In this document: positions 1-35,837 of the stretch, piece by piece
Layout: every line of letters begins with the position of its first letter
How positions within the stretch are numbered: position 1 is the stretch's first letter
The notes under the pieces: generated by a model
The model's input: only the letters and a program-made list of their open reading frames with translations
Databases searched by the model: none
Told to the model about the DNA's origin: nothing
Position numbers and translations under genes: made by a program
NCBI GenBank assembly: GCA_002712765.1
Contig: PAUP01000101.1
Span: 1 to 35,837 of the forward strand
Length of the DNA: 35,837 nt
Reading direction: 5' to 3'
DNA from: Cytophagaceae bacterium
GTDB taxonomy: Bacteria > Bacteroidota > Bacteroidia > Flavobacteriales > Flavobacteriaceae

Positions 1-114
1 AATATGCTCGATCAAACCTATACAGACAATGTGCGTATCAATGCCTTTGGAAACAGGTATTATGAGCCGGCTCCTGGATTTAATATTTTTGGCGGGGTAC
101 AAATTAAGTTATAA
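1..114 (+). CDS. TonB-dependent receptor, C-terminal end only
   Basis: The first 37 codons of the window are open in frame 1 and end at a TAA at 112-114. The last residues read RYYEPAPGFNIFGGVQIKL, which matches the final beta-strand of TonB-dependent outer-membrane receptors: a tyrosine/proline-rich hairpin, then a strand with alternating hydrophobic residues ending in an aromatic or hydrophobic residue. The substrate cannot be told from this tail. The gene starts outside the window. The next gene begins 33 bases downstream on the same strand. The family call rests on a short C-terminus only. Confidence 0.6.
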   Translation, partial: NMLDQTYTDNVRINAFGNRYYEPAPGFNIFGGVQIKL

Positions 115-147
115 AACATTTATATTTAGGACAACCAAAACATCCTC

Positions 148-1917
148 ATGCGCTTTTTAATAGTATTGTTTTACTTTTTTATGTTGTCCATTAGCGCTCA
201 AAACTACTACAAGGACTTTGATCCAGCGCTTAAACTTTTAATCGATGAGGGTGATGCTTGTTTCAAGCAAAATCAAAGTGATTGTCAACAATATTATGAC
301 AAAGTACTCGCTTTGGCGGCACAGCAACCTGACTCTACTCTGGCTATGGCCTATCATGAAGTTGGGGTTAGTTTTGCACGTTATGGCCAGTTATCTGATG
401 TGCTCGCTTATTTAAACAAAGGGATTGGTGCAACACAAGGACAAAATCATCCCTTGGTCACTGCGGCCCTCTACCGTAAAAAAACCATAGCATTTGCACG
501 TTTGGGTATGATAGACAGTATTCTTCCTTCGAGCCAAACCGCAATGAGCTGGGCGCAGCTGGCCAGAGATAACGAAACCATAGCCGATATCTACATTCAG
601 CGCAGTGACTTGCTACACCGCATGGGAAATCCCAAGCAAGCATTAGAAGTATTACAAAAAGCTAAGCCTTATGCCCTAAAGTCTAACTCCAAAATTCAAC
701 AGGCGGGAATTGACTTTGCTGCTGGTAACATTTACTTGAGTACCTATGATTTTAAAGAGGCTATCGTTGCATTAGAACGATTTATGGAGCAGTCTAAGGA
801 AGATGACGAAGGCTATTACCGAGGCCTGATCAATTGGAGTATGGCCATGGTTCATGACAATCGGCCTGAGCCAGTTATAGAGCGATTGCCAGAAGCGATT
901 TCCTTTTTTAAAGATAGAAATCTGGTCTGGACAGCCAAGACACATCTGGCTCATGCTTATGCCAAATTGGGACAATACGATAAGAGTATTCCGCTACATG
1001 AAGAATGTCTGGCGGCTGCTCAACAAATTTATGACCCCGCTATTATCAGTCTCAATAGTAGGTTACTTGCCAAAGGTTACTTAGAAACCGACAGACCCGA
1101 GAAAGCCTTGTATTACAGTACTAGCGTTTATGAATATGAGACTTCTAAAGGTAGCCTAGACGAACAGGTTTTAGGGGCTTACACTATCCATTCACGAGTG
1201 TTGGGAGCTTTGGGTCGAAAAGCCGACGCCTACGATGTTTTAAAACCCATTCCTAAGTTGTCTGATTCGCTCAATTCGATGATTAAACTAAAGGAGATTA
1301 AAAAATTACAAGAGCTCTATGAAACCGAAAAAAAAGAAGCTCAGATTGCTCTTTTAGAAGAGAAAGACAAATCTAGTAAGCTTCAAATAGGAATGCTGAT
1401 AGCGGGTCTAATTGCCCTACTTGGTATTTTGGGAACCTTGTGGGTACGCTTTCGCGAAAGCAAAAAGCGCACCACTTTAGAGCGTCAAAAACTCGATGCC
1501 GAGATCGCGCATAAACACAAAGAACTCACCACTCATGCGCTTCACCTGGCCAAGAAAAATCAAATTCTAGTAGATCTCAAGCAAAAGGTTGAACAGATCA
1601 AAGGCGCTTGTGAAACTCGTGATATTATCAATACGATAAATTTTGATCTCAAGGATGAAGCTAGCTGGGAAAATTTTACGCAATACTTTGAAAAGGTGCA
1701 TACTAATTTTGGTAAGAATGTCGTGCAACGTTACCCCAACGTAACTTCTAATGAATTGCGATTTATGGCACTATTGCGAATGAATTTGTCTTCGAAAGAG
1801 ATTGCCAATATCCTCAATATTACTCCTGATGGGGTTAAAAAAGCCAGACAGCGATTGCGAAAAAAGATGGAACTCTCTCCAGAAGATTCTCTCGAATCTG
1901 AAATCTTAAATATTTAA
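148..1917 (+). CDS. TPR-repeat membrane regulator with C-terminal LuxR-type HTH
   Basis: 589 residues. A signal peptide (about residues 1-17, ending SAQ) is followed by a long helical region with TPR-like repeats (about 25-380), a coiled coil (about 380-410), one membrane helix (about 412-432), a second coiled coil (about 435-490) and a C-terminal helix-turn-helix around 530-580. The HTH contains NELRFMALLRMNLSSKEIA and DGVKKARQRLRKKM, the LuxR-like form common in Bacteroidetes. The layout puts the TPR sensor in the periplasm and the DNA-binding end in the cytoplasm. It probably regulates nearby genes, perhaps the lipoproteins downstream, but the target is inferred. The codons just after the membrane helix (R434-S438) are made from the repeated palindrome at 1448-1461. 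Confidence 0.85.
   Translation: MRFLIVLFYFFMLSISAQNYYKDFDPALKLLIDEGDACFKQNQSDCQQYYDKVLALAAQQPDSTLAMAYHEVGVSFARYGQLSDVLAYLNKGIGATQGQNHPLVTAALYRKKTIAFARLGMIDSILPSSQTAMSWAQLARDNETIADIYIQRSDLLHRMGNPKQALEVLQKAKPYALKSNSKIQQAGIDFAAGNIYLSTYDFKEAIVALERFMEQSKEDDEGYYRGLINWSMAMVHDNRPEPVIERLPEAISFFKDRNLVWTAKTHLAHAYAKLGQYDKSIPLHEECLAAAQQIYDPAIISLNSRLLAKGYLETDRPEKALYYSTSVYEYETSKGSLDEQVLGAYTIHSRVLGALGRKADAYDVLKPIPKLSDSLNSMIKLKEIKKLQELYETEKKEAQIALLEEKDKSSKLQIGMLIAGLIALLGILGTLWVRFRESKKRTTLERQKLDAEIAHKHKELTTHALHLAKKNQILVDLKQKVEQIKGACETRDIINTINFDLKDEASWENFTQYFEKVHTNFGKNVVQRYPNVTSNELRFMALLRMNLSSKEIANILNITPDGVKKARQRLRKKMELSPEDSLESEILNI
1448..1461. repeat. Dispersed palindrome GCTTTCGCGAAAGC, copy 1
   Basis: Perfect 14-base palindrome inside the TPR/HTH regulator gene. 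It is read as FRES right after the membrane helix. It is one of seven copies of the core TTTCGCGAAA in this window. Confidence 0.9.
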
Positions 1918-1919
1918 AA

Positions 1920-1941
1920 CCCTTTGTTTTAAAGGTGTTTT
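1920..1941 (+). terminator. Weak terminator-like hairpin after the regulator
   Basis: CCTTT at 1921-1925 pairs with AAAGG at 1931-1935 around a five-base loop, followed by GTGTTTT. The stem is short and AT-rich, so this is only a possible transcription end. The rest of the 192-base gap to the next gene holds a TGTCA-N5-TGACA inverted repeat (2008-2022) that may be chance. Confidence 0.35.
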
Positions 1942-2109
1942 GGCGATGTACCCCCGTTGTACCCCCTGTTTTTTTTGATACAACTTTTTTCTCGAATAGG
2001 TTTGAAGTGTCAATAACTGACATCCGTTTTGTGGAGGCTGCTTGCCAGGTAACTGCAGTGCTTTAATGGCAGCTCACAAAAGGGGATGTAAAACCACAAA
2101 ACAGAAAAA

Positions 2110-3759
2110 ATGAAGACAACTATTTTTAAAAACACATGGGTTTTGGCTTTGTGTTTAGGCATAACAATGTCATGCTCTAAAGAGGATGATACAATGACAT
2201 CAGGCAGTGGTGATCTCGTAGAAAGTAATGGCATAGCAGCCACCGAACTCGAGAGTTACCAAGGCGACATTGGTGTATTAATCCAAACCCAATCGCTAAT
2301 ACAAAAAGGCTATCAGGCGGCCACAGTAAGTGTTGATATAGAGGCCAGTAGTGGCAATTATAATACGACGCTTACTGTCGATGAATTTACCCATATTGCA
2401 CCGTATAAGCTCGTTTTGGACGAATTGTCAGAAGCGTCTAAAAATGAGTTGATGGATGGGGTGCCGATGTCGCTAAGCGTTAGAGATCAAAACGGATTAA
2501 CCGTTTTTGAACAGGACTTATCGGTAGTTTCTTTTAGTCAAAGTGGTACCGAAATCACCTTAAATACAACCCATCTAGAATATCAAAATTCGTCACCAGA
2601 GTTTAGAGCAGCAATGCCGCATTTTATCCAAACTGTTGATGCTGGAGGTAATTATTCAAATCTGGTTGTAGAAAAAAGTGCATCATCAGGAAGTAGTAGT
2701 ACCATATTGGCAGAGGCACCATCTAGTTTTGATGACGCCATAGAAAATCATCAGTATTATATAGTGCCTTTTCTGCAAGAAGCAGGTGTTTATGTGATAT
2801 ATAATAGACAAACAAGCCGCTATATTGCTACAGCCGATTCTAATAGTGTACTTACTCAAAATGGAAGCCTCAATTTTCCCGCTGGCATGGATGGGAGCCT
2901 TCATCCGCGCTATAAATTTAGAATTAAGCGGGAGCCCAACGGGTTTTTTACCATTAGAAGATATGACAACAATAATCCGTACAAACGCTTTGACGCAGGC
3001 AGTGGTACTGTCTGGATAAGTAATGGTAGCGGATCGTCTATTCAATATTTTAATTTTATAGCGCTCAATATCGATTGGGAAATCACTCAGCTCGACACCA
3101 AACACTTACAACCTATTCTTCCTGCCGTAGATACCTCGTTTGGATTTAACAGTACCCTTGTAAATTGCGGTTCGGGAACCCTTACGCAAGAAGTAGGCAT
3201 TGAGCAAAACATTACCACTTCACAAACAGTAGGTTGGAATTCTAGTATTTCTGTGGCTACCCGCAATACTTTTGGCGCCGAGGTTACTGTAGGTGTATCT
3301 GCAGAGGCTAGCTTTTTTGGTGTGGGTGCCTCGGCAAGTGTAGAGGCCTCTGCGAGTTACGAATTCTCAAGAGAAGTAACCGAGTCTCGTGGTCGTTTTG
3401 GAGAAGCCACCTCCGAGGTGAGTAATAGTTATTTCTCAAGCCGAGAGGTTGTCGTGCCATCAGGACGGGCCTCTTTGGTCTATGATGCTTATCAAACCTA
3501 TAGCGATGTGGTTGTGCCGTTTGTCAAACGCTTTCGAATCAAAGCCAATGAGATTGACCCGTCTCAAGGTGATGCCATTATAGGCATACTCGACGGACAA
3601 ACCATAGCTTCACAATTTGATATGATGCAGTTTAACGGTGTCATTCAAGAGATAGGTTCAGACTTTATAGAAGTTTCGGTAAGTGGTTACAGCACCCTTG
3701 ATAACATTGTTGATACCCGTAGCGAGGTACGCGATGTAGCTGCAAATTGTGAGGGATAA
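2110..3759 (+). CDS. Lipoprotein with trefoil-like and aerolysin-like pore-forming regions
   Basis: 549 residues with a lipoprotein signal ending GITMSC (C22). An unassigned N-terminal region (about 35-200) is followed by a region at about 215-325 with NRQTSRYIATADSN and FTIRRYDNNNPYKRFDAGSG, which resembles a beta-trefoil or fascin-like repeat. The region from about 345 to the end is rich in Ser, Thr and Val in alternating patterns, with an amphipathic Gly/Ala/Ser stretch (about 389-417) and then VVVPSGRASLVYDAYQTY and DVVVPFVKRF. That arrangement resembles aerolysin/natterin-type beta-pore-forming proteins. C353 and C547 bracket this part and could form a disulfide. The assignment rests on pattern recognition, not a search. 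It may act on prey, host or competitor membranes, or be a surface adhesin. A second lipoprotein gene follows 105 bases downstream. Confidence 0.65.
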   Translation: MKTTIFKNTWVLALCLGITMSCSKEDDTMTSGSGDLVESNGIAATELESYQGDIGVLIQTQSLIQKGYQAATVSVDIEASSGNYNTTLTVDEFTHIAPYKLVLDELSEASKNELMDGVPMSLSVRDQNGLTVFEQDLSVVSFSQSGTEITLNTTHLEYQNSSPEFRAAMPHFIQTVDAGGNYSNLVVEKSASSGSSSTILAEAPSSFDDAIENHQYYIVPFLQEAGVYVIYNRQTSRYIATADSNSVLTQNGSLNFPAGMDGSLHPRYKFRIKREPNGFFTIRRYDNNNPYKRFDAGSGTVWISNGSGSSIQYFNFIALNIDWEITQLDTKHLQPILPAVDTSFGFNSTLVNCGSGTLTQEVGIEQNITTSQTVGWNSSISVATRNTFGAEVTVGVSAEASFFGVGASASVEASASYEFSREVTESRGRFGEATSEVSNSYFSSREVVVPSGRASLVYDAYQTYSDVVVPFVKRFRIKANEIDPSQGDAIIGILDGQTIASQFDMMQFNGVIQEIGSDFIEVSVSGYSTLDNIVDTRSEVRDVAANCEG

Positions 3760-3774
3760 CATCGGTTCTTGCAT

Positions 3775-3815
3775 TGACGATGTATCCCAACAGCTTGTTA
3801 TTAGGTAGATCGTCA
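3775..3815 (+). other. Nested inverted repeat between two lipoprotein genes
   Basis: TGACGAT (3775-3781) pairs with ATCGTCA (3809-3815). Inside it AACA (3789-3792) pairs with TGTT (3796-3799). There is no T-run after it, so it is not a standard terminator. It could be an mRNA processing or stability structure, or chance. Confidence 0.35.
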
Positions 3816-3864
3816 TGCTCGTGGGCACAAATTAACAAATGAAAAACGCTTAAAAAGAGTAAAC

Positions 3865-4821
3865 ATGAAAACACATAAATATATATACATAGTCGTAGTA
3901 ATCTTATTTGGCTTATGGAGCTGTAGCGACGATGAGCCAACGCTAGACGATGATGATGCAGAAACCGTTGAACTTATCGCTACAGGATTTGTTAGTACCA
4001 TTGAAGAAAATCCACAACAAGGCGATGCGCTAGGTCAGGTACAGGTAAACCAAACAGAGGGGACACAATATCAAATTAGCATGAGTGATCCCCAAGGAGC
4101 AGTAACGGTAAATGCCAATGGTGAAGTGCTGGTAGACGACCCTTCACAATTTGACTTTGAAAGTCGAAATGCTATTACCGCCACCGTTCTTGTGAGCAAT
4201 TTAGACGCTCAGACCACCGCAGAGATCAACATAGCAATAACCGATGCAGACGATCTCGAAACGCTTTTGACCACATCGCGAGAAGACTTTGTGGCTGCCA
4301 ATGGCTCTTGGGTAGAGGTCACACAGCAAGAATACGAATTGCTCTCTGAGCGTATTTTACAAACACAAAGAGTGGGTGTGCCCGAAGCTGCTTTTGACCT
4401 CAATGAAGAAATCATGCAAACGGCAGGAGACATCACTGTGGCAAATACTATTGACATTCCTATGCCCTCAGGAAGTTATGTTTATGCTTTTAAGTATTAT
4501 AGTACTTCTGGCACCAATAATAATAGTAATGGCCAAGTGCGTCCCAAAGTTTCAGAAGAGTCTCCTACCACAGGTTATATTGGCCGTGGGCCGCTTCCAC
4601 CCCATGAATCTGGGATGCGATACTTTGTCAATGCCGTATCTGTAGCTACTGCGTCGCAGTCCTATTTGGCGATGTATTCTCCGTACTCTATGGGTTGGGT
4701 AGAAAACGATCAAAGCGGTATGCGTTATCGTTTTGGGAATGGTAGTTCTATGACTAATGTTTTTGGTGGGGTGCAAGTGTTATTTCAGGCGCTGGTCACC
4801 AATCAAAAACAATGGGATTAG
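3865..4821 (+). CDS. Cadherin-like lipoprotein
   Basis: 318 residues. The lipoprotein signal ends FGLWSC (C20) and is followed by an acidic stretch (DDEPTLDDDDAE). Residues about 35-128 match one cadherin-like domain as seen in flavobacterial surface proteins: TGFVSTIEENPQQGDALG, then FDFESRNAITATVLVSN, ending in INIAITDADD with its calcium-type acidic residues. The C-terminal 190 residues have no family I recognise. They contain aromatic and glycine-rich stretches (SGMRYFVNAV, SGMRYRFGNGSS) and end near FGGVQVLFQALV. It probably shares a transcript with the aerolysin-like lipoprotein upstream, and a terminator follows its stop codon. Its function is unknown. An adhesion or calcium-dependent partner role for the upstream protein is inference. 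Confidence 0.7.
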   Translation: MKTHKYIYIVVVILFGLWSCSDDEPTLDDDDAETVELIATGFVSTIEENPQQGDALGQVQVNQTEGTQYQISMSDPQGAVTVNANGEVLVDDPSQFDFESRNAITATVLVSNLDAQTTAEINIAITDADDLETLLTTSREDFVAANGSWVEVTQQEYELLSERILQTQRVGVPEAAFDLNEEIMQTAGDITVANTIDIPMPSGSYVYAFKYYSTSGTNNNSNGQVRPKVSEESPTTGYIGRGPLPPHESGMRYFVNAVSVATASQSYLAMYSPYSMGWVENDQSGMRYRFGNGSSMTNVFGGVQVLFQALVTNQKQWD

Positions 4822-4844
4822 CCTAGAATTTGAATAGTCACGAT

Positions 4845-4877
4845 AGCCTGTCTTTATAGATGGGCTTTTGTTTTTTT
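4845..4877 (+). terminator. Rho-independent terminator after the lipoprotein pair
   Basis: AGCCTGTC (4845-4852) pairs with GATGGGCT (4859-4866), with two G-U pairs and loop TTTATA, followed by TTTGTTTTTTT. It ends the lipoprotein transcript. It also shows that the ATG at 4860, inside the right arm, is not the start of the next gene. Confidence 0.7.
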
Positions 4878-4896
4878 ATGCTTTCGCGAAAGCATA
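4877..4896. repeat. Dispersed palindrome, 20-base perfect copy 2
   Basis: TATGCTTTCGCGAAAGCATA is a perfect 20-base palindrome. It directly follows the T-run of the terminator and lies 14 bases before the TATCTTTG element of the permease gene, covering the place where a -33 element would sit. Confidence 0.9.
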
Positions 4897-4910
4897 TAAG
4901 CCAACACTCG

Positions 4911-4918
4911 TATCTTTG
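4911..4918 (+). promoter_or_regulatory. TAnnTTTG -7 element of the permease gene
   Basis: TATCTTTG matches the Bacteroidetes -7 consensus TAnnTTTG. The start codon at 4926 is only seven bases downstream, so the transcript would be leaderless or nearly so. No clear TTG -33 element is seen; the palindrome occupies that region. Confidence 0.5.
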
Positions 4919-4925
4919 GAAAGAT

Positions 4926-5684
4926 ATGACAGATATTCAACTCTATCTTCTGGCAAGTTTGGGTGCTTTATTTGCAGGTGCCATAAATACCCTCGCTGGA
5001 AATGGTAGTGCGATAACCCTTACCATTCTAACCGAGCTTCTTGGATTACCACCCAATATGGCAAATGGGACAAACCGAATAGGCATATTTACCCAGAGCA
5101 GTGCGGCTTCTTGGGTATTTTACAAAGGCGGACAACTCGATATAGCCAAACGCAAAAATTATCTTTTCTGGATTGTTATTGGGGCTATCGCAGGAGCTGT
5201 GGTGGCTGTTAATGTGAGTAACGAGCAGTTTAGGGCCTTTTTTAGATTTATGCTGGTCTTTATGCTGGTGGCCGTATTGGTCAAACCCAAGCGATGGTTG
5301 CGCCCTACAGATCATGATTTTACACCTCCATGGTACCTCTATGTGCCCTTATTGTTTGGTTTAGGCTTTTACGGAGGTTTTATTCAAATGGGTATGGGCG
5401 TTTTCTTTTTGATCATTACCGTGTTGATTTTGCGTATCAATATTATAGAGAGCAATGCTTTAAAAGGATTTGTTATTGCGGTATATACCGCCGTGGTCAT
5501 CGCCATGTTTGCCTATAATAATCTTATAGATTGGAAAATAGGATGTATTATGGCTATTGGACAAACCTTAGGAGGCTGGCTCACCGCAAGATTTGCTACC
5601 AAAGTAGCCTGGGCCGATAAAGCCGCCTATTATCTTTTGATTATTGTTTTGATTGCTGCAGTAACCAAGATGTGGTTTTTTTAA
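4926..5684 (+). CDS. TauE/SafE-family membrane permease
   Basis: 252 residues from the ATG at 4926. The sequence is highly hydrophobic, with about seven to eight membrane helices. The N-terminal helix contains LGALFAGAINTLAGNGSAIT, the small-residue-rich motif of TauE/SafE (DUF81) permeases, and a second similar half follows near FYGGFIQMGMGVFFLI. Members export sulfite, sulfoacetate or other organic anions, but the substrate here is not shown. The start at 4926 is preferred because an upstream ATG at 4860 lies in a terminator stem and a TAnnTTTG element ends just before 4926. It is convergent with the di-haem gene; the two stop codons share TTAA at 5681-5684. Confidence 0.85.
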   Translation: MTDIQLYLLASLGALFAGAINTLAGNGSAITLTILTELLGLPPNMANGTNRIGIFTQSSAASWVFYKGGQLDIAKRKNYLFWIVIGAIAGAVVAVNVSNEQFRAFFRFMLVFMLVAVLVKPKRWLRPTDHDFTPPWYLYVPLLFGLGFYGGFIQMGMGVFFLIITVLILRINIIESNALKGFVIAVYTAVVIAMFAYNNLIDWKIGCIMAIGQTLGGWLTARFATKVAWADKAAYYLLIIVLIAAVTKMWFF

Positions 5685-6754
5685 AATTCTGCAAATCTTC
5701 TATCGTTGATAAAATCGTTGTCGGTAAGTGTTTTTAAAAAGGCGATAAGCTGAAGTTTTTCTGATTCGGAAATGTCCAAGCCAAGACTTCCATCTTCTTT
5801 CCTAAACTGATCATCTAAAGTCGGGCTATCTACTATACCATCGGTATAAAAATCGAGTACTGCTTTTAGTGTAGGTAGCCTGCCGTCGTGCATATAAGGA
5901 AATGTAGTGTCTATATTTCGCAATGAGGGCACTCTAAATTTTCTTCGGTCTTCGGGTAATCCAGTGACGCGCTCACGTCCCATATCATTAAAACTTGGAT
6001 CTATGGCCAAGCCGTTATTTCTAAAACTCTGGTCGGTTTGCAAAGGCCCCGCGTGACAACTGGCGCACTTGCTTTCAAATAATAATCTTCCGGCTTCCTC
6101 ATCTGGGGTAAAGCTTACGGCTTCTGCACGTTGCCATTTGTCATATTTAGAATTGCCAGCCACCATCATGACCATAAACTGTGAGAGCGCTTTAAACAAG
6201 CGTTCGGTGGTAATATCATCACTGCCAAAGGCGTCTTTAAACATGCCTGGGTAGCGATCGTCTGCTTGTAATTTTGAAATCACATTACTGATGCTCTCAT
6301 TCATTTCATCTTCGGCGGTCAAGGGGATAATAGGCTGAGCGTCTAGAAAGCTCACAGCACCATCCCAAGTAAAATCTGTCAAAAAGGCCAAATTTTGTAA
6401 AGGCTGAGCATTGCGTTTACCAATTTTACCATCTACACCATGACTCGTAATATGGGTATGATGGGTAAAGGAGAATTCCTGTATATGGCAAAAACCACAA
6501 GATACTACACCGTCAGAAGCTAGTCTACCATCGTAAAAGAGTCTCTTGCCTAGTTCAAAACCTTTTTCGGTAGGTGGGTTTTGAGTGATGGGATACGTCA
6601 AGTCTGGAAAGTTGGCAGGAACTTCAAAATTGAGTAAGGTATTGGTTTGCTCAGGAATTTCGGTATAGTCGTCGTCTGTGCTATTAGCCACCTCATTGTC
6701 TGTACTACAGCTAAGTAGCAGAAGTAAAATCGTTATGTAAATGCCATTTCTCAT
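5681..6754 (-). CDS. MbnH/MauG-like di-haem cytochrome c peroxidase family lipoprotein
   Basis: 357 residues. The lipoprotein signal ends LLLLSC (C16). There are two c-type haem sites: CGFCH (C86-H90) and CASCH (C230-H234), spaced as in the bacterial cytochrome c peroxidase/MauG family. FPYMHDGRLPTLKAVLDFY (about 286-303) is the conserved second-haem region. The gene directly follows an MbnP-like gene with a one-base TAATG overlap, so the best call is the MbnH type, which oxidises a tryptophan of MbnP to kynurenine. A general peroxidase is the alternative. It is the last gene of a five-gene operon and acts on the periplasmic or outer face. The gene ends against the convergent permease with no room for a terminator. 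Confidence 0.85.
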   Translation of the reverse strand: MRNGIYITILLLLLSCSTDNEVANSTDDDYTEIPEQTNTLLNFEVPANFPDLTYPITQNPPTEKGFELGKRLFYDGRLASDGVVSCGFCHIQEFSFTHHTHITSHGVDGKIGKRNAQPLQNLAFLTDFTWDGAVSFLDAQPIIPLTAEDEMNESISNVISKLQADDRYPGMFKDAFGSDDITTERLFKALSQFMVMMVAGNSKYDKWQRAEAVSFTPDEEAGRLLFESKCASCHAGPLQTDQSFRNNGLAIDPSFNDMGRERVTGLPEDRRKFRVPSLRNIDTTFPYMHDGRLPTLKAVLDFYTDGIVDSPTLDDQFRKEDGSLGLDISESEKLQLIAFLKTLTDNDFINDRRFAEF

Positions 6755-7530
6755 TAGCCTCTTGGTATAAAAAATGCCGTTTGAATATTGTTTGCAATCT
6801 TGGGCGCATTGACCGGATCTACTTGGATATCTGTTTTGGCTTCAATACTAATAGTGTTAGGACCATCAAAAACACGTCCCACATCAAAAAAGATACCTTC
6901 AACAGCAGGGGCATCTTCTTCAATGATAAGCGGATCTCCAGTATCAGAGATGAGCGACAATTCGATTTCTTTGTAGTTGTCAAGTGTTGCCCCATGACTG
7001 CCTACATGAATCACAAAAGGGGTGGGTGTAGGCGTGGTGTCACTGGTAAAACTCCCTTCAAATTTGATAAATTTATACCCCGCAGACCACGTCCAGAGCA
7101 TGTCGGCTTCTTCGGCAGTAGGGACAAAATTAAGAGTTCCTGATGCTATTGGATATTTGGTAGGATCAACCCCAAACCCAAAGGTGAGTTGGGTGTATGC
7201 GCCTGCATCAATATTGCTTAGACGAATCATTTGAGTTGATGGCTTTGCCTGATCTATCACAAAATAACTCTCATCGACAGGATAGATAAACGCATCGCCC
7301 TCGATATTGGTCAAACGGATGTTAGAAATGATATACTTTAACTCCTCTACCACATAGGTCTCGCCGCTTGTATTTTGATAAGCTTCTCCTAAATCCAAAA
7401 GATCAGCACCAACAGTGTGCATAAGATTCAATTCTAGCGTACCGGGATTTTTGGATGTGGTTTCATCATTGTCACAACTCAAGAGTCCAATACTAATGGC
7501 AATAATACTTAGGTAATCAAAGGCTTTCAT
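6754..7530 (-). CDS. MbnP-like copper-binding lipoprotein
   Basis: 258 residues. The lipoprotein signal ends GLLSC (C19). The body fits the MbnP family: LELNLMHTVGADLLDLGEAY near the N-terminus, VEELKYIISNIRL (61-73), and MLWTWSAGYKFIKFEG (144-159), which holds W146 and W148. FVIHVGSHG (172-180) gives H175 and H179; with H38 these are candidate copper ligands. In characterised MbnP proteins one tryptophan is converted to kynurenine by the partner di-haem enzyme and the product binds copper. That partner is encoded next with a TAATG overlap. Which Trp is changed here is not known. The gene lies four bases after the propeller lipoprotein gene. Confidence 0.85.
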   Translation of the reverse strand: MKAFDYLSIIAISIGLLSCDNDETTSKNPGTLELNLMHTVGADLLDLGEAYQNTSGETYVVEELKYIISNIRLTNIEGDAFIYPVDESYFVIDQAKPSTQMIRLSNIDAGAYTQLTFGFGVDPTKYPIASGTLNFVPTAEEADMLWTWSAGYKFIKFEGSFTSDTTPTPTPFVIHVGSHGATLDNYKEIELSLISDTGDPLIIEEDAPAVEGIFFDVGRVFDGPNTISIEAKTDIQVDPVNAPKIANNIQTAFFIPRG

Positions 7531-7534
7531 TACG

Positions 7535-8956
7535 TTATTCTATTTTAATTACAACGGCATCTAGACCGCCTTTATTTTGGGTTATATCTCCAGAGTTACT
7601 TTGAGTGTCTCCTGCAATGTATATCACTTGTCCGTTATGGGTTGTAATACCATAGCCAAAATCGAGATCGCTACCGCCATAAGCCGCTTGCCAACGCAAA
7701 TCTCCAGCGCTGTCTATTTGTGCGGTCCAAAGATCGGTTTGTCCTTGATTGGTGTCGAGGTCGCCATCGGTGCTTCTCGAGGCACCTGTAATGACAATAT
7801 CACTACCAAATTGTGCGGCATCTCTAGCACTGTCAAAACCAGATCCTCCTAAGGTTTTTTCCCAAAGAATGGTTCCCTGCAGATCAATTTTTACTAACCA
7901 AACATCGGCAGCGCCTTTAAAATTACTGACATCACCATCGGTGCTCCGGGTATCACCTACGAGCAAGTAATTTCCATCTTGTGTTTTGGTCACGGCATAG
8001 GCAATGTCTATCTCACTACCGCCATAATTGCGCTGCCACAATAAATTACCAGAGCTGTCCAGATGAACAGCCCAAAAATCATAGCTCCCTTTAGAGTTGG
8101 TGATATCAAAATCGGTGCTCTCTGTAGCACCTACCAATAATAATCCTTGATTCTGAGTCTCGACTACGCCATAGGCGCGGTCGTTGTTACTGCCTCCAAA
8201 ATAGCGTCGCCAAATCAAATTGCCATTGGCATCTAATTTATGCCCCCAAAATTCTCCTACGCCATGTCTACCATCATTACCTTGCCCGCCAGATGCTGTG
8301 ACATCCAAGAAGCCCGCTGTGAAAAACCCGCCATCGCTGGTTTGAATGATAGAAAATGCCTGATCTGAACCCGAGTAACCAAAATTCTTTTGCCATTGCA
8401 CATTTCCATTGCTGTCCAATTTGACAATCCACTGATCGGCAAAACCGGCATTATCACTGGCATCACCATCACCACTTTTGGCAAAACCAACCAGCGCAAA
8501 ACCGCCATCATTGGTTTGTATGAGTTGTTGCCCGCGATCGTCGTCACTGCCACCATATGTTTTTGACCACTCCACACTGCCATTGGCATCGGCCTTTAAG
8601 AGCCAATACATATTGACCTGAGTATCGTTGTCTGAGACATCGCCATCAATACTTTGAGAATATCCTAAAGCCGCAAAGCCCCCATCTTGTGTAGCGATGA
8701 TATCCTGAAAGCTATCGTTCTGACTTCCTCCATAGGTATTGATAAAGGCCAAGTCTAAACTAGCCGGATCGGTATCGTCGGGTGGGTTAGTGGTGTCGTC
8801 TGTCTCTTCTGCTTCATCAGGAGTTACTGGGGGATCGTCGTCGCTACAGGCCGTAATAAGTACTAAAGAAAGTATGAGTAGGAGCTGTATTGATTTTCGC
8901 GTAAAGCAAAAAAACCCGTCAAGCCCTCCAGAAATATGTATAGATTGTCGTTGCAT
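7535..8956 (-). CDS. Seven-repeat beta-propeller lipoprotein
   Basis: 473 residues from the ATG at 8956; a longer TTG-started frame to 8986 is possible but less likely. A long basic N-terminus leads to the hydrophobic segment SIQLLLILSLVLITAC (lipid Cys at 37), then an acidic, proline-rich linker. After that come seven copies of a unit beginning (Y/F/L)GGSxxD, followed by TxDGGF, a GD-rich turn and a W-x-x-K-(L/I)-D strand. This is typical of a seven-bladed propeller. No catalytic residues are evident. It is the third gene of the operon, 35 bases after the upstream propeller gene, and ends four bases before the MbnP-like gene. A surface binding role is inferred. Confidence 0.75.
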   Translation of the reverse strand: MQRQSIHISGGLDGFFCFTRKSIQLLLILSLVLITACSDDDPPVTPDEAEETDDTTNPPDDTDPASLDLAFINTYGGSQNDSFQDIIATQDGGFAALGYSQSIDGDVSDNDTQVNMYWLLKADANGSVEWSKTYGGSDDDRGQQLIQTNDGGFALVGFAKSGDGDASDNAGFADQWIVKLDSNGNVQWQKNFGYSGSDQAFSIIQTSDGGFFTAGFLDVTASGGQGNDGRHGVGEFWGHKLDANGNLIWRRYFGGSNNDRAYGVVETQNQGLLLVGATESTDFDITNSKGSYDFWAVHLDSSGNLLWQRNYGGSEIDIAYAVTKTQDGNYLLVGDTRSTDGDVSNFKGAADVWLVKIDLQGTILWEKTLGGSGFDSARDAAQFGSDIVITGASRSTDGDLDTNQGQTDLWTAQIDSAGDLRWQAAYGGSDLDFGYGITTHNGQVIYIAGDTQSNSGDITQNKGGLDAVVIKIE

Positions 8957-8991
8957 TTTTCTTTTTAATATGTTGTGAGTCACCAAGACTT

Positions 8992-10263
8992 CTATGTACC
9001 TGTCTTTCTAAGTACAAAAAAACCTCCGCTGCGATCACTTACAATAAGGTTCCCGCTTTCAAAATAAGGATATACTGTCCAGGCGCCGTCAAAACCTGGG
9101 GTGTCGCTATCTATAAAGGTGTCAAAATAACCAATGTCAAAAATGTCATTACCCGCGATGCCGGTAAGGTCTACTACACGCATTCCCGCCTTGTAATTTG
9201 CGATAAAGAGTTCATTTTCTTTGGTATAATAATTGTGATCGGTAGCGGTTGTTGGGCCAATAAAGCTTCCTTGTTGAAAAGGGTTGTCCAAATCTGTAAA
9301 GTCAAATATGATAGAGCGGGTGTTAAAACCAAAATTGGTTTCGTCAAACTCGTCATTGGCAATAAAATAACCTTGATCTTGGGTAAGCCAACCCTGATGG
9401 GTAAAACCAATATTGCTATAAGTGGCTATAGCAATAATGTTAGGATCTTGTTTATTGGTCACATCTATAATGACAACCTCGTCTTCATTACTCCCAATAA
9501 ATATTTCGTGGCCTTGATAGTCTGGATCTGGGCCAGCGTAAGTAACGACTTGCGCATCATGAGTATAGGTGCCTCCTTCAAAGCCTCCTTCAAAAACTGG
9601 ATTTTTTGGATCTTGGATATTGATAAAGTGGGGCCCACCATCAAAACTTTGAGTACCTACTACATAAGCATAACCCGTATCTTCATTTATGACAATATTA
9701 TGTGCATTACCAAACTGGGTGTAGTGCACATCTGCCTGATAGTCTTGAATGCTTCCTGGAAAATCTCTCAACTTGGTTAAGTCAAAAATCTGCATGCCAT
9801 GATTGGCCGCTTCACTAACAATAAAAGCATGATCTTTGTAAACCTTGATGTCACGCCAGGTAGAGCCATCTGTAGCTGTAGTAAGTCTACCCAAAATAAT
9901 AGGCTCGACAGGATTAGAAATATCGATAAATACCGTGCCTCTGCGCACACCCATTATCGCGTATTCTTTGCCGGTTAAAGGGTCGGTCCAACCCCAACTG
10001 TCATTGCCATTTCCTTCTGCATTGAGCTGGGTAAGGGTAAAATGTGACATCAAATCATAACCATTACAAGGGTAGATGCCAGCCAGACCATCTTCGCATG
10101 GGATGCGCCCGTCGTTGGTGTCTTCTTGCTGTTGCTCTTCCTCTTCCTCTTGATCACTGGTATCAGGGTTTTGAACAACAGCTTCAAAATCGCGGTCGTC
10201 ATCACCACAACTTATAACAGTCGTCAAACTTAAAAAGACAAGAAAGAAGCTCAATTTTCTCAT
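8992..10263 (-). CDS. Choice-of-anchor B family LVIVD propeller, lipoprotein form
   Basis: 423 residues. The lipoprotein signal ends TTVISC (C19) and is followed by a Glu/Gln-rich linker (about 36-48). The rest is an LVIVD-type propeller closely related to the protein of the gene just upstream: shared blocks are NDSWGWTDPLTGKEYA, WRDIKVYKDHAFIVSEA, GNAHNIVINEDTGYAY and THDAQVVTY. Histidines in HGMQ, AHN, GGPHF, THDAQ, THQGW and TDHN are kept in both. It has no type IX sorting tail. The start codon overlaps the upstream stop as ATGA (10260-10263), so the two are translationally coupled. The choice-of-anchor B family is known for carrying varied surface anchors; its function is not established. 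Confidence 0.85.
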   Translation of the reverse strand: MRKLSFFLVFLSLTTVISCGDDDRDFEAVVQNPDTSDQEEEEEQQQEDTNDGRIPCEDGLAGIYPCNGYDLMSHFTLTQLNAEGNGNDSWGWTDPLTGKEYAIMGVRRGTVFIDISNPVEPIILGRLTTATDGSTWRDIKVYKDHAFIVSEAANHGMQIFDLTKLRDFPGSIQDYQADVHYTQFGNAHNIVINEDTGYAYVVGTQSFDGGPHFINIQDPKNPVFEGGFEGGTYTHDAQVVTYAGPDPDYQGHEIFIGSNEDEVVIIDVTNKQDPNIIAIATYSNIGFTHQGWLTQDQGYFIANDEFDETNFGFNTRSIIFDFTDLDNPFQQGSFIGPTTATDHNYYTKENELFIANYKAGMRVVDLTGIAGNDIFDIGYFDTFIDSDTPGFDGAWTVYPYFESGNLIVSDRSGGFFVLRKTGT

Positions 10264-11675
10264 TGCTTAATTATTCGCTGAGTTGCAGTGGCGGTTTGTA
10301 CAAAGTATACCCCAGCATGTAGGTTAGAAATATCGAGTTGTAGGCGGGAGGCTGTGGTCGAGGTTTGTAATACTTCTTGGCCCAAAATATTGTAAATACG
10401 TATCTCCCCTATGGCCAATGATCGCTGTGCTATCGTAATTTGTTTGTTGGCAGGGTTAGGATATAGCGATAGGTTTTCGTCTTCGGTAAAATCATCAACA
10501 CTTAGGAAATCAGGATCGGCTACGAGTGTAAATCCAGAATCGCCACTCAAGACCATATTTCCACTTGGGAAAAACGGATAAACATTCCATAAACCCGAGG
10601 TGCCTACTTGATCGCTACCGGGTACTGTATCAAAAAAGCCTATCTCTTCCATATTTTTATTGTCGATATCGCTAATGTCAATCACTCGCATACCGGCTCG
10701 GTAACTCGCTAGGTAATACTTGTTCCCTCTAACATACCCATTGTGATCGGTAGAGGTGTTGGTGCCTTCGTATTCAAAGTGCAAAACAGGGTTATCCAAA
10801 TCTTCAAAATCGAAAATCAGGGTTCTCGTATTAAATCCAAAACCAATCTCGTCTGTCTCGTCACCCAACAAAAAATAGCGTTGATCTTCTGTAAACCATC
10901 CTTGGTGGGTATATCCCAAATTTGCATAGACGATCGTAGCAATTTCTACTGGATTATCTTTGTCTGTGATATCGACAATCGCTACAATGTCTTCGTTGCT
11001 TCCAATAAGAATTTCGCGTCCTGTATAATCTGTGTCTGGCCCGTTATAAGTAACTACTTGCGCATCGTGACTATAAGAGTTTTGAGCATATCCTCCGGCT
11101 GCAACGGGATTGATCGGGTCTTGTATATTTACAAAGTGTGGCCCGCCGTTAAAGGTGGTGGTGCCCACCCCATACGCATAGCCCGTATCTTCGTTAATCA
11201 CAATATTGTGGGCGTTTCCAAAGCCGTCATAATGAGCATCGGCCGAAAAGTTTTCTGGAGGATTGGATACATCACGTAATCGGGTGAGGTCAAAAACTTG
11301 CATCCCATGACCCGAAGCTTCACTAACGATAAAGGCATGATTTTGATACACTTTGATATCCCTCCAAACACTATTACTAGTGTGGGTAGGTAATTTTCCT
11401 AACCATACGGGTTCTATAGGATCGGTGATATCTATAAAAGCAGTGCCATTATCCAGTCCAATGAGTGCGTATTCACGACCTGAATCAGGATCTACCCAGC
11501 CCCAAGAATCATTGGCAAAAGAAGCCGAAAGCTCGCCAGGGGTAAATCTTGACAATAAGTCATAACCCTCGCAAGGGAAGCCATCGGCTTGGCCATTATC
11601 ACAAGGGGTTTGTGCAGGTAATACACTAAAACTAAATAGAGTCACTGCAAAAGTTAAAAGGGTAGTTTTGAACAT
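10260..11675 (-). CDS. Choice-of-anchor B family LVIVD propeller with type IX sorting tail
   Basis: 471 residues. The signal peptide ends around LPAQ (about 18-21). Two cysteines (C25, C35) precede the LVIVD-type propeller (about 37-385), with H123, H148, H156, H180, H203, H257 and H311 in motifs shared with the next gene. The C-terminus (about 401-471) is a type IX secretion sorting domain: LSLYPNPANKQITI, then IRIYNILGQEV, LDISNLHAGVYFVQ and a basic end. The protein is therefore secreted or attached to the surface by the type IX system. It is the first gene of the operon. I found no clear TAnnTTTG element in the 262-base divergent gap before thiL. Metal binding by the shared histidines is inference. 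Confidence 0.85.
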   Translation of the reverse strand: MFKTTLLTFAVTLFSFSVLPAQTPCDNGQADGFPCEGYDLLSRFTPGELSASFANDSWGWVDPDSGREYALIGLDNGTAFIDITDPIEPVWLGKLPTHTSNSVWRDIKVYQNHAFIVSEASGHGMQVFDLTRLRDVSNPPENFSADAHYDGFGNAHNIVINEDTGYAYGVGTTTFNGGPHFVNIQDPINPVAAGGYAQNSYSHDAQVVTYNGPDTDYTGREILIGSNEDIVAIVDITDKDNPVEIATIVYANLGYTHQGWFTEDQRYFLLGDETDEIGFGFNTRTLIFDFEDLDNPVLHFEYEGTNTSTDHNGYVRGNKYYLASYRAGMRVIDISDIDNKNMEEIGFFDTVPGSDQVGTSGLWNVYPFFPSGNMVLSGDSGFTLVADPDFLSVDDFTEDENLSLYPNPANKQITIAQRSLAIGEIRIYNILGQEVLQTSTTASRLQLDISNLHAGVYFVQTATATQRIIKQ

Positions 11676-11925
11676 GTTGTGGAGGTATAGGATTTTCTTT
11701 TTGTGCTTACATATATAACAGTTTGATAGCGGTGATTCCTACCTAAATACGGTAAAATCTTAGACCCTTTATAACAAATGGATCTACTACTCAAACTGCT
11801 GAATGATATTCTGGAACTAAAAATACAAAAGAAATTAAGTGTTTTGGCAAAATCCGATAAGCATTTACCCCTTACTTACGCGCAGCTCAACCCTAAAATC
11901 TGATCGCTATTACCAATATCTTAGC

Positions 11926-11933
11926 TACCTTTG
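11926..11933 (+). promoter_or_regulatory. TAnnTTTG -7 element of thiL
   Basis: TACCTTTG matches the Bacteroidetes -7 consensus and ends four bases before the ATG at 11938. The transcript would start at or next to the start codon. This also favours 11938 over the longer frame from 11839. Confidence 0.5.
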
Positions 11934-11937
11934 CAGC

Positions 11938-12990
11938 ATGTTAGAAGATAAAGACCCACAGCGTACCGCCTTGAGTGAACTTGGCGAATTTGGATTGATC
12001 GCTCATTTGACCGAACATTTTAAAATAGCTCATAGCTCGACCATTAAAGGTATTGGAGATGATGCAGCCATACTCGAATTTGACAAGCAGCAACTAGTAA
12101 TCACTACCGATTTGCTCGTAGAAGGAGTACATTTTGATTTGAGCTATATGCCGCTTAAACATTTGGGCTATAAAGCCGTAATGGTTAATCTTTCTGACGT
12201 TTATGCTATGAATGCCTCTGCTAGTCAGATCACAGTGTCAATTGCAGTGTCTAACAGATTTCCCTTGGAGGCCTTAGAAGATTTGTATGCGGGGATACAA
12301 ACGGCTTGCATCAATTACAAGGTCGACTTGGTTGGAGGAGACACCACTTCATCTAATACGGGTCTTGTCATTAGTATTACTGCTGTAGGTCACGCTGTCG
12401 CGAAAGAAATCACTACCAGAGCTACGGCTAAACCTAATGACTTACTAGTGGTCACTGGAGATATAGGTGCCGCTTATATGGGATATCAGGTCCTGGAGCG
12501 AGAAAAACAAGTCTTTGCAGTCAATCCAAACAATCAACCCGATCTGGAACCTTATTCGTATATCGTAGAGCGACAATTAAAACCAGAAGCGCGTAAGGAT
12601 ATTAAGCCTTTGTTGGCGCAATTAGACGTTCATCCCACATCTATGATTGATATTAGTGATGGTTTGTCATCTGAGATCTTACATTTGTGCAAGGCCTCTG
12701 AGGTTGGATGTAATTTATTTGAAGACAAAATTCCATTAGACCCACAGGTTATTCAGGTGTGCGAAGAGTTTGAACTAGACAGCACGACCATTGCACTAAG
12801 TGGAGGCGAAGATTATGAATTGCTCTTTACCATATCTCAAGATGACTATCCTAAGATAAAGGCCAATCCAAATCTGACCGTTATCGGACATATGACCGAA
12901 GAAAAAGAAGGGGCGCATTTGATAACTCGAGCCAATACTAAAATTCCTTTGATTGCTCGTGGTTGGAACGCGCTAGATCCAAAAGAATAA
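11938..12990 (+). CDS. thiL: Thiamine-monophosphate kinase
   Basis: 350 residues from the ATG at 11938. ThiL phosphorylates thiamine monophosphate to the diphosphate cofactor using ATP in the cytoplasm. Visible family motifs are SELGEFGLIAHL at the N-terminus, GIGDDAAIL (about 38-46, metal and phosphate binding), LVITTDLLVEGVHFD, MVNLSDVYAMNA, LVGGDTTSS, MIDISDGLSSE and LSGGEDYELLFTI. The length is normal for the family. A frame open from 11839 would add 33 residues that do not resemble ThiL, and a -7 element sits just before 11938. The neighbours are unrelated, so it is probably a single-gene unit. At 12394-12407 a degraded half copy of the dispersed palindrome is seen. Confidence 0.93.
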   Translation: MLEDKDPQRTALSELGEFGLIAHLTEHFKIAHSSTIKGIGDDAAILEFDKQQLVITTDLLVEGVHFDLSYMPLKHLGYKAVMVNLSDVYAMNASASQITVSIAVSNRFPLEALEDLYAGIQTACINYKVDLVGGDTTSSNTGLVISITAVGHAVAKEITTRATAKPNDLLVVTGDIGAAYMGYQVLEREKQVFAVNPNNQPDLEPYSYIVERQLKPEARKDIKPLLAQLDVHPTSMIDISDGLSSEILHLCKASEVGCNLFEDKIPLDPQVIQVCEEFELDSTTIALSGGEDYELLFTISQDDYPKIKANPNLTVIGHMTEEKEGAHLITRANTKIPLIARGWNALDPKE

Positions 12991-12991
12991 A

Positions 12992-13231
12992 TTAGCGTGC
13001 TAATTTGCGCGTGTAGAAATTTTCGTACACTTCATTAATACGACGTAATTTTGGCGTTAATTGGGTATAGTGACCATAACCATCTAAGGTAAATTGCTTT
13101 TTGCAATGCGCACATTCAAACTCTTTAATGTTTGATTCATAACGTTTTGTAATTCTATACTTATGTCCAAATAATTTACACTGCAAGTTAGCAAAGGGCG
13201 AGTAGGTCGAAGTAGAAGTAGTAGTGTTCAT
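12992..13231 (-). CDS. Small zinc-ribbon-like protein
   Basis: 79 residues from the ATG at 13231 (93 if the ATG at 13273 is used). CKLFGHKY and FECAHCKKQF give three cysteines and a histidine that could form a zinc site, similar to short zinc-ribbon proteins such as DUF1660. The C-terminus is basic. The stop codon is one base past the thiL stop, convergent. A TATATTTG element on this strand at 13286-13293 is a likely promoter; it would give an eight-base leader for the 13273 start or about 50 bases for 13231. The function is unknown. Confidence 0.65.
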   Translation of the reverse strand: MNTTTSTSTYSPFANLQCKLFGHKYRITKRYESNIKEFECAHCKKQFTLDGYGHYTQLTPKLRRINEVYENFYTRKLAR

Positions 13232-13285
13232 GCTATTAGAGTTATTTGGGATTGACTCAAATGAACAAAACATCTACCAAATACA

Positions 13286-13293
13286 CAAATATA
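13286..13293 (-). promoter_or_regulatory. TAnnTTTG -7 element of the small zinc-ribbon gene
   Basis: On the minus strand the bases read TATATTTG. No TTG is found at the usual distance upstream. The rest of the gap up to xylA shows nothing else. Confidence 0.4.
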
Positions 13294-13427
13294 TCGACGA
13301 AATACCTAAAATTTTAACATTTCAAAAGCGATTTGCAGTGATTTCACCGTCAAAAAGGGCTAATTACTTTGGTTTTCAGGCTAGTAGCAAAAAAAGGGAT
13401 GTTAACATATTATACCCGCAAGAACTG

Positions 13428-14753
13428 TTAGATATATTGGTTGATCAAATTTTCAAATAATTCCTGTTTCCCACTTTGTAAAGGAAGCTCATCCTGATCT
13501 CTTGCCAGCTCGTAGAGATCGACAAGGTTAAGTTTTCCGTTTTCAAAAGCGCTCCCATCTCCAGTATCAAAAGAGGCATAGCGCTCTTGACGCAGTTTTT
13601 TATAAGACGAACTACTCAAAATACGATCGGCGATGAGCAGGCCTCTAGCAAAAGTATCGGCGCCACCTATATGACCAAAGACGATATCCTCGAGATCGGT
13701 AGAGTTTCTTCTCACTTTGGCGTCAAAATTAATGCCTCCACCTTGAAGCCCTCCTGCTTCTAAAAAGACCAACATTGCTTCAACCGTCTCATTAATATTA
13801 TTAGGGAATTGATCGGTATCCCATCCGTTTTGATAATCGCCTCTATTGGCATCAATGCTTCCCAACATATCGGCATTGGCAGCTGTTTGCAACTCGTGCT
13901 GGAAAGTGTGTTGCGCCAAAGTTGCGTGATTAACCTCAATGTTGATTTTAAAATCTTGGGCTAGGCCATATTCCTTTAGAAAACCGATCACCGTGGCACA
14001 GTCAAAGTCATATTGATGTTTGGAAGGTTCCATGGGTTTTGGCTCTATAAAAAAGTGACCCGTAAAACCTTGACGTCTCGCATAATCTCTGGCCATGCCC
14101 AAAAATCGTCCCATATGGTCAATTTCGCGTTTCATGTCTGTATTTAACAATGACATATAGCCCTCTCGACCGCCCCAAAAGACATAATTCTGACCATCTA
14201 GCTTAATGGTCGCATCTATAGCGGTTTTTATCTGTGCTCCCGCTCTAGAGACAATTCTAAAATCAGGATTGGTGCTCGCCCCGTTCATATACCTTGGGTG
14301 AGAAAAACAGTTGGCCGTACCCCAGAGTAGTTTTATGGCACTGTGATCCTGCTTTTGTTTGATATAGTCGGTAATGGTGTTGAGTCTTTTTTCGCTTTCG
14401 CGAAAGCTATCTCCTGGAGCTACCAGATCGGTATCGTGGAAACAATAGTATTCAAATCCCATCTTACTAATAAACTCAAATGCCGCATCTGCCTTGGCCT
14501 TGGCAGCATCAATAGCGTCTAAAGGAGTATCCCAAGGAAATACCTTGGTGCCTGGCCCAAAGGGGTCACCACCAGTGTTGCACAAGGTATGCCAGTAGGC
14601 CATAGCAAATTTGAGATGGTCTTTCATCTTTTTGCCTGCCACTATTTTTTCTGGTTCGTAAAATTTATAGGCAAAAGGATTATCACTGTGTTTGCCTTCA
14701 TATGTTATTTGGGGGATGCCTTTAAAATATTCTTGGTTGCCAAGTACGATCAT
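13428..14753 (-). CDS. xylA: Xylose isomerase
   Basis: 441 residues, the length of class II xylose isomerases. It interconverts D-xylose and D-xylulose using two divalent metals. Seen in sequence: [19 protein letters not shown] (48-66), [10 protein letters not shown] with the catalytic H106 and D109, [17 protein letters not shown] (191-207), and [18 protein letters not shown] with E237 and K239. The start overlaps the xylB stop as ATGA (14750-14753), so the two are translationally coupled as xylB-xylA. No XylR regulator or xylose transporter gene is in the window. S116-S120 (SFRES) is encoded by a copy of the dispersed palindrome (14394-14407). Confidence 0.97.
14394..14407. repeat. Dispersed palindrome GCTTTCGCGAAAGC, copy 3
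   Basis: Perfect 14-base palindrome inside xylA, read on the minus strand as FRES, the same frame as copies 1 and 5. Confidence 0.9.
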
Positions 14754-16246
14754 CGCGTTTGTTTTTGTGTTTTGAGTAATTGATGTAAGCCTTTAAGCCA
14801 GATATCATAAGCCTGTTGATAGGGCGGTATATCAGGATCTGGGGTGTAGGTAGTGATATGGTCATTTTGTGAGACAAAGTCCTTAAAGGAGTCATAGCCT
14901 AATAGAGCTATAGTACATGCTCTCGCCGCGCCTATGGCTCCAGTGGTGTTATAAATTTCTATCTCACATCCTGTTAAGGTGGCTATGGTAGTGCCCATAA
15001 CATGAGATTGAAATAAATTATCATTGCCAGCTCTTATGGTTTGGGGGTTTATATGGTGTTGTTTCATCAATCCTAAACCATAAACAAAAGAGAAGGCAAT
15101 ACCTTCGAGGGTAGCTCTGCACAGGTGCGCAATGTCATGTCTATTGAAATGCGCATTTTGCATATGATACCCTATTGTTTTATTCTCAAACATACGTTCG
15201 CTCCCGTTGCCATAAGGATATATACAAATCCCATCGCTGCCAATAGCCACGAGATCGCTTAAGGCGTTCATTTCTTGATAGCTTTTAATTTGAGCAGTGT
15301 TTTTGAGCCACCTGTAGGCGCTTCCTGCCCCATTGATGTTAAGCAATTTACCAATTCGGGCGCTATCTTTACGGTGATTGACGTGAGCAAAACTATTTAC
15401 TTTTTCTAACTCTGGTGCTTTTAAGGAGTCTGTGATAGCGTAGATAACACCACTGGTGCCTGCGGTGGCGGCTATCTCGCCAGGTTCAAATACATTTAGG
15501 GCCAAGGCGTTGTTGGGTTGATCTCCCGCGCGATAGAGAATAGGAGTGCCTTGAGGGAGGCCAAGGATATGGGCTGCCTGGGCCGATACTTCTCCCTGAT
15601 CACCAAAGGTGGGAACGATATCTGGGATGAGATCTTTGTCAAAGCCAAATTGATCCAGCAATTTTTTGCTTGTTTGATGCGCTGTAAAATCCCATAAGAT
15701 GGCCTCAGTCAATCCTGCAACCGTCGTATGTACTCGTCCTGTCAATTTAAAAGCGATATAATCTCCCGGTAAAAGCACTTTGTCAATATTGCGGTATAGT
15801 TCGGGTTGCTGTTTTTTTACCCAAGCCAATTTACTGGCAGTAAAATTACCAGGACTGTTAAGTAGGTGTTCTTTACAATATTGGGCACCTATACCAACAT
15901 AGGCTTCATTTCCAAGATCGATAGCCCGACTATCACACCATATAATCGCATCTCTTAATACGTTGTGACCAGCGTCCAGACAAACCAATCCATGCATTTG
16001 ATAAGCGATACCGATGCCTTTAACCTCCTCGCCAGATACATTGGGGTTTTGCAAGACCTCATGGGTCGCCCTAATGAGGTGTTGCCACCAGATTTCTGGG
16101 TTTTGCTCTGCAAAAGAAGGTTGCGTTGCAGTAATAGACATTTCGTTGGAGGGAGAAGTTGCAACAGCAAGAGCTTTGCCTGTTTTTGCATCGACAACGG
16201 CCGCTTTTACCGAAGAACTTCCTATATCATATCCTATATAAATCAT
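14750..16246 (-). CDS. xylB: Xylulokinase
   Basis: 498 residues, FGGY carbohydrate kinase family. It phosphorylates D-xylulose to xylulose 5-phosphate for the pentose phosphate pathway. Seen: [15 protein letters not shown] (5-19, phosphate loop), [13 protein letters not shown] (79-91), IWCDSRA, and [12 protein letters not shown] with the catalytic D242. [11 protein letters not shown] and GSAYRWLKN follow. It is translationally coupled to xylA by an ATGA overlap. The 124-base gap to the alpha/beta hydrolase upstream has no clear promoter or terminator, so that gene may be part of the same transcript. Xylulokinase is preferred over other FGGY kinases because of the xylA partner. Confidence 0.93.
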
Positions 16247-16370
16247 TTGGAGCGCTGCAATACTTTAAAAGTTAGAAAGACATCATAAGATATAGGTCTA
16301 ACCGCCAAGGTCTTTTAATACCTGTGGTTTTGTCTTATTTGAACTGGCGTCAACCTATGGGTTTAAGGTA

Positions 16371-17153
16371 CTACTTTTCTAAAAACAAAAACTGTTGTAT
16401 GGCCTTAAGCACACATTTTTGATTGGAGATATGTGACATATGACCTCCCTCAATAATATCAAAAAGATCACAGTAAGATTCAAATTTGTCTTTGTGTAAT
16501 TGGGCGTCTACAATCCAATCGGTGCGTCCCAAAATCATCGCTTTTTTTATGCTGAGGTTTTTCCAGACCGTCGTATAATTATCCCGAATAGCCATTCCCT
16601 TATTGGCGGCTATATAGCCTTGGACTGGTGTTTGAAGTGCTTTAGACAGGGCCATATCAATAGCGGGTTGATGCGCTTGACGTGCCATTGGGTCAAAGAG
16701 ATTCACAAAGGACATACGTACCAAGGCTTCGTATTGCGATTGGGCCATGTGATTGGCGCGTTTGCGCAATTGTTTGCGCTCGGGCGTATCGGGTAAGGGC
16801 GTGGCATTTAATAGGCAAATACCCGCTAAGATTTCTGGGTATGCTTTCGCGAAAGCGCAACTTACATACCCTCCCATAGAATGACCAATTAATGTGATAT
16901 TGTTTAATTGCAATATATCAATGACACATTTTACTGCCTCAGCCATATCCTCCATGCTGTGGATATAACCAAGATGACCAGACTGACCATGCCCTAAAAG
17001 GTCGATGCGTATTACGCGATGCCTAGACACTAAGTCATTCATAAGAGAAGACCACATACTGTGTTCTTCCAAAAAACCGTGAAGTAGGACTACCGGAGCT
17101 CCTTTGCCTTGATCGGTATAAAAAATAGGGACACCCTTGTAGTTGCAAGTCAT
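16371..17153 (-). CDS. Alpha/beta hydrolase
   Basis: 260 residues with the alpha/beta hydrolase fold. VVLLHGFLEEHSMW (21-34) forms the oxyanion region, DLLGHGQSG (51-59) follows, and GHSMGG (90-95) is the nucleophile elbow with S92. TDWIVD (about 213) and EGGHMSHIS near the C-terminus supply the likely acid and histidine. No signal peptide is seen, so it is cytoplasmic. The substrate is unknown; esterase, lactonase and C-C hydrolase members look alike. It lies upstream of xylBA on the same strand and divergent from brnQ, with only 36 bases between start codons. Residues 100-104 (AFAKA) come from a copy of the dispersed palindrome read in a different frame from the FRES copies. Confidence 0.88.
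   Translation of the reverse strand: MTCNYKGVPIFYTDQGKGAPVVLLHGFLEEHSMWSSLMNDLVSRHRVIRIDLLGHGQSGHLGYIHSMEDMAEAVKCVIDILQLNNITLIGHSMGGYVSCAFAKAYPEILAGICLLNATPLPDTPERKQLRKRANHMAQSQYEALVRMSFVNLFDPMARQAHQPAIDMALSKALQTPVQGYIAANKGMAIRDNYTTVWKNLSIKKAMILGRTDWIVDAQLHKDKFESYCDLFDIIEGGHMSHISNQKCVLKAIQQFLFLEK
16843..16856. repeat. Dispersed palindrome GCTTTCGCGAAAGC, copy 4
   Basis: Perfect 14-base palindrome inside the alpha/beta hydrolase gene. Here the reading frame gives AFAKA instead of FRES, so the DNA, not one peptide, is what is kept. Confidence 0.9.
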
Positions 17154-17189
17154 TTTCTAGTATCTTCAAGCGCAAATATCAAGCAACCT

Positions 17190-18461
17190 ATGAAACTTAC
17201 CAAACAAACTTTTGTCACGGCATTTGCGTTGTTTTCTTTATTTTTTGGAGCCGGAAATTTAATTTTTCCTGCCTTTCTAGGTTTTAATGCTGGGTCAGGC
17301 TTTTTCTGGGTAGCTTTGGGATTTATAGCCTCTGCTGTGATGATACCTATAATGGCGGTAGTGGCTCATGCCCGTTTGCAGGGTACGATGATGGATTTTG
17401 CGGCTAAGGTTTCTCCAGTTTTTGCCTTGATATATTGCATTATTGTTTATGCCATCTCGATCTCCTTTCCCAGTCCTAGAACAGCTTCGGTAACCTATGA
17501 GATGTCCATACAACCCTATTTAGACATTCCTTCGTGGGTGTTGAGCTTGGGATATTTTGTCTTGGTGCTTTTTCTGGTCTGGAATAGGTCAAAAATCTTA
17601 GATCTTATAGGTAAATATCTCACTCCGGGCATTCTTGTCATTTTGAGTGCCATCATTGGTATAGGACTTTTTGGAGACTATGCCCCTATGAAGCCCTCGG
17701 TCTATGCGTCTAATTTGAGTAGTGGGATATTAGAAGGGTATCAAACCTTTGACGCCATAGGCGGTGTTGTCGTAGGAGCAGTAGTTGTGATTTCATTGCG
17801 ATTAAAAGGGCTGTCACCAAAATTGAGCAGACATGTCATTACTAAAGCTGGCATTATTGCAGGTTTAGGATTTGTACTCATTTATGTGGGGCTCATTGCT
17901 CTAGGTGCTTTGGTAAGTGGTAGTTATACGGTAGATAATCGCGTTGAATTATTACAAACTTTGAGTCTTTCTTCTCTAGGCGCTATGGGGCAAGCCGCTT
18001 TAAGTGTCTTGGTCGCACTGGCTTGTTTTACGACTGCAGTAGGAATTGTAGCTGGTACCGCCGATTTTGTTAAAGGACTTTTTAATCAGAGTGAACGTGC
18101 CTACAAGATAACAGCTATTATAGGTTGTATTCTGGGTGTTGTTATGGGGCAGTTGGACGTGCACAGTATAATTACGGTTGCTTATCCAGCCTTGATGCTC
18201 ATCTACCCTGTGACAATTGTGTTAATTCTTTTAAATGTTTTGCCAGAGCGCTACGCTTCGGTCTTTGTCTTTAGAGCGGTGATTATAACAGTGGTGCTGT
18301 TTAGTTTTCCAGACTTTTTGGCAAAATTGGGTATGGCCGATCAAATGAGTGAACTTCAAGAAATTATACCCTTGGGTGCTGCCAATTTGGGCTGGTTGCT
18401 TCCCGCAATAAGCGTGTTTCTGCTATGCAATCTTTATCAACATTTTGTACTTTCAGATTAA
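17190..18461 (+). CDS. brnQ: Branched-chain amino acid transporter, BrnQ family
   Basis: 423 residues from the ATG at 17190. Hydrophobic throughout with about 12 membrane helices. The N-terminal LFSLFFGAGNLIFPAFLG (about 14-31) is the signature of the LIVCS branched-chain amino acid:cation symporters. It imports Leu, Ile and Val into the cell. A frame open from 17109 overlaps the divergent hydrolase and adds a non-hydrophobic leader, so 17190 is preferred. The next gene starts 55 bases downstream on the same strand, and no terminator is seen between them. Confidence 0.93.
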   Translation: MKLTKQTFVTAFALFSLFFGAGNLIFPAFLGFNAGSGFFWVALGFIASAVMIPIMAVVAHARLQGTMMDFAAKVSPVFALIYCIIVYAISISFPSPRTASVTYEMSIQPYLDIPSWVLSLGYFVLVLFLVWNRSKILDLIGKYLTPGILVILSAIIGIGLFGDYAPMKPSVYASNLSSGILEGYQTFDAIGGVVVGAVVVISLRLKGLSPKLSRHVITKAGIIAGLGFVLIYVGLIALGALVSGSYTVDNRVELLQTLSLSSLGAMGQAALSVLVALACFTTAVGIVAGTADFVKGLFNQSERAYKITAIIGCILGVVMGQLDVHSIITVAYPALMLIYPVTIVLILLNVLPERYASVFVFRAVIITVVLFSFPDFLAKLGMADQMSELQEIIPLGAANLGWLLPAISVFLLCNLYQHFVLSD

Positions 18462-18516
18462 TTGGGCTACATTTAACACAGTAATCTTCCCCCAATTTTT
18501 ATTGCAAACACCAATT

Positions 18517-19866
18517 ATGTTAAGAAGATCATTTTTTCTAGGTCTTGTCGTTTTAATGAGCTCTTGTGCCCAAGATGCAGACGACTATGAGTTGTTCACT
18601 TCAGACGAGCTCGACAGTGAGATTGCTGTCTTAATAGATATTGCATCTTCAGGAGAAGGCAATGGCTTTTTTATATTGCCAGAAAGTGATGATTATGCTG
18701 CAATCCCTCAAGATCCTTTAAATCCTATCACGCCTGCCAAGGTGGCCTTAGGCAAATTATTGTTACATGAAACCGCTATGGGAGGGCGTCCCAAAATGGA
18801 AGAGCGTGTGTTTCAATATGCCTGTGCTACTTGTCACCCTGTGGCATCAGCCTTTGCATCTGGAAGACGTCAAGGTATCGGTGAAGGCGGTATCGGCTTT
18901 GGTCTCCAAGGAGAAGGTCGTTTTGTCGATCCTGAGATGCCCTTAGATTCTTTGGATGTACAACCTATTAAAACGCCAACGCTGCTTAATTTGGCGTATC
19001 AGGATGTTGCTTTGTGGGACGGTCGTTTTGGCGGTACAGGAACCAACGCGGGAACCGAGAGCGGATGGGATTTGATCCCCGAAAATTATGAAGGATTTCA
19101 AGGTATTGAAGTTCAAGCCATGCAAGGTCAGGACGAACACCGCTTGCTGGTCGATGAGGCTTTTGTTGATGCCTATGGGTATCGGGCAATGTTTGATGCA
19201 GCATTTGGTGAGCTTCCACAAGATCAAAGATATACTAGAAAGACGGCAGCCTTAGCTATTGCAGCTTTTAACCGTACGCTACTTTCAAATCAGGCGCCTT
19301 GGCAGTCTTATCTAAAAAATGATCTCCAAGCCTTGACTCCACAAGAAAAGCGAGGGGCTATCGTATTTTTAAACGAAGGTAAATGCGTGCAGTGTCATAC
19401 GGGACCAGCATTAAAAGATAAAGCTTTTCATGCATTTGGATTTGGAGAATTTGACAACAGTCCAGATGCTATCGTCAAACCGGATGTTAATATGGAACTA
19501 GTACAGAGAGGTCGGGGTAGTTTTACTGGAAACCCCGACGATAACTATAGGTTTAAAACCCCAACCTTGTATAATCTTTTAGATATTGGTGTGTATGGTC
19601 ATGGCGCTACCTTTTCTTCAATAGAGGATGTTGTCCTTTATAAAAATGAAGGAAATCCTCAAAATATCAATGTCCCTAGATCGGCTTTATCTGATGCTTT
19701 TACCACCTTAAACCTCAGTCAAGATCAAATCAAAGATTTGACCGCCTTTTTGACCAATGCTTTAAGAGATCCAAACTTGGAACGCTACGTGCCAGATGCC
19801 GTCAATTCAGGCTTCTGTTTTCCGGCAAATGATCCTACAGCTCGCGAGGATTTAGGATGTGACTAG
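18517..19866 (+). CDS. Di-haem cytochrome c peroxidase-like lipoprotein
   Basis: 449 residues from the ATG at 18517, with a lipoprotein signal ending LMSSC (C17). Two haem c sites are present: CATCH (C103-H107) and CVQCH (C290-H294). ALWDGRFGG and FKTPTLYNLLDIGVYGHG are family blocks; the latter is in the second-haem region. It belongs to the same broad family as the MbnH-like protein at 5681-6754 but is longer and has a different C-terminus with extra cysteines (CFPANDPTAREDLGC). It may reduce peroxide in the periplasm or act as a MauG-like oxidase. No MbnP partner is next to it. It follows brnQ closely. Confidence 0.85.
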   Translation: MLRRSFFLGLVVLMSSCAQDADDYELFTSDELDSEIAVLIDIASSGEGNGFFILPESDDYAAIPQDPLNPITPAKVALGKLLLHETAMGGRPKMEERVFQYACATCHPVASAFASGRRQGIGEGGIGFGLQGEGRFVDPEMPLDSLDVQPIKTPTLLNLAYQDVALWDGRFGGTGTNAGTESGWDLIPENYEGFQGIEVQAMQGQDEHRLLVDEAFVDAYGYRAMFDAAFGELPQDQRYTRKTAALAIAAFNRTLLSNQAPWQSYLKNDLQALTPQEKRGAIVFLNEGKCVQCHTGPALKDKAFHAFGFGEFDNSPDAIVKPDVNMELVQRGRGSFTGNPDDNYRFKTPTLYNLLDIGVYGHGATFSSIEDVVLYKNEGNPQNINVPRSALSDAFTTLNLSQDQIKDLTAFLTNALRDPNLERYVPDAVNSGFCFPANDPTAREDLGCD

Positions 19867-19883
19867 TTACTTGAAAGGATTGC

Positions 19884-21176
19884 TTATTGATTCATCAATG
19901 CCTCAATCTCCTCTACTTCGATGGGGATATCACGCATTAAGTTAAATGGAGCTCCATCGCTTTGAATGACCACATCGTCTTCCAAACGTACCCCAAAGCC
20001 TTCGTCAGGGAGGTATATCCCTGGTTCTACTGTAAAGACATTATTGGCTTGCATGGGTTCGTGCAATAGGCCGTAATCATGCGTATCTAGGCCAATATGA
20101 TGAGAGGTACCATGCATAAAGTATCTTTTATATGCAGGCCAATCTGGATTTTCGTTTTGGACATCGGCTTTGTCTAATAGTCCTAATTTTATCAACTCTG
20201 AAGTCATTAGCTTTCCTACCTCAACGTGATACTCTTCCCATAGTGTACCCGGAACCAACATTTTGGTGGCTTCGTCTTTGACATGAAGTACAGCGTTATA
20301 TACTGCCTTTTGACGGTCGGTAAAGCGACCACTTACGGGTATGGTGCGTGTCATGTCACTCGCGTAGTTGGCATATTCGGCCCCTACATCCATCAAAATT
20401 AATTCACCAGCCTTACACTGCTGGTTATTTTCAATATAATGCAAAACGTTTGCGTTATTTCCTGAAGCTATGATAGGGGTGTATGCAAATTTCTTAGAGC
20501 GATTGCGCAGGAATTCATGCAAAAATTCGGCCTCTATTTCATATTCCCAAACACCGGGTGTTACAAAGTCTAAAACGCGTCTAAATCCTTTATTGGTAAT
20601 ATCACAGGCTTTTTGCATCAGGTCAATTTCGATTGGATCTTTGACCGATCTAAGCCGTTGCAAAATAGGATTGCTCTTTGCCACGGTATGCGCAGGATAT
20701 TTCTCTTTTAGCCATTTGGTAAATCGATCTTCTCGCGTTTCGGTCGCTACCGAGGCACGATAGTGTTCATTAGTATTGATGTATACCGTTTCGCAAAGCG
20801 TCATCAATTCAAACATTGTCTTTTCTAAATCCTTCAACCAGATAACCGTTTTTACACCAGAAGTTTCATAGGCCTTTTCTTTAGTGAGTTTGGCCCCTTC
20901 CCAAACAGCGATGTGCTCATTGGTCTCTTTGAGAAAGAGGATTTCTCGATATTTCTCTTTGGGACAATCGGGAAACAGAACCAGAATACTCTCTTCTTGA
21001 TCTACTCCGCTGAGATAAAAAATATCACGATGTTGTTCAAAAGGCAAAGTGCTATCTGCCGAAATAGGGTAGATATCATTGCTGTTAAAAACGGCCAGAC
21101 TCTTTGATTTCATTTGCGCGGCAAATTGCTCGCGGTTTTTGATAAAGAGTTCACGGTTAATTGGGTGGTATTTCAT
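19884..21176 (-). CDS. pepP: Xaa-Pro aminopeptidase (aminopeptidase P)
   Basis: 430 residues. It removes N-terminal residues that precede proline, using two metal ions. The N-terminal domain (about 1-170) is the creatinase-like domain with FEQHRDIFYLSGVDQEES. The pita-bread catalytic domain holds the metal ligands: D263 and D274 (LMDVGAEYANYASDMTRT), H359 (HGTSHHIGLDTHD), E384 (FTVEPGIYLP) and E399 (RLEDDVV). The length fits bacterial PepP. No signal peptide is seen, so it is cytoplasmic. It is convergent with the di-haem gene, 17 bases away, and divergent from the sensor kinase. A TACTTTTG element at 21194-21201 on this strand is the likely promoter. Confidence 0.94.
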   Translation of the reverse strand: MKYHPINRELFIKNREQFAAQMKSKSLAVFNSNDIYPISADSTLPFEQHRDIFYLSGVDQEESILVLFPDCPKEKYREILFLKETNEHIAVWEGAKLTKEKAYETSGVKTVIWLKDLEKTMFELMTLCETVYINTNEHYRASVATETREDRFTKWLKEKYPAHTVAKSNPILQRLRSVKDPIEIDLMQKACDITNKGFRRVLDFVTPGVWEYEIEAEFLHEFLRNRSKKFAYTPIIASGNNANVLHYIENNQQCKAGELILMDVGAEYANYASDMTRTIPVSGRFTDRQKAVYNAVLHVKDEATKMLVPGTLWEEYHVEVGKLMTSELIKLGLLDKADVQNENPDWPAYKRYFMHGTSHHIGLDTHDYGLLHEPMQANNVFTVEPGIYLPDEGFGVRLEDDVVIQSDGAPFNLMRDIPIEVEEIEALMNQ

Positions 21177-21193
21177 CTAAATGGGATTTTATT

Positions 21194-21201
21194 CAAAAGT
21201 A
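21194..21201 (-). promoter_or_regulatory. TAnnTTTG -7 element of pepP
   Basis: On the minus strand the bases read TACTTTTG, giving a leader of about 12 bases before the ATG at 21176. No TTG lies at the usual spacing. Confidence 0.4.
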
Positions 21202-21269
21202 CAAAATTGACTGTTCACCTTTTTAAACAAATCAATAGATCCCATAAAAACTTAGTAGTATAGCTGTAG

Positions 21270-24251
21270 GTGACTCCTAGTATTTTATTACATTGTACAC
21301 CAGACCAACTACTCTTGTCGCATAAATTTGTATACATATTAGGATGTCTTTTGCTAAGTTGCTCCTTGCTTGCTCAGCAGCCCGTGGCTATACATCTGGA
21401 TGAGGCCGATGGTTTACCAGATGTAGAGTTCTATGATGTATTAGAAGATAGTAAGGGGTTTATATGGTTGGCCGCAAATAAAGGACTCTACAGGTATGAT
21501 GGTAAAACCTTTAGTTATTTTTCAAACAAAGAGCAACAAGGCCGCTCTGTCTTTCATCTGGTCGAAGACGACAAAGGACGGGTCTGGTGCACTAATATTA
21601 TGGGGCAATTTCTCTATTACGAGGATGGAGCATTACACCTTTTTACCGAGCTTAATGACTTTTTAAAAAGTGAACTCGCCTATTATTACGTTCGGGATAA
21701 TACACTCTACGCCAGCTCTATTAATGGAATTGTAGCGGTAGACTTGGACACCAAAGAACAGCGTCGCGATTTTACTATAGCCACCAGTAATAATCAAATG
21801 GGTGCCCTTACTATGCAATCAGATGGGTTTCAGGTTGCCTCACGTAATGGGGTGGGACGAATATCTTTTGATTTAGAGTATACACCAATTTTTGACAAGG
21901 AGCTAGATTTTGCATCGCCATATAGACGGTTGTTGTTTTCGCACAGAAATAAGGATTATATCTTGCTGCGTACACTCGATGGTAATCGCTTGTTGTATGT
22001 AGATAAGCTAGCCCAAGAATATGTAGAAGTTGCTCTACCCCAGGGGTTAGCAAATCGAAATATTCCGCGTGTCAAAACCATTGGAGACGATCTGTGGATC
22101 ATCTCTGATATAGGAATTTACAAAGGTCAAATAGAAGGATCAGCCTTTGTACTCAATGAAATCTTATTTGAAGGAATTTATACCACCCAAATAAACAGGG
22201 ATGAAGGTGGAAACTTTTGGGTCACCACCATTAGAGATGGCGTTTATGTGATACCCAATATTTATTTAAGACAATACGATTTAAACACCGATGCTGCCAT
22301 TACTGCCATGACCAAATACAATGACAGTACTTTGCTCTTCGGAACTTCGACAGGTACTATGATGCGGTATTCGCTCCTTAATGACAGTATTGCTAAAACA
22401 TATACCTTGCAGTCTGGTGGTATAATTAACAGGATATTGTATCATAAAGAAAGAGACCTCAGCTATATAAGTCAATGGTCTACAGCTAGTGTCTTTGATC
22501 ATGCACAGGAGATAGAGTTTAAGTCGCCTGCCTTTAGGGTGAGTAAGGATATGTCTATTATCGATAATACCCATATTTTAAATGGCACGTATAAACATAG
22601 TGCTTGGCTCTCTTTCTCAGATGATCATGTAATAACCGAAGAAAAAACCTTGTTGTATAAAAGGGTATACGCCACTCACTATGACAGGTATAATAAGGTG
22701 AGTTATGTTGGAAACTTGGATCATCTAAGACGGTATGATGAGAACTTTGAGTCCAAAATTATAAGAGATACACTAGATCCAATACTTGCCGCAACCATTC
22801 AGCAAACGACAGATAGTATAGTCTGGGTAGCAACGTACGGTGCCGGTTTGTATGGGATTAAAGCCGATGATATACGCTTTCACTACACCGCTCAAAATGG
22901 CTTGGTATCTAATGATATAACTGTGATTAAACCCGATGGTAAGGATTTGTGGGTTGTAAGTGATAAGAGTGTGCAACACTTTGATGGTGACCTGCAAAAA
23001 TGGCAAAGCCTTCAATCGAGGGATGGACTTACCCCATATCAAATTGTCGATATGGAAATCATAGGAGAACAGTTGTATTTTGCAACAAAACGGGGTTATT
23101 TAAAAGTAGATAAGGACAAAGTATTTAAGGAGCGTTTTATCCCAGATGTCTATATTAGTGGTGTTCAGATTGCTGATGTCGCACAGCCGCTGCAGTTAGA
23201 ATACACTCTGCCATATGACAAAAATAAATTCTCAATCGATTTTCACAGTAATGGTTTTCAATCTGGGGCATATACGATTTACGATTACCGCTTAAAAGGC
23301 TATGACGATCAATGGCAGACCCTCACCAATGGATTGGGGAATGTAGTCTACAATAGCTTGCCTGCGGGAGACTATACCTTTGAGGTGGCGGCCAAAAATA
23401 CGCTAGACAATCCTCGTGGCAATCTAGTGCGCTTGCCCTTTACCGTAGCCTTGCCGTTTTGGCAACAAAGCTGGTTTTTGCTACTGTTGTATTTAGGTGG
23501 TCTGCTAGTCTCGGTATGGCTGGTATGGAGAAGGGTGCGCTTTCGCGAAAGCGCAAAAAACAATCAACTCAGGGAGCTGGCTATCGAAAAACAGATTACA
23601 GATCTCAAACTTGAGAATTTGCGGACGCAAATGAACCCGCACTTTATTTTTAACGCGCTGAACTCTATTCAAGAATACATCGTGCTCAACCGCAAAGAAG
23701 AAGCGAGTGATTACTTGGGTAAATTTGCCGATTTGATCAGGACCTATCTCGATCACTCGTCTAAAGGTTTTATATCGGTGGCTGAGGAGTGTCAGTGTTT
23801 GGACATGTATTTAGAATTGGAAAAGCTGCGTTTTGAAGAAAAATTAGCCTACACTATTGATATGAGCAAATTGAGTACTCCAGAACGTTACGAGATTCCT
23901 ACTATGTTGGTACAGCCCTATGTCGAAAATGCCATCAAACACGGTTTACTCCATAAAAAGGAAGATCGTGAGTTATTTGTATCTTTTAAAAGAAGCGTAG
24001 ACGAATCGGGTAAATTGACTTGTGTTATACGAGATAACGGTATAGGACGCTCTAAAGCCAAAGAACTACGGGCCAAAAGAGCTAGATTGCACAAAGCATT
24101 TGCAACCAGAGCGACCAAACTTAGACTTGACCTTATCAATAAAAATGTCCCACAAGAGGTGGGGGTGCGCATTCAGGATCTCTTTGACGAACAGGGACAG
24201 CCCAAAGGAACCAAAGTAATTTTAACCATACCATATACCTTACACACTTAA
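21270..24251 (+). CDS. Propeller-type sensor histidine kinase, LytS-like
   Basis: 993 residues from the GTG at 21270; a TTG at 21315 would give a neater signal peptide, and there is no ATG in this region. The signal peptide is about residues 17-35. A periplasmic two-component regulator propeller follows (to about 640; e.g. LPDVEFYDVLEDSKGFIWLA), then a Y_Y_Y domain (about 650-730), one membrane helix (about 735-753), a His_kinase domain with LRTQMNPHFIFNALNSIQ (H791) and an ATPase domain with PYVENAIKHGLL. It pairs with the LytTR regulator downstream through a TAATG overlap. The ligand is not shown. The juxtamembrane residues 757-761 (RFRES) are encoded by a 20-base copy of the dispersed palindrome. 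Confidence 0.92.
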   Translation: MTPSILLHCTPDQLLLSHKFVYILGCLLLSCSLLAQQPVAIHLDEADGLPDVEFYDVLEDSKGFIWLAANKGLYRYDGKTFSYFSNKEQQGRSVFHLVEDDKGRVWCTNIMGQFLYYEDGALHLFTELNDFLKSELAYYYVRDNTLYASSINGIVAVDLDTKEQRRDFTIATSNNQMGALTMQSDGFQVASRNGVGRISFDLEYTPIFDKELDFASPYRRLLFSHRNKDYILLRTLDGNRLLYVDKLAQEYVEVALPQGLANRNIPRVKTIGDDLWIISDIGIYKGQIEGSAFVLNEILFEGIYTTQINRDEGGNFWVTTIRDGVYVIPNIYLRQYDLNTDAAITAMTKYNDSTLLFGTSTGTMMRYSLLNDSIAKTYTLQSGGIINRILYHKERDLSYISQWSTASVFDHAQEIEFKSPAFRVSKDMSIIDNTHILNGTYKHSAWLSFSDDHVITEEKTLLYKRVYATHYDRYNKVSYVGNLDHLRRYDENFESKIIRDTLDPILAATIQQTTDSIVWVATYGAGLYGIKADDIRFHYTAQNGLVSNDITVIKPDGKDLWVVSDKSVQHFDGDLQKWQSLQSRDGLTPYQIVDMEIIGEQLYFATKRGYLKVDKDKVFKERFIPDVYISGVQIADVAQPLQLEYTLPYDKNKFSIDFHSNGFQSGAYTIYDYRLKGYDDQWQTLTNGLGNVVYNSLPAGDYTFEVAAKNTLDNPRGNLVRLPFTVALPFWQQSWFLLLLYLGGLLVSVWLVWRRVRFRESAKNNQLRELAIEKQITDLKLENLRTQMNPHFIFNALNSIQEYIVLNRKEEASDYLGKFADLIRTYLDHSSKGFISVAEECQCLDMYLELEKLRFEEKLAYTIDMSKLSTPERYEIPTMLVQPYVENAIKHGLLHKKEDRELFVSFKRSVDESGKLTCVIRDNGIGRSKAKELRAKRARLHKAFATRATKLRLDLINKNVPQEVGVRIQDLFDEQGQPKGTKVILTIPYTLHT
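23536..23555. repeat. Dispersed palindrome, 20-base perfect copy 5
   Basis: TGCGCTTTCGCGAAAGCGCA is a perfect 20-base palindrome inside the sensor kinase gene, read as RFRES directly after the membrane helix, as in copy 1. Confidence 0.9.
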
Positions 24252-24997
24252 TGATAGCAGTAATAATTGACGATGAGCCCAAAGCACGTAATGTGTTGCG
24301 CATATTATTGGAGGAGAACTGTCCAGAAATTGAAACTATTTTTGAGGCCGAAGATCTGCTAGGTGGCGTGGCCATTATAAAAGAACAGCAACCACAATTG
24401 GTCTTTCTAGATATTGAAATGCCAGAGCATTCTGGGCTAGAAATCGTCAATTTTATCGATAAAGATGCCTTCCAGTTCGAAATTATTTTCACGACTGCCT
24501 ATAGCGAATATGCGATCAAAGCATTTGAGTTAGCAGCTATTGATTACATCCTCAAACCCATTCGCCCTAAACAAGTTAGGCAAGCGGTTTCTAGAGCCTC
24601 AAAATTGATAGGTAAGTCGCATATAAACAAGAAGTTGGATGTGATAAAAGAAGGGTTTGAGCTGGCTACTTTTAAAAAAATTGCCTTGCCAGTATCTGAC
24701 GGGATTCGCTTTGTTACCATTAACGAATTGGCGGTTCTTGAGGCAGACGGGATGTATACAAAAATTACAATGAAAGACTCTAGTGATATTATCATTAGTA
24801 AGCCCTTAAAGCACTTTGTGAGCCTGCTCGCGGGCTTTCATACTTTTTATAAACCCCATAGATCTTACTTAATTAATTTAAAATACATCGATCAATACGT
24901 AAAATCTGACGGGGGTTATGTGGTCATGGAAACTGGGAATATTGTCTCTATTTCTAAAGACAAGAAAGATGAATTTTTACAATTGATGAGTGGATAA
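24251..24997 (+). CDS. LytTR-type response regulator
   Basis: 248 residues. The receiver domain (about 1-120) has D7, D8, the phospho-acceptor D54 (LVFLDIEMPEHSGLE) and K in DYILKPIRP. The C-terminal LytTR DNA-binding domain (about 145-245) carries FVTINELAVLEADGMYTKI and FYKPHRSYLINLKYIDQY. The start codon overlaps the kinase stop as TAATG, so the two are coupled. Its targets are not known. The nearest downstream gene on the same strand is the large secreted propeller at 25333, beyond a structured gap and a terminator. Confidence 0.94.
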   Translation: MIAVIIDDEPKARNVLRILLEENCPEIETIFEAEDLLGGVAIIKEQQPQLVFLDIEMPEHSGLEIVNFIDKDAFQFEIIFTTAYSEYAIKAFELAAIDYILKPIRPKQVRQAVSRASKLIGKSHINKKLDVIKEGFELATFKKIALPVSDGIRFVTINELAVLEADGMYTKITMKDSSDIIISKPLKHFVSLLAGFHTFYKPHRSYLINLKYIDQYVKSDGGYVVMETGNIVSISKDKKDEFLQLMSG

Positions 24998-25078
24998 AGG
25001 GGATGAAAAAGAAGTTTCAGCAACCCAAATCAACATTTCAGCAATCGATACCTTTTTAGTCTCATTTTTATACGCATA

Positions 25079-25166
25079 TTTAACTAGTGTTAAAAAGATG
25101 TTTGAGTTGCATCTTTATGAATTTTTTGAGTTTGTTGAATTACAACTGTCGGGAAACAGTTTCAAC
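25079..25166 (+). other. Run of hairpins in the gap after the response regulator
   Basis: Three inverted repeats follow each other: TTTAAC-tagt-GTTAAA (25079-25094), AAAGATG-N9-CATCTTT (25094-25116), and GTTGA plus AACTGT pairing with ACAGTT plus TCAAC (25134-25166, five-base bulge). The terminator at 25217-25253 follows. A 62-codon frame at 24990-25178 overlaps this and is not supported as a gene. A structured 3' UTR or small RNA is possible. Confidence 0.45.
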
Positions 25167-25216
25167 AAAATTTTATAAAATGATAAACTCCGGTTTATTA
25201 TTTTGAGTTTAGGGGG

Positions 25217-25253
25217 AAAAAACCGAGATGAGCGTTAGCTTACTCGGTTTTTT
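25217..25253 (+). terminator. Rho-independent terminator after the two-component genes
   Basis: AAAAAACCGAG (25217-25227) pairs perfectly with CTCGGTTTTTT (25243-25253), 11 base pairs around a 15-base loop. It can work on either strand. The ATG at 25228 lies in its loop, so the next gene must start later. Confidence 0.85.
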
Positions 25254-25332
25254 GCATTTTGTTAATATCTCTTCGACATTTTTTGATCCCCATAGATTTT
25301 GCGTATTTTCAAGCCACCAAAATAACAAACCA

Positions 25333-28185
25333 ATGAAATTATCGTCTTTTGTCGCTGCGATCTGTCTTAGTATGGCAGCCGTAGTAATGTCTCCAATAGT
25401 TTATGCCCAACAACCCGCCTCGACTGCTACAGCCGTGAAGCAAGGGCTACAACAAAAAGAAGCACTATTACAATCATCTGTGGTTGCGCAACTTCCCCTT
25501 GAAAATATAGGACCCAGCATCATGAGTGGAAGGGTGGTAGATCTGGATGTCAACCCACAAAAGCCATCAGAGTTTTACGTAGGCTATGCTAGTGGTGGCT
25601 TATGGTATACCAATAATAACGGCACCACTTTTAGCCCAGTGTTGGATAGTTCGCTTACGCAAAATGTGGGAGAAGTAGCCGTAGATTGGAATAGTGGTAC
25701 CATTTGGGTAGGTACGGGAGAAAACAATGCATCCCGCTCGAGTTATGCAGGAATTGGAGTGCTAAAATCTACAGATCGAGGTAAAACCTGGCAAAATATG
25801 GGCCTTGAAGACAGTCATCATATAGGTCGAATCCTAATTAATCCTAGTAACCCTGATGAGGTTGTGGTAGGTGTTGTGGGGCATTTGTATTCTTTAAATG
25901 ATCAGCGAGGCGTGTATAAAACCAAAGATGGTGGCAAGACTTGGACACAAACCTTGTTTGTGAATAAGGCGTCAGGAATTATTGATATTGATCGCGACCC
26001 TTCCAATTTCAAGGTGATGTATGCCTCAGCCTGGGATAAAGACCGTAAGGCTTGGAACTTTAGGGGTAGTGGGACAGGTTCTGGTATCTATAAATCTACC
26101 GATGGTGGTGATACCTGGATGGCCTTATCTGCTTTTCCGTCTGGAGAGGGTGTAGGTCGTATTGGCCTGGCTGTTTTTGATAGTAATACAGTATATGCGG
26201 TTCACGATAGTCAATTTCGCCGTAAGGCCACCTCAAGTTCAAATAACAATAGTGGAGCCTTGACTAAGGATGATTTTAAAACCATGAGTAAGGAAGCCTT
26301 GTTGGCCTTAGATACCAAAAAGCTTGATGCCTTTTTAAAACAAAATGGATTTCAAGAAAAATACAGAGCTGCCAATGTAAAGGCTATGGTGCGTCAGGGC
26401 ACTGTCAAACCTATTGACTTGGCCAAGTATCTCGAAACGGCCAATTCACAGCTTTTTGACACTCCTGTGGTAGGAGCCGAGGTATACCGATCTGACGATG
26501 GCGGTGCAAGTTGGAAAAAGACACATGAAGGCTATATCGATGATCTCTACTACAGTTATGGGTATTATTTTGGAGAGATTAATGTAAATCCACAAGATGT
26601 AAATGACATCTATATCTACGGTGTGCCAATTGTTAAGTCTAAAGACGGGGGTAAAACCTTTACAAATATTAGTGCAGCCAATGTGCATTCGGATCACCAC
26701 GCTTTATGGATTAACCCCAATGATGAGCAACACTTAATTAACGGCAATGACGGTGGGGTAAATATTACCTATGACGATGGGGCCAATTGGATCAAAGCAA
26801 ACGACCCGGCTGTGGGTCAGTTTTACGCCATTCAAGTCGATAATGAAACCCCCTACAATGTATATGGCGGGTTGCAGGATAATGGGGTTTGGGTTGGTTC
26901 TAGCGCTTCACGCGAAAACAAAAGATGGCAGTCTTCTGGTCAGTACCCTTGGGAGAGTATTATGGGCGGAGATGGCATGCAAGTACAAGTGGATAGCCGA
27001 GATGCCAATATCGTATACACAGGATTTCAATTTGGAAATTATTTTAGAATCAATCGTGAGACCGAAGAGGTTAAACGCTTTGATATCAAACACGAATTAG
27101 GGGAAAGCCCATATCGTTTTAATTGGCAAACGCCTATACTATTAAGCCCGCACAATCAGGACATCCTTTATCTAGGGGGTAATAAATTGATGCGCTCTAT
27201 GAATCAGGGGGACGATTGGGAAGCCATTAGTCCAGACCTGACCAAGGGAGGCAAAGCGGGTAATGTTGCTTATGGAACTATTGCTACCCTAAGCGAATCG
27301 CCATTTCAATTTGGGTTGATCTATACGGGTTCTGATGATGGGGTCATCCAACGTACCAAGGATGGAGGGGCCAGTTGGACCAATATCTCGGCTGGTTTAC
27401 CTCAAGACTTGTGGGTATCTCGGGTCGTGGCTTCTGCCCATCAAAAAAATCGGGTGTACGCCACTTTAAATGGCTATCGCTGGGATGATTTTAAGGTCTA
27501 TATCTACAAATCGGATGATTATGGCCAGACCTGGACCGATATTTCGGCCAATGTGCCCATGTCTCCTGTCAATGTGTTGGTAGAAGATCCAGTTAAAGAA
27601 AATATCATCTATGTGGGTACCGATAATGGCGCCTATGTCAGTATGGATGGTGGGGCGTCGTATCACGCCTTTGCCAATGGCTTGCCAGCAGTAGCCATAC
27701 ACGACATGAAAATTCAAGAAAGAGAAAATGAATTGGTCTTAGGTACTCACGGGCGCAGTATCTACATTACAGACCTCGGTGCAATACAAGCGGTAGATAC
27801 CTCAAAACAGCTACAATTATTTGACGTGGCTTCAGTGCGTCAATCCCGACGATGGGGGAATAGTTTTAATATGTGGCGACCTGCTTTCGAGCCTAGTGTA
27901 TCGCTAGATTATTACACTAACGATTCTAACAAGATGTCTTTAGTCGTTTTGAGTGAAGATGATAAAGAGTTGCAACGCATCCCACTTACTTCAGGTACAG
28001 GGCTGCAAAGAGTAGCTTATGATCTCACGATTACCGAAAAAGGAAAAAAGGCCTTAGAAAAAGCCAACAGTGAATTAAACATCACCAAACAAAAAAATGG
28101 GAAGTATTATTTGCCTAAAGGCGAATACACCCTCAAATTGAGTAATGCAGATGTAGAAACCACTACAACCCTCCAAATAAAATAA
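25333..28185 (+). CDS. Secreted VPS10/BNR-repeat propeller protein
   Basis: 950 residues from the ATG at 25333; an earlier ATG at 25228 lies in a terminator hairpin. The signal peptide is about residues 1-26, ending YAQ. The body has many BNR/sortilin-type Asp-box repeats such as STDRGKTW, TKDGGKTW, STDGGDTW, SKDGGKTF, TKDGGASW and SDDYGQTW, indicating one or two large propellers. Members are often annotated as glycosyl hydrolase or VPS10 domain proteins, but activity is not shown. A helical insert of about 75 residues (about 297-371) with KDDFKTMSKEALLALDTKK interrupts the repeats. The C-terminus (about 810-950) is a separate beta-rich region; no type IX sorting tail is clear. It has its own terminator downstream. 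Confidence 0.85.
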   Translation: MKLSSFVAAICLSMAAVVMSPIVYAQQPASTATAVKQGLQQKEALLQSSVVAQLPLENIGPSIMSGRVVDLDVNPQKPSEFYVGYASGGLWYTNNNGTTFSPVLDSSLTQNVGEVAVDWNSGTIWVGTGENNASRSSYAGIGVLKSTDRGKTWQNMGLEDSHHIGRILINPSNPDEVVVGVVGHLYSLNDQRGVYKTKDGGKTWTQTLFVNKASGIIDIDRDPSNFKVMYASAWDKDRKAWNFRGSGTGSGIYKSTDGGDTWMALSAFPSGEGVGRIGLAVFDSNTVYAVHDSQFRRKATSSSNNNSGALTKDDFKTMSKEALLALDTKKLDAFLKQNGFQEKYRAANVKAMVRQGTVKPIDLAKYLETANSQLFDTPVVGAEVYRSDDGGASWKKTHEGYIDDLYYSYGYYFGEINVNPQDVNDIYIYGVPIVKSKDGGKTFTNISAANVHSDHHALWINPNDEQHLINGNDGGVNITYDDGANWIKANDPAVGQFYAIQVDNETPYNVYGGLQDNGVWVGSSASRENKRWQSSGQYPWESIMGGDGMQVQVDSRDANIVYTGFQFGNYFRINRETEEVKRFDIKHELGESPYRFNWQTPILLSPHNQDILYLGGNKLMRSMNQGDDWEAISPDLTKGGKAGNVAYGTIATLSESPFQFGLIYTGSDDGVIQRTKDGGASWTNISAGLPQDLWVSRVVASAHQKNRVYATLNGYRWDDFKVYIYKSDDYGQTWTDISANVPMSPVNVLVEDPVKENIIYVGTDNGAYVSMDGGASYHAFANGLPAVAIHDMKIQERENELVLGTHGRSIYITDLGAIQAVDTSKQLQLFDVASVRQSRRWGNSFNMWRPAFEPSVSLDYYTNDSNKMSLVVLSEDDKELQRIPLTSGTGLQRVAYDLTITEKGKKALEKANSELNITKQKNGKYYLPKGEYTLKLSNADVETTTTLQIK

Positions 28186-28204
28186 GCCTTTTTCTATATA
28201 CAAT

Positions 28205-28240
28205 AAGACCGATACTACTTAGGGGGTATCGGTTTTTTTG
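28205..28240 (+). terminator. Rho-independent terminator after the VPS10-like gene
   Basis: ACCGATAC (28208-28215) pairs with GTATCGGT (28226-28233), and the stem extends through the flanking AAG and TTT. It is followed by a run of Ts. Confidence 0.8.
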
Positions 28241-28256
28241 GTCGCCTTCTTTTTAG

Positions 28257-28642
28257 CCTTACAATGCTTATTTTCCAATTGCTTACTACTTGGATCAGTT
28301 TGATTTAGATACGCCGCAGCTCCATCAAACACTCCAAGATTCTGGGGTGATATGGGTTGATACTTGCTTGGGCATTTTTACCTATTCTGTACGGGTAAGT
28401 TTTTTTGAAGTACCGATCAACATTACTCCTAACGATAACTTATGATCAATACCGTTATTATTGCCATCAGCGTAAATTTGACCGATGGAGGTGTAATAGG
28501 TTCTCCGTTTTTCAATGGCAAATACTGATATACCTCAATACCAGATGTACACCCAGCAAGTAGTGGTGAAACGCTGACCCCTGCCAACTATCAAGCCATA
28601 AGCTATCCGAGAGTTACAGCTCTTTTTGACATCAAAAACTAG
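28257..28642 (+). pseudogene. Remnant of a disrupted coding sequence
   Basis: No intact frame covers this gap, but protein-like sequence is visible. One frame runs from 28257 to a TGA at 28443 and reads YFPIAYYLDQFDLDTPQLHQ, later VPINITPNDNL. A second frame continues from 28445 with INTVIIAISVNLTDGGVIGS, meets a TGA at 28526-28528, and goes on in the same frame as YTSIPDVHPASSGETLTPAN to a TAG at 28640-28642. So there is one frameshift near 28443, one in-frame stop, and no start codon. The family is not recognised. A chance open stretch is the alternative, but the amino acid mix looks coding. The gap 28643-28734 shows nothing further. Confidence 0.55.
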
Positions 28643-28734
28643 TTTGAAAACGCTTGAATGTAACGCTATTGCTTTCAGTGTGCTGGAGGGGATCTTTCTT
28701 TTAAAAATGAAAGTGGTTTTCGTATTTTAGTGAG

Positions 28735-29640
28735 ATGGGACACCATCATCATCATCATGGGCATGGACAGGATACTAAAAATATCAAGGTTGCATTTTTT
28801 ATCAACCTAGTCTTTACAATTATTGAGATAGTAGGGGGTGTTTTAACCAATAGCGTGGCTATACTTTCTGACGCGGTACACGATTTGGGCGATAGTCTTT
28901 CTTTAGGACTTGCCTGGTATTTTCAAAACTATTCCAAACGCGAACGCAGTTCATCTTATAGTTATGGCTATGGACGTTTTTCGCTTTTGGGAGCGATTAT
29001 TAATTCGATTGTGCTCGTGGTGGGCAGTATTTTTATTCTTACAGAAGCCATACCAAGACTTATCGCACCAGAACAACCAGACACTTTTGGTATGATCATT
29101 CTTGGTGTGCTAGGAGTACTTTTTAATGGTGCTGCGGTGTTGCGTCTCAAAAAAGGTTCGAGTATCAATGAACGCGTGGTGGCCTTGCACCTGTTGGAAG
29201 ACGTTTTGGGCTGGGTGGCAGTATTGATAGGATCTATAGTAATGCATTTTTATGACATCCCAATTATTGACCCTATACTTTCTCTAGGTATTGCTGGTTT
29301 TATTTTATTTAATGTGTACAAAAACCTAAAGGAGACCATTCAGATCGTGATGCAAGGTGTGCCTAACGATGCCGATCTAGCCAAAGTAACCAACACCCTA
29401 TTGGCATTTGATGAGATAGCCGAAGTACACGATGTACATATTTGGTCTATGGATGGTCAGTACAATGTAATGACTGCTCACCTGGTTTTGAGCAAAAAGT
29501 TTGACCTACTCACTCTTGAGCCTCTTAAAAAACAAATACGCAGACAATTAGAAGATTCGAATATAGAACACGCCACGCTCGAATTTGAATTAAAAGATGC
29601 CCACTGCGATGTGAAGGTTGAGGCAAACAACAGGGATTGA
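28735..29640 (+). CDS. Cation diffusion facilitator (zinc/cobalt/cadmium exporter type)
   Basis: 301 residues. The protein begins MGHHHHHHGHGQD, a natural histidine cluster that can bind metal. Six membrane helices follow, with the CDF metal site SDAVHDLGDSLSLG (about 46-59) and a second site in LHLLEDVLGWVAVL (about 151-164). The C-terminal cytoplasmic domain contains EIAEVHDVHIWSMDG, usual for CzcD/ZitB-type members. It exports Zn2+ or similar ions from the cytoplasm. The exact metal is not shown. It follows a decayed gene and precedes sdhC on the same strand with its own gap. Confidence 0.93.
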   Translation: MGHHHHHHGHGQDTKNIKVAFFINLVFTIIEIVGGVLTNSVAILSDAVHDLGDSLSLGLAWYFQNYSKRERSSSYSYGYGRFSLLGAIINSIVLVVGSIFILTEAIPRLIAPEQPDTFGMIILGVLGVLFNGAAVLRLKKGSSINERVVALHLLEDVLGWVAVLIGSIVMHFYDIPIIDPILSLGIAGFILFNVYKNLKETIQIVMQGVPNDADLAKVTNTLLAFDEIAEVHDVHIWSMDGQYNVMTAHLVLSKKFDLLTLEPLKKQIRRQLEDSNIEHATLEFELKDAHCDVKVEANNRD

Positions 29641-29736
29641 CCGCTATTTTGAGTTTTTTATAGACGCTATGACCTGTAAAAGTACCCATTACAAGGGTTT
29701 AAAAAAATTCTTAAAAATCATTCATATTATTTGAAA

Positions 29737-29789
29737 GTGTTGAAGTTTTCTAGGTATTTAGGGTATAATTAAAAACATCGCTTCAACAC
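29737..29789. other. Long-spaced inverted repeat upstream of sdhC
   Basis: GTGTTGAAG (29737-29745) and CTTCAACAC (29781-29789) are perfect nine-base inverted copies, 35 bases apart, about 80-130 bases upstream of the predicted sdhC promoter. It could be a paired operator site. Confidence 0.4.
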
Positions 29790-29844
29790 AATACTTTAGC
29801 TAGTTAAATCCATTCTAAATAAGAACGAATAAAAGCGTGAAAGC

Positions 29845-29875
29845 TTGTTAAAAAAACGTTTGCGCCGTATTTTTG
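29845..29875 (+). promoter_or_regulatory. Promoter of sdhCAB
   Basis: TTG at 29845-29847 and TATTTTTG at 29868-29875 are 20 bases apart, matching the Bacteroidetes -33 TTG / -7 TAnnTTTG pattern. The leader before the ATG at 29902 would be about 20 bases. Confidence 0.6.
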
Positions 29876-29901
29876 TGTACATTATTCCAAACCAAAACTA
29901 A

Positions 29902-30570
29902 ATGAGCGGATTATTAAAATCTTCGATAGGCCGAAAAGTGGCTATGGCCCTTTCAGGTCTTTTTCTCGTAGTCTTCCTAACACAGCATTTTGTCATTAAT
30001 TTATCATCGGTAATTTCTCCTGAGACTTTCAATAGTTGGTCTCACTTTATGGGAACCAATGCTCTGGTACAATTTGCCTTACAACCCGTACTTATCTTTG
30101 GGGTGTTCTTTCACTTTATCATGGGTATAGTGTTAGAGTTGCAAAATCGCAAGGCACGTCCTGTTAATTATGTGCAGTTTAAGGGTGGTGCAGCTGCTCC
30201 TTGGACTTCGAGAAATATGATTATTACAGGATTAGTTGTTTTGGCCTTTTTAGGATTGCACTTTTACGATTTTTGGATTCCAGAAATGGTACACAAATAC
30301 GTCGAATTTGCTCCAGAAGATCCAACGCGTTATTATGCAGAGACAGTGCACAAGTTTGAAAGTCCTGTAAGAGTTGCCTTGTATGCTATATCTTTTGTGC
30401 TATTGGCCTTACATCTATGGCATGGATTTGCATCTTCTTTCCAGTCTGTTGGATTTAACAATAAATATTCAAAGGCGCTCAAAGGCTTTACAAAGCTATG
30501 GGCCGTTGCTATACCTGTGGGATTCATTTTTATAGCGGTGTATCATCACTTTAATCAACTTCCACACTAA
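29902..30570 (+). CDS. sdhC: Succinate dehydrogenase cytochrome b subunit
   Basis: 222 residues with five membrane helices, the single fused membrane subunit found in Bacteroidetes-type (type B) succinate dehydrogenase/fumarate reductase. Histidines that may bind haem are seen in [10 protein letters not shown] (H29), [21 protein letters not shown] and [10 protein letters not shown]. It anchors SdhAB to the inner membrane and passes electrons to menaquinone. A good promoter lies just upstream. sdhA starts 13 bases after the stop. Confidence 0.94.
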
Positions 30571-30583
30571 AAAAAGAAACCTT

Positions 30584-32596
30584 ATGGCATTAGATTCAAA
30601 AATACCTCAAGGACCACTGTCAGAAAAGTGGACAAATCATAAAAATACTATAGATCTAGTCAACCCGGCTAACAAACGTCTTATTGATGTGATTGTGGTT
30701 GGGACAGGACTGGCTGGAGGCTCGGCTGCTGCCACCCTTGCCGAATTAGGTTATAATGTAAAAGCCTTCTGCTTTCAGGATTCTCCGCGTAGAGCCCACT
30801 CTATCGCTGCCCAAGGAGGTATCAATGCGGCCAAAAATTATCAAGGAGATGGAGATTCGATATACCGACTGTTTTACGACACTGTAAAAGGAGGTGATTA
30901 TAGAAGTAGAGAGGCTAATGTGTACCGTTTGGCAGAAGTCTCTGCCAATATTATCGATCAATGTGTGGCTCAAGGAGTGCCATTTGCTCGAGATTATGGA
31001 GGGTTATTAGACAATCGCTCTTTTGGAGGAGTATTGGTGAGTAGAACCTTTTATGCCAAAGGGCAAACCGGACAGCAATTGTTGCTAGGAGCGTACTCGG
31101 CCATGAATAGACAGATAGGCCGAGGTAAAATTAAAATGTATAACCGTCACGAGATGTTAGATGTCGTAGTGGTTGATGGTAAAGCCAGAGGGATCATAGC
31201 ACGTAACCTAGTGACCGGTGAGATCGAGCGTCATTCTGCCCATGCCGTAGTGTTAGGAACGGGAGGATACGGTAACGTTTTCTATCTCTCTACCAATGCG
31301 ATGGGTTCTAATGTGACAGCTGCTTGGAAAGCGCATAAACGCGGGGCTTATTTTGCCAATCCGTGTTTTACGCAAATTCACCCAACCTGTATACCAGTGT
31401 CGGGAGACCATCAATCCAAATTGACCTTAATGTCAGAGTCACTTCGTAATGATGGACGTATTTGGGTTCCTGCCAAAAAAGAAGATGCGCAGGCCATTAG
31501 AGAAGGGCGTTTAAAACCTACACAATTAAAAGAAGAGGATCGCGATTATTACTTAGAAAGAAGATACCCTGCCTTTGGTAATCTCGTACCAAGAGATGTA
31601 GCTTCTCGCGCCGCCAAAGAGCGCTGTGATGCAGGTTTCGGGGTTAATAAAACGGGAGAAGCCGTTTACTTAGACTTTGCTAGCGCCATAGAACGATACG
31701 GTAAAGAACAGGCCTATGTCAAAGGTTTGGATGCCAATGATGCAGCCTTAGTTAAAAAGTTAGGTCAGGAGGTTGTAAAGACCAAATACGGCAACCTGTT
31801 CCAGATGTATGAGAAGATCGTAGATCAGAATCCATACGAAACACCAATGATGATTTATCCTGCGGTACATTATACCATGGGAGGTATTTGGGTAGATTAT
31901 AACCTACAAACTACTGTGCCTGGCTTGTTTGCCATAGGAGAGGCCAACTTCTCTGATCACGGAGCAAACAGATTAGGAGCCTCTGCGCTTATGCAGGGTC
32001 TGGCAGATGGTTATTTTGTGCTGCCATACACCATTGGAGATTATTTATCTGACGATATACGTACTGGGCCCATTGCAACTGATAGCAAGGCTTTTGAAGA
32101 GGCAGAGAAAAATGTTAGAGATCAGATTGCCGCACTCATTAATAACAACGGTTCAAAGCCTGTAGATTATTTCCACAAAAAATTAGGTAAGATAATGTGG
32201 AATAAATGTGGGATGTCTCGTAACGCCACAGATCTTACTGCAGCTATAGATGAGATCGCTGCTTTGAGAGATGAGTTTTACAAAGAAGTGCGTGTACCTG
32301 GTACAGAAAATGAATTTAATGAGGAGCTCGCCAAAGCCTTACGCGTGGCAGACTTTTTAGAGCTTGGTGAGTTATTTGCCAAGGATGCGCTTACGCGAAA
32401 CGAATCATGTGGGGGTCACTTTAGAGAAGAATCTGTAGAAGAGGACGGACCGCAAAAGGGCGAGGCCAAGCGCGATGATGAGAATTATACCTTTGTGTCT
32501 GCTTGGGAGTATGCTGGAGCACCTAAAGATGCTGTATTGCACAAAGAAGAGCTCGAGTATGAGAATATTGAATTGAAACAAAGAAGCTATAAATAA
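30584..32596 (+). CDS. sdhA: Succinate dehydrogenase flavoprotein subunit
   Basis: 670 residues. It oxidises succinate to fumarate in the TCA cycle (or the reverse). [19 protein letters not shown] (38-56) is the dinucleotide fold, and [18 protein letters not shown] (69-86) carries H72, the usual covalent FAD attachment site. Active-site blocks include [15 protein letters not shown]-like sequence near 260, [11 protein letters not shown] and [19 protein letters not shown]. The length fits the type B enzyme. It is the second gene of sdhCAB; sdhB follows after nine bases. A degraded palindrome copy (GCTTACGCGAAACG) is seen at about 32388-32401. Confidence 0.97.
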
Positions 32597-32605
32597 GAAA
32601 GATAT

Positions 32606-33352
32606 ATGAAACTAACGTTGAAAATTTGGCGTCAGCAAAACGCACAAGCAAAAGGACAAATGGTGACATACCCAATTGATGGTATTGATGGGGATATGTC
32701 TTTCTTAGAAATGATGGATGTGCTTAATAACGAGCTGATCCAAAAAGGAGAGGATCCTGTAGTTTTTGATCACGATTGCCGTGAAGGTATTTGTGGGTCT
32801 TGTTCTATGTTTATCAATGGGGAAGCCCATGGGCCAGATCGGTTGGTAACAACTTGTCAATTGCACATGCGTAAGTTTAATGACGGTGATACCATTACCA
32901 TCGAACCTTGGCGTGCAGCAGGTTTTCCTGTCATTAAAGATTTAATGGTAGATCGTTCTTCTTTTGATCGCATACAACATGCTGGAGGATTTATTTCGAT
33001 CAATACTTCGGGTAATACCCAAGATGCCAATGCAATCCCTATCGAAAAAGAAGATGCCGATGACGCTTTTGCGGCGGCCACTTGTATAGGGTGTGGGGCT
33101 TGTGTAGCGAGTTGTAAAAATTCTAGTGCCATGCTTTTTGTCTCTGCCAAAGTGAGTCAGTTTGCACTCTTGCCGCAAGGACAGGTAGAGGCTACAGACC
33201 GAGTTCTAAACATGGTAAAACAGATGGACGAAGAAGGTTTTGGAAATTGTACCAATACAGGAGCCTGTGAGGTAGAGTGTCCTAAAGGAATTTCTTTAGA
33301 AAATATTGCACGTATGAACAGAGAATATCTTGCAGCCTCCTTAAAGGGCTAA
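32606..33352 (+). CDS. sdhB: Succinate dehydrogenase iron-sulfur subunit
   Basis: 248 residues. The 2Fe-2S ligands are in [14 protein letters not shown] (C58, C63, C66) and C84. The C-terminal half has [11 protein letters not shown] and [15 protein letters not shown] for the 4Fe-4S and 3Fe-4S clusters. It transfers electrons from SdhA to SdhC. It is the last gene of the operon; a strong terminator follows at 33375. Confidence 0.97.
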
Positions 33353-33374
33353 GCAATTTTTGATACTATCAAAC

Positions 33375-33406
33375 AACCCGAATGAGCTGTCTCATTCGGG
33401 TTTTTT
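33375..33406 (+). terminator. Rho-independent terminator of sdhCAB
   Basis: AACCCGAATGAG (33375-33386) pairs perfectly with CTCATTCGGGTT (33391-33402), 12 base pairs with a four-base loop, followed by TTTT. Confidence 0.9.
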
Positions 33407-33496
33407 ATTGAGATACCCCAAGAATTTGTCTTGCGATTTTAGACCTTGCCAGGCTTCAAAATGGAGGTGATAAAGCCTGTGATGCATATTGTTTTT

Positions 33497-33511
33497 GCTT
33501 TCGCGAAAAGC
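33497..33511. repeat. Dispersed palindrome, copy 6 (one extra A)
   Basis: GCTTTCGCGAAAAGC keeps the exact core TTTCGCGAAA (33499-33508) but has one inserted A in the right arm. It lies between genes. Confidence 0.8.
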
Positions 33512-33623
33512 GGTAAAAAAATAAAGGATCAGGATTTCTATTATAATTTTTTGAACCGTTTTTACTGGTTTTTTGACCTCCAAATAATGTTATCAAAACG
33601 TTATGAAATATCGATGCGAGCAA

Positions 33624-33655
33624 GTGTAAAACGCCTTGCTAAGCGAGTTTTACAC
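33624..33655. other. Nine-base hairpin between sdhB and nrdB
   Basis: GTGTAAAAC (33624-33632) pairs perfectly with GTTTTACAC (33647-33655) around 14 bases. No T-run follows, so it is not a standard terminator on this strand. Confidence 0.5.
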
Positions 33656-33879
33656 CATTAAAATGCCAACTGTTAATAACCATAACAAAACGTCGTAACC
33701 CGCATAATTACAGTGTTTTAAACGGTTTAGTGATGATTTTCACAATGGTGTCCAAAAAAATTCTGTGTTGAAAACTTTGTGAATAACCATCGGCTAATTT
33801 CCACAACCTCAGGTTCTTTTTTATTGATATTTGTTAGTCCCAAGTGGAATGAAAAAGAAAACTAAAAAAACGAAAGGAC

Positions 33880-34866
33880 ATGAGTGTAGTAGAACCAATT
33901 TTAGCAGAAAACAAGAACAGATTTGTAATTTTTCCTATCGAGCATCACGACCTGTGGGAATGGTATAAAAAGTCGGAGGCCAGTTTTTGGACTGCTGAAG
34001 AAATTGATCTACACCAAGACCTTACCGATTGGAAGGAAAAATTAAATGATGATGAGCGTTATTTCATCAAACATATTTTGGCCTTTTTTGCCGCTTCTGA
34101 CGGTATCGTAAATGAAAATCTTGCCGAAAATTTTGTCAACGAGGTACAGTATTCTGAAGCCAAATTTTTCTATGGCTTTCAGATTATGATGGAAAATATC
34201 CATTCTGAAACCTATTCTTTACTCATCGACACTTATGTAAAAGATGAGAGAGAAAAAGATCAGCTCTTTAATGCATTAGAAAACTTTCCTGCAATTAAGA
34301 AAAAAGCTGATTGGGCATTAAAGTGGATTGAAAGCCCAAGTTTTGCAGAGCGATTGATCGCTTTTGCTGCTGTAGAAGGTATTTTCTTCTCTGGGGCCTT
34401 TTGTTCGATCTATTGGTTAAAGAAAAGAGGCTTAATGCCAGGACTTACTTTTTCTAACGAGTTGATTTCTCGTGATGAAGGAGTACACTGTGACTTTGCG
34501 GTGCATTTACACAATCACCACTTGGTAAACAAAGTGCCAAAAGAGCGTATCAAGGAAATCATTGTAGATGCCTTAGATATAGAGCGTGAGTTTATCACCG
34601 AATCACTTCCTGTGAGTTTGATAGGAATGAACGCTAATCTTATGACACAGTATTTAGAATACGTAACCGATCGTCTTCTGACCGAGCTGGATTGTGAAAA
34701 AGTATACGGTACCGCAAATCCGTTTGATTTTATGGATATGATATCGTTACAAGGAAAGACCAATTTCTTCGAAAAACGCGTAGGAGAATATCAAAAAGCG
34801 GGTGTAGCCGTAGATAAGGATGATGACGGTTCAGGGCAGACGATTAGTTTTGACGCTTCTTTCTAA
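33880..34866 (+). CDS. nrdB: Ribonucleotide reductase class Ia, small subunit
   Basis: 328 residues. It houses the di-iron tyrosyl radical used by NrdA to make deoxyribonucleotides. The ligand spacing matches E. coli NrdB: D74, E105 and H108 with Y112 as the radical tyrosine (+31, +34, +38 as in D84, E115, H118, Y122). The other ligands are E166 ([11 protein letters not shown]), E200 and H203 (RDEGVHCDF). The C-terminal tail ending SFDASF is the part that binds the large subunit. So it is the radical-bearing type, not a Phe variant. It precedes nrdA, the reverse of the E. coli order. Confidence 0.96.
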
Positions 34867-34905
34867 ATAGTAAGAACAAATACCAACTGTCTGAGCTGGC
34901 AGTAA

Positions 34906-34915
34906 TTTCGCGAAA
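34906..34915. repeat. Dispersed palindrome core TTTCGCGAAA, copy 7
   Basis: The 10-base core lies between nrdB and nrdA. The right flank keeps GCG but the left flank has changed to AA, so the longer palindrome is lost. Confidence 0.8.
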
Positions 34916-34997
34916 GCGAACTCAAAGTAAATAATAGTATCAATAACAGAGATGATCATTGGGGTCGTCTTTGAATAACCAACTAACCTAAATTCTT

Positions 34998-35029
34998 AAA
35001 AAGTGGGGAATTACTTTTTGGGGAAGTAA
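34998..35029 (+). promoter_or_regulatory. Two mutually exclusive hairpins before nrdA
   Basis: AAAAAGT (34998-35004) can pair with ACTTTTT (35013-35019). TTACTT (35011-35016) can instead pair with AAGTAA (35024-35029). Both use the ACTT arm, so only one can form. The second ends 11 bases before the nrdA ATG. TGGGGAA also occurs twice here (35004-35010, 35019-35025). Confidence 0.4.
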
Positions 35030-35040
35030 ATTTTAAGTGT

Positions 35041-35837
35041 ATGTATGTAGTAAAAAGAGATGGCCGTCAGGAACCGGTCATGTTTGACAAAATTACCGCC
35101 AGGGTAAAAAAATTGTGTTATGGATTAAGTGACTTTGTAGATCCTGTAAAGATCTCGATGCGTGTTATCGAGGGGCTGTACGATGGGGTGACCACAAGTG
35201 AACTCGATAATCTCGCTGCCGAGACGGCCGCCTCGATGACTACAACACACCCTGATTACGCCAAGCTTGCAGCACGTATTTCGGTATCTAACCTGCATAA
35301 GAACACCAAAAAGTCTTTTAGTGAGGTGATGACAGACCTCTATGAGTATGTCAACCCTCGTACAGGAAATAAGGCGCCGCTTATCGCCGATGAGGTCTAT
35401 AAAGTGATCCAAGATAACAAGGATGCCATAGATTCGATGATTATTTATAATCGTGATTTTGGTTATGATTACTTTGGATTTAAAACCTTGGAGCGATCTT
35501 ACCTCTTAAAAATAAATGGGCAAATAGCAGAGCGGCCTCAACATATGTTGATGCGTGTGTCTATTGGGATACACCTCAATGATTTGGACGCGGCCAAAGA
35601 GACCTATGAGTTGATGTCTAAAAAGTATTTTACACATGCAACGCCTACACTATTTAACTCGGGTACACCCAAGCCTCAAATGTCATCTTGTTTCCTACTC
35701 ACTATGAAAGATGACAGTATTGAAGGAATATATGATACACTGAAACAAACTGCCAAGATCTCTCAAAGTGCGGGAGGTATTGGGTTATCTATTCACAATA
35801 TTAGAGCGACGGGTTCTTATATAGGGGGTACTAATGG
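35041..35837 (+). CDS. nrdA: Ribonucleotide reductase class Ia, large subunit (partial)
   Basis: The first 265 codons are present; the gene runs past the window end. The N-terminal [19 protein letters not shown] begins an ATP-cone domain (about 1-90) for allosteric control of activity. Further on, [20 protein letters not shown] and SCFLLTM hold the first active-site cysteine, and [17 protein letters not shown] follows. It reduces ribonucleoside diphosphates with the NrdB radical. It lies 174 bases after nrdB, with a palindrome copy and alternative hairpins between, so it may share the nrdB transcript or have its own control. Confidence 0.95.

Follow-up and report, generated by a model that had tools for sequence, protein, structure and literature searches.

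What does an MbnP/MbnH pair do outside a methanobactin operon? Such pairs exist far beyond methanobactin operons, and the section on them in a 2013 survey is headed 'mysterious partners' (PMC3621798). The window considered here (the whole stretch of DNA that was analysed, 35,837 nucleotides) places a pair of this kind behind genes for three propeller proteins. The genes concerned are listed below with the single-letter names used throughout.

10260 to 11675, minus strand: B1, a choice-of-anchor B (LVIVD-type) propeller of 471 aa (TIGR04312, 555.6 bits)
8992 to 10263, minus strand: B2, a choice-of-anchor B propeller of 423 aa (TIGR04312, 513.8 bits)
7535 to 8956, minus strand: S, an SBBP-type propeller lipoprotein of 473 aa from the ATG at 8956 (483 aa from the TTG at 8986)
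6754 to 7530, minus strand: P, an MbnP-family lipoprotein of 258 aa (PF20243, 135.1 bits, cut-off 27)
5681 to 6754, minus strand: H, an MbnH/MauG-like di-haem lipoprotein of 357 aa (PF03150, 161.6 bits, cut-off 25.6)
11839 to 12990, plus strand: thiL (TIGR01379, 312.3 bits), the divergent neighbour, which commonly flanks this locus in relatives

The ORF list and family profiles place five packed genes in the order B1-B2-S-P-H on the minus strand from 5681 to 11675, and all reading frames and junctions are as the initial annotation had described them. B1 and B2 overlap in an ATGA (10260-10263), 35 bases separate the end of B2 (8992) from the ATG of S (only 5 if the TTG at 8986 is used), S and P lie 4 bases apart, and P runs into H through a TAATG (6754). 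The annotation had also taken all five products to be exported. This is reasonable, since lipobox-like Cys residues can by our judgement be read in B2 (C19), S, P and H, and B1 carries a T9SS type A sorting tail (Por_Secre_tail above cut-off); a surface location for the encoded proteins is supported. The annotation had seen no methanobactin precursor, and a search of the window's own genome (78% complete) for MbnB (PF05114) gave no match up to E 0.1, so that a methanobactin cluster was rejected.

The assignment of the last two genes to MbnP and MbnH is borne out at the Pfam level, PF20243 matching in the profile check of 6754-7530. As in the known pair (the "metallo-mystery pair" of GenProp0940, TIGR04039/TIGR04052), a MauG-like di-haem gene adjoins an MbnP-family gene. 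The window pair departs from it in that both proteins score below the NCBI equivalog cut-offs (P 38.1 bits against 140 for TIGR04052, H 219.8 bits against 362.85 for TIGR04039, the MbnH profile), in the absence of MbnB, and in its setting within a surface-propeller operon, where it is coupled to the state of S. A search of genome contigs with P found a single relative. Three short elements of the pair enter the argument.

7087 to 7101, minus strand: codons for M144, L145, W146, T147 and W148 of P (MxWxW), read from the sequence
7006 to 7008, minus strand: codon for H175 of P, a residue invariant in 67 of 67 P proteins of such operons
6440 to 6463, minus strand: His-rich loop of H (H98 H99 T H101 I T S H105), resembling that of stand-alone pairs of the FTHH group

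The motif of P thus reads M144-x-W146-x-W148 followed by H175-V-G-S. The positions given earlier for W146 and W148 are correct, and these are the only two Trp residues of the protein. In a profile alignment resting on a weak match (E 0.0092), MxWxW and HVGS align with 7l6g, which we take to be the copper-binding MbnP of a methanotroph. The four-Cys motif that figures in the molecule name of 7l6g is absent from P, whose sole Cys is the lipobox-like Cys19. In MbnP the first Trp is reportedly converted to kynurenine, with His and Met said to bind copper (Manesis 2021).

H has two CxxCH motifs (at 86-90 and 230-234) together with W130, E150 and M288, presumably peroxidase-like features; of its 29 PDB matches, the majority bear peroxidase names. 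The pair might then serve ordinary peroxide defence, with H working as a di-haem cytochrome c peroxidase and P as its accessory. The best PDB match of H, however, is the "Di-heme enzyme" 6e1c (5.9e-42), presumably MbnH; the adjoining P carries MxWxW; and the coupling to S described below would be left unexplained. We consider peroxide defence very improbable.

The window's P is not typical of its kind. MxWxW is lacking from P in 59 of 67 such operons, and in 6 of the 67 a Phe replaces the first Trp. In these operons the metal site cannot match that of MbnP, so that kynurenine chemistry may fairly be guessed for operons of the window's type, though not for the group as a whole. In the other operon type (the 59 of 67), GGYH and H175 offer two candidate His. 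Passages of PMC3912023 describe the CorA site as two His, a kynurenine and a water, which this P type recalls in its two candidate His. The CorA/CorB and MopE/SACCP systems of methanotrophs likewise comprise a surface copper protein with a Trp-derived kynurenine and an adjoining di-haem peroxidase-like gene (PMC3912023, in the same passages), while a passage of the 2013 survey finds the MbnP sequence not markedly similar to MopE or CorA (PMC3621798).

The other operon type also lacks the His-rich loop of H. The window's type of H clusters with stand-alone H proteins, with which it has the motifs FTHHxH and mostly QFMxMM in common, and in the H tree it is nested within the FTHH group of stand-alone proteins (support 95-98). 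A single clade of all operon H is not rejected by an AU test, however (p 0.427), and neither a single origin of these H proteins nor its opposite is claimed. In one stand-alone pair, a gene resembling a TonB copper receptor adjoins P (TIGR01778, 94 bits, cut-off 472.45).

Gene-neighbourhood comparison showed that the genes recur together in other genomes. We examined 110 MbnP genes, comprising that of the window, that of locus L002 and those of 108 stretches taken from MbnP matches, with the fragment G124:C48 left out. S precedes P in 67 of them, and H follows P immediately in 66 of these 67. Median gaps in the 67 loci are 9 bases for B-S, 4 for S-P and 5 for P-H, and B copies per locus are minimum counts wherever the stretch or the contig breaks off. 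For comparison, 34 genomes were selected that have choice_anch_B above its cut-off and no PF20243, and the loci of 31 were fetched (all but G065, G112 and G149). With G422 and three genomes whose MbnP lies elsewhere (G075, G184, G189), these bring to 35 the B loci of the same family that have no MbnP beside them, termed PH-; loci with a P-H module behind S are termed PH+. B and S occur together at 32 of the 35, the other three (L150, L153 and L166) having B without S and being dropped from S counts. The initial annotation had joined a copper pair to three propellers; the linkage stands, and the framing is better reversed, B-S being the core and P-H an optional module behind it. ThiL is found at 89 of the 99 fetched S loci. 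Membership of the suf operon was rejected as co-transcription, sufA being too distant (median gap 130 bases in PH+ loci, n=59, and 137 in PH- loci, n=30, against 4-9 within the operon); sufB of the window's own genome is on a different contig.

The state of S goes with the module. S has seven repeats as counted by eye, and a profile of 20 S sequences matches the CylK propeller 7fh8 (6.9e-30) and also 'Bagel' propeller entries in PDB; S scores 37.3 bits against NCBIfam NF047494, under the cut-off of that profile. The likeness to CylK-type/SBBP propellers is one of sequence, and nothing points to S having the chemistry of CylK. With residues numbered from the TTG at 8986, the window's S has A183, S207, Q209, H241 and R347 (codons from 8440, 8368, 8362, 8266 and 7948 downwards). 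Among the 99 S loci of the discovery set, His207 and His209 are both present in 32 of 32 PH- and 0 of 67 PH+ loci. The rule was then examined in 40 held-out loci, chosen from listed new genomes before their sequences were viewed; 39 are new, one PH+ locus duplicating that of L002. Of the 40, 21 belong to new genera, one to the window's genus (L187, the duplicate of L002), four to genera in which the earlier genome lacked S, and 14 to genera already used. All 14 PH- members have His207/209 and all 26 PH+ members lack them, and residue 347 is Arg in the 26 and Phe or Ile in the 14. Over both sets, His183, His207 and His209 stand beside His241 in 46 of 46 distinct PH- loci, and His207/209 are absent from 92 of 92 distinct PH+ loci, where His183 is also mostly missing. 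The S His cluster and the P-H module thus strictly exclude each other over 138 distinct loci. The three genomes with MbnP elsewhere (G075, G184, G189) retain the cluster, which argues that the linked module decides the state of S and speaks against a pair anywhere in the genome as its determinant. Since P-H is present exactly where S lacks His207/209, the pair and the S histidines are suggested to serve the same job.

How often this coupling arose depends on the tree consulted. On a ThiL-SufB-SufD tree of 91 of the 99 S loci (the 8 omitted, which include the window and L002, lack SufB in their stretch), PH status changes at least five times on starred branches and seven times on the best tree. 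Every locus-level change is accompanied by the S state, as seen in all 5 independent pairs (p 0.0625). On the S tree, PH status changes only twice, so that S type and P-H may move together as a block, with one or two events possibly accounting for the exclusion. In this tree the PH- locus L170 is separated from the remaining 45 and placed beside the window. Rooted with one of eight distant S homologues, which do not form one clade, the S tree has its root in the PH+ part (supports 80 and 97), a hint, weakly supported, that S gained its His cluster when P-H was lost.

The two changes on the S tree also favor linkage without partnership, in which P-H is a self-contained copper cassette inserted behind S and the S types are two old lineages. 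The pair does exist without B-S (of the 110 MbnP genes, 43 were scored as having no S in front of them, though the one at L140 is truncated where its contig ends), no notable residue difference in B is associated with P-H, and about sixty S residue frequencies differ between PH+ and PH- loci, the His being among many. Loss of P-H would be easy, yet across the 138 distinct loci there is none that lacks H207/H209 as well as P-H and none that has the two together, and the rule was kept through all of the at least five locus-level changes. Linkage alone is a serious contender that we nevertheless hold to be unlikely.

The B proteins are the constant part of the operon. B1 and B2 are clear members of the choice-of-anchor B family, both far above the TIGR04312 (choice_anch_B) cut-off of 100; in a Pfam scan at 1e-3, B2 matched LVIVD and nothing else, and B1 matched the sorting domain and nothing else. 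The four-His pattern is a reading of the present analysis. The four invariant His of the family are His156, 203, 257 and 311 in B1 and His188, His235, His289 and His343 in B2 (codons from 9702, 9561, 9399 and 9237 downwards). Conserved besides these in B2 are D304, E305, D307 and E308 and the residues W90 and W92 (98 of 101 proteins each), W136 (100 of 101) and W395 (101 of 101). In a weak test of repeat register, four of six His-His pairs were best in register, all with negative scores.

The nearly invariant Trp residues raise the idea that H acts as a maturase of B or S and forms a Trp-derived cofactor there, as has been proposed for copper methanethiol oxidase. That enzyme (SBP56/MtoX) is itself a propeller. 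Passages of PMC5739008 describe a similar neighborhood, with SCO1/SenC and mauG in the methanethiol oxidase operon, and conserved His and Trp in the enzyme, for which TTQ is proposed. The conserved residues of B are, however, identical with and without H (101 against 35 proteins), the Trp being kept at the 35 PH- loci and in five proteins from outside the family, to which loci L176-L180 do not belong. H is thus not needed for B, and its action on B is made unlikely. B moreover has no SBP56 match in the Pfam scan, and MbnP is present here. We give maturation of B or S by H little credence. The earlier proposal of a system that modifies its own proteins accordingly remains plausible for P alone.

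Some nutrient-binding surface lipoproteins of gut Bacteroides are propellers. Gut Bacteroides surface lipoproteins are known nutrient binders (BtuG, iron piracy), and CorA and MopE bind copper (PMC3912023). In the manner of the vitamin B12 and siderophore lipoproteins of those bacteria, the B and S propellers could capture copper or a copper complex, P being a high-affinity store. Against this, no TonB-dependent receptor lies between B and H in the 67 operons, an extra gene being found there in L035 only, and the numerous invariant polar residues of B resemble, in our judgement, an active site more than a binding surface. Surface capture seems improbable.

The reading preferred here, to which we assign a probability of roughly 40%, is a surface copper (redox) system in which an MbnH-matured MbnP replaces a metal site of S beside a constant four-His site in B. 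The four invariant His of the B propeller, one per successive repeat and with Trp at what appear to be similar places of other repeats, are predicted to hold one metal ion, and B would be the catalytic or output protein. S of relatives without MbnP at the locus would have a metal site of its own, its four His being predicted, from our reading of the repeats, to form one cluster on neighboring loops of blades 2-3. In the window, H would convert W146 of P to kynurenine; copper would be held by M144, H175 and that kynurenine; and P would substitute for the S His cluster, probably docked on S. The wider proposal, that choice-of-anchor B proteins are undescribed secreted four-His propeller metalloenzymes with the S four-His site and MbnP/MbnH as interchangeable modules, we regard as more doubtful.

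Among the matches listed in a literature search, no paper joins choice-of-anchor B to MbnP/MbnH, Manesis 2021 and the MbnH paper being possible exceptions, and the term 'choice-of-anchor B' was found in none of the papers matched. For the role of MbnP/MbnH outside methanobactin operons, the locus supplies an operon that recurs as the partner of the pair within one bacterial family, together with a genetic clue to the job of the pair, whose presence matches S without H207/H209 at all 138 distinct loci. If the wider proposal is true, an MbnP/MbnH pair would be a plug-in copper site for another protein, beyond copper storage or uptake, and B and S would each add a new kind of metal site. Choice-of-anchor B proteins are widespread in Bacteroidota (of 296 genomes sampled across the phylum, 110 have profile matches, 92 of them above cut-off), and the finding points to them as likely metalloproteins with defined candidate residues to mutate.

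The five minus-strand genes at 5681-11675 encode, in operon order, two choice-of-anchor B propellers (B1 and B2, collectively B), an SBBP-type seven-repeat propeller lipoprotein (S; residues counted from a TTG start), an MbnP-family protein (P) and a MauG-like di-haem protein (H). The reading frames, junctions and residue numbers of the initial annotation were all correct on re-reading of the sequence, and its propeller assignments also stand; the profile of S further matches CylK in the PDB. Its naming of the last two genes as MbnP and MbnH holds at the level of broad families: P scores 135.1 bits against Pfam MbnP (cut-off 27), and H is a CCP/MauG protein that, within the PDB, matches an MbnH best (6e1c, named "Di-heme enzyme"; 5.9e-42). 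Both fall short of NCBI's more stringent equivalog thresholds (38.1 bits against 140 for P, 219.8 against 362.85 for H) and so are members at Pfam level only. The window's genome (2.77 Mb, 78% complete) has one MbnP match, that at the operon.

Other genes of the window include the following:
2110-3759, a 549-residue lipoprotein-like reading frame with no Pfam or NCBIfam match at 1e-3, whose Ser/Ala/Gly-rich alternating stretch is presumably reminiscent of aerolysin-type pore-forming proteins
4860-5684, plus strand, a TauE/SafE-type exporter gene (121.1 bits), overlapping the H gene tail to tail by four bases (5681-5684)
18445-19866, plus strand, a second di-haem CCP/MauG-like protein (PF03150, 76.8 bits; TIGR03981, 110 bits, under cut-off)
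28735-29640, a cation-efflux-like membrane protein, read from the sequence, with a natural MGHHHHHHGHG start

Within the window's bacterial family, MbnP is present in 99 of 199 genomes and choice_anch_B in 110 (106 over cut-off). Neighbourhood comparison shows that the genes recur together: among 110 MbnP genes whose neighbourhoods were read, P comes after S in 67. B genes lie upstream of S in these loci, their numbers being lower bounds (one in 44, two in 16, three in 3 and four in 4), and H directly follows P in 66. In the exception, L035, the P-H interval holds, at 8756-12171, a 929-residue sensor kinase-like gene (NF008649, 70.9 bits, under cut-off) and a 227-residue gene, response regulator-like in appearance. 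P-H is an optional module: of 35 B loci retrieved from the family that have no MbnP at the locus, 32 hold B-S but no P-H, most of them flanked by thiL and suf. Among the resulting 99 S loci (67 with P behind S, 32 without P), ThiL was found in 89 and SufB in 91 within the fetched stretch; NCBIfam profiles identified both in L067. About 130 bases separate the last gene from sufA, versus 4-9 between operon genes, so B-S(-P-H) appears to be a separate operon at a conserved position; the window retains thiL, and its sufB is on another contig. Among 296 genomes drawn across the phylum, choice_anch_B matched in 110 (92 over cut-off) and S homologues above 540 bits came from the same family only (6 genomes; next best 353 bits). 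B is thus widely distributed; pairing of B with S is, in this sample, confined to a single bacterial family.

Loci with and without P-H (PH+ and PH-) were compared residue by residue, using 101 versus 35 B and 67 versus 32 S proteins. No plausible site residue of B differed between the two sets. In S, by contrast, all 32 PH- proteins have His at 183, 207 and 209 (GFHDNW ... GHDHSYD), while H207 and H209 are missing from all 67 PH+ proteins, of which 21% keep H183; the window's S has A183, S207 and Q209. H241 (HGVGEFW) is constant in both, and R347 occurs in 67/67 PH+ versus 0/32 PH- proteins. Many other columns of S differ too, as expected of two lineages. A held-out set of 40 S loci, drawn from genomes new to the sample but not fully independent because 14 came from genera already used, gave the same pattern: all 26 PH+ loci (one a second copy of the locus in L002, a relative from the window's genus) lack H207/H209 and have R347, and all 14 PH- loci have H183, H207, H209 and H241, with F or I at 347. 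The exclusion between H207/H209 and P-H has no exception in 138 distinct loci (92 PH+, 46 PH-).

On a ThiL-SufB-SufD tree covering 91 of the 99 S loci, P-H presence changes seven times, five of these forced by starred branches, and all five independent pairs point in the same direction (p 0.0625). The S tree itself shows only two changes of state, so S and P-H were mostly inherited or exchanged as one block, with few independent molecular events. L170, a PH- locus with the complete His cluster, has an S that adjoins that of the window in the tree (support 93), and is possibly a second, independent switch.

As the repeats may be read, a loop of blade 2 would carry H183 and its counterpart in blade 3 would carry H241, with H207/H209 on the loop that enters blade 3; loops so placed in a propeller would share one face. 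B has four invariant His (H188, H235, H289 and H343 of B2; 101/101 PH+ proteins), spaced by 47, 54 and 54 residues, or one per repeat, the numerical test of repeat register being weak. D304, E305, D307 and E308 are equally invariant (101/101), and other repeats have Trp in comparable positions (W90 and W92 in 98/101, W136 in 100/101, W395 in 101/101). The four His and the acidic motif recur in 40/40 further proteins (35 PH-, 5 from outside the family), with His155 and Trp292 in 38. Similar four-His centres occur in other enzymes with a propeller fold, such as carotenoid oxygenases and methanethiol oxidase. PMC5739008 gives His89, His90, His140 and His412 for the latter.

P and H are of two types. 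Eight of the 67 operons (window, L002, L034, L035, L076, L088, L093, L095) have P with the canonical MxWxW...HxGS; the remaining 59 carry an insertion plus WxWP (11), WxVP (42) or FxVP (6), then GGYH. H175 is invariant (67/67). Of the 43 MbnP genes scored as lying away from S, 41 also have MxWxW. The window type thus has Met and His near WxW, and the other type has two candidate His beside an eroding WxW, two His being present in CorA as well (PMC3912023). All eight H of the window's type carry FTHHxHxxSHG and QFMxMM, and none of the 59 others has H98, H99, H101 or H105. Since 28 stand-alone H, encoded in MbnP/MbnH pairs away from S, share an FTHH- or FTHN-type loop, H98-H105 is a trait of this kind of H and not of the operon. 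Nine stand-alone H (L040-L043, L045, L047, L049, L050, L052) have PYGSFGQ in place of PYMHDG and so lack Met there; only in L040 was the gene beside P identified as TonB copper receptor-like, and the other eight have similar-size genes at that position. In L036 (7902-11039) a stand-alone pair is trailed by a YHYH protein with a T9SS tail (PF14240), and in L033, L037 and L038 by genes of like size.

All the parts come from families already known. Neither the recurring operon nor the modular nature of P-H nor the His-cluster exclusion was found in the open-licence literature, among the matches listed. Kynurenine formed at the first Trp reportedly enables copper binding in MbnP (work of Manesis, 2021), and W146 and W148 are the sole Trp residues of the window's P. 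The sequence features and the exclusion are seen directly; the identity of the metal, the oxidation, the docking and the activity of B are inferred. W146 would be oxidised by H with peroxide, and copper would probably be held by the kynurenine with M144 and H175. P may then dock on S and replace its His cluster, and S would serve B, the constant four-His protein.
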